This document shows positions 1 through 64,000 of a stretch of DNA of 64,000 nucleotides, piece by piece. The position numbers were made by a program, and so were the translations under genes. Within the stretch, counting starts at the first letter, position 1. Each line of letters opens with the position of its first letter. Location of the stretch: the NCBI RefSeq assembly GCF_009733845.1, contig NZ_WNXZ01000002.1:1-64000 (forward strand), in the 5' to 3' direction. This DNA is from Pseudactinotalea terrae. Its GTDB lineage: Bacteria; Actinomycetota; Actinomycetes; Actinomycetales; Beutenbergiaceae. The notes below the pieces were generated by a model. The model saw only the letters and a program-made list of their open reading frames with translations, did not search any database and had not been told where the DNA came from.

Positions 1-70
1 ACCCAAGCCCGACATACTCATAGACCAGCTCTCGCTTCTGCTCCGCAGTACGGAACCTTCGAACAGACAC
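1..70 (-). CDS. Partial transposase-like N-terminus cut by the window edge
   Basis: Reading leftwards from a GTG at position 70 gives 23 codons ending VRRFRTAEQKRELVYEY-VGLG before the window stops. The phrase resembles the N-terminus of IS3-type OrfA or other helix-turn-helix transposases, which is a family impression and not a proven match. A GAGGAG ribosome binding site lies 9 nt upstream. The first ~130 bases are visibly less GC-rich than the rest of the window, which fits acquired DNA. The stretch 71-181 has no gene; it holds a CTGACT/AGTCAG inverted repeat (109-135) and could contain the element's end. Confidence 0.4.
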   Translation of the reverse strand, partial: MSVRRFRTAEQKRELVYEYVGLG

Positions 71-181
71 AACAATCAGCTCCTCAAATCGAGGACAACT
101 GACTCACAAGCAGTCTGGCAGTCAGGGTCCGGAACGAACTCGGCGGTCTTGGGAGGCCAGCGGGCAGGGCTGGAGGGCCGG

Positions 182-1327
182 TCAGGCTGCTGGCAGGGTG
201 AAGGTCACGCGGCCGCCGGGGCCGGGGTCGAGCCAGAGGCGCCCGCCGTGGGCGTCCACCAGGCCTGCGGCGATCGCGAGGCCGAGGCCGGCGCCGCCCG
301 TACTGCGGGTGCGCGCCTCGTCGGCACGGGCCCACGGGTCCAGGGCGCGGTCGAGGAAGTCGCGAGCGAAGCCGGGCCCTTCGTCCACGACGCGCACGCG
401 CGGCTCGTCGTCCTGGTCCACCGTCACCGTCACGGTGGAGCCGGTGGGAGTGTGCCGCACCGCGTTGTCGATGAGGTTCCGGAGCACCCGCCCGAGAGCC
501 TGCACGTTCCCGCGCACCGGCACGTGGTCGCTCACCTGGAGTGCGAGCCTCACCTGCCGGGCGTCGGCGAGCGGGCCGAGCACCTCGATCGCGGTGTCGC
601 AGCAGTCCCCGAGGTCGAGCACCTCCTGCTCCAGGTGCAGCCGGCCGCCGCTGATCGACGCGACGAGGAACGCGTCGTCGACCAGGTGGGTGAGGGTCTC
701 GACATCGGCCTCCATGGAACGCAGGTAGCGCTCCGGGTCGGGGGCGACGCCGTCGACCAACGACTCCAGGGCGGCCCGCAGCGCGGCCAGCGGCGAGCGC
801 AGGTCGTGACTGATGCTGGTGAGCAGCACGGCACGCTCGGAGTCGAGCCGCTCGCGTTCGGCCTCGAGCTCGGCGAGCCGCACCGACAGCGCATCGATCG
901 CGGCGCCCACGTGGCCGATCTCGTCGCGGCGGCCCACCTCGGTGCGGATCTCGCGCTCGCCCTCCTCGACGGCCTTCACCGTGGCGGCCAGCCGCGCCGC
1001 CGCCGTGCTCAACGACCCGCTGGCGATCAGCACGATGATCGCGGCCACCAGGGCCGTGATCACCAGCACCACGAGCACGGGTCCGAGCAGCTGGGCGTCG
1101 AGCAGCATGTGCGTGGTCGCCTGCCACGCGCACAGCGCGCCCACGATCACCCCGGCCAGCGTGATCAGCAGCAGCTGCCCGCGCAGCGTTCGCATGCGTG
1201 CCGTGACCTGGCGCAGCACCAGGCCGAGCACGATCGCGAGCAGCACCGCTCCGGCGAGCGTCAACGCCGCGACGCCGGGCTGCATCGCCATGCCGGAGAA
1301 CCAGCTCGCGGCCACCGGCGGCCTCAT
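182..1327 (-). CDS. Two-component sensor histidine kinase
   Basis: A 381-aa membrane sensor kinase that should phosphorylate the response regulator encoded just upstream in the same operon. Three hydrophobic segments near residues 20-38, 52-68 and 82-101 are followed by a HAMP-like linker. The dimerisation/phosphoacceptor box SISHDLRSP has its His at about residue 174. The N box NLIDNAVRHT (about 284-293), the G1 motif DEGPGF (about 315) and the G2 motif GGAGLGLAIA (about 344) complete the ATPase domain. The start is the ATG that overlaps the regulator's TGA (ATGA); longer in-frame starts would run back into the regulator gene. The sensory input is unknown because the external loop is short. 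Confidence 0.93.
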   Translation of the reverse strand: MRPPVAASWFSGMAMQPGVAALTLAGAVLLAIVLGLVLRQVTARMRTLRGQLLLITLAGVIVGALCAWQATTHMLLDAQLLGPVLVVLVITALVAAIIVLIASGSLSTAAARLAATVKAVEEGEREIRTEVGRRDEIGHVGAAIDALSVRLAELEAERERLDSERAVLLTSISHDLRSPLAALRAALESLVDGVAPDPERYLRSMEADVETLTHLVDDAFLVASISGGRLHLEQEVLDLGDCCDTAIEVLGPLADARQVRLALQVSDHVPVRGNVQALGRVLRNLIDNAVRHTPTGSTVTVTVDQDDEPRVRVVDEGPGFARDFLDRALDPWARADEARTRSTGGAGLGLAIAAGLVDAHGGRLWLDPGPGGRVTFTLPAA

Positions 1328-2043
1328 CCGGCCGGGTCGAACCGGTAGCCGACGCCCCACACGGTCGTGATCCAGCGTGGGTGCTCCGGGTCCGGCTCGA
1401 GCTTCTGGCGCAGTCGACCCACGTGCACGGTCACGGTCGCCGGGTCCTGGTACTCGGCGGAGGAGTCCCACACCCGCTCGAGCAGCTGCGCCCGGTTGAA
1501 CACCTGCCGGGGCGACGACGCGAGGAACACCAGCACATCGAACTCCTTCGCGGTGAGCGGCTTCTCCGCGCCCGCCACAGTCACCACACGCGCCGCCAGG
1601 TCGATGCGCAGGTCGCCGAAGGTGAGCTCGGTCGGCATCTGCGGGCTCGCCTCGGGTGCGCTGGCCGACGGCGATGCTCGCCGCAGGATCGTCCTCACCC
1701 TGGCCACCACCTCCCGGGTGGAGAAGGGCTTGACCACGTAGTCGTCGGCGCCGAGCTCGAGCCCGAGCAGGCGATCGGTCTCCTCACCCTTCGCGGTGAG
1801 CAGCAGCACGGGCAGGTCGCCCTGGGAGCGGATCTGTCGCAGCAGGCTGAGGCCGTCGAGCTCAGGAAGCATGACGTCGAGGACCACGAGGTCGATGTGC
1901 TCGCGGGCCAGCAGATCCCGGGCAGCGGCGCCGTCTCCGGCCTCGTGCACGTGATGGCCGTCGAGCTCGAGGTAGCGGGCCACGACCTCGCGCACCATCG
2001 GCTCGTCGTCGACGACGAGCACGCTGGTCCGGTCCGCTGGCAC
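1324..2043 (-). CDS. OmpR/PhoB-family response regulator
   Basis: A 239-aa DNA-binding response regulator. The receiver domain shows the acidic pair D12/D13, the phosphoacceptor D56 in VVLDVMLPE, and the conserved Lys in VVKPFSTRE. The C-terminal winged helix (about residues 140-237) carries the usual LTAKEFDVL and WITTVWGVGYRF signatures. It is first in a two-gene operon with the sensor kinase, sharing an ATGA overlap. The GTG start lies 6 nt after TAGCCT on the same strand, so the mRNA is probably leaderless. It diverges from the molybdoenzyme gene, which is a plausible regulatory target. Confidence 0.95.
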   Translation of the reverse strand: MPADRTSVLVVDDEPMVREVVARYLELDGHHVHEAGDGAAARDLLAREHIDLVVLDVMLPELDGLSLLRQIRSQGDLPVLLLTAKGEETDRLLGLELGADDYVVKPFSTREVVARVRTILRRASPSASAPEASPQMPTELTFGDLRIDLAARVVTVAGAEKPLTAKEFDVLVFLASSPRQVFNRAQLLERVWDSSAEYQDPATVTVHVGRLRQKLEPDPEHPRWITTVWGVGYRFDPAG

Positions 2044-2154
2044 CGGCCCAGGCTACGGCCGGGCAGCGGTGCCCGGGCGAGCGGAACGGAGATGTTCGAG
2101 AACGTTGAGATCTGTGATCGACGCCGTTGCGATCCGGTCCCTACCGTCGCCGAC
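2044..2154. promoter_or_regulatory. Divergent promoter region, two leaderless-type -10 boxes
   Basis: On the minus strand TAGCCT (2055-2050) lies 6 nt before the GTG of the response regulator. On the plus strand TACCGT (2142-2147) lies 7 nt before the ATG of the molybdoenzyme. Both spacings put the transcription start on or next to the start codon. No convincing Shine-Dalgarno sequence precedes either start. Confidence 0.5.
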
Positions 2155-3690
2155 ATGGCGGAACACGTATCCGAGCGGCCCCGGTGGCAGCGCGCCGTGG
2201 CCGGTGCGGTCACCGTGGCGGCTGCCCTCGCAGCGGGTGAGCTCGTGGCGGCGGCGACCGGTGCCACCGAGACGCCGCTGCTGGCAGTGGGCTCGCAGTT
2301 CGTGGACACCTTCGCCGCGAGCCTCAAAGAGCTCGCGGTTGCGATCTTCGGCACCAACGACAAGGCCGCCCTCGTGACCGGCACCGTGATCGTGACGCTC
2401 CTGCTGGGCGCGCTCGCGGGCGTGATGTCGCGGCGCGCGCCATGGCTCGTGCCGCTGCTCGTCCTCGTGCTGTCGGTCGTGGGCATCGCCTCGCAGATCG
2501 CCGATCCGCGCTCGTCGCTGCTGCTGGCGCTCCTGGGGGCGATCGTCGCGAACGTGGTGGGGCTGCTGGCCTGGCGCGTCCTGGGAGGCGAGGTCGCGAG
2601 GCGTGGTGACAGCGAGCGGGATGCTCCGCCGTCGAGAAGGCAGTTCCTGACGATCTCGGGACTGACGGCGCTCGCTGCGGCCGGCGTCGCGGCGATCAGC
2701 CGCGTGGTGGCGAACGTGGGCGGGCCGACGTCGGTGCCAGAGATCGCGCTGCCGGAGCCGGTGAGCACGGTGCCGCTGCCCGACAACGCCGGGTTCGAGG
2801 CCCAGGGGATCTCGCCGTATGTGACCGACGCCGAGGAGTTCTACCGCATCGACACGGCGCTGACCGTGCCCCGTGTCGACGTGAGCACGTGGCGGCTGCG
2901 GATCGATGGCATGGTCGCCGAGCCCCTGGAGATCGACTTCGAGCAGCTGCTCGCGATGCCGAGCGTCGAGATGCCGGTGACGCTGCAGTGCGTGTCGAAC
3001 TACGTGGGTGGCGATCTCGTCGACAACGCCGTGTGGCAGGGCGTGCCGCTGCTCGACCTGCTGGAGCGGGCGGGGGTGCGCGATGGCGCCGAGCAGGTCT
3101 TCAGCACATCGGTGGACGGATGGACCTGCGGGTTCCCGCTGGCGGCGCTGGATGGTGAGCGCACAGCGCTGGTCGCGTACGCCATGAACGGCGAACCGTT
3201 GCTGCCCGAGCACGGGTTCCCGGTGCGGCTCGTGGTCGCGGGGCTGTACGGGTACGTGTCGGCGACCAAGTGGCTCGAGACGATCGAGCTCACCACCTGG
3301 GACGACCGCGACGGCTACTGGGTGCCGCGCGGCTGGGCCAAGGAGGGCCCGATCAAGCTCGCGTCACGTATCGACGTGCCGGCGCAGGGTGAGCAGGTCG
3401 GCGCCGACGCCGTGATCGGCGGGGTCGCGTGGCTACCCGCTACCGGTGTCGGCGCGGTCGAGGTCCAGCTCGACGGCGGTCCGTGGCAGGAGTGCGAGCT
3501 TGCCCCGGTCGCCGACGTCGACACCTGGGTGCAGTGGCGCCTGCCCGTACCGGGGCTGGAGCCCGGCTCGCACCGGGCCGTGGTCCGCGCGGTCGACGCC
3601 GAGGGCAACACGCAGACCGACATGGAAGCGCCGCCTGCCCCCGACGGGGCGACCGGGTGGCACGCACGAGAGTTCGACGTCGTCGGCTGA
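2155..3690 (+). CDS. Membrane-anchored sulfite-oxidase-type molybdopterin oxidoreductase
   Basis: A 511-aa protein with about four N-terminal hydrophobic helices (residues about 15-150). A twin-arginine-like anchor SRRQFLTISGL follows, and then the catalytic domain of the sulfite oxidase superfamily. The expected molybdenum-ligand Cys is in TLQCVSNYVGG. The C-terminal ~100 residues (VEVQLDGGPWQ to DAEGNTQTD) match the Ig-like Mo-co dimerisation domain. The catalytic part should face the cell exterior. No haem-binding partner is adjacent, so substrate and electron acceptor are unknown. The ATG start is supported by TACCGT 7 nt upstream; starts further upstream would overlap the regulator region. 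Confidence 0.88.
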   Translation: MAEHVSERPRWQRAVAGAVTVAAALAAGELVAAATGATETPLLAVGSQFVDTFAASLKELAVAIFGTNDKAALVTGTVIVTLLLGALAGVMSRRAPWLVPLLVLVLSVVGIASQIADPRSSLLLALLGAIVANVVGLLAWRVLGGEVARRGDSERDAPPSRRQFLTISGLTALAAAGVAAISRVVANVGGPTSVPEIALPEPVSTVPLPDNAGFEAQGISPYVTDAEEFYRIDTALTVPRVDVSTWRLRIDGMVAEPLEIDFEQLLAMPSVEMPVTLQCVSNYVGGDLVDNAVWQGVPLLDLLERAGVRDGAEQVFSTSVDGWTCGFPLAALDGERTALVAYAMNGEPLLPEHGFPVRLVVAGLYGYVSATKWLETIELTTWDDRDGYWVPRGWAKEGPIKLASRIDVPAQGEQVGADAVIGGVAWLPATGVGAVEVQLDGGPWQECELAPVADVDTWVQWRLPVPGLEPGSHRAVVRAVDAEGNTQTDMEAPPAPDGATGWHAREFDVVG

Positions 3691-3758
3691 GCGCCGTCGT
3701 CGCCGGCACGGGGACGGATGTCCCGGTACGAGGGAACCGAGGGAAAAGGGAAGAGACG

Positions 3759-4052
3759 ATGACCATGACCAGGATGCGCACCGCCTCGGTGGCGCTCGCG
3801 CTCGCTGCCGGACTCGCGCTCGCGGGGTGTCAGACGGGCGGCAGCGACGGCGACATGGGCGATGAGGACATGACCGAGCCGACGACGTCGTGCGAGCCGA
3901 CCGAGGACATGACCGAGGAGATGACCTCGGAAGACATGACCGAGGAGATGACCGACGAGGAGATGACGTCGGAGGAGGGGATGACCGAGGACATGACGGA
4001 CGAGGAGATGACCTCGGAGGAGGAGATGACCTCCGACGACGAGGCCTGCTGA
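3759..4052 (+). CDS. Acidic Met-rich repeat lipoprotein
   Basis: A 97-aa secreted lipoprotein. The signal peptide ends in the lipobox LALAGC (Cys24). The mature part consists almost entirely of a degenerate 4-5-residue repeat EMTSE/DMTEE, so that Met, Thr, Glu and Asp dominate, and it carries two further Cys, one near residue 45 and one at the C-terminus. There is no recognisable fold. A purine-rich GGGAAAAGGGAAGAG precedes the ATG. It sits 68 bp after the molybdoenzyme in the same direction and may be co-transcribed. Regular Met spacing could suit soft-metal binding or a methionine oxidation buffer, but that is inference only. Confidence 0.8.
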   Translation: MTMTRMRTASVALALAAGLALAGCQTGGSDGDMGDEDMTEPTTSCEPTEDMTEEMTSEDMTEEMTDEEMTSEEGMTEDMTDEEMTSEEEMTSDDEAC

Positions 4053-4146
4053 CCCAGGTGTGGCGGGCGCAACACCGGCCCGGTTCGCGATCATGGTGCC
4101 CGAAGCGGTAACATGCTCTGCGGTCCTCCGGTGAGTCGGCGGACAA

Positions 4147-4219
4147 GCGCCCGTAGCTTAATGGATAGAGCATCTGACTACGGATCAGAAGGTTGGGGGT
4201 TCGAGTCCCTCCGGGCGCG
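4147..4219 (+). tRNA. tRNA-Arg (anticodon ACG)
   Basis: A 73-nt cloverleaf. The 7-bp acceptor stem GCGCCCG/CGGGCGC, D arm GCTTAATGGATAGAGC, anticodon stem TCTGA/TCAGA with loop CTACGGA, and T arm GGGGGTTCGAGTCCCTC are all intact. The discriminator base is G and CCA is not encoded. Anticodon ACG reads CGN arginine codons after A34 editing. Confidence 0.97.
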
Positions 4220-4239
4220 CTCGTTGAGACAGCGACACG

Positions 4240-4277
4240 ATCGGCGCCACCACTGGGAGACCAGCGGTGGCGCCGAT
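4240..4277 (+). terminator. Hairpin terminator after tRNA-Arg
   Basis: A perfect 12-bp stem (ATCGGCGCCACC with its complement) is extended by one mismatch and a further 4 bp, closed by a GAGA loop. There is no U-tract, as is common for actinobacterial terminators. It starts 21 nt after the tRNA. Confidence 0.8.
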
Positions 4278-4329
4278 TGCGTTGTCGCCTACGCTGGTGC
4301 CGGAATTCGTACGACCTTTGAGGGGCCAT

Positions 4330-5295
4330 GTGGCATCGAGCGTGATCCTCGTGGGTGCCCTGCTGGTCGGTGGAGCCCTCGGCTGGCTCGTTCCTGAGAT
4401 CGCCTTCCCCCACGAGCCCGTGCTGTTCGCCTCGGCGGCCGTGCAGCTGATCCTGTCGGTGGGGATGCTGCCGCGCCGGCTCGAGCGTGTGCCAGGCGAC
4501 CGGCGTGCGCTGCACCGGCTGCTCGCGTGGCACTACCTCGCTGGGACCGTGCTGTGGATGCTGCCCTGGGCCGTGCTGCACCTGCTGATGGGCGTGGACA
4601 ACGCGGCGCTCACGGGGTTCACGGTGCTCATGGCGATGCCCGCGGCGGCGGGGCTACCGGTGTACGCGGCCGCGGCGCGTGCCGATGCGCGCCTCGTGAC
4701 GCGGCTCGCGATCCGCGTGTACCTGGTGGGTACGGTGCTGACCCCTGCGCTGCTGCTCGTCACGGTGGGTCTCGACGACCCGCTGGGTCTGGCCTGGCGG
4801 CTGCTCGTGACGCTCGTGGTGCCGAGCCTGCTGGGGATGGCGCTGCGGCGGTACGTCCAGAAGATCCCGCGTCGGCTGCACTTCGGTCTCACCCTGGTGG
4901 CGATGGCGGCCGCCTGCTTCGTGTTCGGCCAGTCGTTCCAGTCGGAGGATCTGGCTGCGGGTGCTGGCTGGGCGGTGGGGATCGGTGCTGCCGCGGCGCT
5001 GGTGCGGCTCGCGGTCACCGTGTGCCTGGCGCTCTGGGGCACCCGCCGAGACCCGGCGTCGCGTGGCTCCACCGTGCTCGCCGCGATCTCGAAGAACGAT
5101 GCGCTGGCCGCCACCCTGGCGCTCGGTCTCGGCGGTGCCGCGGCGACCGTGCCAGGACTCGTCCACATGGTGCTCGCGATGCTGGTGGTGGTGGTACTCG
5201 CTGCCTCGTTCGGCCGGGCCGCCACCCGCGACCGGGTCGAGCCGCGGGTCGCGGCTGCCCTGGTCGGTCCCCGCGGTACCGCACCCGAGCTGTAG
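4330..5295 (+). CDS. BASS-type (bile acid:sodium symporter-like) permease
   Basis: A hydrophobic protein of about 321 aa with roughly nine to ten predicted membrane segments. It includes the conserved late motif ISKNDALAATLAL seen in bile-acid/arsenite-type symporters. The substrate cannot be read from the sequence. The start is uncertain: an in-frame GTG at 4267 would lie inside the tRNA terminator stem, so a downstream GTG (4297, 4330 or 4342) is more likely. 4330 is chosen because AGGGG is just upstream and the first membrane helix follows directly. The gene stands alone, convergent with the aromatic-degradation operon. Confidence 0.75.
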   Translation: MASSVILVGALLVGGALGWLVPEIAFPHEPVLFASAAVQLILSVGMLPRRLERVPGDRRALHRLLAWHYLAGTVLWMLPWAVLHLLMGVDNAALTGFTVLMAMPAAAGLPVYAAAARADARLVTRLAIRVYLVGTVLTPALLLVTVGLDDPLGLAWRLLVTLVVPSLLGMALRRYVQKIPRRLHFGLTLVAMAAACFVFGQSFQSEDLAAGAGWAVGIGAAAALVRLAVTVCLALWGTRRDPASRGSTVLAAISKNDALAATLALGLGGAAATVPGLVHMVLAMLVVVVLAASFGRAATRDRVEPRVAAALVGPRGTAPEL

Positions 5296-5368
5296 GCGTG
5301 GTCCAGGGCGACCGGCGGCCTGCTGAGCGCGTTGCCGCCGACGCTCGCAGGCAAGGGGCCTGGGAGGG

Positions 5369-6850
5369 CTACCCGAACGGATCCGGAGTGAGCGTGTACT
5401 TGGTCTCCAAGTACTCGCCGATGCCCTCGAAGCCGCCCTCGCGACCGAGACCGGACTGCTTCCAGCCGCCGAACGGCGCGGCCGCGTTCGAGACGACCCC
5501 GACGTTGAGACCCATCATCCCGGTCTCGAGCCGCTCGATCATCCGCTGGCCGCGCGCCAGGTCGCGCGTGAACACGTACGAGACCAACCCGAACTCGGTG
5601 TCGTTCGCGATGCGCACCGCGTCGTCCTCGTCGTCGAAGGCAACGATCGCCAGCACCGGACCGAAGATCTCCTCGCGCAGGATGGCGCTGCCCGCCTGCA
5701 CGTCGCTGAGCACCGTGGCCTCGTAGAACGAGCCAGGGCCCTCGATCCTGGACCCGCCCGTGCGCACCGTGGCACCGCGCTCGACGGCGTCGCTCACCAG
5801 GGCGTCGGCCTTGCCGACCGCCTTGTCATCGATGAGCGGCCCGATCGTCACGCCTTCCTCGGTCCCGCGCCCGGTGCTGAAGGATCGCACCCGCTCGGTG
5901 ACGCGGCGCGCGAACTCCTCGGCGACGTCGCGGTGCACGATGAAGCGGTTGGCAGCCGTGCAGGCCTGGCCGATGTTGCGGAACTTCGCGAGCAGAGCGC
6001 CGTCGACCGCCTTGTCCAGATCGGCGTCGTCGAACACCACGAAGGGGGCGTTGCCACCCAGTTCCATCGACGTGCGCAGGACTCCGGTGGCGGCCTGCTC
6101 GAGGAGCGCCCGGCCCACGCCTGTCGAGCCCGTGAAGGACAGCTTGCGCAGCCTCGGGTCGGTGATGATCGGCTCCGACACCTCACCCGAAGAGGAGGTG
6201 TTGATGACGTTGACGACGCCGTCGGGCAGCCCCGCATCGACGAGGATCTGCGTGAAGAAGCTCGTGGTCAACGGCGTCAGCGCCGCGGGCTTCACCACCA
6301 CGGTGCAGCCCGCGGCGAGGGCCGGCGCGATCTTGCGTGTGGCCATCGCGAGCGGGAAGTTCCACGGTGTGATGAGGAAGCACGGGCCGACCGGGTGCTG
6401 GGTGACGATCATCCGCCCGGTGCCCTCGGGGTTGGTGCCGTAGCGGCCATGCACCCGCACGGCCTCCTCGCTGAACCAGCGCAGGAACTCGCCGCCGTAG
6501 GTGACCTCGCCGCGGGACTCGGCGAGCGGCTTGCCCATCTCGAGGGTCATCAGCAGCGCCAGCTCCTCCGCGCGCTGCTGCAGCAGGTCGAACGCGCGGC
6601 GCAGGATCTCGGCCCGCTCGCGCGCCGGGGTGCGGGACCAGCTCGGGAAGGCCTCGCAGGCCGCGTCCATCGCCGCCGTGCCGTCGGCCACCGAGGCGTC
6701 GGCGATCTCCTTGATGACCTCACCGGTGGCCGGGTCGCTTACCGCGAGCGTGCGACCGTCCTCGGCGGGGCGCCATCGCCCGCCGATGAACAGCCCGTCG
6801 GGTACAGCTGCCAGCAGTGCGGTCTCCTCGGACGAGGTCATCTCGGTCAT
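5369..6850 (-). CDS. gabD: NAD(P)-dependent succinate-semialdehyde dehydrogenase
   Basis: A 493-aa aldehyde dehydrogenase. The general-base Glu is in SMELGGNAPFVVF and the nucleophilic Cys in IGQACTAANRF. PWNFPLAMATRKIAPAL and SFTGSTGVGR are typical of the GabD/SSADH branch. It oxidises succinate semialdehyde to succinate, the last step after the HpaI aldolase cleavage, so it completes the homoprotocatechuate pathway. The ATG overlaps the HpaI stop (ATGA); a second ATG nine bases later has a GGAAGGG at better spacing and could be used instead. It is last in the operon. Confidence 0.9.
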   Translation of the reverse strand: MTEMTSSEETALLAAVPDGLFIGGRWRPAEDGRTLAVSDPATGEVIKEIADASVADGTAAMDAACEAFPSWSRTPARERAEILRRAFDLLQQRAEELALLMTLEMGKPLAESRGEVTYGGEFLRWFSEEAVRVHGRYGTNPEGTGRMIVTQHPVGPCFLITPWNFPLAMATRKIAPALAAGCTVVVKPAALTPLTTSFFTQILVDAGLPDGVVNVINTSSSGEVSEPIITDPRLRKLSFTGSTGVGRALLEQAATGVLRTSMELGGNAPFVVFDDADLDKAVDGALLAKFRNIGQACTAANRFIVHRDVAEEFARRVTERVRSFSTGRGTEEGVTIGPLIDDKAVGKADALVSDAVERGATVRTGGSRIEGPGSFYEATVLSDVQAGSAILREEIFGPVLAIVAFDDEDDAVRIANDTEFGLVSYVFTRDLARGQRMIERLETGMMGLNVGVVSNAAAPFGGWKQSGLGREGGFEGIGEYLETKYTLTPDPFG

Positions 6851-7629
6851 CCCTTCCGTCGAGAGCCAGGGGTGGGGCTGGTGTGGCGGGCGGCGAGGTC
6901 CTCGGCGCCGCGGGCGAGGAGCGTGACGTCGGCCCCGATCGTCACGAACGAGGCGCCGGCCTCCAGGTAGCGCTGTGCTGCGTGCGGGTCGAACGCGTTC
7001 ACCCCGACCGCCGTGCCCGCACCGCGCACGGCGTCGAAGGTGGCCAGCACCGCGGCGGTCACGTCGGGGTGGGTCTGCTGGCCCAGCAACCCCATCGATG
7101 CGGCGAGGTCCGAGGGGCCCACGTAGACGGCGTCCACGCCGTCGACAGCCGCGATCTCGGCGGCTGCCGCGACCCCGGCCATCGTCTCGACCTGCACGAT
7201 CAGGCTCACGTGCGCATCGCCGTCGGCAAGGTAGCCCTCGACCCGGTTCCACCGGCCCGAGCGCGCGAGCGCGGACCCGACCCCGCGGATGCCGCCGGGA
7301 GGGTAGCGCACGGCCGCGGCCGCCGCCTGCGCCTCCTCGACCGAGGACACCATCGGCACGATGAGGCTCTGGGCACCCAGATCGAGCACCTGCTTGATCC
7401 TGACAGGGTCGTTGGCAGGCACCCGCACGACCGGCGTGACCGGGTAGGCCGCCACCGCCTGCAGCTGCGCCAGGATCGTGCCGAGATCGTTCGGGCCGTG
7501 CTCGCCGTCGATCAGCAGCCAGTCCATGCCGGCACCGGCGCAGATCTCCGCGACCAGCGGGCTGCCCGAGCAGCACCACATCCCGATCAGCGGGCGCTCG
7601 GAGGCGGCGATCGCCTCGCGGATGGTCAT
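6847..7629 (-). CDS. hpaI: HpaI-type 2,4-dihydroxyhept-2-ene-1,7-dioate aldolase
   Basis: A 260-aa class II pyruvate aldolase of the HpcH/HpaI family. Visible features are IGMWCCSGSP near the N-terminus, the catalytic region DGEHGPND, the metal-ligand Glu in VQVETMAGV and Asp in VGPSDLAASMG. It cleaves 2,4-dihydroxyhept-2-enedioate into pyruvate and succinate semialdehyde in the cytoplasm. The ATG chosen overlaps the HpaH stop (ATGA) and gives the usual family length; an ATG four codons earlier is also possible. Confidence 0.93.
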   Translation of the reverse strand: MTIREAIAASERPLIGMWCCSGSPLVAEICAGAGMDWLLIDGEHGPNDLGTILAQLQAVAAYPVTPVVRVPANDPVRIKQVLDLGAQSLIVPMVSSVEEAQAAAAAVRYPPGGIRGVGSALARSGRWNRVEGYLADGDAHVSLIVQVETMAGVAAAAEIAAVDGVDAVYVGPSDLAASMGLLGQQTHPDVTAAVLATFDAVRGAGTAVGVNAFDPHAAQRYLEAGASFVTIGADVTLLARGAEDLAARHTSPTPGSRRKG

Positions 7630-8420
7630 CGGAAGCTGCATGTGATCGTCCCCATCGGTCCGTAGTCGCACGTCACGGTGTCGCCGCGCGACACCCACAT
7701 CGGTCGGGTGAAGGAACCCGCGAGCACGAGCTCGCCGGCCTCGAGGCGGTCGCCGTGCTGGTGGAGCTTGTTCGCGAGCCACGCGACACCCCTGGCCGGG
7801 TGACCGAGCACGCCCGCCGCCACGCCGGTCTCCTCGATCTCGCCGTTGCGCGCGAGCAGCGCGGCCACCCAGCGCAGGTCAACGGCGTCCGGTGGCATCG
7901 GCGTGCCGCCCAGCACCATGGCGCCGTAGGCGGCGTTGTCGGCGATCGTGTCGACGATCGTGCGGCCCTGCAGCTCGATATGCGAGTTGAGGACCTCGAG
8001 CGCCGGGATCACCTCCGCCGTCGCGGCCAGCACCTGCTCGAGCGTGCAGTCCGGTCCCGCCAGCGGAGCCGAAAGCCGGAAGGCCAGCTCCACCTCGATC
8101 CGCACGTTGGTGAAGGCATCATGATCCAGCAGGAGAGCACGGTCACCGCCGTCGTGCATGGTGTCGTCGAACATGACGCCGTAGTCGGGTTCGCTGATGC
8201 CGGTCGCCGCCTGCATCGCCTTGGACGTCAGCCCGATCTTGCGGCCGACCAGCCTGCGGCCCGCGGCGATCTGCCGGTCCCGCCACACGCGTTGGATCGC
8301 GTAGGAGTCCTCGATCGTGGCCTCCGGGTAGCGGGCGGTGATGCGGGGCACGAGGGCGTGCGTGCGCTCCGCCTCGGCGAGCTCGTCGGCGATCGCGGTG
8401 ATCAGCTCGGGGTCGAGCAT
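7626..8420 (-). CDS. hpaH: HpaH-type 2-oxohept-4-ene-1,7-dioate hydratase
   Basis: A 264-aa member of the 2-keto-4-pentenoate hydratase family. The phrases RLVGRKIGLTSKAMQ and PDYGVMFDDTM are conserved in HpaH/MhpD-type hydratases, and the acidic metal-ligand pair sits in VEVELAFRL. It adds water to 2-oxohept-4-enedioate. An AAGAAGG site lies about 7 nt before the ATG. The stop overlaps the HpaI start. The 130 bp between it and hpaD hold no gene. Confidence 0.92.
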   Translation of the reverse strand: MLDPELITAIADELAEAERTHALVPRITARYPEATIEDSYAIQRVWRDRQIAAGRRLVGRKIGLTSKAMQAATGISEPDYGVMFDDTMHDGGDRALLLDHDAFTNVRIEVELAFRLSAPLAGPDCTLEQVLAATAEVIPALEVLNSHIELQGRTIVDTIADNAAYGAMVLGGTPMPPDAVDLRWVAALLARNGEIEETGVAAGVLGHPARGVAWLANKLHQHGDRLEAGELVLAGSFTRPMWVSRGDTVTCDYGPMGTITCSFR

Positions 8421-8550
8421 GGCGTCACCTTCTTTCGATCGCTGAGCTGTCGGCCCATGTCCGAAGCCCCACCCGCATCTACCCGGCTCCGGCGACGAGA
8501 TCGCGGGCGCGGCGGGGCGGGGCAGCCGCCAGCACGCCGGTTGGGCACCA

Positions 8551-9710
8551 TCAGAGCTGGTGCCCGAGCTTGTACTCGCCCTGCTTCCACTCCGGCATCT
8601 CCTGCTCGTCGTCCTGACGGGTGTAGGAGAACCCGTCGGCCCCGATGGTCGCGGCGAGCTCGGAGGAGTCGGTCCGGGGCACGAGCGGCTGCGGGTTGCC
8701 GTCGAGGTCGAGCACCAGGGAGGCCTCGGTGTACCAGCTCGGCACCACCGGGTTGCCCCACCAGTCGCGCCGCTGGTTGTCGTGCACGTCCCAGGTGATC
8801 ACCGGGTTGTCCGGGTCGCCGGTGTAGTAGTCCTGCGTGTAGATCTCCACGCGGTGCCCGTCGGGGTCGCGGATGTAGAGGTAGAAGGCGTTCGACACGC
8901 CGTGCCGGCCCGGGCCGCGCTCGATGCAGTCCGAGCGCCGGAGCGCGCCGAGCTTGTCGCAGATCGCGAGGATGTTGTGCTTCTCGTGGGTGGCGAACGC
9001 GACGTGATGCATGCGGGGGCCGTCACCGCCGGTCATCGCGGTGTCGTGGACGGTCGGCTTGCGCCGCATCCACGCGGCGTACACCGTGCCGTCGGAGTCC
9101 TGGATGTCCTCGGTCACACGGAAGCCCAGATCCTGCATGTACTTGGTGGCGCGCGGCACGTCAGGCGTCACCTGGTTGAAGTGGTCGAGGCGGACCAGCG
9201 CGCCGGGCGTGTGCAGGTCGTACCGCCACGCGAGCCGCTCCACGTGCTCGACGTCGTGGAAGAACTCGTACGGGAATCCCAGCGGGTCCTCCACCCGCAC
9301 CGAGTCGCCCACGCCCTTGACGAAGCCCTCCGCGCGGCGCTCCACGCGGCAGCCGAGCTCGGTGAAGAACGCGACCGCCTTGTCGAGGTCCTCGGGGGCG
9401 CGCACGCGGTAGCTGAAGGCGGCCACCGCTGCCGTCTCGCCCTGCCGCAGCACCAGGTTGTGGTGGATGAACTCCTCGAGCGAGCGCAGGTAGAGCGTGC
9501 TGTCGTCCTCCTCGGTCACCGTCAGCCCGAGCACCTCCACGTAGAAGTCGCGCGAGCGGGCCAGGTCGGTGACCACCAGCTCCATGGAGGCGCAGCGCAG
9601 GATGTCCGGCGGCGGCGCCTGCGGCGTGGGGGTCGGGTTCGCGCAACTGATCGGTGCCTCGTCGGAGACGAAAAAGCCCGACGACGTCAGCGTCATGTCC
9701 TTGCGGTCGG

Positions 9711-9714
<4 letters not shown>
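8551..9714 (-). CDS. hpaD: Homoprotocatechuate 2,3-dioxygenase (extradiol, type I)
   Basis: A 387-aa two-domain vicinal-oxygen-chelate dioxygenase that opens the ring of 3,4-dihydroxyphenylacetate. It resembles the Brevibacterium fuscum/Arthrobacter globiformis enzymes throughout, for example FIHHNLVLRQG, GIGDSVRVEDP-like text, RDWWGNPVVPSWYTEASLVL and GADGFSYTR. The metal triad is recognisable as His in RLDHFNQVTPDVP, His in RMHHVAFATHEKHN and Glu in GHRVEIYTQDYYTGD. The metal could be Fe or Mn; both occur in the family. It is slightly longer than the ~365-aa relatives because of an N-terminal extension and a short C-terminal insert. The ATG overlaps the hpaE stop. Confidence 0.96.
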
Positions 9715-11252
<1,538 letters not shown>

Positions 11253-11281
11253 GCTGATCGCTCCTTGGGTGTGCGGCTGAC

Positions 11282-11971
11282 TCACAGCTCGGGCAGCTGG
11301 ACGGGCTCGTCCGGGTGCGTGTGGCGCAGGAACGCCTGCAGGGTGGCGGCTCGGTGTCGGCGCATCTGGGCCTCGATCTCGGTGATGGGCGCACCGCGCT
11401 CGATGAGGTCGACGATCTCGTCGTGCTCCGCGGCCGACACCGCGGCGCGGTCGGGGACGAACGTGAAGATCGAGTCGCGCATGTTGCCGAGCCGCGCCCA
11501 CTCCGCGTCGACCAGCTCGACGAGCCGCGCGTTGGGGCAGCTCCGGTACAGGACAGAGTGGAACTGCTGGTTGAGCGTGGTGAAGGCGTGCGGGTCGAAA
11601 CCGTGCGGGCTGCGGAGCCGCGCCAGCATGCGGCCGTTGATCTCGCGGGCCCTGCGCAGGTCGGAGGTCGTCAGCTCGCGTGCCGCCAGCGCGACGGCGG
11701 CGGCCTCGATCAGGCTGAGCGCCTGCATGCTCGAGCTGTAGCTGTCGGCGTCGATCATCGCCACGTGCGCACCGACGTTGCGCAGGTAGGTGACCAGGCC
11801 CTCGGCCTCGAGCTGGCGGATCGCCTCCCGGACCGGCACCACGCTCATCTCGAGCTCGTTCGCGATCGAGCCCAGCACCAGCCGGTAGCCAGGGGTGAAC
11901 CGCTGCGAGGCGATGCGCTCCTTGATCCACAGGTACGCCTGCTGCGACTTGCTCAGGGTGGTCTCGGTCAT
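11282..11971 (-). CDS. GntR/FCD-family regulator of the hpa locus
   Basis: A 229-aa regulator. The N-terminal winged helix (about residues 8-70, with VPVREAIRQLEAEGLV) is followed by an FCD ligand domain. The three expected metal-binding His are visible in QFHSVLYRS, AEHDEIVDLIERG and MRRHRAATL. FCD regulators usually bind GTATAC-like palindromes and release on small carboxylates. A perfect one lies in the divergent promoter region of this locus, so local autoregulation by an aromatic acid or pathway intermediate is likely. The ATG overlaps the preceding gene's TGA. Confidence 0.92.
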   Translation of the reverse strand: MTETTLSKSQQAYLWIKERIASQRFTPGYRLVLGSIANELEMSVVPVREAIRQLEAEGLVTYLRNVGAHVAMIDADSYSSSMQALSLIEAAAVALAARELTTSDLRRAREINGRMLARLRSPHGFDPHAFTTLNQQFHSVLYRSCPNARLVELVDAEWARLGNMRDSIFTFVPDRAAVSAAEHDEIVDLIERGAPITEIEAQMRRHRAATLQAFLRHTHPDEPVQLPEL

Positions 11972-13440
11972 CGCCGGCCACGCTCCTGCTCGTACCGGGC
12001 GCGCCACTGCGCGTTCATCGGGAACAGCCCGTCGACCGGGTGCCCTTCCGCGACGCGGTCCGCGATCCACGCGTCCTCCGCCTCCTGGGTGAGCGTCGCG
12101 TCGACGACCTCCTCGGCGATGCCCGCGGGGATGACCACCACGCCGTCGTCGTCGCCCACGATCACGTCGCCCGGCTGCACGGTGGCGCCGCCGCAGGCGA
12201 TCGTCACGTCGGACTCCCACGGCACGTGCTTGCGCCCCAGCACCGCGGGGTGATGCCCGACGGCGAACACCGGCAGGATGTCGGCGACGGCCGCGGCATC
12301 CCGTACCCCGCCGTCGGTGACGACTCCCGCAGCGCCGCGTGCCCGGGCGCGTAGCGCGAGAATGTCCCCGAGCGTGCCGGAGCCGGTCTCGCCGCGGGCC
12401 TCGATGACGATCACCTCGCCCTCGCCGACGGCGTCGAAGGTGCGCTTCTGGGCGTTGTATCCACCGCCGTGGCCGGTGAACAGGTCCTCGCGGTTCGGCA
12501 CGAACCGCAGGGTCCTGGCCACCCCCACGACCTTCGCTCCAGCGCGGAGGGGAGCGACGCCGTCGAGCACCACGTTGTTGAGGCCGCGCTTGCGGAGCTG
12601 GCCGGAGAGACCGGCCGTGGGCGCCTGCTCGAGCTTGGCGCGAAGCTCCTCGGACAGACCGAGCGGCGCGAGTCCGGCAGCCGCGCGCGACCCCCAGGCC
12701 TCGGTGCGCTGCTGGTCGTCGACGGCGGGCAGGGACCCGAGTGCGGGATCGAACGGCACCTCGCCCTGAGCCGCGGTGGTGACGAGGCGCCCGGTGGTGG
12801 GCGCGCCCGGGGCGGTCGGGGCGTCGACCTCGACCTCGACCTCGTCGCCGGGGCCGAAGACGCTCGAGCCGGCGGGGGTGCCGGTGAGGATGATGTCGCC
12901 GACCTCGAGCGTCAGGTGCTGGGAGAGATCGGCGACCATCTGCGCCAGCGGGAAGATCAGGCCGGCGGTCGTGTCCTCCTGCGCCAGCCTGCCGTTGAGC
13001 CAGGTACGCACGCGCAGCCGGCCGGGGTCGAGGCCGCGTGCGTCGAGAAGGGTCGGGCCGATCGGTGTGAACCCGTCGCCGCCCTTGGACCGGAGGTTGG
13101 AGCCTTTGTCGTTCGCGCGGAGGTCGTAGAGGCCGAGGTCGTTCGAGGCGGTCACCCAGCCCACGTGGTCCCAGGCGGACGCGAGCGACAGCCGGCGGCC
13201 CTCGGTGCCGATCACGAGGGCGATCTCACCCTCGAACGCCAGCAGCTCGGTGCCGGCGGGCCGCTCCACGGTGCTGCCCGAGGCGGCGACCGAGCTCGAG
13301 GGCTTGAGGAAGTAGGAGAGGTGCGCGGGTCGCCGGCCGCGTTGATCGGCGCGCGAGGCGTAGCTCAGATGGACCGCGATGATCTTGCCCGGCCGGCACG
13401 GGAGCAGCGCGAAGCGTGGGTCCTGCGACGCCGTCGTCAT
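11968..13440 (-). CDS. hpaG: Fusion of FAH-family isomerase/decarboxylase and RraA-like domain
   Basis: A 490-aa protein joining two folds. Residues about 1-230 are a fumarylacetoacetate hydrolase domain (FEGEIALVIG, TASNDLGLYDLR, VGDIILTGTPAG). Residues about 255-480 are an RraA/HMG-CHA-aldolase-like domain with GDILALRARARGAAGVV followed by TDGGVRD, the usual Arg-Asp active-site text. In enteric bacteria HpaG is a tandem of two FAH domains doing decarboxylation and isomerisation. Here the second is replaced by RraA. No separate HpaF isomerase is present nearby, so both steps probably fall to this protein (inference). It is first gene of the minus-strand operon, with an AAGGA site before the ATG. 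Confidence 0.85.
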   Translation of the reverse strand: MTTASQDPRFALLPCRPGKIIAVHLSYASRADQRGRRPAHLSYFLKPSSSVAASGSTVERPAGTELLAFEGEIALVIGTEGRRLSLASAWDHVGWVTASNDLGLYDLRANDKGSNLRSKGGDGFTPIGPTLLDARGLDPGRLRVRTWLNGRLAQEDTTAGLIFPLAQMVADLSQHLTLEVGDIILTGTPAGSSVFGPGDEVEVEVDAPTAPGAPTTGRLVTTAAQGEVPFDPALGSLPAVDDQQRTEAWGSRAAAGLAPLGLSEELRAKLEQAPTAGLSGQLRKRGLNNVVLDGVAPLRAGAKVVGVARTLRFVPNREDLFTGHGGGYNAQKRTFDAVGEGEVIVIEARGETGSGTLGDILALRARARGAAGVVTDGGVRDAAAVADILPVFAVGHHPAVLGRKHVPWESDVTIACGGATVQPGDVIVGDDDGVVVIPAGIAEEVVDATLTQEAEDAWIADRVAEGHPVDGLFPMNAQWRARYEQERGRR

Positions 13441-13472
13441 GGAGGTCCTTCCCTCGGGATTCCCTGACGTCG

Positions 13473-13484
13473 ATCGTATACGAT
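13473..13484. promoter_or_regulatory. Probable GntR/FCD operator, perfect palindrome
   Basis: ATCGTATACGAT is a perfect 12-bp palindrome centred on GTATAC. It lies in the 99-bp region between the divergent hpa operon (starts at 13440, minus) and the hydroxylase (starts at 13540, plus). GTATAC-centred dyads are typical FCD-GntR operators, and such a gene is second in the operon. The AT-rich core may also serve as -10 for either direction. Confidence 0.65.
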
Positions 13485-13539
13485 GCGAGCAGTGCCGTGG
13501 CTGGCGACCGCATCATCGACGACGACGTCAGGAGGCTCC

Positions 13540-15435
13540 GTGCAGTTCCATCACCATGGCTATGTCTCGGGCGACCCGACCGTGCTGCCCGCCGCCGGGG
13601 TCGGCACGGCGCGTCCCACCGAGCTGCCGGACGAGGTCGACGTGCTGATCGTCGGCTCGGGCCCGGCCGGGATGCTGCTGGCGGCGCAGATGTCGCAGTT
13701 CCCGGGCGTCGTGACACGGATCATCGAGCGGCGCGACGGGCGGCTGCCGCTGGGTCAGGCCGACGGCATCCAGCCGCGCAGCGTCGAGACCTTCCAGGCG
13801 TTCGGGTTCGCGGAGCGGATCATCGCCGAGGCGTACAACATCGGCTGGATGAACTTCTGGGGGCCCGACCCCGAGAATCCGGGCCGGATCATGCGGACCT
13901 CCCGGACCGAGGACTACGGCTTCAAGATCAGCGAGTTCCCGCACCTGATCGTCAACCAGGCGCGGGTGCTCGACTACTTCGCCGAGGCGGCCGCGCACGG
14001 GCCGGGGCGGATCGTGCCCGACTACGGCATCGAGCTCGTCGGGCTCGAGGTGCACGAGGGTGCCGAGTACCCGGTCGAGGTCCGGCTCAGGTACGTGGCG
14101 GGGGAGCGCGAGGGCGAGGAACGCACGGTCCGCGCCAGGTACGTGGCTGGCTGCGACGGCGCCCGCAGCACGGTGCGCGAGGCGATCGGCCGCCAGCACC
14201 TCGGCGGGATCTCGCTGCACGCCTGGGGCGTGATGGACGTGCTCGTGAACACCGACTTCCCCGACTGGCGCATCAAGTGCGCGATCACCTCCGCCGCCGG
14301 GAACATCCTGCATATCCCCCGAGAGGGCGGCTACCTCAGCCGGATGTACATCGACCTCGGCGCGGTCGCCGAGGACGACAACCACCGCGTGCGGCAGACC
14401 CCGATCGAGGAGATCGTGCGGAGGGCCAACGCGATCCTGAGCCCGTACTCGATCGACGTCCGTGAGGTCGCCTGGCACAGCGTCTACGAGGTCGGCCACC
14501 GGGTGACCGACAAGTTCGACGACGTGCCCGAGGGGTCCGACCGTACGCCGCGGGTGTTCCTCACCGGCGATGCGTGCCACACCCACAGCGCCAAGGCCGG
14601 GCAGGGCATGAACGTCTCGATGCAGGACGGCTTCAACCTGGGCTGGAAGCTGGGCCTGGTGCTGAGCGGCCGCAGCCCGGAGTCGCTGCTGTCGACGTAC
14701 TCGGCGGAGCGGCAGCCGGTGGCGCAGCAACTGATCGACTTCGACCGGGAGTGGTCGTCGCTGATGGCGCGCAAGCCCGAGGAGATCACCGACGCCGATG
14801 ATCTTGCCACCTACTACCTCGCCACCGCGGAGTTCCCCTCGGGCTTCATGACGCAGTACGAGCCCTCGGCGATCACGGGTGGGGGTGAGCACCAGGGTCT
14901 CGCGACCGGCTTCCCGATCGGCAAGCGCTTCGCCTCGTCGACCGTCACGCTCGCGTGCGACGGCAACGTGACTCACCTCGGTCATCACGCCAAGGCCGAC
15001 GGGCGCTGGCGGGTGTACGCGTTCGCCGACCGGTCCGCCCCGGCCGCGGACTCGGCGCTGTCGGCGTGGGCCGAGTGGATGGGTACGGGCGAGGACTCGC
15101 CGCTGCTGCGCCACACCCCGGCGGACGGTGACGCCGACGCCGTGCTCGACGTCAAGGCGATCTACCAGCAGGGGTTCGAGGACATCGAGGTCACCACGGT
15201 GCCCGCCGTGTTCCGGCCGGTGTGCGGTGCGCTCGGGCTGCAGAACTGGGAGAAGGTGTTCGCCGCCGCGCCCAGCGCGTGGAACGACAGCGACATCTTC
15301 GAGGCGCGCGGGCTATCCCGTGACGGCGTGGTCGTGGTGGTGCGGCCGGACCAGTACGTCGCGCACGTGCTCCCGCTGACCGCCCACGCCGAGCTCGCCG
15401 CGTTCTTCGCGCGGCACCTGCTGCCTGCTCGCTGA
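13540..15435 (+). CDS. FAD-dependent aromatic hydroxylase (phenol 2-monooxygenase/MobA type)
   Basis: A 631-aa single-component flavin hydroxylase. The FAD-binding GSGPAGML is near residue 42. The CDGARSTVREA motif and the second FAD motif LTGDACHTHSAKAGQGMN follow in order. The C-terminal ~170 residues form the thioredoxin-like domain usual for phenol 2-monooxygenase and 3-hydroxybenzoate 4-hydroxylase. It inserts one oxygen ortho to a phenolic OH using NAD(P)H. Context suggests a hydroxyphenylacetate as substrate, since no HpaBC hydroxylase is present; the exact substrate is inferred. The GTG start is chosen because AGGAGG is directly upstream; the in-frame ATG at 13483 falls inside the operator. 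Confidence 0.87.
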   Translation: MQFHHHGYVSGDPTVLPAAGVGTARPTELPDEVDVLIVGSGPAGMLLAAQMSQFPGVVTRIIERRDGRLPLGQADGIQPRSVETFQAFGFAERIIAEAYNIGWMNFWGPDPENPGRIMRTSRTEDYGFKISEFPHLIVNQARVLDYFAEAAAHGPGRIVPDYGIELVGLEVHEGAEYPVEVRLRYVAGEREGEERTVRARYVAGCDGARSTVREAIGRQHLGGISLHAWGVMDVLVNTDFPDWRIKCAITSAAGNILHIPREGGYLSRMYIDLGAVAEDDNHRVRQTPIEEIVRRANAILSPYSIDVREVAWHSVYEVGHRVTDKFDDVPEGSDRTPRVFLTGDACHTHSAKAGQGMNVSMQDGFNLGWKLGLVLSGRSPESLLSTYSAERQPVAQQLIDFDREWSSLMARKPEEITDADDLATYYLATAEFPSGFMTQYEPSAITGGGEHQGLATGFPIGKRFASSTVTLACDGNVTHLGHHAKADGRWRVYAFADRSAPAADSALSAWAEWMGTGEDSPLLRHTPADGDADAVLDVKAIYQQGFEDIEVTTVPAVFRPVCGALGLQNWEKVFAAAPSAWNDSDIFEARGLSRDGVVVVVRPDQYVAHVLPLTAHAELAAFFARHLLPAR

Positions 15436-15460
15436 CGCCCCCGCGAGCGCTGCGGGGCGT
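15435..15460. terminator. Bidirectional hairpin between convergent genes
   Basis: ACGCCCCCGC pairs with GCGGGGCGT with one bulge, around a 7-nt loop. It occupies most of the 41-bp gap between two convergent genes. Confidence 0.6.
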
Positions 15461-15476
15461 CGGTGCTCGGCTCGGC

Positions 15477-17150
15477 TCAGCGTGGCGGGGCGATCCGTGC
15501 CCGCAGGATCTCCTCCTGGTACGGCGCCACCACAGCGGGGGAGATCCGCAGGTCGAGCAGCAGGAACGGCCGCTCGGCGACCGGGCGCGCGGACCACTCC
15601 GCCAGCGCCTCCAGGTCGTCCGGCGTGCGCACCACCACGCCCTGCGCGCCCACGGCCGTGGCCAGCGCCGCGAAGTCGACCTGCGGGATCAGCATCGGCC
15701 CCTGGGCGAGACCCTGCCTGCCGTACACGTGCACCTCGGCGCCGTAGGCGCCGTCGTTCCAGACGACGGCGATCCCGCGGCCCCCCGCGACCCGCACGGC
15801 GGACTCGAGGTCGGCGGCCGCCATCAGGCCACCGCCGTCCCCCGTGGTCAGCACGACGGCGGAGCCGGGCTTGGCCTGTGCCGCGCCCGCCACGCTCGGG
15901 AACCCCATCCCGATCGACTGGAACGCGATGCCCGCCATGATCATGCGGTCGGGCGAGGCCACCGGCCAGTACATGTTCGACCAGCCCAGGAAGTGGCCGC
16001 CGTCGGAGACCACCACCCGGTCCTGCGGGAGCAGCTCGGCGAGGCGGGTCGCGGCGGTGCGGGGGTCGAGGCGGCCGTCCGACGCCAGACCGTCACCACC
16101 CTCGTAGGCGCGCGCGGCGGTGACGTCCACGCTCTCGCGCCACCCGCTCGACGGCGCGCCGAGCCGGGTGATCTCGGTCGCGAGCGCCTCGCTCACCAGC
16201 CTGGCGTCGCCGCTGATGAACCCCGAGACCTGCGGGTGCGTGGCGGTGTCGGCGGCGTCGATCTGCAGCACCTGGGCGCTCGGCGAGAACAGCGACCCGA
16301 ACCGCATCGTGAACTGGTTGAGCCCGGCGCCGGCCACGAGCACGACGTCGGCCTGGGCGACGAGCTCCATCGCGCCGTCGGCCCCGAAGCCGCCGGCTAC
16401 GCCGAGGTCGAACTCCTGCCGCGGGAAGAGCCCGCGCCCCAGCGCGCTGGAGGTCGTGAGCGCGCCGGTCATGTCGGCGATCCGGCCGAGGGCTGCGCCC
16501 GCGTCAGCCAGCCATGCCCCTCGGCCACCGAGCACGAGCGGGCGCTCCGCGGAGGCGAGCGCCTGCGCGAACGAGGCCACTCGTGCGCGCGCGACCTCCC
16601 CGACCGGGCCCGCGGGGAGCGCCACCCGGGGCTCCAAAGAGGGGCCGCCGTCGTCGGTGTGCGCGACCTCGGTCGTGATCACGTCGTAGGGAAGGGCGAG
16701 CACCACGGGGGTGCGGTAGGACAGGGCGTGCTCGATCGCGAGCACCACGGTGCCGCCGGCATCGGCGCGGCCGACCGTGTAGGTGCGCACCCCCACCCCG
16801 GAGGCGAGCGCGATCTGGTCCACGTCCCACGGTCGCAGCCCCGAGGTGGGCGCCTCGCCCGAGATCAGCAGCAGCGGCACCCGCGCCTGGGCGGCCTCGG
16901 CGAGAGCGGTGATCGTGTTGGTGAACCCGGCGCCGTAGGTCGCGGTCGCGGCGGCGAGGCGGCCCGAGGCGCGGTAGTAGACGTCGGCGGCCACGACGCC
17001 GCCGGCCTCGTGGCGCATGGCGGTGTAGCCGACCTCGGTCTCGCGCTCCAGCGCGTCGATGAGATGGGCGTTGCCGTTGCCCATGACGCCGAAGACGTGG
17101 TCGACGTAGCGGCCGAGCGTGCGGGCGACGTGTGCGGAGAGAGTGGTCAC
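15477..17150 (-). CDS. Thiamine-pyrophosphate-dependent decarboxylase/synthase-like enzyme
   Basis: A 557-aa protein with the three domains of the acetolactate synthase/benzoylformate decarboxylase family. The PYR domain has the conserved Glu in MRHEAGGVVAADVYYR (about residue 48). A central nucleotide-type domain follows (about 190-330). The PP domain has the TPP/Mg motif GDGGGLMAAADLESA. Sequence alone does not fix the reaction. Its place beside the hpa locus would suit decarboxylation of a 2-oxo acid such as hydroxyphenylpyruvate to feed arylacetate formation, but this is inference. It is transcribed toward the hydroxylase and starts with GTG behind AAGGA. Confidence 0.82.
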   Translation of the reverse strand: MTTLSAHVARTLGRYVDHVFGVMGNGNAHLIDALERETEVGYTAMRHEAGGVVAADVYYRASGRLAAATATYGAGFTNTITALAEAAQARVPLLLISGEAPTSGLRPWDVDQIALASGVGVRTYTVGRADAGGTVVLAIEHALSYRTPVVLALPYDVITTEVAHTDDGGPSLEPRVALPAGPVGEVARARVASFAQALASAERPLVLGGRGAWLADAGAALGRIADMTGALTTSSALGRGLFPRQEFDLGVAGGFGADGAMELVAQADVVLVAGAGLNQFTMRFGSLFSPSAQVLQIDAADTATHPQVSGFISGDARLVSEALATEITRLGAPSSGWRESVDVTAARAYEGGDGLASDGRLDPRTAATRLAELLPQDRVVVSDGGHFLGWSNMYWPVASPDRMIMAGIAFQSIGMGFPSVAGAAQAKPGSAVVLTTGDGGGLMAAADLESAVRVAGGRGIAVVWNDGAYGAEVHVYGRQGLAQGPMLIPQVDFAALATAVGAQGVVVRTPDDLEALAEWSARPVAERPFLLLDLRISPAVVAPYQEEILRARIAPPR

Positions 17151-17278
17151 GAGCGGTCCTTGTGGGTCGGTCTCGCCGGCGGCCTCGCGTGGGTGGCGAG
17201 GTGCCGGATGGCCCCGAGCATAGGAGCGGTGTCCAGAGAGCGATCCAATTCACACAACGCCAGGCTTCCGTAAATCAA

Positions 17279-17297
17279 TTAGGTAAGGCTAGCCTTG
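17279..17297 (+). promoter_or_regulatory. DtxR/IdeR iron box over the promoter
   Basis: TTAGGTAAGGCTAGCCTTG matches the 19-bp DtxR/IdeR consensus (TTAGGTTAGGCTAACCTAA) at 15 positions. A possible -35 TTCCGT (17266-17271) and -10 TAGCCT (17290-17295), 18 bp apart, overlap it, so iron-bound repressor would block RNA polymerase. It sits 35 bp before the Fe-siderophore binding-protein gene. Confidence 0.88.
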
Positions 17298-17332
17298 CCG
17301 AGTTCCCGATCTTCCCCGAACGGAGTCTCTCC

Positions 17333-18391
17333 ATGCGCGTCTCGCGCCCCGCCGCTGCCGTCATCGCGACAGCAGCGCTCTCTCTCAGCCTCGCCGCATG
17401 CGCCGGAAGCCCGTCCGGAGAGGGCGACGCGGCAGGTGGTGACGCTCAGGACCAGGCGCCTGCGGCGTCCGCAGAGTTCCCGATCACGATCACCCACGGG
17501 CTCGGCGAGACGGTCATCGAGGCGCAGCCGGAGCGGGTCGCCACGGTCGGGTGGAGCAACCAGGAAGCCGCGCTCGCCCTCGGCGTGGTCCCGGTGATCA
17601 TGGAAGAGGCCACCTGGGGTGACGACGACGGCGACGGCGTGCTCCCGTGGGTCGAGGACAAGCTCACCGAGATGGGCGCCGAGACGCCCGAGATGTACGA
17701 CGGCACCGACGGCGTCGACTTCGAGGCGATCTCCGACGCGCAGCCGGACGTGATCCTCGCCGCCTACTCGGGTCTGTCGGCCGACGACTACGCGATCCTG
17801 AGCGAGATCGCTCCGGTCGTCGCCTACCCGGAGGTCGCCTGGGGCACCACCTGGCAGGAGACGATCACGCTCAACGGCACCGCGCTCGGCCTGCAGACCG
17901 AGGCGGAGGCCCTGGTGGCGGATCTCGAGGGTCAGCTCAGCGACGCCGTCGACGGGTACGCGAACCTCGGCAACGGCCACGGCGCCGCCTTCGCCTGGTT
18001 CGACGTCACCGACCTCTCGAGCGTCGGCTTCTACACGATGGTGGACCCCCGCCAGGTGTTCCTCAGCGAGCAGGCGGGCTTCGAGGTCCCCGAGGCCGTC
18101 ACCGCCGCCGGCACCGACGAGTTCCTCAGCTCGGCAGCCGCCGAGGCGGTCGATGAGCTCAGTGACTTCGACGTCATCGTGACGTACGGGACCGGCGAGG
18201 AGCTGGCGACGATCCAGGCCGACCCGCTGCTCTCGCGGATCCCGGCTGTCGCCGACGGGGCGATCGTGTTCCTCGACGAGACCGTCGACCCGGCCACGGC
18301 ATCCTCGGCCAACCCCAGCCCGCTGGGTATCTCGCACCTGATCGAGAACTACCTGCCGATGCTCGACGAGGCGGCAGGCAAGGCGTCCTGA
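17333..18391 (+). CDS. Fe-siderophore ABC transporter, substrate-binding lipoprotein
   Basis: A 352-aa lipoprotein. The signal peptide ends in LSLAAC (about residue 23), and the rest is a FecB/FepB/periplasmic-binding-protein type 2 domain. ITITHGLGETVIEAQPERVATVGW and DVILAAYSGLSADDYAIL are typical of ferri-siderophore receptors. It should hold the iron chelate outside the membrane and pass it to the two FecCD permeases. It is first of a four-gene operon under an iron box. The chosen ATG directly begins the signal peptide. Confidence 0.93.
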   Translation: MRVSRPAAAVIATAALSLSLAACAGSPSGEGDAAGGDAQDQAPAASAEFPITITHGLGETVIEAQPERVATVGWSNQEAALALGVVPVIMEEATWGDDDGDGVLPWVEDKLTEMGAETPEMYDGTDGVDFEAISDAQPDVILAAYSGLSADDYAILSEIAPVVAYPEVAWGTTWQETITLNGTALGLQTEAEALVADLEGQLSDAVDGYANLGNGHGAAFAWFDVTDLSSVGFYTMVDPRQVFLSEQAGFEVPEAVTAAGTDEFLSSAAAEAVDELSDFDVIVTYGTGEELATIQADPLLSRIPAVADGAIVFLDETVDPATASSANPSPLGISHLIENYLPMLDEAAGKAS

Positions 18392-18437
18392 CATCGGAGC
18401 GCTCGCGCACCACGACACGAAGAGCACGGAGAGCACT

Positions 18438-19478
18438 GTGACGGCCACCCTGGCGGTGAAGCCGGTCGCCCACCGAGTGCGGCGACCGGTACCCGTGCGC
18501 GTGCTCGGTGGGCTCGGCCTGCTCGTCGTGGTCGCGGGCGTCGCCGCCGCATCCCTGACGTTCGGCGTCCTGGACGTGGGGTGGGACGACCTGGTCGCCG
18601 GGATCGGGGGAGCGCAGGACACGACGGCGCAGGCGGCCGTGCTCAAACGGGTCCCGCGCACGGTGCTGGGGCTGGTCGTCGGGGCGGCACTGGGGGTCTC
18701 GGGTGCCGTGATGCAGGGGGTCACCCGCAACCCGCTCGCCGACCCCGAGATCCTGGGGGTCAACTCGGGAGCGTCGCTCGCCGTCGTGATCGGGATGGTG
18801 TTCCTGGGGCTGTCCTCGCAGGTCACCTACATTTGGGTCGCGATGCTCGGCGCGGCGGTCGCCGCGGTGTTCGTGTACGTGGTCGGGTCGCTCGGGCGCG
18901 GTGGCGCGACGCCGCTCAAGCTCGCGCTCGCGGGCGCGGCGACCTCGGTGGCGCTCGGCGCGCTCGTCAGCGCGATCCTGCTGCCTCGCGCGCAGGACAT
19001 GCAGTCCTTCCGGTTCTGGCAGATCGGCGGCGTGGGCGGCGGCTCGTGGTCCACGATCGGGCTGGTGCTGCCGTTCCTGGTGGCCGGCCTGCTGCTCTCG
19101 CTGGCCTCGGCCCGCGCGCTCAACTCGCTCGCCCTGGGCGACGAGTTGGCGGTGGGGCTCGGCCAGAACGTCAGCCGGGCACGGCTGCTCGCCGCTGTCG
19201 GGGGTGTGGTCCTGTGCGGGGCGGCGACGGCGGTCGCCGGGCCGATCGGGTTCGTCGGGCTGGTCGTGCCGCACGTGGTGCGGCTGCTGGCCGGGATCGA
19301 TCACCGGTGGCTGATCCCGCTGTCGGCGCTCGGCGGTGCGGCGCTGCTCACCGCGGCCGATGTGCTCGGCCGCCTGGTCGGTGGCAACGAGGAGATCCAG
19401 GCAGGCATCATCACCGCGATCGTCGGGGCTCCCTTCTTCATCTGGATCGTGCGCCGCCAGAAGGTCCGCGACCTGTGA
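18438..19478 (+). CDS. FecCD-family Fe-siderophore permease 1
   Basis: A 346-aa polytopic membrane protein with about nine to ten helices and the FecCD hallmarks RVPRTVLGLVVGAALGVSGAVMQ, TRNPLADPEILGVNSGAS and GPIGFVGLVVPHVVRLL. It forms one half of the import channel. GTG start with GGAGAG upstream. Its stop overlaps the next permease (GTGA). Confidence 0.95.
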   Translation: MTATLAVKPVAHRVRRPVPVRVLGGLGLLVVVAGVAAASLTFGVLDVGWDDLVAGIGGAQDTTAQAAVLKRVPRTVLGLVVGAALGVSGAVMQGVTRNPLADPEILGVNSGASLAVVIGMVFLGLSSQVTYIWVAMLGAAVAAVFVYVVGSLGRGGATPLKLALAGAATSVALGALVSAILLPRAQDMQSFRFWQIGGVGGGSWSTIGLVLPFLVAGLLLSLASARALNSLALGDELAVGLGQNVSRARLLAAVGGVVLCGAATAVAGPIGFVGLVVPHVVRLLAGIDHRWLIPLSALGGAALLTAADVLGRLVGGNEEIQAGIITAIVGAPFFIWIVRRQKVRDL

Positions 19479-20527
19479 CGACCCTGACCGAGGCCCCCTC
19501 GACGATCGAGGTCGTCACGACGGGCCGCGCCCGGCGGGCGCGACGACGCTGGCTCGTGCACGTGGGGCTCGCACTCGCGGTGCTGGCCGTGTTCTGGCTC
19601 TCGCTCATGCTCGGCCGGACCTACTACCCGGCCTCCGACGTGATCGCGGTGATCCTCGGTGGCGACGTCGACGGCGCCTCCTTCACGGTGGGCACGTTGC
19701 GGCTGCCCCGCGCCGTGACCGGGCTGCTGGTCGGCTTCGCGTTCGGCCTGGCGGGGGCGACCTTCCAGACGATGCTGCGCAACCCGCTCGCCAGTCCCGA
19801 CGTGATCGGGATCAGCTCCGGTGCCAGCGCGGCGGCGGTCATCGGGATCCTGGTCCTCAACCTCAGCCCGACCGCCGTCTCGGCGATGGCGACCGCGGCC
19901 GCGCTCGTGACCGCCTTCGCCATCTACCTGCTGTCCTACAAGCAGGGCGGCGTCGCCAACACCCGGCTCATCCTCATCGGGATCGGCATCGCCGCGATGC
20001 TCAGCAGCGTGGTGTCCTACGTGCTCTCCGGCGCCGCGGCCTGGGACATGCAGGTCGCGATGCGCTGGCTCACCGGCAACCTCAACGGAGCCACCTACGA
20101 GCGCACGCTGCCGCTGGTGATCGCCGTGGTGCTGCTCGCGCCCGTGCTGCTGTGGCTGCTGCGCGACCTCGAGGCCATGCGGCTCGGCGACCAGACCGCG
20201 GCCGCGCTCGGCGTGCCCGTGGAGCGGACCCGGGTGCTGCTGATCGTCGTGGCGGTCGCGCTGATGGCCTTCGCGACGGCGGCCGCCGGGCCGATCGCGT
20301 TCGTCGCCTTCCTGTCCGGGCCCATCGCTGCCCGGATCCTCGGCCCGGTCGGCAGCCCCGTGCTGGCCTCGGGGCTCTTCGGCGCGCTGCTCGTGCTGGT
20401 GGCCGACTTCTTCGCGCAGTACGCGCTGGGCACCAGGTTCCCGGTCGGTGTCATCACCGGCGCGCTCGGCGCGCCCTTCCTCGTCTACCTGCTCGTCCGC
20501 AGCAACCGGTCCGGAGGTTCCCTATGA
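19475..20527 (+). CDS. FecCD-family Fe-siderophore permease 2
   Basis: A 350-aa partner of the preceding permease. It has the same family motifs LRLPRAVTGLLVGFAFGLAG, LRNPLASPDVIGISSGAS and GPIAFVAFLSGPIAARIL. The ~25 N-terminal residues are Arg-rich and cytoplasmic. Start (GTGA) and stop (ATGA) overlap both neighbours, so translation is probably coupled. Confidence 0.95.
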   Translation: MTTLTEAPSTIEVVTTGRARRARRRWLVHVGLALAVLAVFWLSLMLGRTYYPASDVIAVILGGDVDGASFTVGTLRLPRAVTGLLVGFAFGLAGATFQTMLRNPLASPDVIGISSGASAAAVIGILVLNLSPTAVSAMATAAALVTAFAIYLLSYKQGGVANTRLILIGIGIAAMLSSVVSYVLSGAAAWDMQVAMRWLTGNLNGATYERTLPLVIAVVLLAPVLLWLLRDLEAMRLGDQTAAALGVPVERTRVLLIVVAVALMAFATAAAGPIAFVAFLSGPIAARILGPVGSPVLASGLFGALLVLVADFFAQYALGTRFPVGVITGALGAPFLVYLLVRSNRSGGSL

Positions 20528-21336
20528 GCCACGCCCACACCCTCCGGGCCGAGCAGCTCAGCCTCGGCTACGGCGAGCGGTCCGTCGTCGAGAACCTCGA
20601 TCTGAGCATCCCGCCGGAGAGGATCACGGTGGTGGTCGGCGCGAACGCGTGCGGCAAGTCCACGATCCTCAAGGCGATGTCGCGGCTGCTGCCCGCGCGC
20701 CACGGTGCCGTGCTGCTCGACGGCAAGGCCATCCACGAGATCCCCACCAAGCAGGTCGCGCGCACGCTGGGGCTGCTGCCGCAGTCGCCGATCGCGCCCG
20801 AGGGCATCTCGGTCAGTGATCTGGTGGGCCGTGGCCGCCATCCCCATCAGGGGATGCTCAGCCGCTGGACCGCCGACGACGATGCCGCCGTGGCCCGCGC
20901 GCTCGACGTCACCGGCACGGCCGACCTCGCCGACCGCGCCGTGGACGAGCTCTCCGGCGGGCAGCGGCAGCGTGTGTGGGTCGCGATGGTGCTCGCGCAG
21001 CAGACCGAGCTGCTGCTGCTCGACGAGCCCACCACCTTCCTCGACGTCACGCACCAGGTCGAGGTGCTCGACCTGCTGACCGACCTCAACCGTGACTTCG
21101 GCACCACGATCGTGATGGTGCTGCACGACCTCAACCTCGCCGCCCGCTACGCCGACCATCTCGTGGCGATCAAGGGCGGGCGCCTTTACGCCGCCGGCGC
21201 CCCTTCCGACGTGCTCACCGAGACCTGCGTGCGGGATGTCTTCGGTCTCGACAACATGGTCGTGCCCGACCCCACCACCGGCAAGCCGCTCGTGCTGCCG
21301 CTCGGCCGCCACCACGTCGCCACTGCTGCTCGCTGA
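20524..21336 (+). CDS. Fe-siderophore ABC transporter ATP-binding protein
   Basis: A 270-aa ABC ATPase with Walker A GANACGKST (about residue 39), signature LSGGQRQRV, Walker B LLLLDEPTTFLD and the switch His in MVLHDLNLAARYADH. It matches the FepC/FhuC branch and powers the two permeases encoded upstream. It is the last gene of the iron-boxed operon. Confidence 0.95.
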   Translation: MSHAHTLRAEQLSLGYGERSVVENLDLSIPPERITVVVGANACGKSTILKAMSRLLPARHGAVLLDGKAIHEIPTKQVARTLGLLPQSPIAPEGISVSDLVGRGRHPHQGMLSRWTADDDAAVARALDVTGTADLADRAVDELSGGQRQRVWVAMVLAQQTELLLLDEPTTFLDVTHQVEVLDLLTDLNRDFGTTIVMVLHDLNLAARYADHLVAIKGGRLYAAGAPSDVLTETCVRDVFGLDNMVVPDPTTGKPLVLPLGRHHVATAAR

Positions 21337-21394
21337 CCCTCGTCCACATCGTGAGACCGCTCGGCTGGTTCGCTCGTGGCGGGAACCCGCTGGC

Positions 21395-21400
21395 TACCGT
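21395..21400 (+). promoter_or_regulatory. Probable -10 box of a leaderless leader-peptide transcript
   Basis: TACCGT ends 6 nt before the GTG-ATG pair that opens the small leader ORF, which places the transcription start at the start codon. Confidence 0.45.
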
Positions 21401-21409
21401 CGTGGCGTG

Positions 21410-21502
21410 ATGGCTACACACCTGGCAGCTGGCTCGTTCACGAGCCGACGCGCCGTCGACCTGCTCCGGGTCGCCAGCGCGCTGTGTCGGCGCGCCATCT
21501 GA
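21410..21502 (+). CDS. Actinobacterial leader peptide, probably cysteine/sulfur-responsive
   Basis: A 30-codon ORF with the core RRAVDLLRVASALCRR near its end. This matches the small putative leader peptides of actinobacteria (pattern H/A-V-D-L-x-R-V-A-S-A-L-C-R) that precede genes for sulfur and cysteine uptake or metabolism. A GTG (21407) immediately precedes the ATG in frame, so the ORF may start three bases earlier. It ends 142 bp before the DAACS symporter gene, and a GC-rich dyad follows it. Regulation by ribosome pausing at the Cys codon is the inferred mechanism. Confidence 0.72.
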   Translation: MATHLAAGSFTSRRAVDLLRVASALCRRAI

Positions 21503-21512
21503 TCTCACCGCA

Positions 21513-21528
21513 GCGGCAGCGCTGCCGC
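21513..21528 (+). promoter_or_regulatory. GC-rich dyad after the leader ORF, possible attenuator hairpin
   Basis: GCGGCAGCGCTGCCGC is a perfect 16-bp palindrome 10 nt after the leader peptide stop. It can fold as a 6-bp stem with a 4-nt loop. No U-tract follows. The rest of the leader up to 21644 has no other gene, and GAGAGGG provides the downstream ribosome site. Confidence 0.4.
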
Positions 21529-21644
21529 CATCGGTCGCAGCAGCCACCGGGCCTCTCCGGAGCACCGTGCGGCCTCGCTCCGCCAGAGCTGACCCTGCCG
21601 CGCCCAGCCGTCGCACGAACCACCCACACACATCGAGAGGGACC

Positions 21645-23066
21645 ATGTCCACCACAGCCGCAGAACCTGAGTCCGAGGCACCCGAGAAGCGCAGGCGCCT
21701 GAAGCTGCCCTCGTTCTCCACCCAGATCGTCATCTCGCTGATCCTGGGCGTCGTCCTCGGATGGATCGCGCTGACCATCGGGCCCGCGGGCGTCGACGAG
21801 GAGGGCGAGGACATCGCCAACGGCCTCACCGAGACTCTCAGCGTGATCGGCTCGAGCTTCGTCACGCTGCTGCGCACGATCGTGCCGCCGCTGGTGATCA
21901 CGGCCATCATCGCCTCGATCGCGAACCTGCGGAAGGTCACCAATGCTGCCCGCCTCGCCGGGCAGACCCTGCTCTGGTTCGCGATCACCGCGCTGGTCTC
22001 GGTGTCCTTCGGCATCGCGCTCGGCCTGATCCTGCAGCCGGGTGCGCGGTCGGGCGTCGACGCCTCCCAGGTCCGCGAGCCAGGCCGGACCGGGTCCTGG
22101 ACCGACTTCCTCACCGGCCTGATCCCCGGCAACTTCCTCGGCCTCGAGGCCTCGGAGAACGGTGCGAGCTTCAACGTGCTGCAGCTCGTGGTGATCGGCA
22201 TCGTCGTCGGCATCGCGGCGCTCAAGACCGGCAAGTCCGCCGAGCCGTTCCTCGAGTTCAACAAGTCGGCGCTCGCCGTCGTGCAGAAGGTGCTGTGGTG
22301 GGTCATCCGGCTCGCGCCGATCGGCACGATCGGTCTCCTCGGCCGCGCGGTGGCCACCTACGGATGGGACGCCCTCGCACCTCTGGGGACCTACGCCGTC
22401 GCGATCTACATCGGCCTGGCGCTGGTGCTGTTCCTGCTGTACCCGGTGGTGCTGCGCGCCAACGGGCTGAACCCGCTGCGGTTCTTCCGGGGTGCGTGGC
22501 CGGCGATCCAGCTCGCGTTCGTCTCGCGCTCCTCGATCGGCACGCTGCCGGTGACCGAGCGGGTCGTCACGCGCAACCTCGGTGTGCCGCGTGAGTACGC
22601 CTCGTTCGCGGTGCCGTTCGGTGCGACCACGAAGATGGATGGTTGCGCCGCGATCTACCCGGCGCTGTCGGCGATCTTCGTGGCCCAGTTCTTCGGCCTC
22701 GAGCTCTCGCTGTGGCACTACCTGCTGATCGTGTTCGTCTCGGTCGTGGGGTCGGCCGCGACCGCCGGCGTCACCGGTGCCACCGTGATGCTCACGCTGA
22801 CGCTCTCGACGCTGGGGCTGCCGCTGGAGGGCGTCGGCCTGCTGCTGGCGATCGACCCGATCCTCGACATGGGCCGCACGGCCGTCAACGTGGCCGGTCA
22901 GGCCATGGTGCCGACCGTCGTCGCCAAGCGCGAGGGCATCCTCGACCAGGAGCAGTACGACTCGGCGAACGGCGAGGACCTCTTCCGCGACGACGAGCCC
23001 GCCGAGCGCGAGGCCGCGAACGAGCAGCGCGGACCGGCTCGCCGGCCCGAGCCCGCCACCGCTTAA
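21645..23066 (+). CDS. DAACS-family dicarboxylate/amino acid:cation symporter
   Basis: A 473-aa membrane transporter of the GltP/DctA/TcyP family with about eight helices plus re-entrant loops. SRSSIGTLPVTERVV stands for the serine-rich hairpin, and VPFGATTKMDGCAAIYPALSAIFVAQF and DPILDMGRTAVNVAGQ are the conserved substrate/cation-binding stretches. A ~65-residue external loop separates early helices (about 138-190). The upstream cysteine-type leader peptide suggests L-cystine as substrate (TcyP-like), an inference from context. The C-terminus is a charged cytoplasmic tail. Confidence 0.9.
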   Translation: MSTTAAEPESEAPEKRRRLKLPSFSTQIVISLILGVVLGWIALTIGPAGVDEEGEDIANGLTETLSVIGSSFVTLLRTIVPPLVITAIIASIANLRKVTNAARLAGQTLLWFAITALVSVSFGIALGLILQPGARSGVDASQVREPGRTGSWTDFLTGLIPGNFLGLEASENGASFNVLQLVVIGIVVGIAALKTGKSAEPFLEFNKSALAVVQKVLWWVIRLAPIGTIGLLGRAVATYGWDALAPLGTYAVAIYIGLALVLFLLYPVVLRANGLNPLRFFRGAWPAIQLAFVSRSSIGTLPVTERVVTRNLGVPREYASFAVPFGATTKMDGCAAIYPALSAIFVAQFFGLELSLWHYLLIVFVSVVGSAATAGVTGATVMLTLTLSTLGLPLEGVGLLLAIDPILDMGRTAVNVAGQAMVPTVVAKREGILDQEQYDSANGEDLFRDDEPAEREAANEQRGPARRPEPATA

Positions 23067-23080
23067 GAGGTCTGCTCGGG

Positions 23081-23157
23081 CACGCCGAGAGGGCGCCAGC
23101 CTGACCGCCGGGTGTGGCACACCATGCGCCGCGGTCAGGCCGGCGCCCTCTGGCGTG
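23081..23157 (+). terminator. Long three-part hairpin terminator
   Basis: Three nested perfect stems line up: CACGCC/GGCGTG, GAGGGCGCC/GGCGCCCTC and CCTGACCGC/GCGGTCAGG, separated by small bulges. The apical loop contains its own GGTGT/ACACC hairpin. It begins 14 nt after the symporter stop. Confidence 0.85.
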
Positions 23158-23291
23158 CGTTCCACGCCGCCGAGAGCGGCAAAGCGTGGCGACTGTGAGA
23201 CGGGGTCGCACGGGGTACGGGATGCTGGCATCGTCTACGCCGGTGTCCGTCATCGGCGGCGCCCGCACGCACGCGCACGATCGGAGTCACG

Positions 23292-24740
23292 ATGACCACG
23301 CCCACCGCCAACATCGCCGTGGTCGGCCTCGCTGTCATGGGGTCGAACCTGGCGCGCAACCTCGCGAGCCGCGAGGGCAACGTCGTCGCGGTCTACAACC
23401 GCACCACGGCCAAGACCGACGCGCTGCTCGAGGCTCACCCCGAGGCCGGCTTCGTCAAGGCCGCGACGGTGCAGGAGCTCGCGGACTCGCTGGTCAAGCC
23501 CCGCACGGCGATCATCATGGTCAAGGCCGGCCGGGCCACCGACGCCGTGATCGACGAGCTCGTGAGCGTCTTCGAGCCGGGCGACATCATCGTCGACGGC
23601 GGCAACGCGCTCTTCACCGACACGATCCGCCGCGAGAAGGCCGTCCGTGAGACCGGCATCAACTTCGTGGGCGCCGGCATCTCCGGCGGCGAGGAGGGCG
23701 CGCTCAAGGGCCCCTCGATCATGCCGGGCGGCAGCGTGGAGGCATGGGAGACGCTCGGCCCGATCCTGCGCTCGATCGCGGCGGTCGCCGAGGGCGAGCC
23801 GTGCGTGACGCACGTCGGCACCGATGGTGCGGGCCACTTCGTCAAGATGATCCACAACGGCATCGAGTACGCCGACATGCAGCTGATCGCCGAGGCGTAC
23901 GACCTGATCCGGCAGGGCACCGGCAAGAGCCCGGCCGAGATCGCCGACATCGTCGCCGAGTGGAACTCGGGTGATCTCGACTCCTACCTGATCGAGATCA
24001 CCGCCGAGGTCCTGCGCCAGGTCGACGCCGCCACCGGTCAGCCGCTCGTCGACGTCATCCTGGACTCGGCCGGCGCCAAGGGCACCGGCGCCTGGACCGT
24101 GCAGACCGCGCTCGACCTCGGGGTCCCGGTCTCGGGCATCGCCGAGGCCGTGTTCGCACGCTCGCTGTCCTCCGACCGCGAGGCGCGCGCCGCCGCCCGC
24201 GACCTGCCAGGCCCCGACCAGACCTGGAAGGTCGACGACGAGGCGGCGTTCGTCGAGGACGTCCGGCGCGCGTTGTACGCGTCGAAGATCATCGCCTACT
24301 CCCAGGGCTTCGACGAGATCATCGCCGGCGCCAAGGAGTACGGCTGGGACATCTCCAAGGGCGAGATCGCCAAGATCTGGCGCGGCGGCTGCATCATCCG
24401 CGCGCGGTTCCTCAACCGGATCACCGAGGCGTACGAGACCGATCCCGGTCTGGTCAGCCTGGCCACCGCGCCCTACTTCCGTGAGGCGCTCGCGGGCGCG
24501 CAGGACTCCTGGCGCCGGGTCGTCGCCGGCGCCGCCATGTCCGGCATCCCCGCACCGGCCTTCGCGGCGTCGCTGGCCTACTACGACGGGCTGCGCGCCG
24601 AGCGCCTGCCCGCCTCGCTCGTGCAGGGCCAGCGCGACTTCTTCGGCGCTCACACCTACAAGCGCGTCGACCGTGAGGGCACCTTCCACACGCTGTGGTC
24701 GGGCGATCGCACCGAGATCGAGGCCGAAGACACCCACTGA
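23292..24740 (+). CDS. gnd: 6-phosphogluconate dehydrogenase, decarboxylating
   Basis: A 482-aa enzyme converting 6-phosphogluconate to ribulose 5-phosphate with NAD(P)+. The Rossmann motif VVGLAVMGSNLARN, the 6-PG binding GAGISGGEEGALKGPSIMPGG and the catalytic Lys in GHFVKMIHNGIEYADMQ are all intact. Length and motifs match the long dimeric GndA type. It is monocistronic. It would use the 6-phosphogluconate that arises from the F420-dependent glucose-6-phosphate dehydrogenase encoded at 55.4 kb after lactone hydrolysis. Confidence 0.97.
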   Translation: MTTPTANIAVVGLAVMGSNLARNLASREGNVVAVYNRTTAKTDALLEAHPEAGFVKAATVQELADSLVKPRTAIIMVKAGRATDAVIDELVSVFEPGDIIVDGGNALFTDTIRREKAVRETGINFVGAGISGGEEGALKGPSIMPGGSVEAWETLGPILRSIAAVAEGEPCVTHVGTDGAGHFVKMIHNGIEYADMQLIAEAYDLIRQGTGKSPAEIADIVAEWNSGDLDSYLIEITAEVLRQVDAATGQPLVDVILDSAGAKGTGAWTVQTALDLGVPVSGIAEAVFARSLSSDREARAAARDLPGPDQTWKVDDEAAFVEDVRRALYASKIIAYSQGFDEIIAGAKEYGWDISKGEIAKIWRGGCIIRARFLNRITEAYETDPGLVSLATAPYFREALAGAQDSWRRVVAGAAMSGIPAPAFAASLAYYDGLRAERLPASLVQGQRDFFGAHTYKRVDREGTFHTLWSGDRTEIEAEDTH

Positions 24741-25003
24741 CCGGCGTCCGGTGGCTATGCCTCGGCACGCCTCGGGCGGGCGCCCGGTGGCTGTTGGTCG
24801 GCACTCTGGCGCCCGTGCGTGTCGCCTGCGGTACGTCGCACAGACCGCTGAAGGCATCGCCCCAGCGCGCGCAAACCATCGCGGATCTCCTCGCCGCGCA
24901 CCAGTGAACCGCCGCGGTGGTTGCTGGTCGCCGAGCCCGCTTGGCGTGCCAACACACGCGTCCGCGAGTCGCGCTGGTGAGACGTGCCGCTGCCTGCCCT
25001 GCC

Positions 25004-25073
25004 ACAAACTCGTGGCCAGGTGCCGCGATCGGCGTGGATATCGGCGGAATCGCTCATCTGGCCACGACTTTGT
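25004..25073. repeat. Long inverted repeat, 16-bp arms
   Basis: ACAAACTCGTGGCCAG (25004-25019) is repeated inverted at 25058-25073 with 15 of 16 positions complementary, separated by 38 bp. It may be a palindromic intergenic element or part of a termination structure. Confidence 0.7.
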
Positions 25074-25080
25074 TGCACAC

Positions 25081-25109
25081 GGGCCGCGCCTCGCGTAGGG
25101 GCGCGGCCC
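25081..25109. terminator. Hairpin terminator between convergent genes
   Basis: GGGCCGCGCC pairs perfectly with GGCGCGGCCC across a 9-nt loop. It lies 54 bp beyond the stop of the minus-strand WYL gene and 340 bp beyond gnd, so it more likely serves the former. Confidence 0.6.
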
Positions 25110-25162
25110 TGCGGGGAACGCGGACAGAGCGGGGGCCGTCGTAGGGCACCGGGTGGCGGGCC

Positions 25163-26134
25163 TCAGATCTGGTCGTCCGGTCCTTCCGAGATCGCGGTGA
25201 GGCGTTCGGCGAGTCGTGCGGCGGCGTCGCGGAGCTCGGGTGGTTCGAGGATCTCGGTCTCGAGGTTCAGAGCGGCGATGTGCATCGTCAACCAGTCGAG
25301 GTCGTCCCCGCCGGCGAACAGGACGCACCAGCCGTCGCGGTCGTCCTCCACACGGCCGACCTGAGGCGGGACCTGGCGCCGAACCTCGTCAGCAGCGGCG
25401 CGTAGCCGGACCTGCACGTGGTGGCGGTACGGCGCTGTCGTGATCGCGTCCTGGACGTAGCGCACCGGGTCGGGGTGCTCGCGGGTACGGAAGTGCCAGG
25501 TGGTGGCCTCAGCGTGGCGGACGCGATCGAGGCGGAAGGTCCGCCAGTCCTCGCGGTCGACGTCCCAGGCCATGAGGTACCACCGCTGCCCGGTGGTCAC
25601 CATCCGCACCGGTTCGACGGTGCGCTCCTGCTCCTCGCCGGCCGCGCGGGCATAGCCGAACCGGACCCTGACCTGGTCGCGGCACGCACGGGCGAGCGTC
25701 ACCAGCACGTCGGCGTCCACCTCGACGCTCGTCGCGACCAGGGTGTCGGTGGCCTGCTGCAACGCATGCACCTCGGCCCGGAGCCGCGGGGGCATCACCT
25801 GGTCGAGCTTGGCGAGGGCGCGGACAGCAGCCTCGCCTGCTCCCGCGACGGCGCTCGAGGCCGCCAGCCGCAGCGAGATGGCCGTTGCGGTGGCCTCCTC
25901 GTCGTCGAGCAGCAGCGGCGGCAGCCGGGTACCGGCCCCGAGCCGGTAGCCGCCTCCCACGCCGGCCGTGGCCCGCACGGGGTAGCCGAGGGCCCGCAGG
26001 CGCTCGATGTCCCGCCGGACCGAGCGCTCGGTGACTCCCTGCTCGGCCGCCAGGTCGCCGGCCGTCCAGGAGGGCCGCTGCTGGAGCAGCCCGAGCAGCC
26101 GCAGCACCCGCTCCGTGGTTCCTTCGGTGTTCAT
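25163..26134 (-). CDS. WYL-domain (YafY/PafC-like) transcriptional regulator
   Basis: A 323-aa regulator. The N-terminal HTH (about residues 5-60, VTERSVRRDIERLRALGYPV) is followed by the GGGYRL wing and a WYL domain with GQRWYLMAWDVDREDWRTFRLDRV (about 185-210). A C-terminal WCX-type region follows. WYL domains sense nucleotide-like ligands. It diverges from the DinB-like/VOC pair over a 61-bp gap and probably controls it. The ATG is chosen for the compact start before the HTH. Confidence 0.92.
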   Translation of the reverse strand: MNTEGTTERVLRLLGLLQQRPSWTAGDLAAEQGVTERSVRRDIERLRALGYPVRATAGVGGGYRLGAGTRLPPLLLDDEEATATAISLRLAASSAVAGAGEAAVRALAKLDQVMPPRLRAEVHALQQATDTLVATSVEVDADVLVTLARACRDQVRVRFGYARAAGEEQERTVEPVRMVTTGQRWYLMAWDVDREDWRTFRLDRVRHAEATTWHFRTREHPDPVRYVQDAITTAPYRHHVQVRLRAAADEVRRQVPPQVGRVEDDRDGWCVLFAGGDDLDWLTMHIAALNLETEILEPPELRDAAARLAERLTAISEGPDDQI

Positions 26135-26195
26135 CCCTGCACTCTTGCATCGATCACGGAACGAATCTGTCCGGTATCGGCGGCATGCTGGGTCC

Positions 26196-26771
26196 ATGAG
26201 CACCATCACCGGTTGGAACGCCCTGCTCCGGGACCAGATCGATTGGCACTGGAACCACCACGTCCGGCCCCGGTTCGCCGGGCTCACCGACGAGGAGTAC
26301 TTCTGGGAACCGGCGCCGGGTTCCTGGAGCGTCCGCCCGCGCGGCACCGGCACCGCACCCGTGCAGGCCGGCTCAGGCGCGATGACGATCGACTTCGCCG
26401 TGCCGGAGCCGAGCCCCTCTCCCGTCACCACGATCGCCTGGCGGCTCGGCCACGTCATCGTGGGCGTGCTCGGGCTGCGCAACGCCTCGCAGTTCGGGCG
26501 CGACGCCATCGACTACGAGTCCTTCGAGTACGCGGCCACCGCGCAGGAGGCACTCGCCCAGCTCGAGGCCGAGTACGCGGTCTGGATCGCTGGCGTCGAG
26601 GCGCTCGATGAGGACGGGCTCGCCCGACCGTGCGGCGAGGCCGAGGGTCCGTATGCGGAGGCGCCGCTCGCCGCCCTGGTGCTGCACATCCACCGCGAGC
26701 TGATCCACCACCTGTCGGAGGTCTGCCTGCTGCGCGACCTCTACCTGCACACCCAGGGAGAAGCCGCATGA
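26196..26771 (+). CDS. DinB-like (DUF664-type) four-helix metalloenzyme
   Basis: A 191-aa member of the DinB/YfiT-like superfamily, which is unrelated to DNA polymerase IV. The expected metal His residues are visible at RLGHVIVGVLGLRN and in the late HIHRELIHHLSEVCLLRDLY. Many relatives are thiol-dependent S-transferases. The pairing with a divergent YafY/WYL regulator is frequent. CATGCT lies 6 nt before the ATG, so transcription may be leaderless. Confidence 0.85.
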   Translation: MSTITGWNALLRDQIDWHWNHHVRPRFAGLTDEEYFWEPAPGSWSVRPRGTGTAPVQAGSGAMTIDFAVPEPSPSPVTTIAWRLGHVIVGVLGLRNASQFGRDAIDYESFEYAATAQEALAQLEAEYAVWIAGVEALDEDGLARPCGEAEGPYAEAPLAALVLHIHRELIHHLSEVCLLRDLYLHTQGEAA

Positions 26772-27229
26772 GCAGCACGTTCCAGGTCACCTTCGACGCG
26801 CGCGACCCGCGCGCCCTCTCGACGTTCTGGCGCGACGTGCTCGGCTACGTCCACCCCGCGCCGCCCGGGGTCGAGCTGGCGCCCGGCGCCGATCCGCTCA
26901 CCGCCTGGGACGAGTTCCTGGAGCGTTCGGGCGTTCCGGAGGATCAGCGCAACACCGCCTCGGCGCTCGAGGACCCCGAGGGTGTTGGCCCGCGGCTCTT
27001 CTTCCAGCAGGTCCCGGAGGACAAGGTGGCCAAGAACCGCGTCCACCTCGACGTCCGGACCGCCTCGGAGCTGCGCGACGACGAGCGCATGTCCGCCCTC
27101 GAGACCGAGTGCGACCGGCTGGTGGCGCTCGGCGCCACCCGGCTGCGGCGGCACGAACCCGCTGAGCCGCTGAGCATCGGGTTCATCGTCATGGCCGACC
27201 CCGAGGGCAACGAGTTCTGCCTGGACTGA
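26768..27229 (+). CDS. Glyoxalase/bleomycin-resistance (VOC) protein
   Basis: A 153-aa single VOC protein with the starting phrase TFDARDPRALSTFWRDVLGY and the end VMADPEGNEFCLD. It is a common actinobacterial type of unknown substrate. It is translationally coupled to the DinB-like gene (ATGA overlap), so the two probably act together, possibly on an electrophile or antibiotic. Confidence 0.88.
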   Translation: MSSTFQVTFDARDPRALSTFWRDVLGYVHPAPPGVELAPGADPLTAWDEFLERSGVPEDQRNTASALEDPEGVGPRLFFQQVPEDKVAKNRVHLDVRTASELRDDERMSALETECDRLVALGATRLRRHEPAEPLSIGFIVMADPEGNEFCLD

Positions 27230-27238
27230 GGTGCGCGG

Positions 27239-27982
27239 CTAGACGCCGCGGCCGCTGAGCCAGCCGGCGAGGCGGTCGGGCCGGTCGGTCACGATGCCGT
27301 CGACGCCCGCCTCGAGGGCCAGCGCCCACTGCTCGGGCTCGTTGAGCGTCCACGGGATCACCGTGAGCCCGGCACCCTGCAGCACACCGAGGAGGCTCGG
27401 GTCCTCGAGCAGCCGCCGGCCGTTCGGGTTGCAGCCGCTGACGCCCAGCTCGGACAGCAGGCCGAGCAGGTTGTCAGGGATCTCGTCGATCAGTAGCTCG
27501 CGGCGCAGCTGCGGGGCAGCGTCGCGCGCCGTCGCCATCGTGGCGAGCGAGAAGCTCTCGACGATGAGGCGACCCTCGAGGAAGGGGTGCGTGACGCCGT
27601 CGAGCACTCGCCTGAGAGGTTCGGTCGGCCAGTCGCCCTTGACCTCGAGGACCAGTCCGATCTCGGGATGGGTGCGCAGGAACTCGACCACGTCCGAGAG
27701 CAACGGCACCCGTTCGCCGGCGTAGACCGGCGAGAACCAGGAGCCGGCATCGAGGAGTGCCACCTCGGCCGCGGTGTGCTGCGCGACCGGGCCGGTGCCG
27801 CTCGTGGTCTCGTCGAGTGTGCTGTTGTGGATGACGGCGGCCTCGCCGTCGGACGTCACTTGGATGTCGAGCTCGACGTAGTCCGCGCCGGCTCGCCAGG
27901 CGGCCTCGAACGCGGCCATCGTGTTCTGCGGGGCGATGACGGAGTTGCCGCGGTGCGCGACGATCACGGGGCGCTTGCTCAT
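27239..27982 (-). CDS. Glycerophosphodiester phosphodiesterase
   Basis: A 247-aa GDPD-family TIM barrel. IVAHRGNSVIAPQNT, YVELDIQVTSDGEAAVIHNSTLD and the C-terminal NEPEQWALALEAGVDGIVTDRPD contain the catalytic His pair and metal-binding Glu/Asp residues. It would hydrolyse glycerophosphodiesters to glycerol 3-phosphate and an alcohol, in the cytoplasm since no signal peptide is present. TAGTGT lies 7 nt before its ATG and overlaps the stop of the GNAT gene upstream. Confidence 0.93.
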   Translation of the reverse strand: MSKRPVIVAHRGNSVIAPQNTMAAFEAAWRAGADYVELDIQVTSDGEAAVIHNSTLDETTSGTGPVAQHTAAEVALLDAGSWFSPVYAGERVPLLSDVVEFLRTHPEIGLVLEVKGDWPTEPLRRVLDGVTHPFLEGRLIVESFSLATMATARDAAPQLRRELLIDEIPDNLLGLLSELGVSGCNPNGRRLLEDPSLLGVLQGAGLTVIPWTLNEPEQWALALEAGVDGIVTDRPDRLAGWLSGRGV

Positions 27983-27992
27983 GAGGATGACA

Positions 27993-28553
27993 CTAGGCGT
28001 CCCTCGGCTGCTCGAGCGCGTCGAAGGCTGCCTGCACGGCGGGCGGGTACGCGATCGTGCCGGGCAGCCTGCGATAGCGACTCAGCGGGTGGAGCTGTCC
28101 CGCTGTCGGTGGTGCCCAGTCCGGGAGCGGCAGGGTGACGCCGTGCTCGCGCGCATCCTCGAACCCCAGGCGACCGTAGTAGGCAGGTGACCCTTCAAGG
28201 ACGACGAAGGGCTCGCCGTCGGAGTCCGCCGCCGCGAGAGCGGCTTCCACGAGCGCGCGTCCGATGCCTCCGCGTTGCCGGGCGGGTGCGACGGCGAGCG
28301 GGCTGAGGTTCGGGACCTCGAGCACGGATCCGTCCGCCTGCTCGAGGAAGGCGGTGCCGACCATGACATGCCCGACGATCGTTGCGCCGTCGAGCGCCAC
28401 CAAGCACCAGGCGGGGCGATGGTGCGCGGTCGCGCGCAGGGCGGCGGGGAGCGCGCCGTGCTCCCGGCGGTCGAACGCGGCTGCGTTGACGGCAGCGATC
28501 GCGGCCACCTCGCCGGGATCGGTGGGGTTCTCGGTGCGGATCGTGATCGTCAC
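27993..28553 (-). CDS. GNAT-family N-acetyltransferase
   Basis: A 186-aa acetyltransferase with the acetyl-CoA motif PARQRGGIGRALVEAAL and the typical AYYGRLGFEDAREHG near the end. It resembles the YhbS-like group; the substrate is unknown. GTG start, 7 nt after AAGACT. It lies 10 bp upstream of the GDPD gene in the same direction. Confidence 0.88.
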   Translation of the reverse strand: MTITIRTENPTDPGEVAAIAAVNAAAFDRREHGALPAALRATAHHRPAWCLVALDGATIVGHVMVGTAFLEQADGSVLEVPNLSPLAVAPARQRGGIGRALVEAALAAADSDGEPFVVLEGSPAYYGRLGFEDAREHGVTLPLPDWAPPTAGQLHPLSRYRRLPGTIAYPPAVQAAFDALEQPRDA

Positions 28554-28608
28554 GCCGGCCAGTCTTGCGGCCCCCGATGCAGGCGGTCACGGTCATGTGC
28601 CCGGCTCG

Positions 28609-28614
28609 TATGCT
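28609..28614 (+). promoter_or_regulatory. -10 box TATGCT of a leaderless transcript
   Basis: TATGCT ends 7 nt before the GTG at 28622. There is no Shine-Dalgarno sequence. This supports GTG 28622 over the in-frame ATG at 28610, which lies inside the box. Confidence 0.5.
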
Positions 28615-28621
28615 CGTGCAG

Positions 28622-29092
28622 GTGAGCGAGCCCGAGGGTCTGGTCCGCGTCCGCGCCGACGCCGAGGCGCGGGGCATCCCGATCGAGGTCAAGGAACGCC
28701 CCTATGCGAACAGCCTCGAGGAGGCCGCCGCGATCCTGGGGATCCGCCCGGCCGACATCGCGAAGTCGATCGTGATGCGCGCGGGCAGCGACCAGTACGT
28801 GTTCGCGATCGTGCCGGGCGATGCGTCGGTGTCCTTCGCGAAGCTGCGTGCGCTGCTGGGGGTGAACAAGCTGAAGTTCCCGTCGGCGCAGGAGGCGCTC
28901 GACGCCGTCGGGCACGAGCGAGGGACCATCACCCCGCTGGGGAGCCTGCACGAGTACCCCACCTACGTGGACGCCTCGCTCGCCGGACGGCGCGTCTCGA
29001 TGGGCAGCGGCGCGCACGGGTACAGCGTCTGGGTCGCGGTCGACGATCTCGTGCGCGGCCTCGGCGCGACGCTCGCGGACATCGCCGGCTGA
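28622..29092 (+). CDS. YbaK/ProX-type aminoacyl-tRNA deacylase
   Basis: A 156-aa single-domain editing protein. The conserved Lys is in ADIAKSIVMRAG, and GTITPLGSL and VSMGSGAHGYSV fit the YbaK/ProRS-INS family. Such proteins hydrolyse misacylated tRNA (Cys- or Ala-tRNA-Pro). The start is set at GTG because the promoter -10 box lies 7 nt upstream; an ATG four codons earlier is the alternative. Confidence 0.88.
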   Translation: MSEPEGLVRVRADAEARGIPIEVKERPYANSLEEAAAILGIRPADIAKSIVMRAGSDQYVFAIVPGDASVSFAKLRALLGVNKLKFPSAQEALDAVGHERGTITPLGSLHEYPTYVDASLAGRRVSMGSGAHGYSVWVAVDDLVRGLGATLADIAG

Positions 29093-29125
29093 GGCGGTAG
29101 CGCCCCGCTCGTCGGTGGTCAGGCA

Positions 29126-29131
29126 TAGCGT
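29126..29131 (+). promoter_or_regulatory. -10 box TAGCGT of a leaderless transcript
   Basis: TAGCGT ends 7 nt before the GTG at 29139 of the polymerase IV gene. No ribosome binding site is visible. Confidence 0.5.
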
Positions 29132-29138
29132 GGTCCCC

Positions 29139-30179
29139 GTGGCCCAGGAGGACTCTCCGACGTGGTGGCTGTTCCACGTCGACCTCGACCAGTTCCTCGC
29201 GGCGGTCGAGATCCGGCGGCGTCCGGAGCTGGCCGGCAAGGCCGTCGTGGTCGGCGGGGATGGCGATCCCACGCGGCCCCGGCAGGTGGTCGAGACCGCC
29301 ACCTACGAGGCTCGTGCCCTCGGCGTGCGCAGCGGGATGCCGCTGCGGGCAGCGTTGCGCAAGGCGCCCGACGCCGTGTACCTGCGCAGCGACCACCCCA
29401 CCTACGAGGCCGCCTCCATCGAGGTGATGGACACGCTGCGCACGTTCGGCCACGCGGTCGAGGTCTGGGGGTGGGACGAGGCGTTCCTCGGGGCCGACGT
29501 CGATGACCCGTTCGCGCTCGCCGACCAGATCCGCACCCGGGTGAGGGAGCGGACCGAGCTGAGCTGCGCCGTCGGGATCGGTGACACCAAGGAGCGCGCG
29601 AAGATGGCGACGTCCTTCGGCAAGCCCGGGGGAGTGTTCCGGCTCAGTCGGGACAACTGGTGGGAGCTGATGGGCGCGCGGCCGGCACAGGAGCTGTGGG
29701 GCATCGGCTCGCGCACGTCCGCCAAGCTCGCCGCGCACGGCATCGCCACGATCGCTGACCTGGGTCACGCCGACGAGCAGGCGCTCGCGGGCTGGTTCGG
29801 TCCCACGATCGGGCCGGCGCTGCGGAGGCTCGCGCGCGGCGGAGCGAGCCGCACGGTCTCCACCGAGGCGTGGGTGCGCCGATCGTTGAGCAAGCAGGTC
29901 ACCTACCCCACCGACCTCGCCACCCGCGAGGAGATCTCGACGGCGGTGCTCGCCCTGGTCGACGACGTCCACTCCCTCCTCCTCGAGGAGGGCAGGATCG
30001 CCACCCACGTGGCGGTCACGGTCCGCACCGCGACGTTCTTCACGCGGACGAAGACCGCGAAGCTCGCAGCGCCGACGGTCGACCGCGAGTCGCTGCGGGA
30101 ACGAGCCGAGATCGTGCTCGGCCGCTTCGAGCTCGACCGCCCGGTGCGGCTCCTCGGAGTCAGGTTCGATCTCGAGTAG
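29139..30179 (+). CDS. dinB: DinB2-like DNA polymerase IV (Y family) with Leu steric gate
   Basis: A 346-aa translesion polymerase. The catalytic carboxylates are Asp15 (HVDLDQFLAAVE) and Asp113/Glu114 (WGWDEAFL). Palm, thumb (ELWGIGSRTSAKLAAHGI) and little-finger regions are present. The residue at the steric-gate position, normally Phe or Tyr after the first F of the DxDxFF motif, is Leu20. The protein ends directly after LLGVRFDLE and has no beta-clamp motif. Both traits match mycobacterial DinB2, which is known to insert ribonucleotides readily. GTG start supported by TAGCGT upstream. Confidence 0.92.
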   Translation: MAQEDSPTWWLFHVDLDQFLAAVEIRRRPELAGKAVVVGGDGDPTRPRQVVETATYEARALGVRSGMPLRAALRKAPDAVYLRSDHPTYEAASIEVMDTLRTFGHAVEVWGWDEAFLGADVDDPFALADQIRTRVRERTELSCAVGIGDTKERAKMATSFGKPGGVFRLSRDNWWELMGARPAQELWGIGSRTSAKLAAHGIATIADLGHADEQALAGWFGPTIGPALRRLARGGASRTVSTEAWVRRSLSKQVTYPTDLATREEISTAVLALVDDVHSLLLEEGRIATHVAVTVRTATFFTRTKTAKLAAPTVDRESLRERAEIVLGRFELDRPVRLLGVRFDLE

Positions 30180-30270
30180 CGCTCCCGCCCGGACCCACGC
30201 GTCTCGGTGCCGACGCGCTCGCCCAGACCCGCGCAGGGGTGGAGTCATCGGTGGCTGGGGAGGGCGCCGC

Positions 30271-30276
30271 TAGGGT
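30271..30276 (+). promoter_or_regulatory. -10 box TAGGGT of a leaderless transcript
   Basis: TAGGGT ends 6 nt before the GTG at 30283 of the ROK gene. Confidence 0.45.
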
Positions 30277-30282
30277 TTCGGT

Positions 30283-31449
30283 GTGGTGGAGCGAGCCGGA
30301 GCGGCTGACGGGGTCCGGCAGCGGAACCTGTCCACGGTGCTGCGGCTGATCCATCGGGAGGGGCCGCAGTCGCGCTCGCAGCTGACGGCGACCACGGGGC
30401 TGAACCGTTCGACCGTCGCGGCGCTCGCCGGTGAGCTGGTCGAGCTCGGGCTCGCGCAGGAGCGGGCGCCGGCCGGGACGAACCGCGTCGGCCGGCCCTC
30501 GCCGGTGGTGTCCGCAGATCCCGGCGTGACCGCGATCGCCGTCAACCCCGAGGTCGACGCCGTGACTATCGCCGCCGTCGGGTTCGGCGGCCGCGTGGTG
30601 GTGCGCGAACGTGTCGAGCACGAGTCCCTCGTGACCCCCGAGCAGACGGCGGAGCTGACCAGGTCGGTCATCTCCCGCTGGCAGGAGCGCGAGCTCGACG
30701 GCGCCCGGATCGTGGGCGTGGGCCTCGCCGTGCCGGGGTTGGTGCGGGCCTCGGACGGCCTGGTGCGGCTCGCGCCGCACCTCGAGTGGCGGGACGCCCC
30801 GGTGCGGGACCTGGTCGCCGAGACCACAGGGCTGCCGACGGCGGTGGGCAACGACGCCACGCTCGGCGCCGGTGCTGAGCATCTTTTCGGAGCCGGGCGC
30901 GGCGTGGATGACCTGGTGTACCTCAACGGCGGCGCGAGCGGTATCGGTGGCGGCCTCGTGGTGGCCGGGCGAGCTGTCGCCGGCGCCTCCGGGTATGCCG
31001 GGGAGTTCGGGCAGAACCGGCCGGGGATCATGGAGGCCGCCGACCGCCGCGCCGATGACGGGGTGCTCGAGGACGAGGTCAGCCGGGCCAGGCTGCTCGA
31101 CGTGGTTGGCCTGCACAGCGCCGACGAGCCCACGCTCGCGGCGGCCATCGCCGGCTCTGCGGATCCCGCGGTGGCCGCCGAGGTCGAGCGGCAGCGCCGC
31201 ATCCTCGCGACCGCGCTGTCGAACGCTGTCAACGTGCTCAACCCCTCGGTCGCGATCCTCGGCGGCTTCCTGGCGACCCTCGCCGAACGGGACATGGAGG
31301 GCCTGCTGAGCGCCGTCGTCGAGCAGGTGATCCCAGGCGCCGCCGACGAGCTCGAGTTGCGCGTCGCCGCCCTGGGCGAGGACCGGCTGATGATCGGCGC
31401 CGCCGAAGCCGCTTTCGCCCGGCTCCTCGCCGCCCCGCTCGGTGCCTGA
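30283..31449 (+). CDS. ROK-family transcriptional regulator
   Basis: A 388-aa regulator. The N-terminal MarR-like winged helix (about residues 8-65, LTATTGLNRSTVAALAGELVELGL) is fused to a ROK sugar-kinase-like domain with VGNDATLGAGAEHLFGAG and GASGIGGGLVVAG. The usual zinc motif CxCGxxGCxE after AGEFGQNRP is absent and replaced by acidic text. It is probably a repressor responding to a sugar. The rhamnogalacturonan operon starts 640 bp downstream in the same direction and is the most likely target (inference). Confidence 0.9.
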   Translation: MVERAGAADGVRQRNLSTVLRLIHREGPQSRSQLTATTGLNRSTVAALAGELVELGLAQERAPAGTNRVGRPSPVVSADPGVTAIAVNPEVDAVTIAAVGFGGRVVVRERVEHESLVTPEQTAELTRSVISRWQERELDGARIVGVGLAVPGLVRASDGLVRLAPHLEWRDAPVRDLVAETTGLPTAVGNDATLGAGAEHLFGAGRGVDDLVYLNGGASGIGGGLVVAGRAVAGASGYAGEFGQNRPGIMEAADRRADDGVLEDEVSRARLLDVVGLHSADEPTLAAAIAGSADPAVAAEVERQRRILATALSNAVNVLNPSVAILGGFLATLAERDMEGLLSAVVEQVIPGAADELELRVAALGEDRLMIGAAEAAFARLLAAPLGA

Positions 31450-31545
31450 GCGGCAGCGGCTCTTCCAGTCGGGTACCGGAGTGGCGCTGCGTGACCGCTT
31501 CGATCGGCCGTCGACCGGCTCGGCATGTCGCCGCGCACCCGCCGC

Positions 31546-31750
31546 GTTGCGGAACTGACCCGAACGCCACGGGCGCAACGCGCATGGCAGAGTGCTGTTG
31601 CGGAACTGACCCGAACGCCACGGGCGCAACGCGCATGGCGGAGTGCTGTTGCGGAACTGACCCGAACGCCACGGGCGCAACGCGAACCCGGGACTGCAGT
31701 TGCGGAACTGACTTCCACGCCACCAGGCGCAACGCGCACCCCGGAGTGCA
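31546..31750 (+). repeat. Four tandem 51-52-bp direct repeats
   Basis: Units begin at 31546, 31597, 31648 and 31699, each with GTTGCGGAACTGAC; the last is 52 bp and more diverged. Units 1 and 2 are almost identical. Each unit contains an inner inverted repeat GTTGCG...CGCAAC (22 bp between the arms), so every copy can fold a hairpin. Confidence 0.9.
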
Positions 31751-31972
31751 GTTGCCGCCCGCCGCCTATCCCGGCCCGAGCTCCGCTGCTGAACGCGCGC
31801 CTTCTTCCGTTCACGGCTGCCGATCGCTGGGTTGCTGCTGCTCTCAGGCTGACAGCGGCACATAGCGCGCGTTCGACGCCGGAATCGGGGCCGGGTGCGC
31901 GATCGGCGGCGACTCCGGGGCGGTGTGCGCCTCGGCGGCGGCGTCCGGCTGGGGAGAGGTGCGGGTCTGGGC

Positions 31973-32022
31973 TTGACGACTCGCAGGACTCGCCTGTACC
32001 GTCATGAATCCATTCAATGAAT
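31973..32022 (+). promoter_or_regulatory. Promoter and probable operator of the rhamnogalacturonan operon
   Basis: TTGACG (31973-31978) and TACCGT (31997-32002) are spaced by 18 bp. ATTCAATGAAT (32012-32022), an 11-bp palindrome, lies across the expected start of transcription, where a repressor such as the ROK protein could bind. The first gene starts 64 bp further on behind GAGGGGAG. Confidence 0.6.
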
Positions 32023-32085
32023 CGTTGCCGCTGAGGCGACGAGCGCACGACCTGACGTCGACGGAGATCTCGAGGGGAGCGCCCG

Positions 32086-32760
32086 GTGAGCACGGTCACC
32101 ACGCCCAGGAAAGCGTTTCCCGCATCCTCCGGGCTGCCCGGCGGGCGGCTCTACGACGCGGCCGAGCTCCTCGTTTGGGTCGCCGGGCTCAACTTGCTGG
32201 TGATCGCGTTCTCCCTGCTCGGGGGGATCGTGCTGGGGCTGGCGCCGGCGCTCGTCGCGGCAGCCAGCGTGTCGCGAGCACGAGTGCGTGGCGACGCCCA
32301 GCCGCTGTTCCGGACCTTCGCTCGGGTGTGGCGCCGAGAGCTCCTGCGGGCGAACGCGGTGCTGTGGCCGTTCGCCGCCGTCGCGCTCGTGCTGGGCGCC
32401 AACCTGTACGCGTTCGCCCCCGGTGGGGGTGTGCTCGTGGTGGCGCTGTGGATCGCGCTCGGCGTCGTCGGGATGGCCGCGGTCTTCGCCTTCACGATGT
32501 ACAGCCACTACGACATCCCGCTGCGCACGTATCCCACGACCGCCCTGCGGTACCTCCTCCACGACCTGCCGGCCACCGCGCTCGTCGCCGTGGTCACGGT
32601 GATGGCGGTGCTGCTGGTCCGGTTCCTCCCCGGCCTGCTGCCGGTGCTGGCCATCGGCGCCTGGCTTCACGCGGTCACCGCCATCTGCACCTCCTGCCAC
32701 GCGCGAAACGACCGCCTGGTCGCGGCGCTCTCCGACTCGACCCCGACCCCTTCTGAGTGA
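32086..32760 (+). CDS. DUF624/YesL-family membrane protein
   Basis: A 224-aa membrane protein with about five helices, including LNLLVIAFSLLGGIVLGLAPALVAAASVSR near the N-terminus. It matches the DUF624 (YesL) family, whose genes sit in oligosaccharide-uptake operons with LplB/LplC permeases. A regulatory or accessory role in transport is assumed for the family; the mechanism is unknown. GTG start with a good ribosome site. It is first of the operon, 27 bp before the binding protein. Confidence 0.85.
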   Translation: MSTVTTPRKAFPASSGLPGGRLYDAAELLVWVAGLNLLVIAFSLLGGIVLGLAPALVAAASVSRARVRGDAQPLFRTFARVWRRELLRANAVLWPFAAVALVLGANLYAFAPGGGVLVVALWIALGVVGMAAVFAFTMYSHYDIPLRTYPTTALRYLLHDLPATALVAVVTVMAVLLVRFLPGLLPVLAIGAWLHAVTAICTSCHARNDRLVAALSDSTPTPSE

Positions 32761-32787
32761 CCCTCACTCACCACGAAAGGAACATCT

Positions 32788-34344
32788 ATGAGAATGCGAC
32801 GGATCGCACCGATCGCCACGGCCGTGGCGGGTGCGCTGGTGCTCACCGCCTGCAGCGGTGGCGGCTCCGGCGGAGACGGCGGTGACGGCGGCAACGGTGG
32901 CGGCGACGGCGAGGCGCTCGACGGCCTCACCATCATGGCGCCCTACTTCGCCGAGGTCCCCCCGGAGAGCGACGACCCGGTGGGTGCGGGCCTCAGCGAG
33001 ATCGCGGGCGTGCCGCTCGAGGTCCAGTGGGTGCCCAACTCCTCCTACGGCGAGCGCATCAACACCGTGCTCGCTGGCGACGACATCCCCGATGTCATGG
33101 TGATCACGGGCAAGGACCAGGGATTCGTCTCGACGGCGTTGGCCGGCGGGTTCTGGGACCTCACCGAGTACCTCCACTCGGGCGACTACCCCAACCTGGT
33201 CTCCGAGAACCCCGACGTCGAGCTGAACTCGGGCATCAACGGCCAGATCTTCGGGGTGTACCGTGCGCGCGACATCATCCGCGCCAGCGTCATCATCCGC
33301 CAGGACTGGCTCGACAACCTCGGACTCGAGATCCCCGAGACCACCGACGACCTGTACGAGATCGCGCGGGCCTTCACCGAGGACGACCCCGACGGCAACG
33401 GTGCCGACGACACCTACGGCCTGATCGCGCCGCAGTGGCCCGGCGGCATCGGCACCAACAGCCCGTACGACACGATCGAGGTCTGGTACGGCGCCGGCAA
33501 CATGTGGCGTGACGAGGGCGGCGAGCTCGTCCCGGCCTTCACCACGCCCGAGTGGCGCGAGGCCGTCGAGTTCGAGCGCGACCTCGTGCAGAACGGCTAC
33601 GTCAACCCCGACTACGCGACGATGGACCCGGCCACCTGGAACGAGCCGTTCCTCAACGGCAAGGGCGGCATCATCATCGACGTCCAGTCGCGTGCGGGTC
33701 AGCTGCGCGGGCTGTTCAGCGACGCCGGCGAGGTCCCCGGTGAGAAGGTCGCGCTCGTGGGCCAGCTCGAGGGACCCAACGGCACCTTCGCGCTGCCGAC
33801 CACCGGGTACGCCGGGTTCCTGGCGATCCCGCGGTCCTCGGTGCAGGACGAGGCCCAGCTCGAGCAGGTGCTGCAGATTCTCAACGACCTCAACAGCACC
33901 GAGGCGCAGATCCTCATGAACAACGGCATCGAGGGTGACAACTTCACGGTCGAGGGCGAGTACCTCGTGTGGAACCCGGAGCGTCAGGACTTCACCGACC
34001 AGGTGACCGGTGCCTGGGCGCAGCTCGGCATGAACGTGGCCGGCTACGAGGCCTACCAGGCCAAGCCCGAGACCGAGGACGACGTGGCCTTCAACGACCT
34101 GCGACTGCAGCTTCAGGAGGAGGACGCGGCGAACGCGGTCTTCAACCCGGCGGCGGGTCTGGTCTCGGACACCTACACGACCAACGGCACCCAGCTCGAC
34201 AACATCATCGGCGACGCCCGCATCCAGTACCTCGCGGGTCAGATCGACGACGCAGGGCTCGACGCAGCGATCGAGCTGTGGCGGACCAGCGGCGGCGATG
34301 CCGTGACCGAAGAGATCAACGAGCTCTACAGCCAGCTCGGCTGA
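32788..34344 (+). CDS. Oligosaccharide ABC transporter, solute-binding lipoprotein
   Basis: A 518-aa lipoprotein with lipobox LTAC (Cys about residue 22), followed by a Gly/Asp-rich linker (about 24-45) and a family 1 solute-binding domain of the large LipO/YtcQ type. VITGKDQGFVSTALAGGFWDLTEY and NGQIFGVYRARDIIRASVIIRQDWL are typical. Linked downstream enzymes point to rhamnogalacturonan or related pectin oligosaccharides as ligand. An AAAGGAAC site precedes the ATG. No ATPase gene is present in the operon, so a shared MsmK-type ATPase elsewhere is likely. Confidence 0.92.
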   Translation: MRMRRIAPIATAVAGALVLTACSGGGSGGDGGDGGNGGGDGEALDGLTIMAPYFAEVPPESDDPVGAGLSEIAGVPLEVQWVPNSSYGERINTVLAGDDIPDVMVITGKDQGFVSTALAGGFWDLTEYLHSGDYPNLVSENPDVELNSGINGQIFGVYRARDIIRASVIIRQDWLDNLGLEIPETTDDLYEIARAFTEDDPDGNGADDTYGLIAPQWPGGIGTNSPYDTIEVWYGAGNMWRDEGGELVPAFTTPEWREAVEFERDLVQNGYVNPDYATMDPATWNEPFLNGKGGIIIDVQSRAGQLRGLFSDAGEVPGEKVALVGQLEGPNGTFALPTTGYAGFLAIPRSSVQDEAQLEQVLQILNDLNSTEAQILMNNGIEGDNFTVEGEYLVWNPERQDFTDQVTGAWAQLGMNVAGYEAYQAKPETEDDVAFNDLRLQLQEEDAANAVFNPAAGLVSDTYTTNGTQLDNIIGDARIQYLAGQIDDAGLDAAIELWRTSGGDAVTEEINELYSQLG

Positions 34345-34384
34345 CGGCGCTGCGTGACCTGCTCCTGCCCCCGAGGAAGAGACC

Positions 34385-35362
34385 ATGACCACTGCCACCG
34401 CTGACGTCGAGTCGATCGACGACGGCACCCTGGTCCGGCGCGAGCCACCGCCGAACCGCAGGAACCTGCTGGGCAACCTGGTGCGGTACCGATGGTTGTT
34501 CCTGCTGCTGCTTCCCGGGGTGCTCTACTTCGCGCTGTTCCGGTTCTGGCCGATGTACGGGGCCCAGATCGCCTTCCGGAACTACATCCCCTTCCTCGGG
34601 ATCGAGGGCAGCGAGTGGGTCGGCTGGGAGCACTTCGAGAGCTTCTTCAGCAATCCGGACTTCCCGCGGATCCTGGGCAACACCCTGATCCTGGCGGCGC
34701 TCGGTCTGTTCATCGCGTTCCCGTTGACGATCGTGCTGGCCCTGCTCCTCAACGAGGTGCGCCTGCAGATCCTCAAGCGCACCGTGCAGACCCTGGTCTA
34801 CATCCCGCACTTCCTGTCCTGGACGGTGGTGGTCTCCCTGACCGGGCTGCTGTTCGCCGTCGGCAACGGCCCGCTCTGGACCTTCATCAACGACGCGCTC
34901 GGCAGCAACACCAACTTCCTCGCGGACCCTGACTGGTTCCGCCCGCTGATCCTGCTGCAGTCGGTCTGGAAGAACACCGGATGGGGCACGATCATCTTCC
35001 TGGCCGCGCTGGCCGGCGTCGACCAGGAGCAGTACGAGGCCGCGATCATCGACGGCGCAGGCCGCTGGCAGCGCGTCTGGCACGTGACGTTGCCGGCCAT
35101 CCGCTCCACGATCGTGGTGCTGCTGATCCTGCAGACCGGGAACGTGCTGGACACCGGCTTCGAGCAGATCTACCTGATGTCCAACGCGCTGAACCGCAGC
35201 GTCGCTGATGTGTTCGACACCTATGTGTACTTCACCGGCATCCAGCAGGGTGCCTACTCCTACTCGACGGCGGTCGGGCTGGCCAAGGCGATCGTGGGTC
35301 TCATCCTCATCTTCGGGACCAACGCTCTTGCGAAGCGACTCAAGCAGCCGGGGATCTTCTGA
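34385..35362 (+). CDS. lplB: LplB/YteP-type ABC sugar permease
   Basis: A 325-aa permease with six helices. The EAA loop EQYEAAIIDGAGRWQRVWHVTLP contacts the ATPase. RYRWLFLLLLPGVLYFALFRFWPMYG is the characteristic first segment of the LplB group. The stop overlaps the next permease's start by one base (TGATG). Confidence 0.94.
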   Translation: MTTATADVESIDDGTLVRREPPPNRRNLLGNLVRYRWLFLLLLPGVLYFALFRFWPMYGAQIAFRNYIPFLGIEGSEWVGWEHFESFFSNPDFPRILGNTLILAALGLFIAFPLTIVLALLLNEVRLQILKRTVQTLVYIPHFLSWTVVVSLTGLLFAVGNGPLWTFINDALGSNTNFLADPDWFRPLILLQSVWKNTGWGTIIFLAALAGVDQEQYEAAIIDGAGRWQRVWHVTLPAIRSTIVVLLILQTGNVLDTGFEQIYLMSNALNRSVADVFDTYVYFTGIQQGAYSYSTAVGLAKAIVGLILIFGTNALAKRLKQPGIF

Positions 35363-36246
35363 TGGACAGGCGTACCTACCAGCGGTTCAACACGCGCGCG
35401 GGCCGTGTCTTCGACGGCGTCAACGCGGTGGTCCTCATCGCCATCGGCGTGGTCGCGCTGCTGCCGTTCCTCTACGTGCTCGCGGGCTCGTTCGCCACGG
35501 AGCTCGAGATCACCACGCGGCCGTTCTTCCTGTGGCCCAGCGAGATCACCACGGCCTCGTACGAGTCGATCCTGTCGTCACGGGTCTTCGTGCGGGCGTT
35601 CGTCACCACGGTGATCGTCACCGGCGTCGGTACCGTGATCCAGCTCGCGCTGACCGCGCTGATGGCTTACCCGCTCTCGAAGATCGACCTGCCCGGCCGA
35701 CGCACGATGATGAGTCTGATCGTGTTCTGCATGGTGTTCTCGGCAGGCATGATCCCGACGTTCCTCATCGTGAAGGAGCTCGGCCTGCTCAACAGCTACT
35801 GGGCGCTGATCCTGCCGATGGCGATCAACCCCTTCAGCCTGATCATCATCAAGAACTTCTTCCAGGAGCTGCCCAAGGAGCTGGAGGAGTCCGCACGCAT
35901 CGACGGCGCCAACGAGCTCCGCATCCTGCGCAGCATCGTGGCGCCGCTGAGCAAGCCGGTGCTGGCCACCTTCGGGTTGTTCTACGCGGTGGGGCTGTGG
36001 AACGACTACATGTCGCCGCTGCTGTACCTGGGGGATCAGGACAAGTGGACCCTGCAGATGATCCTGCGCCAGGTGACCGCCTCCGCGACCCTCACGGCCG
36101 ACGACATGAACAGCGACGTGCCGCCACCCGCGCAGGGCATCAAGTTCGCCGTCGTCATGGTGGCGACCATCCCGGTGCTGCTGGCCTACCCGTTCCTGCA
36201 GAAGCACTTCGCCAAGGGCATGCTGATCGGCAGCGTGAAGGGGTGA
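35362..36246 (+). CDS. lplC: LplC/YtcP-type ABC sugar permease
   Basis: A 294-aa permease with six helices and EAA loop ELEESARIDGANELRIL. It is the second half of the channel with the preceding LplB-type protein. The stop overlaps the esterase start (GTGA), which links import to intracellular processing. Confidence 0.94.
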   Translation: MDRRTYQRFNTRAGRVFDGVNAVVLIAIGVVALLPFLYVLAGSFATELEITTRPFFLWPSEITTASYESILSSRVFVRAFVTTVIVTGVGTVIQLALTALMAYPLSKIDLPGRRTMMSLIVFCMVFSAGMIPTFLIVKELGLLNSYWALILPMAINPFSLIIIKNFFQELPKELEESARIDGANELRILRSIVAPLSKPVLATFGLFYAVGLWNDYMSPLLYLGDQDKWTLQMILRQVTASATLTADDMNSDVPPPAQGIKFAVVMVATIPVLLAYPFLQKHFAKGMLIGSVKG

Positions 36247-36926
36247 GCGGCAGCGACACATCCATCACTATCCACCTGGCTGGTGACTCCACGGTGGCAC
36301 CGGGTCCGCTCGACGACTCCGGCGTCGCGGGCTGGGGTGCGGCCCTTCACCTGTTCGTCGAGGAGCCGGTCCACAACGAGGCGATCGGCGGTGCCACCAC
36401 GGCGTCGTTCCGGGCCGAGGGCCGCTGGCGCGACGTGCTGGACCAGACGCGGCCAGGCGACGTCGTCGTCATCCAGTTCGGTCACAACGATCAGAAGGAC
36501 CCGGACGCACTGGCCGCGACCGGCGGCTACTCGGACAACCTGCGCGCCTTCGTGCATGAGGTGCGCGCGGTGGGCGGCATGCCTGTGCTCGGCACGAGCG
36601 TGGAACGTCGCCTCTTCACCGACGACGGCGACCTGCGCCTCTCGCACGGGCCGTACCCGGCCGCTGTGCGTGCCCTGGGCGCCGAGCTGAACGTCCCGGT
36701 GATCGAGCTGCTGGGCTTCACGCGTTGGCTGTACGCCTGGATGGGTCAGCAGGACAGCTGGCGGCTGTTCGGCCACACGAACCCGGACGGCGGGGCGCAG
36801 GACAACACCCACTTCGGTGCGTTCGGTGCCAAGACCGTCGCAGCCTTCGTGGCGCAGCAGCTGCGCGTGATCCGCGGCCTCGACAACCACAGCGAGCCGC
36901 TCGGTTCCTGGTTCGTGCGCCCATGA
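36243..36926 (+). CDS. Rhamnogalacturonan acetylesterase-like SGNH hydrolase
   Basis: A 227-aa SGNH/GDSL hydrolase. Block I AGDSTVAPG holds the catalytic Ser, EAIGGATTASF is block II, VVIQFGHNDQKDP is block III, and DNTHFGAFGA carries the Asp/His pair of block V. Sequence and context match the YesT/RgaE group that removes acetyl groups from rhamnogalacturonan. No signal peptide, so it acts on imported oligosaccharides. GTG start overlapping the permease stop. Confidence 0.9.
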   Translation: MSGSDTSITIHLAGDSTVAPGPLDDSGVAGWGAALHLFVEEPVHNEAIGGATTASFRAEGRWRDVLDQTRPGDVVVIQFGHNDQKDPDALAATGGYSDNLRAFVHEVRAVGGMPVLGTSVERRLFTDDGDLRLSHGPYPAAVRALGAELNVPVIELLGFTRWLYAWMGQQDSWRLFGHTNPDGGAQDNTHFGAFGAKTVAAFVAQQLRVIRGLDNHSEPLGSWFVRP

Positions 36927-37591
36927 CCTACACGAACGCACTCGCCTCCGCCGCGGACCTCGACGGGTGGGTGGCCGAAGGACCGCTGGGCGTCGAGCAG
37001 CTCGACGGCGGCGTGCGGCTGTTCAGCACCGCCGACGAGGCTGCGCTGGTCGCTGCGGATCGCGGTGACCACGCGCACGTCACGTACTGGTGCCCCGAGG
37101 TCTTCGGACCCGACATCGAGGTCTCCTGGGACTTCCGGCCGCTCGCCGGCGCGGGCCTCGCGATGCTGTTCTTCGCCGCCACCGGCACCGAGGGCCGCGA
37201 CCTCTTCGACCCCGCGCTCGCGCCCCGCACCGGCTTCTACCCGCAATACCACTCGGGCGACGTGCGCACCCTTCACGTGTCCTACTACCGCCGCAAGTGG
37301 CCCGCCGAGCGCCGGTTCCACACCTGCAACCTGCGCAAGAGCCCGGGCTTCCACCTGGTGGCGCAGGGCGCCGACCCGTTGCCGCCGCTCGAGGACGTCG
37401 ACAGTCACTACCGGGTGCGCGTCACCAAGCACGGGCCCGAGGTGGCCTTCGCGATCGACGACCTGGAGCTGTTCCGCTGGACCGACGACGGCACGACTGG
37501 GCCGCCGCTCGGCGGCGGCCGCATCGGCTTCCGCCAGATGGCCCCGCTCTCCGCCCACTACCGCAACCTCGAGGTGAAGCCCCTCTCATGA
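36923..37591 (+). CDS. YesU-like DUF1961 beta-jelly-roll protein
   Basis: A 222-aa protein with the DUF1961 pattern: DIEVSWDFRPLAGAGLAMLFFAATG, TGFYPQYHSGDVRTLHVSYYRRKWP and GGRIGFRQMAPLSAHYRNLEV. It corresponds to Bacillus YesU of the rhamnogalacturonan cluster. The fold is concanavalin-like, and the biochemical role is unproven. It is coupled to both neighbours by ATGA overlaps. Confidence 0.87.
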   Translation: MTYTNALASAADLDGWVAEGPLGVEQLDGGVRLFSTADEAALVAADRGDHAHVTYWCPEVFGPDIEVSWDFRPLAGAGLAMLFFAATGTEGRDLFDPALAPRTGFYPQYHSGDVRTLHVSYYRRKWPAERRFHTCNLRKSPGFHLVAQGADPLPPLEDVDSHYRVRVTKHGPEVAFAIDDLELFRWTDDGTTGPPLGGGRIGFRQMAPLSAHYRNLEVKPLS

Positions 37592-40215
37592 CGAACACGC
37601 CCACGATCGACATCCCGCTCCGATGGATCGACGACGTCCCACCGGCCGCCCTGCCCGCGGGCGCCACCCTGGGTGCCCCGCTTCCTCGGGGAGCGGTGAC
37701 CGAGCTGGGGTCCCTTGGTGTGGTCGCCGCCGACGGGGCGCCTGTCGCCGCGCAGCTCTGGCCGCTCGCCACCTGGCCCGACGGCAGCGTGAAGTGGACC
37801 GGGATCGCGCTGGCCGCCGGCGACGACCCTGCCGCCGGGTACCGGCTTGTGCGGGCGGAGCAGCCGAGCGTGGCGCAGCCGGTGAGCGTCGAGGAGACCA
37901 GCGACGCCGTCGTGCTCACGGTGGGCGAGATGCGCGTCACGATCCCCAGGGCAGGAGATGCCCTGGTGAGCGAGATCGCGATCGGAGGCACCGCCGTCGG
38001 GCGCAACGGCCGGCTGGTCTCGAGCGTGCAGCGCACCCCGGAACCCGATCACGGCGGGCGGGATCACGGCACGGGCGAGGTCGAGTGCGTCACCGTCGAG
38101 CAGTCCGGACCGGTGCGCGCGGTGGTGCGGATCCAGGGGCGGCACCGGACCGATGCGGGCAAGCGATGGCTGCCCTTCACGGTGCGACTGGTGGCGGTGG
38201 CCGGCTCCACGCACCTGCGGCTAGTGCACTCCTTCATCTGGGACGGCGACGCCGAGAAGGACTTCCTCTCCTCGATCGGAGTCCGGTTCGACGTGCCGCT
38301 GCGCGCGGAGCCGCACGACCGGCACGTCCGGATCGCGGGCGCCGACGGCGGGCTGCTGCGGGAGGCGGTGCGGGGGCTGACCGGGCTGCGCCGGGACCCG
38401 GGGCAGGCGGTCCGGGACGCGCAGATGAACGGTGACGCCACGCCGTCGCCAGAGACCTGGGACCAGGACGTCGCGAGGCTCAGCAGATGGATCCCCACGT
38501 GGGACTCCTGGAGCCTGCGGCAGCACTCCGCGAACGGCTTCACCGTGCGCAAGCGGACCAGGCCGGGGCACGCGTGGGTGGGTGTCGCCGAGGGCACACG
38601 CTCCGACGGCGTGGGCTACCTCGGGGACCCGGGCGGCGGGCTCGCGCTAGGGCTCACCGGATTCTGGCAGTCGCACCCCACCGGGATCGACGTCGCCGGT
38701 GGGACCGGCGAGGCCGGTTCGATCACGATGTGGCTGTGGTCGCCCGACGCCGAGCCGATGGACCTGCGCTTCTATCACGACGGCCTGGGGCAGGAGACGT
38801 ACGCCGACCAGCTCGACGCGCTCGACATCACCTACGAGGACTACGAGCCGGGCTTCGGCGATGCCCACGGGATCGCCCGCACGCACGAGCTCGAGGTGAT
38901 CGCCTACCCGGGCACGCCGTCGGTGCAGCAGCTCGCCGCGGATGTCGCGCACGTGGTGGAGCCGCCGCGCCTGGCCGTCACGCCTGAAGCGCTGCACGCC
39001 GCGCGGGTGCTGGGGGACTGGGACCTCCCGGACTCCTCGACGCCCGCACGGGCACAGCTGGAGCAGCGGCTGAGCGCGCTGCTCGACTTCTACGTGGGTC
39101 AGGTCGACCAGCGCTCCTGGTATGGGTTCTGGAACTACGGCGACCTCATGCATGCCTACGACGCCGACCGGCACGTGTGGCGGTACGACGTCGGCGGGTA
39201 CGCCTGGGACAACTCCGAGCTCTCCCCGGACCTGTGGCTGTGGACGGCGTTCCTGCGGACCGGGCGGGCGGACGTGTTCCGGCTCGCTGAGCGGCTCACC
39301 CGGCACACGGGCGATGTGGACGTCTACCACGCGGGCCAGTGGCAGGGCCTGGGCACGCGACACAACGTGCAGCACTGGGGGTGCAGCGCCAAGCAGCTGC
39401 GGATCAGCTCACCCGCCTACCGCCGTCACCACTACTTCCTCACCGCCGACGAGCACTCCCGCGACCTCATGCTGGAGCTGCGGGACTCGGACCAGACCTT
39501 CCTGGGGCTGGACCCGGTGCGGAAGGTGCGCCCGGACGCGGCGACCTACCGGCCGCAACGGAACGCGCTCGGGGTCGGGCTGGGTACCGACTGGAGCGCG
39601 CTCGCATCGACCTGGCTGGCGGACTGGGAGATCACCGGCAACGAGCGCTCGCGCGACCGGCTGCTGGGGACGATGAGCGACATCGGCGCCATGCCGCGCG
39701 GGTTCTTCACCGGTGAGGGTCTCTACGACCTCGACACCGGCCGGTTCGACGTCGGTCGGAGGAGGGTGAGTGCCTCGCACCTGTCGATCATGTTCGGTCT
39801 GGTGGAGATCTGCAGCGAGCTGGTCGACCTGGTGGACGAGGAGGCGGCCCCGGGGTTCCGGGATGCCTGGCTGCAGTACTGCCGGCTGTACCTGGGGACC
39901 GCGGAGGAGCAGGTCGCCGAGCTCGGCACCGAGCACGACGGCTCACCGTTCGAGCAGGCCCACTCGCGGATCCTGGCGTACGCGGCGAACCGGCTCGGCC
40001 GCGACGACCTCGCCGACCGCGCCTGGGAGGCATTCTTCGCGGGCGGGGAGCGGATGCGCGGCGACTTCACCTCGGTGCGGCGGGAGCCGCCGGAGGTGAT
40101 GTCGCCGGTCGACGACGCCCCCACGCTCTGGACCAACGACGCCGCGCAGGGCAGCCTCGCGACCATGCAGTGCCTCGCACTGATCGGGCACCGGCTGCCT
40201 GAGGGCATGGACTGA
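37588..40215 (+). CDS. Exo-rhamnogalacturonan lyase family protein (PL26-like)
   Basis: An 875-aa protein. Residues about 5-90 form a small N-terminal beta domain (RWIDDVPPAALPAGATLGAPLPRG). A beta-sandwich region follows, and then an alpha-barrel part from about residue 480 (WYGFWNYGDLMHAYDADRHVWRY, YAWDNSELSPDLWLWTAFLRTG). The order matches the three-domain PcRGLX-type exo-lyases that release unsaturated disaccharides from rhamnogalacturonan chain ends. No signal peptide, which again indicates intracellular action. Last gene of the operon. Family assignment is by recalled motifs; catalytic residues were not verified. Confidence 0.8.
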   Translation: MTNTPTIDIPLRWIDDVPPAALPAGATLGAPLPRGAVTELGSLGVVAADGAPVAAQLWPLATWPDGSVKWTGIALAAGDDPAAGYRLVRAEQPSVAQPVSVEETSDAVVLTVGEMRVTIPRAGDALVSEIAIGGTAVGRNGRLVSSVQRTPEPDHGGRDHGTGEVECVTVEQSGPVRAVVRIQGRHRTDAGKRWLPFTVRLVAVAGSTHLRLVHSFIWDGDAEKDFLSSIGVRFDVPLRAEPHDRHVRIAGADGGLLREAVRGLTGLRRDPGQAVRDAQMNGDATPSPETWDQDVARLSRWIPTWDSWSLRQHSANGFTVRKRTRPGHAWVGVAEGTRSDGVGYLGDPGGGLALGLTGFWQSHPTGIDVAGGTGEAGSITMWLWSPDAEPMDLRFYHDGLGQETYADQLDALDITYEDYEPGFGDAHGIARTHELEVIAYPGTPSVQQLAADVAHVVEPPRLAVTPEALHAARVLGDWDLPDSSTPARAQLEQRLSALLDFYVGQVDQRSWYGFWNYGDLMHAYDADRHVWRYDVGGYAWDNSELSPDLWLWTAFLRTGRADVFRLAERLTRHTGDVDVYHAGQWQGLGTRHNVQHWGCSAKQLRISSPAYRRHHYFLTADEHSRDLMLELRDSDQTFLGLDPVRKVRPDAATYRPQRNALGVGLGTDWSALASTWLADWEITGNERSRDRLLGTMSDIGAMPRGFFTGEGLYDLDTGRFDVGRRRVSASHLSIMFGLVEICSELVDLVDEEAAPGFRDAWLQYCRLYLGTAEEQVAELGTEHDGSPFEQAHSRILAYAANRLGRDDLADRAWEAFFAGGERMRGDFTSVRREPPEVMSPVDDAPTLWTNDAAQGSLATMQCLALIGHRLPEGMD

Positions 40216-40240
40216 GGTAGGTCGGGACGGGCTCTCCGGC

Positions 40241-40312
40241 GCCGAGTTCGCTGCAGACCGTCGAGTTCGTCGGGTGCACCGAGCGAACTCGACGTTCTGC
40301 GACGAACTCGGC
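40241..40312 (+). terminator. Very long near-perfect hairpin (33-34-nt arms)
   Basis: GCCGAGTTCG at the base and GTCGAGTTCG further in are matched by CGAACTCGAC and CGAACTCGGC on the other arm. Nearly 30 base pairs close on the 5-nt loop GTGCA, with only a few mismatches. The hairpin begins 25 bp after the lyase stop and lies before the recC promoter. GAGTTCG occurs twice per arm, so the element itself looks like a duplicated inverted repeat. Confidence 0.8.
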
Positions 40313-40412
40313 GGGCGGGGGGCTCGGCCGCTCGCCTCGACCGGTGCGGGCGGCCCGCTTAGCTCTCGTCGCCGGGCAGCGCTGCCGGGACCGGGATGTC
40401 GCACAGCGCCGA

Positions 40413-40418
40413 TAGCCT
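40413..40418 (+). promoter_or_regulatory. -10 box TAGCCT of a leaderless recC transcript
   Basis: TAGCCT ends 6 nt before the GTG at 40425. Confidence 0.5.
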
Positions 40419-40424
40419 GCCGAG

Positions 40425-43400
40425 GTGGCAGTCCACATCCACCGCGCGCACCGGACCGACCGTCTCGCCGACGAGCTCGGCCGGCTGCTGGCGACCCCGA
40501 TGGCGGATCCGTTCGCGGAGGAGGTCGTGGTGGTCCCCGCGCGTGGCGTCGAGCGGTGGCTCACGCAGCGGCTCTCGCACCGGCTCGGTGCAGCGGCGGA
40601 CCGAACCGATGGTGTCTGCGCGGGTGTGCGTCTCGTCTCGCCCCGGTCGCTGGTCGCCCAGCTGACGGGGACCGAGCGCACCGATCCGTGGGACCCGGAC
40701 CGGCTCGCGTGGCCGTTGCTCGCCACGATCGACGAGGTGGTCACCGAGCCATGGGCTGCCACGCTCGCCACGCACCTCGGTGCTGCAGAGGCTGACGACG
40801 GCGGCCCGGCCCGGGCCGGGCAGCGTCAGGACAGGCGCTACTCGGTCGCGCGACGACTCGCGGGCCTGCTCTCCGGCTACGCGGTGCAGCGGCCCGCGAT
40901 CCTCGCGGCCTGGCGCGCCGGCGACGACTCCGACGGTCATGGCCACCGCCTCGATGCCGACCTTGCCTGGCAGGCGGAGCTGTATCGCCGCCTCGAGCAG
41001 CGGTTGGCGGTGCCGCCACCCGATGTGCGGCACGCCGAGGTCCTCGCGCGGATCCGTGCCGGCGAGGAGCTCGCGCTCCCGGACCGACTCTCGCTGTTCG
41101 GTCACACGAGGCTGCCCGTGACCGAGGTCGAGCTGCTGGCGGCGGTGGGGGAGCAGCGTGAGGTGCACCTGTGGCTGCCGCAGGCCTCCGCCGTGGCGTG
41201 GGAGAAGCTGCGGCCCGTGGTGGCCGATGGTCCCGTGCTGCGCGCTCGTGACGAGACGGCGCTGAAGGTGCACCACCCGCTCCTCGCGAGCCTGGGGCGG
41301 GACGCGCGCGAGCTGCAGCGCACGCTCTCCACGCTCGAGCCCGCGGGTGATGTCTCGGTCGACAGTGTCTCCGACGACGCACCGGAGACCCTGCTCGGCT
41401 GGCTCCAGCACGATCTGCGTGCCGATGTCGAGCCGGATGCCGCCACCCGTGCCGGTCGCGTGCTCGCCGCCACCGACGACTCGGTCCAGGTCCACGCCTG
41501 TCACGGTCCGGCCCGCCAGGTCGAGGTGCTCCGCGAGGTACTGGTCGGGATGCTCGCCGACGACCCCACGCTCGAGCCGCGCGACATCCTCGTGATGTGT
41601 CCCGACATCGAGTCCTTCGCCTCGCTGTTCGAGGCGGGCTTCGGGCTGGCCGAGGTCGTGCGCGGCGGGCACCCTGCTCACGAGCTGCGCGTGCGGCTCG
41701 CCGACCGCGGTCTCGCCCGCACCAACCCGCTGCTCGATCTCGCGGCCCGGGTCGTCGAGGTCGCGGGCGGGCGTGCGGCGGTGAGCGAGATCCTCGACCT
41801 CGCGAGCACCGAGGTGGTGCGCCGCCGGTTCGGGTTCAGCGACGACGATCTCGAGCAGATCGGTCAGTGGGTCGTCGAGTCCGGGGTGCGCTGGGGTCTG
41901 GCGGCCGACCTTCGCCAGCCGTTCGGGCTGGCCGCCCTGCCGCACAACACCTGGAAGCTCGGTCTCGACCGGCTGCTGGTCGGCGTCGGCATGGCCGAGC
42001 AGGGGCAGCGCCGATTCGGCAGCACGCTGCCTCTCGACGACGTCGGCAGCGCCGCGATCGATCTCGCCGGCCGGCTCGCCGAGCTGATCGATCGGCTGGA
42101 GAGCACGGTCCGGGCGCTCGGCGCGGCACGGCGCGCCTCCGAGTGGGTCGCCGCGCTCGGCGACGCGATCGACGGGCTCGGCGCGGTCGGTAGCGATGAC
42201 GCCTGGCAGCGTGCCCAGGCGGACCGCGAGCTGGCCACCATCCGCGACGCCGCCGGCGGCCAGGACGTGCCGCTGCGGCTCGCGGATGTCCGCACATTGC
42301 TCGAGCAACGGCTCTCGGGGCGGGCCACCCGGGCCAACTTCCGCACCGGTGCGCTCACGGTCTCCACGATGGTGCCGATGCGGTCGGTCCCGCACCGTGT
42401 GATCGCGCTGGTCGGCCTCGACGACGGCGCGTACCCGCGCCTGGCGAGCACCGATGGCGACGACGCGCTCGCGCGCATGCCGCGTACCGGCGAGCGCGAT
42501 GTCCGTGGCGAGGACCGCCAGCTCCTGCTCGACGCCCTGCTCGCCGCCACCGAGCACCTGGTGCTCACCTACACCGGCGCCGACGAGGTCAAGGGCGGCG
42601 AGCGCCCGCCGGCCGTGCCGATCGGCGAGGTGCTCGACGCGCTCGACGTCACCAGCGCCGGTCCGGTTCGTGACCAGGTCGTGGTGTGTCACCCGTTGCA
42701 GCCGTTCGACCCGCGCAACTTCACGGCCGGTGCGCTCAGCCGCCGCGAGCCGCCGCGCCCCTTCGCCTTCGACGCCGCCGCGCTCGAGGGAGCGAGGGCG
42801 GCCTCGGGGCCACGGCGGCGGGTGCCGCCGTTCCTGGTCGAACCGCTCGCCCCCGTGGCCGATGACGACGGCGGAGCGGGTGTGCTGCTCGCCGATCTCC
42901 AGTACTTCTTCTCCCACCCGGTGCGGGCGTTCGTGCGGCGCCGCCTGGACATCGCGCTGCCGTGGGAGAACGAGGAGCCCTCCGACTCGATCCCTGTCGA
43001 GCTCGACAGCCTGCAGGCCTGGGCGATCGGCGACCGGGTCCTCTCGCGCATGCTCGCGGGCGAGGATCTCGACGCCCTCGAGACGGCCGAGCGCGCCCGT
43101 GGCGAGATCCCCCCGCTGCAGCTCGGGCAGCCGGTGCTCGACAAGGTGCACGCCGCCGTGACCGCCCTCGAGGCGGCGAGCGCGGAGGCCAGGACGCAGC
43201 CGGCGGAGACGGTCGACGTGACGATCGACGTCGACGGGGTGCATGTGACCGGGCAGGTCCCCGACGTGCGCGGGCACCGGATCGTCCGCGTCACCTACAG
43301 CAGCCTCGGCGCGAGGCAGCGGCTGGCGGCGTGGGTGGACCTGCTGGCGCTCACGGTGGCGCAGCCGGAGGTCGCCTGGACCGCCGAGGTCTACGGCGGG

Positions 43401-43823
43401 CGGTCGCCGCGGCGCTCGCTGCTCGGCCCGGTCGACCCGGAGAACGCCCGAGCCTTCCTCGGCGAGCTGCTCGACATCTACGCACGCGGCCAGCGGGAGC
43501 CGTTGCCGCTGCCGCTCAAGACCTCGGCGGTGTGGGCGGAGACGCCCGGCACCGACAGCAACCGCGCGTACGTGGCCTACGAGGCGTGGCACGGCGGCAG
43601 GTTCGAGGGCGAGCAGGCCAACCAGTACTACGAGTACGTGTGGGGCCCGGAGCTGCCGCTACGGCCGGACCCCGAGCTGCCGGTCGAGCAGCAGCGCGGT
43701 CTGCTGGCCGAGCCGGCGCGCAGCGAGGAGCTCTGGAGTCCTACCCAGAGCACGAGGTTCGGCCAGTACGCGGTGCGGCTCTGGAAGCCACTGCTCGAGC
43801 ACGAGCAGCGGGGGAGGGCATGA
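40425..43823 (+). CDS. recC: Exodeoxyribonuclease V subunit gamma (RecC)
   Basis: A 1132-aa RecC. The N-terminal VHIHRAHRTDRLADELGRLL and the PARGVERWLTQRLSHRLG stretch, ILVMCPDIESFASLFEAGFG, VSTMVPMRSVPHRVIALVGLDDGAYPR and GERDVRGEDRQLLLDALL are standard RecC text of the inactivated helicase scaffold. In the RecBCD complex it holds the Chi-scanning site and splits the strands. It is first of the recC-recB-recD operon. The stop overlaps recB (ATGA). Confidence 0.96.
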   Translation: MAVHIHRAHRTDRLADELGRLLATPMADPFAEEVVVVPARGVERWLTQRLSHRLGAAADRTDGVCAGVRLVSPRSLVAQLTGTERTDPWDPDRLAWPLLATIDEVVTEPWAATLATHLGAAEADDGGPARAGQRQDRRYSVARRLAGLLSGYAVQRPAILAAWRAGDDSDGHGHRLDADLAWQAELYRRLEQRLAVPPPDVRHAEVLARIRAGEELALPDRLSLFGHTRLPVTEVELLAAVGEQREVHLWLPQASAVAWEKLRPVVADGPVLRARDETALKVHHPLLASLGRDARELQRTLSTLEPAGDVSVDSVSDDAPETLLGWLQHDLRADVEPDAATRAGRVLAATDDSVQVHACHGPARQVEVLREVLVGMLADDPTLEPRDILVMCPDIESFASLFEAGFGLAEVVRGGHPAHELRVRLADRGLARTNPLLDLAARVVEVAGGRAAVSEILDLASTEVVRRRFGFSDDDLEQIGQWVVESGVRWGLAADLRQPFGLAALPHNTWKLGLDRLLVGVGMAEQGQRRFGSTLPLDDVGSAAIDLAGRLAELIDRLESTVRALGAARRASEWVAALGDAIDGLGAVGSDDAWQRAQADRELATIRDAAGGQDVPLRLADVRTLLEQRLSGRATRANFRTGALTVSTMVPMRSVPHRVIALVGLDDGAYPRLASTDGDDALARMPRTGERDVRGEDRQLLLDALLAATEHLVLTYTGADEVKGGERPPAVPIGEVLDALDVTSAGPVRDQVVVCHPLQPFDPRNFTAGALSRREPPRPFAFDAAALEGARAASGPRRRVPPFLVEPLAPVADDDGGAGVLLADLQYFFSHPVRAFVRRRLDIALPWENEEPSDSIPVELDSLQAWAIGDRVLSRMLAGEDLDALETAERARGEIPPLQLGQPVLDKVHAAVTALEAASAEARTQPAETVDVTIDVDGVHVTGQVPDVRGHRIVRVTYSSLGARQRLAAWVDLLALTVAQPEVAWTAEVYGGRSPRRSLLGPVDPENARAFLGELLDIYARGQREPLPLPLKTSAVWAETPGTDSNRAYVAYEAWHGGRFEGEQANQYYEYVWGPELPLRPDPELPVEQQRGLLAEPARSEELWSPTQSTRFGQYAVRLWKPLLEHEQRGRA

Positions 43824-46800
43824 ACGTGACAGAACCGCAGGCGTTCGACGCCTTCGGCGAGCTTCCGGCGGAGCGCTCCACGACGATGCTGGAGGCGAGC
43901 GCCGGCACCGGGAAGACCTGGACCATCGCGGCGCTCGTGGCCCGCATGGTCGCCGAGGGCGTGGCGCCGTTGGAGCAGATGCTGGTCGTCACGTTCGGGC
44001 GCGCCGCCTCCCAGGAGCTGCGGGAGCGCGTGCGGGAACGGCTGGTCGCCGTGGAGCGGGCGTTCGCGGCGACGGCGCGTGGCGAGGAGCCCACGACCCC
44101 CCCAGACGACGGTGGGTTGACGAGCCATCTGCTCGACGTCGATCCCGAGGAGCGTGGCTTGCGCCGCCGCCGGCTGCGGGAGGCGCTGGGAAGGTTCGAC
44201 GCCGCCACGATCGTCACGACGCACCAGTTCTGCCAGCTGGTCCTCAAGGGGCTGGGTGTCGCAGGTGACACCGATGTGGGCGCCACGCTCGTCGAGGATC
44301 TCGACGACCTGCTGGGCGAGGTCGTCGACGACCTCTACCTGCGCGGCTTCAAGGACGACACCAACCCCGTGTTCACGCGTGAGCTGGCGATGAAGATCGC
44401 CAAGGCCGCCGTGGCCGACCCCTCGGCACGGCTCGAGCCGCAGGCAGCCGGACCCGGCTCGCCCGCAGCGCGTCGGCTGGGGTTCGCGCAGGCGGTGCGC
44501 GACGAGCTCGAGATCCGCAAGCGCCGGCTCGGGCTGCTGTCCTACGACGACCTGCTGAGCCAGCTCGCCCAGGCGCTCGAGCACGCCGACTCGCCCGCGC
44601 GGACACGGATGCGGCAACGGTGGTCCGTGGTGCTGGTCGACGAGTTCCAGGACACCGACCCGGTGCAGTGGCAGGTGCTCGACCGCGCCTTCAGCGGCCA
44701 CGCGCGCATGGTGCTGATCGGGGACCCGAAGCAGGCCATCTACGCCTTCCGTGGCGGTGACGTCGTCACGTACCTGCAGGCCCGTGCCGGCGCCGACGCC
44801 ATCGCGACCCTCGACAAGAACTACCGGTCCGACGCGCCGCTGCTGACACGCATGCAGGCGCTGCTGCAGGGCGCGGAGCTCGGCGACCGGCGGATCGTCG
44901 TGCGCGAGGTCGCGGCGGCTCACGAGCAGGGCCGGCTCATCGGGGCACCGCACTCGGCACCGTTCCGGCTCCGGCTCGTGGACCGGGCCCTGTTCGCCGG
45001 CGACTCGCCGAGGATCGGCCCGCTGCGGCAGCACGTCGCACGAGATCTCGCGGCCGATGTCCGTGAGCTCCTCACCGCGGGCGCGCGGCTCGCCGACCGT
45101 GACCTCCGGGCCAGCGATGTCGCGGTCCTGTGCCAGAGCCATCGACAGGCCGGGTACGTCGCCGATGCCCTGGCTGAGGCCGGTATCCCCACGGTGCTGT
45201 CCTCCGGCGGCAGCGTGTTCGGCACCGAGGGCGCCCGCCAGTGGCTGACGCTGCTGGAGGCGATCGAGCGGCCGCAGATCACCGGGCGCGTGCGGGCGGC
45301 TGGGCTCACGGCTTTCTTCGGTCACACCGCCGAGGATCTCGGCGCCGACTTCGCCGATCGGATCACGGGTGAGATCGCCGAGATGCTGCGCGAGTGGAGC
45401 GACCTCATTCGCGACAGGGGCATCGCCGCGGTCCTCGAGGCGGCAGCCGGCCGGGGGCTGATCGGGCGTGTGCTCGCAACGGTCGGCGGCGAGCGGCTGC
45501 TCACCGACCTGCGGCACGTGGCCGAGGTGCTGCATCAGCACGCCCACCAGCACGACCTCGGTGTCATCGCGCTGAGCAGCTGGCTGCGCGAGCAGATGCG
45601 CGACGGCGCCCGCGGCGCCGCAGCGGCGGAGCGACCACGCCGGCTCGACAGCGATGCGGCAGCGGTGCAGGTGCTGACGATCCACGGCAGCAAGGGCCTG
45701 GAGTTCGGCGTCGTCTACCTGCCGTTCCTGGCCGACAACTTCATCATGGACCCGGACTTCCCGTTGTTCCACGACGAGCACGGCAACCGGTGCCTCGACG
45801 TGGGCGGCGCGCCGTTCGCGGGCGAGCACCTGCGCGCTGCGGGCGCCGAGGACCTCGGTGAGGACCTGCGGCTGCTCTACGTGGCGCTGACGCGCGCGAA
45901 GTCCCAGGTGGTCGCCTGGTGGCTGCCGAGCAACCGGAACACCCCGCAGTCTGCTCTGCACCGGCTCGTGTTCGGCCGGGCACCGAACGCCGCGGCCGTT
46001 CCCGAGAGCGTGCCCGTGCTCGACCACGCCACCACCGAGGAGTACGCCCGGCGCTGGGAGAAGGTCGGCGCGTTCAGCGTCGAGACCGCCGAACCTGCGC
46101 AGCTCGCGGACACCGTGGGCGAGCCTGTGCGGCGCGAGCTCAGCGCCCGGCGGTGGGACCGACGCATCGACACCGTGTGGCGGCGCACCTCCTACTCGGC
46201 GCTCAGCGCGGCCGCCGAGGCCGAGCTGGCCACCCGGGTCACGGCGGCGGATGGCCCGATGGTGGACAGCGAGCCGGAGTACACCACCCGCCAGGACGAG
46301 CCCACGGTCGAGCCGAGGAGCCACGCCGAGCTCGAGAACGACCTGGTCTCGCCGATGGCCGCGTTGCCGGCCGGGGCCACCTTCGGCTCGCTCGTGCACG
46401 AGGTGCTCGAGCTCGCCGACCCTGCTGCCCCCGAGCACGGCGGCGATCTACGGGAGGAGATGCTCGCCAGGATCGCCGAGGCGCGGGTGCGGTGGCCGGT
46501 GGCCGAGCTCGCCGACCCGGCCAAGACCGAGGCGCTCGCGGATGCGCTGGTCGCCGTCTGCGACACCCCGCTCGGGCCGCTCGCCGGCACGACGCTGCGC
46601 GAGATCGGGCTGACCAACAGGCTCGCCGAGCTCGACTTCGAGCTACCGCTGCACGGTGGCGACGCCGGCCCCGCCGAGGGCGGCAGCGGTGCTGACTCCA
46701 CGCTGGCCGACCTCGGTCCGCTGCTGCGGCGGCACCTGCAGCCCGGCGACCCGCTGCTCCCGTACGCGGACATCGTGTCCGACCCGGCGTACGCCGCGCA

Positions 46801-47206
46801 ACGGCTGCGCGGCTACCTCACCGGGTCGGTGGACGTGATGCTGCGGGTCGGCGAGCGCTACCTCGTGGTCGACTACAAGACGAACTGGCTCGGGTCCTTC
46901 GACGAGGAGCTGCGGGCGAGCGCGTACGCCCCGGTGCGGCTCGCGGAGGCCATGACCCACTCCTCCTACCCGCTGCAGGCGCTCCTGTACGCCGTGGTGC
47001 TGCACCGGTTCCTGCGGTGGCGGCTGCCCGGCTACCAGCCCGAGCGCCACCTCGGCGGGGTGCTCTACCTCTACGTGCGGGGGATGTGCGGGCCCGAGAC
47101 CCCTGTCGTCGACGGACACCCGTGCGGCGTCTTCTCCTGGCAGCCGCCGGCCGCGCTGGTCACCGAGATCTCGGATCTTCTCGACGGCGTGGGGGTGACG
47201 GTGTGA
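43820..47206 (+). CDS. recB: Exodeoxyribonuclease V subunit beta (RecB)
   Basis: A 1128-aa UvrD-type 3'-5' helicase with a C-terminal nuclease. Walker A is EASAGTGKTWT (about residue 26). The DEFQDTDPVQW helicase motif II, QAIYAFRGGDV (III), TIHGSKGLEFGVVYLPFL (V) and LLYVALTRAKSQV (VI) are present. The nuclease core reads SVDVMLRVGERYLVVDYKTNWLG, including the DYKTN metal-binding motif. It repairs double-strand breaks with RecC and RecD. Overlaps both neighbours by 4 nt. Confidence 0.97.
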   Translation: MNVTEPQAFDAFGELPAERSTTMLEASAGTGKTWTIAALVARMVAEGVAPLEQMLVVTFGRAASQELRERVRERLVAVERAFAATARGEEPTTPPDDGGLTSHLLDVDPEERGLRRRRLREALGRFDAATIVTTHQFCQLVLKGLGVAGDTDVGATLVEDLDDLLGEVVDDLYLRGFKDDTNPVFTRELAMKIAKAAVADPSARLEPQAAGPGSPAARRLGFAQAVRDELEIRKRRLGLLSYDDLLSQLAQALEHADSPARTRMRQRWSVVLVDEFQDTDPVQWQVLDRAFSGHARMVLIGDPKQAIYAFRGGDVVTYLQARAGADAIATLDKNYRSDAPLLTRMQALLQGAELGDRRIVVREVAAAHEQGRLIGAPHSAPFRLRLVDRALFAGDSPRIGPLRQHVARDLAADVRELLTAGARLADRDLRASDVAVLCQSHRQAGYVADALAEAGIPTVLSSGGSVFGTEGARQWLTLLEAIERPQITGRVRAAGLTAFFGHTAEDLGADFADRITGEIAEMLREWSDLIRDRGIAAVLEAAAGRGLIGRVLATVGGERLLTDLRHVAEVLHQHAHQHDLGVIALSSWLREQMRDGARGAAAAERPRRLDSDAAAVQVLTIHGSKGLEFGVVYLPFLADNFIMDPDFPLFHDEHGNRCLDVGGAPFAGEHLRAAGAEDLGEDLRLLYVALTRAKSQVVAWWLPSNRNTPQSALHRLVFGRAPNAAAVPESVPVLDHATTEEYARRWEKVGAFSVETAEPAQLADTVGEPVRRELSARRWDRRIDTVWRRTSYSALSAAAEAELATRVTAADGPMVDSEPEYTTRQDEPTVEPRSHAELENDLVSPMAALPAGATFGSLVHEVLELADPAAPEHGGDLREEMLARIAEARVRWPVAELADPAKTEALADALVAVCDTPLGPLAGTTLREIGLTNRLAELDFELPLHGGDAGPAEGGSGADSTLADLGPLLRRHLQPGDPLLPYADIVSDPAYAAQRLRGYLTGSVDVMLRVGERYLVVDYKTNWLGSFDEELRASAYAPVRLAEAMTHSSYPLQALLYAVVLHRFLRWRLPGYQPERHLGGVLYLYVRGMCGPETPVVDGHPCGVFSWQPPAALVTEISDLLDGVGVTV

Positions 47207-49050
47207 GCGAGGTGGAAGCCGGTGGAGCCACGGTCGAGATCGACCCGTTCGGGCGCGAGCGGGCGCGGTCGGCGACCGGGCTGCTCGCCGAGCTCAACCA
47301 CCCGGACGGCCTGAGCGCCGCGGATGTGCACGTCGCGCGCCGGCTCGCCGCGCTCGGCGGCTGCGAGGACGAACGTGTGCTGGTGGCCGCCGCGCTGGCG
47401 GTGCGGGCCGTGCGGCAGGGGTCGGTGTGCCTCGATCTCGGCGGCAGCCGGGTGCGGGAGCTGCTCGACCAGGAGTGGGAGGTCGAGGAGTGGCGCGCCG
47501 CGCTGCTGTCCTCGACGCTGGTGCGGGAACCCGGGAACGACGCGGTGACACCGCTCGTGCTCGACGCGAACCGGCTCTACCTCGACCGGTACTGGGCAGA
47601 GGAGGGCCAGGTCGTGCGCGACCTGCGCGAGCGTGGTGCCACAGCGCCCTCCAGTGCCGACGGGCTCGACGAGATCCTGCACCGGTACTTCCCGGCGAGC
47701 ATCGACGGCCCGGCGAGCGCCAGCGGCGGCGACACGTTCGCCGAGCAGCGTGCCGCGGCGGAGGCTGCGTGCCGAGGCTGGACCACAGTGATCACGGGAG
47801 GTCCAGGCACGGGCAAGACGACCACGATCGCCGGTCTGCTGGGCGTGCTGATCGAGAGCGACCCCTCGCTGCGGATCGCGCTCGCGGCGCCCACGGGTCG
47901 CGCGGCCGCCCGGATGGGTGAGGCCGTCACCGAGACGACGGGGCAGCGCTGGTTCCCCGCCGGTCCTGTCACCGACCGGGTGATGGCGGTCGCGGAGTCG
48001 GCGCGCACCCTGCACCGGTTGCTCGGCGCCGTGCCCGGTCGGCCGTTCCGGCACAACCGCTCGAACCGGTTGCCGTACGACGTGGTCGTGGTCGACGAGA
48101 CCTCGATGGTCTCGCTCACGATGATGGCCAGACTGCTCGACGCCATGCGGCCGCACGCCCGGCTGGTGCTGGTGGGCGACGCCGATCAGCTCGCGTCGGT
48201 GGATGCCGGCGCCGTGCTCGGTGATCTCGTGACCGGCCTCGACATGGGCGAGGAGTCGGCACAGGTGCGCAGGCTGCTGCACAGCCACCGGTTCGGTGGC
48301 CGCATCGGCGGCCTCGCAGCCGCGATCCGCGACGGCGATGCCGACCGGGCCGTCGAGCTGCTCACCACCTCGTCCGCCGCAGATGACGAGGATGCGGGCG
48401 TCGTCGAGCTCGTCACGATCGACGACGTCGAAGAGATGCTGATCGACCATGCGGTCGCGCTGCAGGAGGCGGCGTCAGGAGACGCCGGCGCCGCTGCCGT
48501 CATCAGGGTGCTCGACCAGCACCGGCTGCTGTGCGCCCACCGTGAGGGGCCGTTCGGCGAGGGCTACTGGAACCGCAGGATCGAGCGCGCGCTGGGGGCG
48601 CGGCAGCGGCACAGCCTGGGCACCTGGTACGTGGGTCGGCCGGTCATCGTCACGGAGAACGACTACGGGTTGGGGCTGTACAACGGCGACCTGGCCGTGG
48701 TGCTGCCGGTCGATGACCCCGAGCGGTCCCGCCTCGTGGCCGCTGTGGCATCGGGTGGGGCGGATCCCAAGCTCATCCCGGTGGGCCGGCTGCCCGAGGT
48801 GCGTTCGGCGCACGCCATGACGGTGCACCGCAGCCAGGGCAGCCAGGTCGACGAGGTGACGGTCCTGCTGCCTGAAGATGGTTCGCGGCTGCTGACGCGC
48901 CAGCTCCTCTACACCGCGGTCACGCGCGCGAAGAGCCGGGTGCGGGTGGTGACGGGCAACGATCGCGAGCGGGCAGCAGCGGCGGTACGGGCCGCCGTCG
49001 GGGAGACGGCGCCACGAGCGTCGGGTCTCGCGGAGCGGCTCACGCGATGA
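47203..49050 (+). CDS. recD: Exodeoxyribonuclease V subunit alpha (RecD)
   Basis: A 615-aa SF1B 5'-3' helicase with Walker A GGPGTGKTTT (about residue 200), VVVDETSMVSLTMMARLL, GDADQLASVDAGAVLGDL and the C-terminal TVHRSQGSQVDEV and LLYTAVTRAKSRV motifs. Together with RecB and RecC it completes RecBCD. GTG start overlapping the recB stop. The stop is 12 bp from the convergent lsr2 stop. Confidence 0.96.
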   Translation: MSEVEAGGATVEIDPFGRERARSATGLLAELNHPDGLSAADVHVARRLAALGGCEDERVLVAAALAVRAVRQGSVCLDLGGSRVRELLDQEWEVEEWRAALLSSTLVREPGNDAVTPLVLDANRLYLDRYWAEEGQVVRDLRERGATAPSSADGLDEILHRYFPASIDGPASASGGDTFAEQRAAAEAACRGWTTVITGGPGTGKTTTIAGLLGVLIESDPSLRIALAAPTGRAAARMGEAVTETTGQRWFPAGPVTDRVMAVAESARTLHRLLGAVPGRPFRHNRSNRLPYDVVVVDETSMVSLTMMARLLDAMRPHARLVLVGDADQLASVDAGAVLGDLVTGLDMGEESAQVRRLLHSHRFGGRIGGLAAAIRDGDADRAVELLTTSSAADDEDAGVVELVTIDDVEEMLIDHAVALQEAASGDAGAAAVIRVLDQHRLLCAHREGPFGEGYWNRRIERALGARQRHSLGTWYVGRPVIVTENDYGLGLYNGDLAVVLPVDDPERSRLVAAVASGGADPKLIPVGRLPEVRSAHAMTVHRSQGSQVDEVTVLLPEDGSRLLTRQLLYTAVTRAKSRVRVVTGNDRERAAAAVRAAVGETAPRASGLAERLTR

Positions 49051-49062
49051 GGTCCGCCGCGG

Positions 49063-49386
49063 TCAGTTGCCCGCGGCGTGGAACTGCTCGATGACATCCT
49101 TCGGGACGCGCTTGCCGCTCGGGAGGTCGATCCCGTTCGAGCGGGCCCACTGACGCACAGCGCGGGGGTCGGCCTTGGTGCTGGCGTAGAACGGGGTGGG
49201 TGCGCCGTCGCCGGCCACCTTGCGGGCGACCGCCATGTAGCGGGCGAGATCGCGGACGAGCTCGTGGTGGTGCGCTGTGCTCAGGTCGATCTCGAAGTAC
49301 TCGCCGTCGAGCTCGAGCTCGACCGTGCGGTCTGCGGCGGTCCCGTCGACGTCGTCGACGAGCAGCGTCACCGTCTTGGTGGCCAT
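49063..49386 (-). CDS. lsr2: Lsr2 nucleoid-associated protein, altered AT-hook
   Basis: A 107-aa Lsr2. The N-terminal dimerisation domain (TVTLLVDDVDGTAADRTVELELDG) and the C-terminal DNA-binding helices (DPRAVRQWARSNGI, KDVIEQFHAAGN) are clear. Lsr2 silences AT-rich DNA, much as H-NS does. The usual AT-hook-like RGR before IP is replaced by GKR in PSGKRVP, so minor-groove contact may be weaker or different. It is monocistronic; the 143 bp upstream, up to 49529, hold its promoter and that of the next gene. Confidence 0.93.
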   Translation of the reverse strand: MATKTVTLLVDDVDGTAADRTVELELDGEYFEIDLSTAHHHELVRDLARYMAVARKVAGDGAPTPFYASTKADPRAVRQWARSNGIDLPSGKRVPKDVIEQFHAAGN

Positions 49387-49517
49387 GCGGTCCTCTCGGA
49401 TCGTCCGTTGGTGCTGCGCCGATGATATGGCGCCGCCCGGCTACGGCCGGCCGGAACGGGTGGTCAGCTCTGTCCATCGAGCAGGACGTGACCCGGAGCC
49501 GGAGGGGAACAGGTGTG

Positions 49518-49523
49518 TAGCCT
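49518..49523 (+). promoter_or_regulatory. -10 box TAGCCT of leaderless module-1 transcript
   Basis: TAGCCT ends 6 nt before the GTG at 49530. Confidence 0.5.
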
Positions 49524-49529
49524 GCGGGC

Positions 49530-50192
49530 GTGAGCATGGAGGCGGGGGCGATCACGGCGCGGACCGTGGTGACCGTGCTGCTCGCCACGTGGCCGCGGCG
49601 GCTGCTCCTCGGAGGGCTGCTGCTGATCCCCGTGATCGTGGGTGCCCTGGGCGGGTTCGGCAGCACCGAGCCGCGATCCTTCGAGGCGAGTGCCGGCGAG
49701 GACATCGACCTGGGGCCCCTGACGATGCGCCCGCTCGCGTTCTTCGTCTCGGACGAGACGCGCCGCTCCGGGCTGGACTACGTGGACGGCGCGCAGGCAT
49801 GGCTCGGGATCGTCGTGGAGGTCGAGAACACGACCGAGAGCCCCATCTCGCTCACGTTCGCCGGCCCCGCGAGCGACGCGATCGAGCCGCAGCTGCCCCA
49901 GGGTGTGCTGCTCAGCACGTTGAGCGTGGCGGCCGAGGCGGTCCGGGTGGCCGACGGCACCTCGGGAACCGCAGCGCTGCCCGGCGTGCGCACCCAGGTG
50001 GCGCTGCTGTGGCCGGTCTCCGACGCGGCGGCGGTGCCGGAGGTGCTGGACGCCGTCATGACCGAGTCGCTCTGGATGTTCGGCCCGATGTCCAACGAGG
50101 AACGGTGGATGTCGCTGGGCGACACGTGGCACGTGGCGCTGCCGCGGACCGAGCTGCCAGCGACGATGTTCGAGCCCGAGGACGATCTCTGA
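49530..50192 (+). CDS. Module protein A, copy 1: single-pass extracytoplasmic protein
   Basis: A 220-aa protein of no recognised family. The N-terminus EAGAITARTVVTVLLATWPRR precedes one membrane helix (about residues 24-44), and the rest is predicted outside. The outer part contains WLGIVVEVENTTESPISLTF, which looks like an Ig-like beta-sandwich strand pair. Its paralogue at 63234-63872 shares the GAITARTV and WPRR text and the overall layout. It is first of an A-B-C operon; the GTG lies 6 nt after TAGCCT, and the stop overlaps B (TGATG). Confidence 0.8.
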   Translation: MSMEAGAITARTVVTVLLATWPRRLLLGGLLLIPVIVGALGGFGSTEPRSFEASAGEDIDLGPLTMRPLAFFVSDETRRSGLDYVDGAQAWLGIVVEVENTTESPISLTFAGPASDAIEPQLPQGVLLSTLSVAAEAVRVADGTSGTAALPGVRTQVALLWPVSDAAAVPEVLDAVMTESLWMFGPMSNEERWMSLGDTWHVALPRTELPATMFEPEDDL

Positions 50193-50773
50193 TGCGCCGC
50201 CGCTGGGTCATCATCGCGCTGGCCGTGCTCGCCGTGGTCGTCGGGATCACCAGCAACCTCGCCGACGCGCGGCTGCTGCCCTACGGCCCGGTCGCAGCCA
50301 CCGGCGCCATGGGTGAGGACGTGTCGGCGTTCCCGTACACGGTGCACGTCAACCATGCGCAGGCCGCGGCGAGCATCGTGGAGGCGGGCCGGTTCGAGCC
50401 CCCGCCGCCCACCACGACCGACGGCGTCTGGGTGGTGGTCAACCTGTCCTACGCGACCGAGGACGAGGTCCGGATTCCGGGCAGCTCCGCCCTCGTGCTG
50501 CGCGCCGAGGACGGCCGCCAGTTCCCGGTCTCCAACCGCAGCCCGGCGAGGCCGTGGCTGGCCGGTGCCGACATCTGGGTGCGCGGAGACCTGGCGTTCG
50601 AGGTGGCGCCGGACACGCTGGACGGCCTGATGCTCGTCTTCGACCCCGAGCTGAAGATCTACGGGCCGATGCCGATGCAGTACGCGCAGATCCCCCTCGA
50701 CCTCGACCCGGACGACGTGGTCGAGGTGCTCGACCTCACCGAGACCGAGACCCTCCCGGTGGGTAAGCGATGA
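50192..50773 (+). CDS. Module protein B, copy 1: single-pass extracytoplasmic protein
   Basis: A 193-aa protein. RRRWVIIALAVLAVVVGI forms a signal anchor at the N-terminus, and the remainder is outside the membrane. WVVVNLSYATEDEVRIPGS and WLAGADIWVRGDLAFEVAPD correspond strongly to VLVDLSYATTDSW and WMAGPDIWYRGGLLFEVPTD in the copy-2 paralogue (62677-63237). It resembles DUF4352-like beta-sandwich proteins in its pattern of charged loops and hydrophobic strands, but no family is certain. Overlaps A and C. Confidence 0.8.
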   Translation: MRRRWVIIALAVLAVVVGITSNLADARLLPYGPVAATGAMGEDVSAFPYTVHVNHAQAAASIVEAGRFEPPPPTTTDGVWVVVNLSYATEDEVRIPGSSALVLRAEDGRQFPVSNRSPARPWLAGADIWVRGDLAFEVAPDTLDGLMLVFDPELKIYGPMPMQYAQIPLDLDPDDVVEVLDLTETETLPVGKR

Positions 50774-51432
50774 CCGAGCCGGCCGCGCGGGACCCACGCC
50801 CCGAGGCCGAGATCGCCACCCCGCCGCGGGGTGTCCGTGCTCCTGAGCCGCCGGCCCAGGTCTGGGGCTCGCAACCGCGGCCGGACCAGCCTCGGCGCAC
50901 GGTGCTCCCCCTCGCTCGCGTGCTCTGGGCCGTGGCGCTCGTGATCGGGCTGCTCGGCACGGCGTGGATCTCCACCGACTACTTCCGCACGTACTGGCTG
51001 CAGTCACAGCCGCGCGAGCCCGCGGCGGTCGACGCGAACGGCGCGGCCACGTTGGCGGGCATCACGATCTCTCTCGTCGAGGCGAGGGACCTGGGCGACT
51101 CGCCATCGTTGGGGGGCAGCGAGTGGCGTCCGCCCGCCGGGTTCCACGCCTGGCGGGTGGTGCTGCGTACCGAGTCGACCAACGACGACGTGAGTGCGTG
51201 CGAGGTCGCGCTCGTCGACGACCGAGGGCGGGAGTTCCTCGCGAACCACTTCGTGGAGAGCTTCGCCGACGGGTACGAGTGGAGCTACACCTGCCGCAGA
51301 CTGAGCCCCGAGGACGACATCGGGCCCGAGCAAGCCCTGCTGGTTCTCGTGCCCGCCGACGCGGAGCCGCGCTCGGTGAGGATCACGGAGGCAACGCTGG
51401 ACCCGGGCTACATCGAGCTCGAGATCGGCTGA
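50770..51432 (+). CDS. Module protein C, copy 1: single-pass extracytoplasmic protein
   Basis: A 220-aa protein. A Pro/Arg-rich cytoplasmic tail (about residues 1-45) precedes a membrane helix (VLWAVALVIGLLGTAWI, about 50-67). The outer domain has VALVDDRGREFLANHF and ALLVLVPADAEPRSVRI, matched by VEVRDAEGRQFLAGRE and LVLVPVGAELVSVRV in copy 2. Two Cys in equivalent positions in both copies (SACEVAL and YTCRR here) could form a disulfide. The ATG overlaps the B stop, and the gene's 3' end overlaps D antisense by 25 bp. Confidence 0.8.
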   Translation: MTEPAARDPRPEAEIATPPRGVRAPEPPAQVWGSQPRPDQPRRTVLPLARVLWAVALVIGLLGTAWISTDYFRTYWLQSQPREPAAVDANGAATLAGITISLVEARDLGDSPSLGGSEWRPPAGFHAWRVVLRTESTNDDVSACEVALVDDRGREFLANHFVESFADGYEWSYTCRRLSPEDDIGPEQALLVLVPADAEPRSVRITEATLDPGYIELEIG

Positions 51433-52736
51433 TCCGGCAGGCGTAGCTGCGAGGCTGCGCCGAACCGCGCGAGCAGCGCGTCGGTGAACGCGGCGAGCAG
51501 CGGAGCGGTCACGCACAGCACGAGGATGTGCGCGAACGCCTGGGCCGGGCCGTAGGTGGCGAGCCAGTCGATGTAGGAGAAGCGCGGGAAGAGATTCCGC
51601 AGCAGGTCCCAGACGGCGAACGGCAGCCACGTGGTCAGCAGCGCGTAGACCACGCAGAACACCAGCACCGGCACGAACCGGGACCGCAGGATCATCGCGA
51701 CGCCGCCGAGCAGCGCCCCGAAGTGCCCCTCGGTGTCGGCGATCCTGTGCCAGGCGGCCGTGACGAGCGCAGGGTTGACCTTCTGCGTCACCCGAGCGAG
51801 CCGGTTCTGCCGCTGCATCGCGGCGACGACCTCGTCGTCGGAGATGCCCTCGGCTGCCGAGAGACCGTAGATCACCACCCCGATCGTCAACCACGCGAGC
51901 GGCGTGACCAGACCGGTCACCACGCCGTCGAGCATCGTCCCGGCCACGGTGACGCCCCACTCGCCGACAGCGCCGAAGGCCGGGAAGGAGACGTCCACCG
52001 ACTCCCACCAGTCGGCGAGCGAGCGGCCGATGCGACGCCGCTGCCACCAGTCGTGCAGGCCCTTGAGGGCCGTGTTGATGACGACCACACCGATGACGAT
52101 CCAGACGATCTCGGCGTAGCCGACGAGCGCGCGCAGCACCGCACGAAGCCCCCGCCTGCCCGCACCGCCCTGCCACAGCGAGTCCTTGCCGGCGGCCCGG
52201 GCACCGACCGCGCGGAGCAAGAATGCGACGACCACGACGGCGATCACCATTGGCGCGCTGCCGTCCGGGACGAGGTTGTCGTACGCCGCCTGATCGAGCG
52301 AACCGCTGGCGAAGTGCTCCTCCTGCACCTGGGTGAAGCCCCCGAGGAGGAACTCCGAGAGGTCGTCGGAGAACTGACCCCGGTTCTCGTAGACGACCAG
52401 GAACGGGACCAGGACGCTGCCGATCGCGGCGATCACCGCTCCCGCACCACCCCGCGCCCCCTGCCGCTTGCGCAGCACCAGCAGCATCGCCACGATCGCG
52501 AGCAGCGGCACCAACGGCACGAACGAGAACACCAGCAGCCCGGGCAGCGCACCGCCCCGGTATGCGAGCACCGCGAGCCGCATCACCAGGTCGTGCGCCA
52601 CGTACGAGCACGCGGCGATCGCGAGCAGGCGCCACCAGTGCGCTGCGAGCAGCCGCCAGCTCGTGCGCAGCAGTCCGAGTCCCAGCAGCTGTGACCAGCT
52701 CTCCTGCTGCGCCTGCGCCTCGACGGTCTGGGTCAT
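51408..52736 (-). CDS. Module protein D, copy 1: polytopic membrane protein
   Basis: A 442-aa integral membrane protein with about eight to nine helices, for instance at residues about 35-56, 62-84, 95-113, 165-180, 207-232, 275-300, 358-380 and 408-426. It has no transporter or enzyme motif I recognise. A loop with charged residues (DDEVVAAMQRQNRLARV, about 305) lies between helices. It is clearly homologous to the 475-aa protein at 60741-62168 (shared GSVLVPFLVVYE-like, LVGYAE-VW and IRS-F-PVL text). It converges on A-B-C and overlaps the end of C. Confidence 0.8.
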   Translation of the reverse strand: MTQTVEAQAQQESWSQLLGLGLLRTSWRLLAAHWWRLLAIAACSYVAHDLVMRLAVLAYRGGALPGLLVFSFVPLVPLLAIVAMLLVLRKRQGARGGAGAVIAAIGSVLVPFLVVYENRGQFSDDLSEFLLGGFTQVQEEHFASGSLDQAAYDNLVPDGSAPMVIAVVVVAFLLRAVGARAAGKDSLWQGGAGRRGLRAVLRALVGYAEIVWIVIGVVVINTALKGLHDWWQRRRIGRSLADWWESVDVSFPAFGAVGEWGVTVAGTMLDGVVTGLVTPLAWLTIGVVIYGLSAAEGISDDEVVAAMQRQNRLARVTQKVNPALVTAAWHRIADTEGHFGALLGGVAMILRSRFVPVLVFCVVYALLTTWLPFAVWDLLRNLFPRFSYIDWLATYGPAQAFAHILVLCVTAPLLAAFTDALLARFGAASQLRLPDQPISSSM

Positions 52737-52744
52737 CGGTGGTC

Positions 52745-52750
52745 ACTGTA
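52745..52750 (-). promoter_or_regulatory. -10 box TACAGT before module gene D1
   Basis: On the minus strand TACAGT ends 8 nt before the ATG at 52736. The same hexamer precedes the paralogous D2 gene. Confidence 0.45.
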
Positions 52751-52767
52751 GGGGAGCGAGGACCACC

Positions 52768-53715
52768 TCAGGGAAGTGCGCGCTCCAGCCAGCCGAACAG
52801 CAGCGTCTCGTAGCGCTCGCGAACCGGCTTGCTCGACAGGGTGAGGTCGTGGCGTCCGCCGGGGACGCGCAGCACCCGCACCCGCGGACCGAGCAGCGGG
52901 GCACGCCTCCACATCTGGGTCACGTCGAGCACCACGTCGGTGCTCGCGAGCTCCTGCTCGGTCGGCTTCTTGCGGTGCCCGCTGCGCCCCGAGGTGGCCA
53001 CCAGCACGGGCACCACGATGGCGAGCCCCTTCGCGACCCGGGCATGGCCGCGCCGGATCGCACGCGCCCAGCCGGCGAGTGCCGGGAAGCCCGCGTGGGG
53101 CTTCCACGCGAGGTCGAAGTCCCACTCACCACCCGAACCGGAGTGCAGGGACCGCCCGTAGGGCTCAGCCACGGAGGAGACCTGTTGCCGGGGGTGGGTG
53201 ACGCCGATCCGATCGACGACTCTCGTGGTGATCACCCGGTCGAACCAGGAGGCGTTGAGGTCGAGCCACGGGCTGTTCAGCACGAGCGCATCGACCGCGC
53301 CGGGATGGTCGTGCGCATACAGCACGCCGATCAGCCCGCCGGTCGAGTGCCCGTTCAGCACCACGGTCTCGTGCCCCTGCGCGCGCACGAACGCCAGTGC
53401 GGCGTCGAGCTCGAGGTCGTAGTCCCGCAGGTCGGTGATCCAGTTCGGGGTGCGGCCGGGCCGGATCGAGCGACCGTAGTCGCGCAGGTCGAGCGCGTAC
53501 ACGTCGTAGCCGTGATCGATCCAGCGCTGGGCGTGCTGCTCCTGGAAGAAGTAGTCCACGAAGCCGTGCAGGTAGACCATCGCCCGCGGGCGGGTGCCGG
53601 CATCGGTCCGGTGCACGAGGGTGGCCACACCGGGTCCGCTGTCGTCGGTCACCTCGAGCGTGCGGGCCATCCAGTCGCCGCCGAGGACATCGGGCTGCGG
53701 TTCGCTCCACGTCAT
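52768..53715 (-). CDS. Alpha/beta hydrolase (lysophospholipase-like)
   Basis: A 315-aa hydrolase of the serine aminopeptidase S33/PldB type. AMVYLHGFVDYFFQEQHAQR gives the oxyanion region, the nucleophile elbow is NGHSTGGLIG (Ser about residue 134), and a late GGRHDLTLS holds the catalytic His. Substrate unknown, probably a lipid or ester. GAGGAT lies 6 nt before the ATG, so the transcript may be leaderless. Confidence 0.88.
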   Translation of the reverse strand: MTWSEPQPDVLGGDWMARTLEVTDDSGPGVATLVHRTDAGTRPRAMVYLHGFVDYFFQEQHAQRWIDHGYDVYALDLRDYGRSIRPGRTPNWITDLRDYDLELDAALAFVRAQGHETVVLNGHSTGGLIGVLYAHDHPGAVDALVLNSPWLDLNASWFDRVITTRVVDRIGVTHPRQQVSSVAEPYGRSLHSGSGGEWDFDLAWKPHAGFPALAGWARAIRRGHARVAKGLAIVVPVLVATSGRSGHRKKPTEQELASTDVVLDVTQMWRRAPLLGPRVRVLRVPGGRHDLTLSSKPVRERYETLLFGWLERALP

Positions 53716-53812
53716 CGACCCATCCTCGCCCATCGTGTCGGATGGGGAGCTGTGACCTGTGCTCGCAGGTGCGGCTCTGCTTAGGTGGTGGCCGTCAAGG
53801 AAGAGGAGACCC

Positions 53813-55453
53813 ATGTCGATGCCGCCGACAGACTCTGGTTCGTACCCACCCGCCGCCGGGCCGTACGGCGGCCAGCCGCACGCACAGCCAGGTGACGTGG
53901 GCTACGCACAGCCGGCGCAGCCGTCGAACCGACGAACGGTCGGCTGGATCGGGGTGGCGGCGCTGTACGCGCTCGTGATCTGGCAGCTCCTGGTCCCGAC
54001 GGTGAGGACCCTGACCGAGAGCACCAGGAGCGGCAGCCCGTTCAGCGGCGGCTCCGACCCGGCCGGCTTGCAGAACTGGGCAAGCATCATGCCGGAGCTG
54101 GTACCGGCCCTCGGGTTCAGCATCCTCACGGTGCTGCCTGTCACCGTGGCCGCAGCGGCGCTCGGCCTTGTCATCGGCGCCGCGATGACGACGCCGCACC
54201 GGCTCTCGCTCGTGGTCCGCGTCGTGGTCGGGGTGCTGGCGGCCCTGTTCGCGCCGCTGGGAATCGGGCTGTCCCGGTTCTTCGCCGGCGACGGGATCGG
54301 CTCTCCCGAGCAGGCGCGGACGTTCGTCGTCGTCGCGATCACGCTCGCGGCACTGCCGCTGCTGACCGCCGGGTTCGCCACGGCGTTCGCACTGGTGCTG
54401 AGGGTCCGTGAGCCCGGGCGCGGCGTGGCCGCGGTCCTGATCCTCGGGGTCACGGGGGCGCTGGCACTGGGTGCGCAGCTGTTCGACGTCCCCTACACCT
54501 TCACCGGCCCGCAGCAGGCCACCCAGACCCCGATGGCGCTGATGTATCGGTTGGCATACATGATGGCCGACTTCGGCAGAGGTGCTGCCGTCGCCGGCGC
54601 GCTGCTGCTCCTGGCCGGTGCGTTGGGCGTCATCGCGGTGGTCGCGGTGCTGCTCCTGCGGATGCGGCTGGGCGTCGAGGGCGAGGTCGCCGCGACCCGG
54701 GCGCCATCCGCTGGCCTCGGTGTCGCTGGGGCGGTCGTCGCCGTCCTGGTGCTGCTCGGTTGCCTGGTGGTCTTCCTTCCGGTGCTGACCGGCGGACTCA
54801 GCACCGCCCCGGACGGGCAGGTCACCCCGGTCCGGGTCATGCTCGCCACGTGGGGCCCGGTGGCGATCGCGACCGTGCTGCAGGTCTCCGTGGCCGTCGC
54901 CGCCGGCGCAGCGATCGGCTGGTGCCAGCCGGCAGGGCGACACAGCATGTGGCTGCTGCTCCCGCTCGCGCCCTGGTTGTTCGTCGGGCCGGGTCCGCTG
55001 ACGCTGGCGCGGTTCCTGCACCAGCGTGACATGGGCACGCTCAACACCTGGACCGGCCTGATCCCCGGGCCGACGATCGTGGTCGGCGCTGTCATCGTGA
55101 TGGCGATGCTCTTCGCGGGTATGCGCGAGCGCTCGCGCGCGGACGGCCGAGTGCTCGGCGCAGCGGCGGCAGGTCTGGGCGCGGTGCTGCTGGTGACGCA
55201 GGCGCAGTCGCTGCTGCCCGCCTTGATCGTCAGCAACGATCCCGACCTCGCCACCGCACCGATGACGCTCGTGCGCATGGCCGGCTCGCTGGGGTTCCAC
55301 AACGAGGAGCACGCCTGGTTGCTCGGCCTGCTCTACCCGCTCCCGATGCTGCTGGTGGTGGCTGCGCTGGGTGTCCTGGGCCAGCTAGGGCTGCGGCGGG
55401 CGGCGCTGCAGCCGCCGCACCCGCAGCAGCCGTCCGTGCACGGGTACGCCTAG
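53813..55453 (+). CDS. Large polytopic membrane protein of unknown function
   Basis: A 546-aa protein. The first ~45 residues are a Pro/Gly/Gln-rich cytoplasmic tail ([17 protein letters not shown]), followed by roughly ten to twelve membrane helices in two halves, separated by a short charged loop near residue 300. No catalytic or transport signature is visible. GAAGAGGAG precedes the ATG; a second ATG two codons later is also possible. The gene sits between the two copies of the A-B-C-D module and shares the tail-plus-helices style of D, without clear homology. Its stop overlaps the fgd stop by 4 nt. Confidence 0.78.
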
Positions 55454-56457
55454 GCGCGCAGCCGCGGCGCGAGGTCGCGCTCGAAGAGCTCCATGGCGCG
55501 GCGCTGGTCGTGGCCGGGGAAGTGGAACACGAGGTGGTTCAGGCCCCAGTCGATGTACTGGCGGACCTGAGCGGCGACCTCGTCAGCGTCCGAGCCCACG
55601 ATCCAGCGCGAGGCGATCTGCTCGATCGGCAACGCATCGGCTGCGCGCTCCATCTCGACCGGGTCGGTGATGTCGTGCTTCTGCTCCTTCGACAGCGCCA
55701 GCGGCGCCCAGAAGCGGGTGTTCTCCAGCGCGAGATCGCCGTCGGTGTCGTAGGACAGCTTGATCTCGATCATGCGGTCGATGGTCTCGACGTCCCGGTC
55801 GGCCTTCTCCGCGCCCTCCGCCAGGGAGGGGATCAGCTTCTCGGTGTAGAGCTCGGCGCCCTTGCCGGAGGTGCAGATGAAGCCGTCGCCGCGGCGGCCG
55901 GCGTACCGCGCGACCATCGGGCCACCGGCGGCGATGTACACAGGGACGCCGCCCTCGGGGCGGTCGTAGATCGAGGCGTCCTGGGTGCGGTAGTACTCGC
56001 CCTCGAAGGTGACCCGGTCCTGCGTCCAGAGCGCCCGCATCAGCTCGACCGACTCCCGCAGCCGGGCGAACCGCTCCTTGAACTCCGGCCAGTCGCCGGT
56101 CCAGCCGGAGGCGATCTCGTTCAGCGCCTCGCCCGAGCCGACACCCAGGAAGATGCGCCCCGGGTAGAGCACGCCCATCGTGGCGAACGCCTGCGCGAGG
56201 ACGGCAGGGTTGTAGCGGAACGTGGGCGTCATCACCGAGGTACCCAGCTGGATCGTGCTGGTGCGTTCACCCACGGCGGCCAGCCACGACAGCGAGAACG
56301 GTGCGTGACCGCCCTCGTGGCGCCACGGCTGGAAGTGGTCGGAGACCGTCGCTGACTCGAAGCCGCGCTGCTCCGCGATCACGGCGAGCTCGACCAGCTC
56401 CCGCGGGTCGAACTGCTCAGCCGATGCCTTGTAACCGAGACGAAGAGGAAGCGTCAT
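55450..56457 (-). CDS. fgd: F420-dependent glucose-6-phosphate dehydrogenase
   Basis: A 335-aa luciferase-like oxidoreductase that closely follows mycobacterial FGD1: [67 protein letters not shown] and [16 protein letters not shown]. The phosphate-binding and catalytic His/Glu residues ([15 protein letters not shown]) are kept. It oxidises glucose 6-phosphate with coenzyme F420 to give 6-phosphogluconolactone and F420H2, the main F420H2 source in actinobacteria. GAGGAT lies 6 nt before the ATG. Confidence 0.96.
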
Positions 56458-56495
56458 GGGTCGATCCTCGCACCTCCCCGACCCGGAGGCGACAT

Positions 56496-56541
56496 GACCC
56501 CTTACCCCCGGCGACCGCCGTCGGGCACGGGGTAAGGGGTC
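56496..56541. repeat. Perfect 13-bp inverted repeat in a divergent promoter region
   Basis: GACCCCTTACCCC (56496-56508) and its exact complement (56529-56541) are 20 bp apart, and the spacer contains CGGC/GCCG. It lies 39 bp upstream of fgd on one side and 90 bp upstream of the small-protein gene on the other. It could be an operator, an RNA hairpin in a 5' leader, or a remnant terminator. Confidence 0.65.
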
Positions 56542-56630
56542 CTCAGGCACAACGGTGCGCGGAATTCCCATAGCCCTGACTGGGGCCTCACCGCCAGAGT
56601 AGGTGGCACACCACGAAGGAAGGAACGGTC

Positions 56631-56792
56631 ATGGAACCGCAGTTCTATGCATCTGAGCACGAGTATCGACGCGAGCAGCTTCGCGACGTCCGGCGCGCGC
56701 AGGCGCTCCGGAAGGTCGCACGCCTCCGGGCACTGCTGCTGCAGCGGCGAGCTGAGCGGCAGGCACGCGAGACTCTCGTCCGCGTCGCATGA
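56631..56792 (+). CDS. 53-aa Arg-rich helical small protein
   Basis: A small ORF beginning MEPQFYASEHEYRREQLRD and ending RETLVRVA, with 15 Arg in 53 residues and an amphipathic, coiled-coil-like pattern (RLRALLLQRRAERQ). A strong GAAGGAAGGAAC ribosome site precedes the ATG, and a strong intrinsic terminator follows the stop by 48 bp, so it is probably a real monocistronic gene. Function unknown; positive charge would allow nucleic acid or membrane-surface binding. Confidence 0.75.
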   Translation: MEPQFYASEHEYRREQLRDVRRAQALRKVARLRALLLQRRAERQARETLVRVA

Positions 56793-56840
56793 GCGCCCGG
56801 CGAGCCGGGGGATGTCTCCCCGGCGGACTCGACCCGACGG

Positions 56841-56875
56841 CCCGGTGGTTTCACAACCACCGGGCTTTCGGCTTT
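56841..56875 (+). terminator. Rho-independent terminator with T-tract
   Basis: A perfect 10-bp stem CCCGGTGGTT/AACCACCGGG with a TCAC loop, followed by CTTTCGGCTTTT. It is the only classical U-tailed terminator I found in the window. Confidence 0.92.
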
Positions 56876-56889
56876 TCTGGGGTAGGTGA

Positions 56890-59829
56890 ATGACGGCCCT
56901 GCCCAGCGCCGTGTCGGCGCTGCATGAGACCATGCCGGATGTGGCAACGCCCGCCCTCACAGCACCGCTGATCGGACGCGAGAGCGAGATCGGCGCGCTG
57001 CGCGATGCGTGGGAACGGACCCTCGAGGGCGATGCCGGCGCTGTGGTGCTCGCCGGCGACGCGGGCATCGGCAAGACCCGGCTGATCACCGAGCTCGCGG
57101 ATCAGGTAGCCGGCGAGGGCGGGCTTGTGCTGCTCGGGCACTGCCTGGGGCTCGGCCAGGCGGCACCGCCGTTCCTGCCGGTGCTCGAGATCGCCTCCCA
57201 GCTCCACGAGGCCTCCGACGACAGCGAGATCGTCGAGAGCACCGGGCGGCTGCTGCGCGCCGATGTCTCGGGCGACCAGGTGCGCTTCTTCGACGGCGTC
57301 CAGTCGCTGCTGCTGCGGGCGGCGCGGAAGCAGCCGGTGCTCGTGGTGGTCGAGGACCTGCACTGGAGCGACCCCTCCACGCGCGACCTGCTGCTGTTCC
57401 TGCTGGCGCGGCTCGGGAGCAGCCGGATCCTGGTGCTGCTCAGCTACCGCACCGACGACCTGAACCGGTCGCACCCGTTGCGGCCCTGGCTGGCGAGCGT
57501 GGTCCGGATGCGTGGTGTCATCCGGGTTGACGTGGAGCCGTGGGGCGATGAGGACGTGCGTGCGTTCGCGCGGACCTTGCTCCCCGAGGGGCAGGCCGAC
57601 GACGAGGTGGTGGCCGATGTCGCCAAGCGCTCCGAGGGGAACGCCTTCTTCGCCGAGGAGCTGATGAGCGCCGCGCGCGGCGGTGCCGCGGAGCTGAGCG
57701 ACGTGCTCACCTCGGTGCTGCTGGACCGGATCGAGCGGCTGTCCACGGCGGCGCAGCGCGTGGTGCGTGCGGCCGCGATCGTGGGGCAGCGGGACCTGTG
57801 GGCCACCTCCTTGGAGGGGCTGGTCGGCACCGAGGTGGTGGGCCTCGCTCCGAACGAGGTCGAGTCCGCGCTGCGGGAGTGCGTGCAGTCGCACGTGCTG
57901 GTCGTCGCTCACGACGGCGCCTACGCGTTCCGGCATGCGCTGCTGCGGGAGGCGGTGCTGGCCGACATGCTCCCCGGCGAGAGTGCTCGGCTGCACGGCG
58001 CGTACGTGACCGTGCTGGAACGCGAGCAGCCGAAGGGGTGGCAGGCGGCGATCGCGTTCCACGCCACCCGCGCAGGCGACCTGGCCCGGGCGCTGACCGC
58101 TCGGCTCGAGGCCACCACGGTCGCGTGCGAGTACGCCGCGCACAGCGACGCCCTCGCGCACGTCGAGAAGGCGCTCGAGCTGTGGCCCGCGGTGACCGAC
58201 CCGGAGGCGGTCACGGGCGTGACCGAGCTGACGTTGACGCTGCGTGCCTGCGACGAGGCCACGGCGGCTGCCCGCAGCGATCGTGCGCTGTCCTACGCAC
58301 GGGCCGGCGTGAAGCTCGCCGACAAGGTCGGCGACGTGCTGCAGCAGGCAGGCGCCCGGCGCCGGATCGCCAACCTGCTCTACAACGACGGGGAGTGGCG
58401 GGAGGCGGAGCGGCAGATCGCTCTCGCCTGGACGTTGCTGGAGAACGAGCCCTCGACGGCGGAGCGCGCATGGGTGATGTCGACGATGTCCTACGGCGTG
58501 TTCACCCCGGAGCGCCGTGAGCTCGCCGAGCGTGCGATCGCCGAGGCCCGCGCGGTGGGCGCGCAGGGCGCCGAGGCCGATGCGCTGATCTCGCTGGCCT
58601 TCCTGCTGCAGCACGACGGCGATGTCGAGGGTGCGATGGAGCGGCTCGTGGAGGCGCGGGACAAGGCTCGCGAGGACGCCGCCGATGACACCGAGCTCCG
58701 TGCCTACTTCAACATGGCGATGCTCCGGTACGACCACGGGCGGATCGCCGAGGCTGCCGAGATCGCGGCCGAAGGCGTGGCCGTGGCCGCCGAGCACGGG
58801 CGCACCTGGTCCGGGTACGGGCGCGAGCTCACCTGGCTGCTCGGCATGATCGACATCGCCCGCGGTGCGTTCTCGGACGTGGTGGCGCGGAGCACGGCCG
58901 CCCTCGAGTCCGTCCCGAGCTCGGAGCGCTCGCTGGTGCTCTCGACGAGGGTGCTCGCGGCGGCGTGGACGGGGGACTGGCAGCAGCTCGACGCCGACGT
59001 CGTCGCGCTCGGCTCGGCCGAGCAGATCGCTGCCGGAGTCCTGTCCGGCCGGTCGAACGAGACCATGTCCGGGCACGGGCTGGTGCACTCCTGGCTGTGG
59101 CGCGGCCGCACCGACCTGGTCGAGGCCGCGCTCTCGCGTGCGCTGGCGGTCCCCGAGTACCCGGACGACCTGGCGGAGATCCGGATCGGAGCGATCCTGC
59201 TCGCCGCGCGAGCGGACGCCGCCGCGAGCGGTCATCCCACCACGATCCCCGAGGCGGGTCAGTCCTCGGAGGATCTGCTCAAGCGCGTCGAGCGGGTCGC
59301 CGAGGTCGGGGTGCCGCGCGGCAAGGAGCTCGGCGCCGAGGGGCGCATGTGGTTGGCGCGTGCCCGCGCCGAGGCTGCCCGGTGTCGGGGCGAGAACGCG
59401 CCGGAGCTGTGGCGGGCGGTCGTCGAGGCCGCCGAGTTCGGCGAACGCCCGCACGAGGCGGTCGCGCGGTGGCGGCTCGGCGAGGCGCTGCTGTCCGAGA
59501 CCGACCGCTCCGGCGAGACGGAGCTGATCACGGCGCACGCGCTCGCGACCGAGATGGCGCTGGCCCCCTTGGCGGCTGCTGTCGAGGCCACCTGTCGACG
59601 CTTCAGGGTCACCCTCCCGGGGGTGCGCAGGACCGCTGACGTGCTGACCCCGCGTGAGCGCTCCGTGCTGGAACGCGTGGCCCGCGGCCTCACCAACCGG
59701 GCGATCGGGGCGGAGCTGTTCATCTCGGAGAAGACGGTCAGCGTCCACCTCACCCGCGTCATGGCCAAGCTCGGGGCCACCTCCCGGACCGAGGCGGTCG
59801 CCGTCGCGATGTCGCGCGGCCTGATCTAG
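56890..59829 (+). CDS. LAL-type LuxR-family ATPase regulator
   Basis: A 979-aa regulator of the MalT/LAL class. The AAA-type ATPase domain has Walker A GDAGIGKTR (about residue 57) and Walker B PVLVVVEDLHWSD (about 150). A long helical TPR-like middle follows (about 380-880). The C-terminal LuxR HTH reads LTPRERSVLERVARGLTNRAIGAELFISEKTVSVHL. Such proteins switch on nearby genes on binding a small ligand. The start is uncertain; the ATG at 56932 would leave out 14 residues. The downstream LLM gene runs in the same direction 38 bp later and could be a target. Confidence 0.92.
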   Translation: MTALPSAVSALHETMPDVATPALTAPLIGRESEIGALRDAWERTLEGDAGAVVLAGDAGIGKTRLITELADQVAGEGGLVLLGHCLGLGQAAPPFLPVLEIASQLHEASDDSEIVESTGRLLRADVSGDQVRFFDGVQSLLLRAARKQPVLVVVEDLHWSDPSTRDLLLFLLARLGSSRILVLLSYRTDDLNRSHPLRPWLASVVRMRGVIRVDVEPWGDEDVRAFARTLLPEGQADDEVVADVAKRSEGNAFFAEELMSAARGGAAELSDVLTSVLLDRIERLSTAAQRVVRAAAIVGQRDLWATSLEGLVGTEVVGLAPNEVESALRECVQSHVLVVAHDGAYAFRHALLREAVLADMLPGESARLHGAYVTVLEREQPKGWQAAIAFHATRAGDLARALTARLEATTVACEYAAHSDALAHVEKALELWPAVTDPEAVTGVTELTLTLRACDEATAAARSDRALSYARAGVKLADKVGDVLQQAGARRRIANLLYNDGEWREAERQIALAWTLLENEPSTAERAWVMSTMSYGVFTPERRELAERAIAEARAVGAQGAEADALISLAFLLQHDGDVEGAMERLVEARDKAREDAADDTELRAYFNMAMLRYDHGRIAEAAEIAAEGVAVAAEHGRTWSGYGRELTWLLGMIDIARGAFSDVVARSTAALESVPSSERSLVLSTRVLAAAWTGDWQQLDADVVALGSAEQIAAGVLSGRSNETMSGHGLVHSWLWRGRTDLVEAALSRALAVPEYPDDLAEIRIGAILLAARADAAASGHPTTIPEAGQSSEDLLKRVERVAEVGVPRGKELGAEGRMWLARARAEAARCRGENAPELWRAVVEAAEFGERPHEAVARWRLGEALLSETDRSGETELITAHALATEMALAPLAAAVEATCRRFRVTLPGVRRTADVLTPRERSVLERVARGLTNRAIGAELFISEKTVSVHLTRVMAKLGATSRTEAVAVAMSRGLI

Positions 59830-59867
59830 CTAGCCTGAGGGGCACCACCGAGAGGAAGAGCGATCCG

Positions 59868-60707
59868 ATGACGCTGAGGTACGGGTTGAAGCTGAGCCAA
59901 CGGGCCAGCATGGCGGAGTACCGGGAGTTCTGGCAGCTCACCGAGGATGCCGGGTTCGACCACGCGTGGGTGATGGACCACTTCGCGACCATCGACCACG
60001 ACGAGCAGGGCGACATCTTCGAGGCGTGGACGCTCCAGGCGGCGATGGCCGTGGCGACCTCGCGCGTGCGCATCGGCTGCATGGTCTCTGGCAACACCTA
60101 CCGGCACCCGGCCGAGATCGCGAAGATGGCGGTGACCGTGGACCACCTCTCGGGTGGCCGCCTGGAGTTCGGGTTCGGCGCAGGCTGGAACACCTACGAG
60201 CACGAGGCGATGGGACTGGAGCTCGGTGCCCCTGGACCGCGGCTGCGCCGGTTCGAGGAGGCCGTGACGATCGTCAAGTCGCTCTGGAACGACGAGCGCA
60301 CCACGTTCGCGGGCGAGCACTACACGATCACCGACCTCGTCGCCGAGCCCAAGCCGGTGCAGCAGCCGGTGCCGTTCTGGATCGGCGGCAGCGGCCGCCG
60401 CAAGACGCTGCGTGTTGTGGCCGAGCACGCCGACGTGTGGAACTGGACCGGGCCCGGCCTCGAGGACTTCAGCGACGCCTCCGCCACCCTCGACGCGCAC
60501 TGCGAGACGATCGGTCGCGACCCGGGCGAGGTCCGCCGCTCGGTCCAGCTCCGCCTCCCCGACGGCGAGGACACCTGCCTCGAGATCGTCGCCGACGCCG
60601 TCCACCGCGGCGCGACCGAGATCATCTTCATCGCCCGCACGCCGAACCCGGTGGTCGACGGCGAACGTCTCGCCGCCATGCTTCCCCGGTTCCGCGAGCT
60701 GGGGTGA
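59868..60707 (+). CDS. LLM-class F420-dependent oxidoreductase
   Basis: A 279-aa luciferase-like flavin/F420 enzyme with GFDHAWVMDHF, IGCMVSGNTYRHPAEIAKMAVTVDHLS, LEFGFGAGWNTYEHEAMG and the PVPFWIGGSGRRKTLRVVAEHADVWN segment. The type is the Rv2161c/TIGR03560-like actinobacterial group. It probably draws on F420H2 made by the nearby FGD. Substrate unknown. GAGAGGAAGAG precedes the ATG. Confidence 0.9.
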   Translation: MTLRYGLKLSQRASMAEYREFWQLTEDAGFDHAWVMDHFATIDHDEQGDIFEAWTLQAAMAVATSRVRIGCMVSGNTYRHPAEIAKMAVTVDHLSGGRLEFGFGAGWNTYEHEAMGLELGAPGPRLRRFEEAVTIVKSLWNDERTTFAGEHYTITDLVAEPKPVQQPVPFWIGGSGRRKTLRVVAEHADVWNWTGPGLEDFSDASATLDAHCETIGRDPGEVRRSVQLRLPDGEDTCLEIVADAVHRGATEIIFIARTPNPVVDGERLAAMLPRFRELG

Positions 60708-60727
60708 GCGGATGCTGCGCACCTCGC

Positions 60728-60733
60728 TACAGT
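60728..60733 (+). promoter_or_regulatory. -10 box TACAGT before module gene D2
   Basis: TACAGT ends 7 nt before the ATG at 60741. The hexamer is the same as at D1. Confidence 0.45.
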
Positions 60734-60740
60734 GACGCCG

Positions 60741-62168
60741 ATGAGCGACGGCGAGACTCAGCAGGCGGGCTCCCCGCCTGATCCTGCGGCCGCGCCGGAC
60801 AGCTCCGACGAGGTCGCGGAACGGGCAGACCCGCTGGGGCTGCACGAGTCCGCCCAGCTCGTGCGCGCGACGGCCGGGCTGCTGGCCCAGCACTGGCTGC
60901 CGCTGCTCGCGATCGCCGCAGCCAGCCTGCTCGCGCACGAGCTGCTCGCCCAGCTCGCGGTCGTCGCCGGTCGCGCCGGTGCCGTACCCGGGTTCCTCGC
61001 GCTCGCACTCGTGCCGTTGGCGAACCTGGTCGCGCTGGTCGGGATGCTGCTGGTGGTACGCAGCCGGGAGGCGCGGCGCTCGGACATCTGGGGCGTGGTC
61101 GCCGCTGTCGGCGCCGTGCTCGTGCCGTTCCTCGTGGTCTACGAGAGCCGGGGCGACCTCCGCACCGACCTCCTCGCGTACGTCAACGCCGGGATCTGGG
61201 AGGACATCGGTTCCGGGCAGGAGTTCGCGCGGCTCCCGCAGATCGCGTCCTGGCTGGTGCTCGGGATCGTCGTCGCTGCCCTGGTGGTCCGGGCGGTGGG
61301 TGGGCGGCTCGCGCACAGCACGAGGCTCGGCTCGCCCGACGACCCCCGCCGCGGCTTGCTGCACGTCCTGGTCGGATATGCCGAGGCGGTGTGGGTGACG
61401 CTGGGCGCCTGGGTGCTCGCGGGCGTGCTCGGTGGGATCGGGGCGTGGTGGGCCAGCCGCACCCTCGCGCAGGCGATCTTCGGCGGCTGGGCCGCGGTGC
61501 GGGAGAACCTGCCCAGCCTCGGGGCGATCGGTGACTGGTTCCTCGGCCTGCTGCCCGTACTCGCCGATGCGGCCGTCACCGGGCTGGTGGTCCCGCTCTC
61601 GATGCTGACGATCGCCGTGATCGTCTACGGGCTGCAGGTCGTCGCCACCGTCGGTGCCGATGACGTGGTCGGCGCCGCCAGGCGTGGCCGCTGGAACGGG
61701 CTCGTCGACCGTGTCGGGGACGCCCGGTTGCGCCAGGCTTGGGGTCGGCTGTCCGACCCCGCCGGGCGGTTCGGCGTGCTCGTGGGCGGGCTGGGGCTGG
61801 TGATCCGGTCGGCCTTCTCACCCGTGCTCGCGTACTGCGTGCTGTTCACGCTGATCGCACAGCTCGACGTGGTGCTCTGGTGGTTCGTGCGGCTCGCGCT
61901 CGGGTGGCGCACGGAGCTGGTGTGGGAGGCGCTCTACGTCCCCGTCGACGGCGTCGCGCAGATGCTCACGCTGGTGCTGAGCGTCACGCTCACCGCTGTC
62001 TTCGCCGACCGGCTGCTCGTGCGGTTCGGCGCCGTGGGCCAGCTGCGCAGCGGGGCGCGTCAGAAGGGCAGCGGCAGCTCGATGAACGCGGCAGGGGGGA
62101 ACTCGTTGGAGTCCACGCGCACCGAGACCAGCTCGGCACCCACCGGGACCAGCACCAGCGTGGACTGA
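60741..62168 (+). CDS. Module protein D, copy 2: polytopic membrane protein
   Basis: A 475-aa paralogue of the 442-aa D1. An acidic/polar N-terminal tail (about residues 1-45) is followed by about eight to nine membrane helices with the shared GAVLVPFLVVYESRGD, LVGYAEAVWV and LSMLTIAVIVYGLQ stretches. After the common end (RFGAVGQLR) it carries an extra ~33-residue Ser/Gly/Thr-rich tail (SGARQKGSGSSMNAAGG) that is encoded antisense to the end of C2, giving a 109-bp overlap. The tail may be a read-through product of a lost stop codon. Confidence 0.8.
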   Translation: MSDGETQQAGSPPDPAAAPDSSDEVAERADPLGLHESAQLVRATAGLLAQHWLPLLAIAAASLLAHELLAQLAVVAGRAGAVPGFLALALVPLANLVALVGMLLVVRSREARRSDIWGVVAAVGAVLVPFLVVYESRGDLRTDLLAYVNAGIWEDIGSGQEFARLPQIASWLVLGIVVAALVVRAVGGRLAHSTRLGSPDDPRRGLLHVLVGYAEAVWVTLGAWVLAGVLGGIGAWWASRTLAQAIFGGWAAVRENLPSLGAIGDWFLGLLPVLADAAVTGLVVPLSMLTIAVIVYGLQVVATVGADDVVGAARRGRWNGLVDRVGDARLRQAWGRLSDPAGRFGVLVGGLGLVIRSAFSPVLAYCVLFTLIAQLDVVLWWFVRLALGWRTELVWEALYVPVDGVAQMLTLVLSVTLTAVFADRLLVRFGAVGQLRSGARQKGSGSSMNAAGGNSLESTRTETSSAPTGTSTSVD

Positions 62169-62680
62169 GCACCTGGCACGGGGTCCTCGGCCGGGTCGGA
62201 GGTGCCGCACATCAGCTCCGAGAGGTACGGGTCGCCGTTCGGCACCTCACGGCCCGCGAGGAACTGCCGGCCCTCGGCGTCGCGAACCTCGACGGTGCAC
62301 GAGCGGTACTGCTCGGTCTCGGTCGCCTCGACCTCGAAGTCGAGGACCAGGTACTCGTACCCGGTCGGCGGGCTGACGCCGTCGATCTCGGTCGCGACGT
62401 CGACGGAGACCAGGGCCACGCCGACGGTGTCGATGCTCGCCCAGCCCTCGCCGTCGGGCCCGATGGCGACGTGCTGGCCGAACGTCCACCAACCCTCGCG
62501 AGCGTTCTCGGTGGCGAACCAGGCCCAGCCGGCCAGTGCCGCCAGCAGGCCGAGCAGCGCAGCTGTGCTTGCGACGCGTCCGCGGCGATGACGGTTGTTG
62601 TCCAGCCCGCTCGGCGGCGCGGACGGGGCATCGCCGGGAGCCGCGGCACCATACGGCTCGGGCTGCGGTCGGTCGCTCAT
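62060..62680 (-). CDS. Module protein C, copy 2: single-pass extracytoplasmic protein
   Basis: A 206-aa paralogue of C1. A Pro-rich cytoplasmic tail and Arg cluster (RHRRGR) precede the membrane helix (about residues 37-54, TAALLGLLAALAGWAWF). The outer domain shares CTVEVRDAEGRQFLAG and STLVLVPVGAELVSV with C1, and two Cys (RSCTVEV, LMCGTSD). Its ATG overlaps the stop of B2 and its 3' end overlaps D2 antisense. Confidence 0.8.
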   Translation of the reverse strand: MSDRPQPEPYGAAAPGDAPSAPPSGLDNNRHRRGRVASTAALLGLLAALAGWAWFATENAREGWWTFGQHVAIGPDGEGWASIDTVGVALVSVDVATEIDGVSPPTGYEYLVLDFEVEATETEQYRSCTVEVRDAEGRQFLAGREVPNGDPYLSELMCGTSDPAEDPVPGAQSTLVLVPVGAELVSVRVDSNEFPPAAFIELPLPF

Positions 62681-63237
62681 CGCTCGCCCTCGGCGAGCAC
62701 CGTCGGGTACCCGAGGACCAGCGGCTCGGCGGACAGGCTCACCGTCAGCGGGACGCGCAGCACGGTGGACGGCAGCAGCGCTTGTGTGCGCTCGGGCCGG
62801 AACTCGATCGAGAGGTCGTCGACGACGTCCGTGGGCACCTCGAACAGCAGGCCGCCGCGGTACCAGATGTCCGGACCGGCCATCCAGACGCCTCCCGCGG
62901 ACCCGAAGCCGCTGGGCTCGGTGTACTCGCGGCCGTCGCCGTCGACGAGCACCGGGCTCTCGGGCAGGAACCACGAGTCGGTGGTGGCGTAGGAGAGGTC
63001 GACGAGGACGAAGCTGCCGGGGCTCGTCACCGGCTCGTCGTCGTCGAGCACCGGTGAGGCGACGGCACCGTGCACGTGCACCTGGAGGTTCCCGACGGTC
63101 AGGTCACCGCCCTCGTCGCCGCGCGCCACGGTGTGCCATCCGCTCGCGAGGTGGTTCTGCTCGACGGCGTTGGCCCCGGCGCCGATCGCCAGCGCCAGGC
63201 CGATCATCGCGATCACGGGCCACCTGCGGGACCTCAC
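62677..63237 (-). CDS. Module protein B, copy 2: single-pass extracytoplasmic protein
   Basis: A 186-aa paralogue of B1. The N-terminus RSRRWPVIAMIGLALAIGAGA is a signal anchor. The outer part has FVLVDLSYATTDSWFLPES and DIWYRGGLLFEVPTDVVDDL, aligned with B1. GTG start overlapping the A2 stop (GTGA), and its stop overlaps the C2 start. Confidence 0.8.
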   Translation of the reverse strand: MRSRRWPVIAMIGLALAIGAGANAVEQNHLASGWHTVARGDEGGDLTVGNLQVHVHGAVASPVLDDDEPVTSPGSFVLVDLSYATTDSWFLPESPVLVDGDGREYTEPSGFGSAGGVWMAGPDIWYRGGLLFEVPTDVVDDLSIEFRPERTQALLPSTVLRVPLTVSLSAEPLVLGYPTVLAEGER

Positions 63238-63872
63238 TCGTCCTCCTCGGCGAGGATCGAGGAGGGCGCCTCGCCGAGCGAGAGCGCCACGTCGTACGAC
63301 TGGCCGGTCGACCGCCACAGGAAGTAGCCCTCCTCCAGGTTCATCTCGGTCCAGGCCGTCCGGTTCATGGTGAGCGTCAGCTCCGGCGGCGGCGCGGTCA
63401 GCGCAGCGGTCGGCCACAGCAGCGCGACCTCGTAGGTGAGCCCGGGCTGCGCCTCGCCCAGATAGCTGCCCGTGTCGAGCCGCAGCACCTCTCCCGGGTG
63501 GGGCCGCCCGTCATCGCCGAGCAGCTCCTGGGGAACCTCGAACGTCTCGTCGCTGAATGTCACGCTGATGGGTTCGGTGCCCTGGTTCGTGATCTCGACG
63601 ACGGCTCCCAGCCACTGCTCGCCGTCGTCGAGGCCGTAGGCGTCCACCTGGTCGGAGACGAAGTAGTACTGCGGGACGACGAGGTAGGCGCCGGTGTCGG
63701 TCACCACGCCGGCCTCGACGCCGCGCGGCGGTGGATCGGCCTGCTGGAACCCGCCCGCAGCGGCCACGAGCAGCGGCGCCAGCAGCAGCAGGCCGACCAG
63801 GATCCGGCGCGGCCAGGAGGCGAGCAGGAACGCCAGCACCGTTCGTGCCGTGATCGCCCCCGCTTCGCTCAC
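63234..63872 (-). CDS. Module protein A, copy 2: single-pass extracytoplasmic protein
   Basis: A 212-aa paralogue of A1: SEAGAITARTVLAFLLASWPRR, a membrane helix (about residues 24-42), then an outer domain with EQWLGAVVEITNQGTEPISVTF. GTG start 6 nt after TAACCT. It is first of the second A-B-C operon, read leftwards. Confidence 0.8.
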   Translation of the reverse strand: MSEAGAITARTVLAFLLASWPRRILVGLLLLAPLLVAAAGGFQQADPPPRGVEAGVVTDTGAYLVVPQYYFVSDQVDAYGLDDGEQWLGAVVEITNQGTEPISVTFSDETFEVPQELLGDDGRPHPGEVLRLDTGSYLGEAQPGLTYEVALLWPTAALTAPPPELTLTMNRTAWTEMNLEEGYFLWRSTGQSYDVALSLGEAPSSILAEEDE

Positions 63873-63878
63873 GGGTGC

Positions 63879-63884
63879 AGGTTA
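63879..63884 (-). promoter_or_regulatory. -10 box TAACCT of leaderless module-2 transcript
   Basis: On the minus strand TAACCT ends 6 nt before the GTG at 63872. Its first three bases are also the TAA stop of the next upstream reading frame. Confidence 0.5.
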
Positions 63885-64000
63885 TCTGCTGTCGTTGACC
63901 CGATCACCCTCGACGGTCAGGTCGGCCTCGGGCGGCAGCGGCAGCGCCTCGAGCGCGGGGTCGGCGCAGATCTCCTCGATCAGCGCCACGGTGCCGGCCA
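63882..64000 (-). CDS. C-terminal end of an unidentified protein (partial)
   Basis: The last ~39 codons of a minus-strand frame enter from the right edge and end in TAA. The readable C-terminus is LPLPPEADLTVEGDRVNDSR. GC-rich third positions support coding. Too short to identify. If real, it lies directly upstream of the second A-B-C operon in the same direction. Confidence 0.5.
   Translation of the reverse strand, partial: AGTVALIEEICADPALEALPLPPEADLTVEGDRVNDSR

Follow-up and report, generated by a model that had tools for sequence, protein, structure and literature searches.

A short leader peptide of the actinobacterial cysteine/sulfur type precedes a DAACS-family transporter gene in the 64,000-nucleotide stretch of Pseudactinotalea terrae DNA analysed here (the window), and we think it probable that this leader responds to cysteine and governs an importer of sulfur amino acids. 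As judged from the distribution of the two genes among sequenced genomes, their pairing is old and wide. The most likely mechanism, and the one we favour, combines cysteine-limited ribosome stalling at a UGU codon with attenuation of the Rho type; both of its steps, like the identity of the substrate, are inferred, and the Rho step taken alone falls somewhat short of an even chance. The features on which the argument turns are as follows.

21345–21357, + strand: candidate box for a regulator, CACATCGTGAGAC, some 43 nt before the −10-like hexamer
21395–21400, + strand: −10-like hexamer TACCGT, recognised in the sequence and kept in both congeners, 9 nt from the leader ATG
21410–21502, + strand: leader ORF of 30 aa, MATHLAAGSFTSRRAVDLLRVASALCRRAI and stop, over the cut-off of NCBIfam NF042934 and kept upstream of orthologous DAACS genes
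21485–21487, + strand: TGT codon for the core cysteine of the leader, the proposed sensor codon, marked by codon constraint
21503–21629, + strand: C-rich, G-poor untranslated spacer, a candidate Rho-loading region (C/G 1.69)
21513–21528, + strand: 16-nt palindrome GCGGCAGCGCTGCCGC, present in this sequence and absent from the congeners
21635–21640, + strand: Shine-Dalgarno-like GAGAGG of the transporter gene, recognised in the sequence
21645–23066, + strand: DAACS transporter of 473 aa, predicted importer of cystine or another sulfur amino acid (PF00375, 349.8 bits)

A leader peptide of the cysteine/sulfur type

The leader ORF scores 35.1 bits against the NCBIfam profile NF042934 (‘cis_reg_atten, putative leader peptide’; cut-off 27), which bears out the preliminary description's proposal of a 30-aa leader of the cysteine or sulfur type, and it is the sole match over that cut-off in the 4.76 Mb genome. 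Against NF042933, the profile of the mycobacterial Cys-rich leader Ms5788A, it reaches 26 bits where the cut-off is 45, and with a single Cys codon in place of a run it falls outside the Ms5788A polycysteine class. The leader belongs to the catalogued actinobacterial cysteine/sulfur type, the NF042934/Ms5788A group. An in-frame GTG at 21407 may serve as an alternative start. Between the leader stop and the DAACS start lie 142 nt on the same strand, and the placement of the leader directly before the DAACS gene, also proposed from the first, holds well beyond this genome, the pairing being conserved across genera and families. An ORF of 30 codons is short, and might in principle be a chance reading frame with no regulatory role; we consider this most improbable, given that a curated cut-off is exceeded, that the match is the single one of its kind in the genome, and that its position before the same gene is conserved in many genera and families.

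Conservation of the leader–transporter pairing

When the whole genomes of 24 family members were scanned with NF042934 (E < 1e-4), four matches were obtained, all four directly upstream of an ortholog of the DAACS gene. All three genomes of the genus have the pair, as does one genome of a second genus of the family; the remaining family genomes with the transporter, which represent most of the family's genera, have no recognisable leader before it, and this speaks against the favoured explanation. Across the order, a scan of 297 genomes yielded leader matches in 56, over the cut-off in 38, and 15 of the 71 leader loci precede orthologs of the window transporter (about 68% identity or more), 13 of them assigned by sequence clustering and two by position (G293 and G096). 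Every ortholog in those 15 genomes has the leader (15/15) and three remote DAACS paralogs (26–31% identity), two of them DctA-like in their motifs, lack it; the first of these counts follows partly from the choice of genomes, and the three leaderless paralogs are the informative part.

A second collection, of named genomes, comprised 80 orthologs fetched regardless of leaders, 56 from Actinomycetota and 24 from Pseudomonadota. Using a model built from the order-wide leaders, a leader was found upstream of at least 35 of the 56 actinobacterial orthologs and none of the 24 others (the model includes DAACS-linked leaders, so that its E-values are somewhat flattering; the peptides are readable directly). 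The leader-bearing genera include Cellulomonas, Cellulosimicrobium, Jiangella, Nocardioides, Nocardiopsis, Blastococcus, Nakamurella and Georgenia, and a quick tree with long outgroup branches shows no more than that the loci with a leader are dispersed within its actinobacterial part. Around the transporter we found no other widely conserved neighbour gene and no conserved sulfur neighbours, only the leader being kept, so that the leader stays with the transporter while the context changes.

Genes behind other leaders of the type

The first genes after the other leaders were clustered by sequence, and one representative of each cluster was identified. Among their products are sulfite/nitrite reductase-type proteins (10 loci), CysD, TauE/SafE (3), TauD, FMN reductase (2), a sulfurtransferase and NlpA lipoproteins (2), as well as luciferase-like monooxygenases (5), family-5 solute-binding proteins of the peptide-binding kind (11) and an FAD-NAD(P)-binding protein (11). 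By these assignments most of the targets serve sulfur acquisition, which is our main reason for reading the transporter as an importer of a sulfur compound.

The host genome itself carries a cluster with a gene for a sulfite/nitrite reductase and two of the PAPS_reductase family, and the idea that a cysteine-auxotrophic host accounts for the arrangement was rejected on this ground. Among this genome's leader matches none over the cut-off lies at its own sulfate-assimilation genes, a result that we count against the favoured explanation.

The transporter and its likely substrate

The PF00375 (SDF) score of the transporter compares with a gathering score of 27.9, and the NCBIfam models for DctA (197.5 and 148.9 bits; cut-offs 513 and 570), GltP (176.9; cut-off 638) and SstT (92.3; cut-off 308) all score below their cut-offs. 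Of the E. coli proteins compared, TcyP is nearest (31.8% identity, 177 bits), with GltP narrowly behind at 170 bits, followed by DctA (143) and SstT (63). The TcyP proteins of E. coli and B. subtilis are 52% identical, and both are L-cystine symporters (PMC4383340); the K-12 annotation of TcyP reads cystine/sulfocysteine:cation symporter. An insertion in TM7, GCAxxYPA, is common to the window transporter and E. coli TcyP and is missing from GltP, DctA and SstT, although it is not unique to this pair, as the GCA insertion in TM7 is found in the leaderless remote paralog L221 as well. Orthology with TcyP was considered and rejected in view of the low identity, the near-equal GltP score, the long branch in the tree and the separate clade.

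The preliminary description had held that the leader narrows the substrate, to cystine. This survives in so far as a sulfur amino acid is the best guess. Cystine is a likely substrate by prediction, and by sequence S-sulfocysteine, cysteate or even aspartate are conceivable as well. It is conceivable, if quite unlikely, that the leader is real and the cargo is not a sulfur compound at all but aspartate, glutamate, serine or a dicarboxylate that is needed when cysteine is short: among solved structures the transporter matches an aspartate transporter best (248 bits), and it retains Arg397, which in GltPh binds acidic side chains. Against such a cargo stand the other identified leader targets, which are mostly sulfur acquisition genes, and the DctA-like paralogs of the same genomes, which have no leader.

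In the clade of the transporter, aligned motifs place Lys at the position of GltPh Asn310 and Gln at that of Asp405, and both GltPh residues are among the listed sodium-site residues (PMC12668577). With these two replacements, ion coupling in the transporter is probably unusual and a canonical sodium site unlikely; in this clade the place of a cation may be taken by a buried Lys. Our reading would give a widespread DAACS clade a role in sulfur metabolism, where sequence similarity alone leaves the substrate open.

A fixed UGU codon in a constrained peptide

The core cysteine is encoded by TGT in 62 of 65 order-wide leaders, as against 4 of 38 other Cys codons in the same leaders; the leaders are related by descent and such counts are not fully independent, the other Cys codons of the same leaders being the better control. 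TGT accounts for 21 of 166 Cys codons in the genes downstream of the leaders (by rough ORF calls) and for 25 of 141 in the genes of the window. Where the leaders are DAACS-linked, the core codon is TGT without exception (36/36) and the DAACS genes behind them have TGC (36/36). Since the bias was first found by looking, leaders from further orders of the phylum were counted as a check; in these the core codon is again always TGT (25/25) and the other Cys codons are TGT in 13 of 43 cases. Retention of the UGU for the sake of local RNA structure was tried as an explanation and rejected, since changing UGU to UGC in the DAACS-linked leaders shifts the fold in no consistent direction (mean 0.0 kcal/mol, 11 lower and 10 higher). 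Our literature search found no paper on UGU choice in these leaders and none on actinobacterial cystine uptake by DAACS transporters.

Synonymous codons vary at the Asp, which is invariant, and at the nearly invariant Arg and Leu positions (core R, D, L, R), so that selection acts on the peptide itself. A Trp nine residues before the Asp, part of a WxLTxR-type signature, occurs in 27 of 38 DAACS-linked leaders versus none of 48 others; the window leader is without it. There are exceptions at the cysteine itself: the UGU position is a stop codon in leaders L104 and L118, two Blastococcus leaders end before the position, and P or S takes its place in two leaders of other genes. Leaders L104, L118, L149 and L154, in which the UGU has given way to a stop or the peptide ends earlier, have nevertheless kept the rest of the core.

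Such a pattern might be expected of an arrest peptide whose conserved nascent chain detects a small molecule, either cysteine or a sulfur metabolite, with the UGU marking the arrest site and not reporting on charged tRNA, and we regard this as a rather unlikely but serious competitor. The conserved core with its free codons, the signature confined to DAACS-linked leaders and the leaders that do without the cysteine all speak for it, and TnaC, which senses tryptophan and has an adjacent rut site, offers a model (PMC10941005). However, the Cys codon is the most constrained feature of all, and the window's own leader lacks the Trp of the signature. Related polycysteine leaders, moreover, respond to cysteine limitation via codon stalling. 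The fixed UGU is a simple feature by which codon sensing and peptide sensing could be separated in this large actinobacterial leader family.

The spacer and the proposed mode of attenuation

The C/G ratio of the spacer is matched or exceeded by just 0.45% of the window's 127-nt stretches. Median C/G is 1.80 at leader-bearing DAACS loci versus 1.15 at leaderless actinobacterial orthologs (P = 4e-11), and for the other leaders it is 1.70 after the leader versus 1.03 before it, a control that is imperfect in that untranslated leaders, or 5′ untranslated regions, may be C-rich generally. A C-rich spacer fits Rho-dependent attenuation of the kind modelled by TnaC with its adjacent rut site (PMC10941005) and suggested for mycobacterial cys leaders (Seliverstov et al., 2005; PMC1262725).

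Under the favoured mechanism of UGU stalling with a Rho step, a ribosome supplied with plentiful cysteinyl-tRNA would complete the leader and leave, so that the C-rich spacer would lie bare and Rho (or an RNA structure) would stop expression of the transporter. With cysteinyl-tRNA in short supply, the ribosome would stall at the single UGU, five codons before the stop, and would keep Rho off, allowing the transporter to be made. The transporter would then belong to the cysteine regulon and take up cystine or a closely related sulfur amino acid, for example S-sulfocysteine.

The preliminary description had pointed to a 16-bp dyad after the leader stop, and the dyad is indeed there, but as a terminator or attenuator hairpin it does not hold up: no run of T follows it that could give a U-tract, it is not conserved in the congeners, and the fold of the spacer RNA is no more stable than that of its shuffles (z = 0.00). 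The palindrome is probably without function as a terminator. A scan of the spacer for terminator-like sites found none, its longest T-run being 1, and a search for Rfam elements or riboswitches gave no match up to E 1.

The same leader and the same sensing could instead act by translational attenuation, in which the stalled ribosome frees the Shine-Dalgarno sequence of the transporter gene from RNA structure. This is the mode named for cysteine genes of M. smegmatis (PMC13236596). In our simulations of a stall at the UGU, the Shine-Dalgarno sequence is freed at a few Nocardiopsis loci (accessibility 0.19 to 0.68 at L147 and 0.19 to 0.63 at L158), but over all 37 loci accessibility rises in 6 and falls in 4, and in the window it goes from 0.61 to 0.53. 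Spacer length, too, varies from 15 to 289 nt across leader loci, and the window spacer, as noted, lacks unusual fold stability; in these folding tests, sequestration of the Shine-Dalgarno sequence did not emerge as a general mechanism. Canestrari and colleagues are said to have described in 2020 such freeing of the Shine-Dalgarno sequence by stalling for mycobacterial polycysteine leaders, and we keep it as an alternative for the window that is unlikely without being negligible.

Taken further, the favoured mechanism leads to a tentative and somewhat doubtful proposal, that the actinobacterial cysteine leaders form one system in which a conserved nascent peptide would present a single obligatory UGU, retained over the genome's preferred UGC, as the cysteine sensor and would gate Rho at a C-rich spacer. 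The genes so controlled would include a hitherto unassigned DAACS clade that takes up cystine or S-sulfocysteine and whose cation sites are altered by Lys at Asn310 and Gln at Asp405.

The putative promoter region

The preliminary description had put the −10 box 6 nt upstream of the leader ORF; for the hexamer TACCGT that spacing applies only to the GTG at 21407, the distance to the ATG being 9 nt. That GTG is absent in the two congeners, in which the hexamer again lies 9 nt from the ATG. A scan upstream of the leader found no sigma-70 consensus. Leaderless or nearly leaderless transcription of the leader ORF is plausible.

Further upstream, the hexamer TGAGAC occurs at the same place in both congeners, and it is present upstream of 14 of 44 DAACS-linked leaders versus 5 of 56 other leaders. 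Boxes resembling CAnATnnTGAGAC stand upstream of leaders L122, L156, L127, L092, L121 and L102, as well as in the window. The TGAGAC or CAnATnnTGAGAC-like box is possibly a transcription factor site, and we offer it as a lead only; TGAGAC as a sulfur-regulon site in the sulfate cluster of this genome was rejected, no convincing copy having been found there.

Two ABC permease-like ORFs, of the iron-siderophore type as judged by eye, and an ATPase ORF occupy positions 18438–21336 on the same strand and end 73 nt before the leader start. Read-through from these ORFs into the leader is conceivable.

Comparison with known systems

Among characterized transporters, GltPh, GltP and DctA share with the window transporter membership of the DAACS family and the motifs in HP1, HP2 and TM8, but the window clade has one residue more in TM7 and one fewer in HP2, and differs from GltPh in the Lys and Gln described above. 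TcyP (YdjN) of E. coli and B. subtilis is likewise of the DAACS family and has both the TM7 GCAxxYPA and the Arg in DMGRT; it differs from the window transporter, beyond the limited identity, in that the latter has TKMDGC for IGQNGC and Q for S at 405, and belongs to a separate clade.

The leader resembles TnaC of the E. coli tna operon in that a conserved leader peptide is followed by a candidate Rho-loading spacer and that a transporter is among the targets, whereas the peptide and the signal are different and Rho is here only a candidate. With other NF042934 leaders it shares the core RRxVDLxRVASAxC and the placement of a short ORF immediately before the gene it accompanies, for the most part a sulfur-related one, and differs from them in its target, a DAACS transporter clade; most DAACS-linked leaders, unlike that of the window, start with the WxLTxR-type sequence. 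The leaderless polycysteine ORFs of mycobacteria (Ms5788A, NF042933) share the core RRAVDLxRVA, but carry a run of Cys codons where the window leader has one, and no general fold that sequesters the Shine-Dalgarno sequence was found here. Three polycysteine leaders from one genus outside the order (L238, L239 and L240) have the same core, and their UGU is just as far from the Asp, a link between the single-cysteine and polycysteine types of leader.

Follow-up and report, generated by a model that had tools for sequence, protein, structure and literature searches.

Three described systems come close to the repeats analysed in this study. MIRU-VNTR are minisatellite loci, mostly intergenic, of which an actinobacterial genome contains several and in which the number of copies changes (PMC3635867). 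REP sequences are short, dispersed extragenic palindromes, and REPINs are formed by conserved REP ends around a spacer (PMC3116915). The TAACTGA sets of marine Beggiatoaceae (PMC4679880) are intergenic direct repeats of 7 bp, present at many places, located mostly just upstream of start codons and sporadic in their taxonomic spread.

The window, that is, the whole stretch of 64,000 nucleotides of Pseudactinotalea terrae that was analysed, contains a tandem array of 51-bp units at 31546–31755, between a gene for a ROK-family regulator and a sugar operon. The first-pass annotation had offered three options for these units: regulator sites, structured RNA or a minisatellite. Based on the results described below, the array is probably (at roughly 0.7) part of a family of MIRU/REP-like minisatellites, confined to the genus and dispersed between genes, and not a switch of the sugar operon. 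In its working, this family is closest to MIRU-VNTR, since tandem units of tens of bp are located between genes at many places, with a copy number that varies, here as seen between species only. It differs from MIRU in sequence (the two were set apart without direct comparison), in keeping only the core and the end of the unit between places, and in the turnover of its array sites between species. Like REP and REPIN, the units are extragenic and palindromic, but unlike REPINs they are arranged head to tail, not as inverted doublets, and are present in fewer copies. The arrays of this family are intergenic and occur at many places of one genome, as do the TAACTGA sets, from which they are distinguished by the 51-bp period, by the small number of divergent (promoter-only) spacers and by their presence in a single genus in the searches made.

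The layout of the array agreed in full with the first-pass annotation, which had described four 51-bp repeats with steps of 51, 51, 51 and 52, arms of GTTGCG and CGCAAC in each unit, and a period divisible by three. Both the sequence itself and TRF (period 51, 4.1 copies, 89% matches, score 292, span 31546–31755) identified four units placed head to tail on the + strand, with starts at 31546, 31597, 31648 and 31699, the last step leading to a truncated fifth unit of GTTGC alone (31751–31755) at the end of the TRF span. All four units start with GTTGCG and end with CGCAAC. The palindromic-ended hairpin part (GTTGCGGAACTGAC...GCGCAAC) is 34 bp long and identical in units 1 (31546–31579), 2 (31597–31630) and 3 (31648–31681), while that of unit 4 (31699–31733) is 35 bp long with a diverged interior; the linkers at 31580–31596, 31631–31647 and 31682–31698 are each 17 bp. 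As expected from a period divisible by three, open frames run through the array on both strands, at 31491–31865 and 31525–32007 on the + strand and at 31238–31732, 30160–31863 and 30270–32102 on the − strand. Farther along this spacer, past the end of the array, a second repeat (30 bp, 2.1 copies) is located at 31886–31948. Elsewhere in the window, a repeat of GACCGAGGAGATGAC-like words with a period of 45/27/15 was observed at 3897–4031, adjoining a tRNA gene (4147–4219).

When the segment 31500–31800 was compared by BLAST with its own genome, only the array itself and one short match of 85% were detected, the latter being one of two units spaced at 51 bp, and a search of 24 genomes of the family with the whole array as DNA found it in its own genome only (1/24). 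Because variation in the interior of the unit defeats plain BLAST, further searches used patterns and a sequence model. The pattern GTTGCGGANNTGAC-N12-20-GCAAC gave 24 exact matches in the genome and its reversed control gave 0, indicating that the motif is not due to chance. The family motif consists of GTTGCGGAAGTGAC, 15–16 variable bases and GCAAC, which pairs with the start of the unit, followed by a variable linker of 17 bp. In this genome, we identified 59 units at approximately 24 intergenic places, with 1 to 6 units at each. At E≤1, the sequence model R1, built from 43 units, had 72 matches in this genome; for P. suaedae and a third species of the genus, the corresponding numbers were 15 and 3. 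These counts include weak matches and some palindromic units scored on both strands. A scan with a weight matrix, trained on the units that it then finds, covered the window, twenty stretches of 16–20 kb from this genome and five from relatives, and detected 29 places with a total of 72 units; of these, 24 places (59 units) belong to this genome and 5 (13 units) to P. suaedae, and the single third-species stretch yielded 0 units. Both the unit scans and the gene calls relied on custom scripts. None of the scanned units was located within a called gene, even though coding sequence makes up 90% of the stretches taken from this genome. Four of the 24 places contain a single unit, two of these being weak (in L095). 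The first-pass annotation had proposed searching the genome for the unit, and had reasoned that identical arrays at unrelated loci would point to a mobile minisatellite without local function. The search revealed arrays or single units of the same family at about 23 places besides the ROK locus, and arrays of the same period at many unrelated loci; in substance this is the anticipated pattern and speaks for the minisatellite option, the arrays being related to one another and not identical.

The spacing of the units is close to constant. Among 43 next-neighbour distances, 40 were 51 bp (29 cases) or 52 bp (11 cases), the others being 53, 61 and 104 bp (one each), the last of which corresponds to one skipped unit. 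Unit length was 34 bp (52 units) or 35 bp (20 units), and the linker was 17 bp in 35 of 39 cases. Between loci, identity was 0.83 for the 14-bp core, a value partly due to ascertainment in that units were found by means of this core, and 0.94 for the final GCAAC, compared with 0.43 for the interior, 0.45 for the linker and 0.28–0.35 for a null of shuffled letters. Within arrays, identity was 0.79–0.97 across all parts of the unit. Likeness within arrays together with divergence between places indicates that each place was homogenised separately. The retention of core, end and spacing, with the other parts free to change, provides the best indication that the unit is read by something, although ascertainment accounts for part of the contrast; had the units simply decayed from one 51-bp ancestor, all of their parts should have diverged equally. 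The fixed core and spacing would thus imply recognition by some protein. Orientation was head to tail at 19 of the 20 multi-unit places of this genome, the exception being a −+ pair (C9:327629) that is also present at the orthologous place in P. suaedae.

Two further classes of repeat were considered and rejected. CRISPR arrays did not fit, the linkers not being unrelated (81% identical within arrays and 45% between them). The core boxes of integron attC sites are RYYYAAC and GTTRRRY; the unit ends GCAAC and GTTGCGG break these boxes, with the consensus judged by eye. Other repeats were observed in the spacers and stretches surveyed. A spacer with a single unit (L028, 1300–1480; G000:C9, about 232.3 kb) contains inverted and direct copies of GAAAGTGCGTTGAAATC, apparently another intergenic repeat. 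Tandem repeats of 31 and 84 bp were detected at L080 10024–10093, L083 10139–10425 and L096 14475–14546, with GCGTCCAC/GTGGACGCTGAG-like words present in the L080 and L083 repeats. This genome may contain a second dispersed family here.

The distribution of the family outside this genome was narrow. In 396 sampled genomes of the order, the exact relaxed motif was found only in this genome and in Pseudactinotalea suaedae. In the third species, a diverged array (C46:183703/183755, 52 bp apart) keeps GAAGTGACC and CAACGGCACG and has lost the GTTGC arm, on which the weight matrix relies and without which the array was left unscored. The exact core pattern was matched in a genome collection (84,980 species by its description) only in P. 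suaedae and in one Opitutaceae MAG, gave 0 matches in IMG/VR viral contigs, and the segment 31500–31800 had no match in plasmid and phage collections; these genome, viral, plasmid and phage collections may omit records of the genome of the window itself. The match in the Opitutaceae MAG was taken as chance, and no second unit was present in the 500 bases read. Searched as text, the 14-letter core had no match in the open-licence literature. Judged from these searches, the family is new and genus-restricted within the sample searched, and is of a known kind, namely, dispersed intergenic minisatellites.

To follow the arrays between species, orthologous sites of P. suaedae were compared for 15 of the 24 places; L079, L092 and L093, which were without two adjacent flanks, and L094, L095 (two places), L096, L097 and L098 were left out. 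Units were present in P. suaedae at 4 of these 15 places and absent from 11, and all three shared multi-unit arrays differed in copy number (3 versus 2, 2 versus 4 and 3 versus 2, this genome versus P. suaedae). In the third species, none of six compared sites contained units. The breakpoints of empty sites were ragged, the extra DNA mostly exceeded the array in length, and the empty-site comparisons did not establish a target duplication. The place of the six-unit array C9:319884 is empty in P. suaedae, and among its units are some that match, with identity over 34 bp, one unit of a three-unit array 8.8 kb away, the place of which is common to P. suaedae. This similarity suggests that the C9:319884 array is probably the product of recent spread.

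Next to the arrays, genes of unrelated function were found. The ten flanking proteins tested included leucyl-tRNA synthetase, acetyl xylan esterase, an aminotransferase, an SIS/glutamine amidotransferase protein, a cold-shock protein, ABC permeases, a zincin-like peptidase, an epimerase and a sulfatase. Of the 24 array places, 11 are in tandem, 10 in convergent and 3 in divergent spacers; the corresponding numbers for the 152 array-free spacers (60 bp or longer) are 80, 21 and 51. Arrays were thus enriched in convergent spacers (10/24 versus 21/152, Fisher p 0.0025), and divergent spacers tended to be avoided (p 0.054). Convergent and divergent spacers make up 26% and 33% of array-free spacer bases, and by spacer length the convergent excess is weaker. 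Of the 24 places, 21 are located downstream of one gene or more. Such a bias would be seen if the arrays are tolerated at a distance from promoters, and also if they have a role at 3′ ends. The GC skew of the fetched stretches was small, and most arrays were located on the + strand of the contigs.

The alternative that survives best is that the units form rows of sites, genome-wide, for a host DNA-binding protein such as a nucleoid, segregation or global regulatory protein. A period of 51–52 bp corresponds to about five helical turns, which would bring every site onto the same face of the helix; the core and spacing are conserved between loci where the interior and linker are not, and the arrays are found solely between genes. 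This reading is set back by the high turnover, with most compared places empty in P. suaedae, by the small number of places in relatives and by the lack of a common function among the flanking genes tested, and we consider it unlikely.

A role of the units as RNA, either as a small RNA or as tandem hairpins that, at 3′ ends, terminate transcription or protect messages, would agree with their position downstream of genes and in convergent spacers. The first-pass annotation had stated that each unit is able to form a hairpin, and this held for single units, 17 of 18 of which folded better than the mean of their own shuffles (mean z about −2) because of their palindromic ends; the whole array at the ROK locus folded like its shuffles (z −0.51). 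No covariation was detected between the hairpin arms (76.5% of cells paired versus 77.3% in shuffles), the covariation score was reached by 285 of 500 shuffles, and RNAalifold gave no consensus pair. Where a single arm had changed, as with GTTGA in P. suaedae C1 and TCAAC at C7, the opposite arm showed no compensating change. The array had no Rfam family match, no intrinsic terminator (a G+C-rich stem followed by a T run) was detected in 31400–32150, a scan that concerned the ROK locus only, and among tandem spacers, the array shared the strand of its neighbouring genes only in part of the cases. The symmetry of the unit is explained equally well by a DNA site. The RNA role is therefore very improbable, and the structured-RNA option of the first-pass annotation was not borne out.

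At the ROK locus itself, the array was confirmed to lie between a gene for a ROK-family regulator of 388 aa with a MarR-like winged helix (30283–31449; PF00480, PF12802) and a DUF624 gene (32086–32760; PF04854), which is the first gene of an operon that also encodes a PcRGLX-type rhamnogalacturonan enzyme and two ABC permeases. The spacer between the ROK and DUF624 genes is 636 bp in this genome versus 155 bp in the P. suaedae orthologue, which contains no unit although the ROK gene and the operon are kept. Matches to P. suaedae stop at 31449 and restart at 31930, so that the array is contained in a stretch without counterpart (31450–31929). In the third species, the orthologous spacer contains an unrelated tandem repeat of about 15 bp, of CCCGGGTG- and CCCGGGTGGCCGCG-type, in the first 140 bases of the reverse complement of L047, at the end of contig G001:C4; the contig stops within this repeat, about 180 bp before the dyad described below. 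Unrelated repeats therefore gather in this spacer across species.

In contrast to the array, a promoter-like stretch on the + strand at about 31973–32016 (to 32022), outside the array, is kept in all three species. The conserved order is TTGACG (at 31973), 17–18 bases, TACCGT or TATGGT, and TCATGAATCCATTCAA with the dyad TGAATCCATTCA, which is located at 32005–32016, about 250 bp beyond the end of the array. This conserved DNA is 220–270 bp downstream of the array and nearer to the operon. A scan of 31400–32150 with a strict sigma-70 consensus did not report the stretch at 31973 as a promoter. Judging from its conservation, the stretch with its dyad may be a likelier control site of the operon than the array, and it is a candidate ROK operator. 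A role of the units as ROK-repressor operators of the rhamnogalacturonan operon, as suggested by the place of the array between the two and by the palindromic ends, is hardly credible given the array-free spacer of P. suaedae beside a conserved ROK gene and operon, the different repeat in the third species, the further family places with unrelated neighbours and the conserved dyad nearer to the operon; the regulator-site option was thus not supported at this locus. As part of the minisatellite reading, the array at the ROK locus is probably a lineage-specific gain, or was lost in the relatives, and has no conserved role in the operon.

For a minisatellite family of this kind, a unit or a short array would occasionally be copied into new spacers, after which slippage or unequal recombination could expand and homogenise it locally. 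Recognition by a mobilising enzyme or a host DNA-binding protein would keep the core, the spacing and the GCAAC end fixed; the same conservation of core and spacing could mean a host function instead. Y1_Tnp (PF01797), the sole mobilising family tested, was found in none of the three genomes of the genus, with 5 of 14 genomes positive in the control. REPIN/RAYT was rejected on the head-to-tail order and the absence of the Y1 transposase, and membership of the REP/REPIN class is not claimed because of this absence from all three genomes. We propose, as a tentative and rather doubtful extension, that the family might be the target of an undescribed Pseudactinotalea recombinase, transposase or DNA-bridging protein that reads the 14-bp core and the GCAAC end at fixed distances and requires its sites every five helical turns. 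If so, the arrays would be both substrate and product of this protein, and would represent a period-locked mobile repeat that lacks a Y1 transposase.

The minisatellite reading turns what appeared to be a promoter-side regulatory array into a case of repeat spread within one bacterial genus. It also carries a caution, in that tandem hairpins beside an operon should not be taken for operators until orthologues have been checked. The empty and filled sites and the differences in copy number are directly comparable between species, and the contrast of fixed core and spacing with free interior and linker provides a concrete probe for a candidate reading protein.
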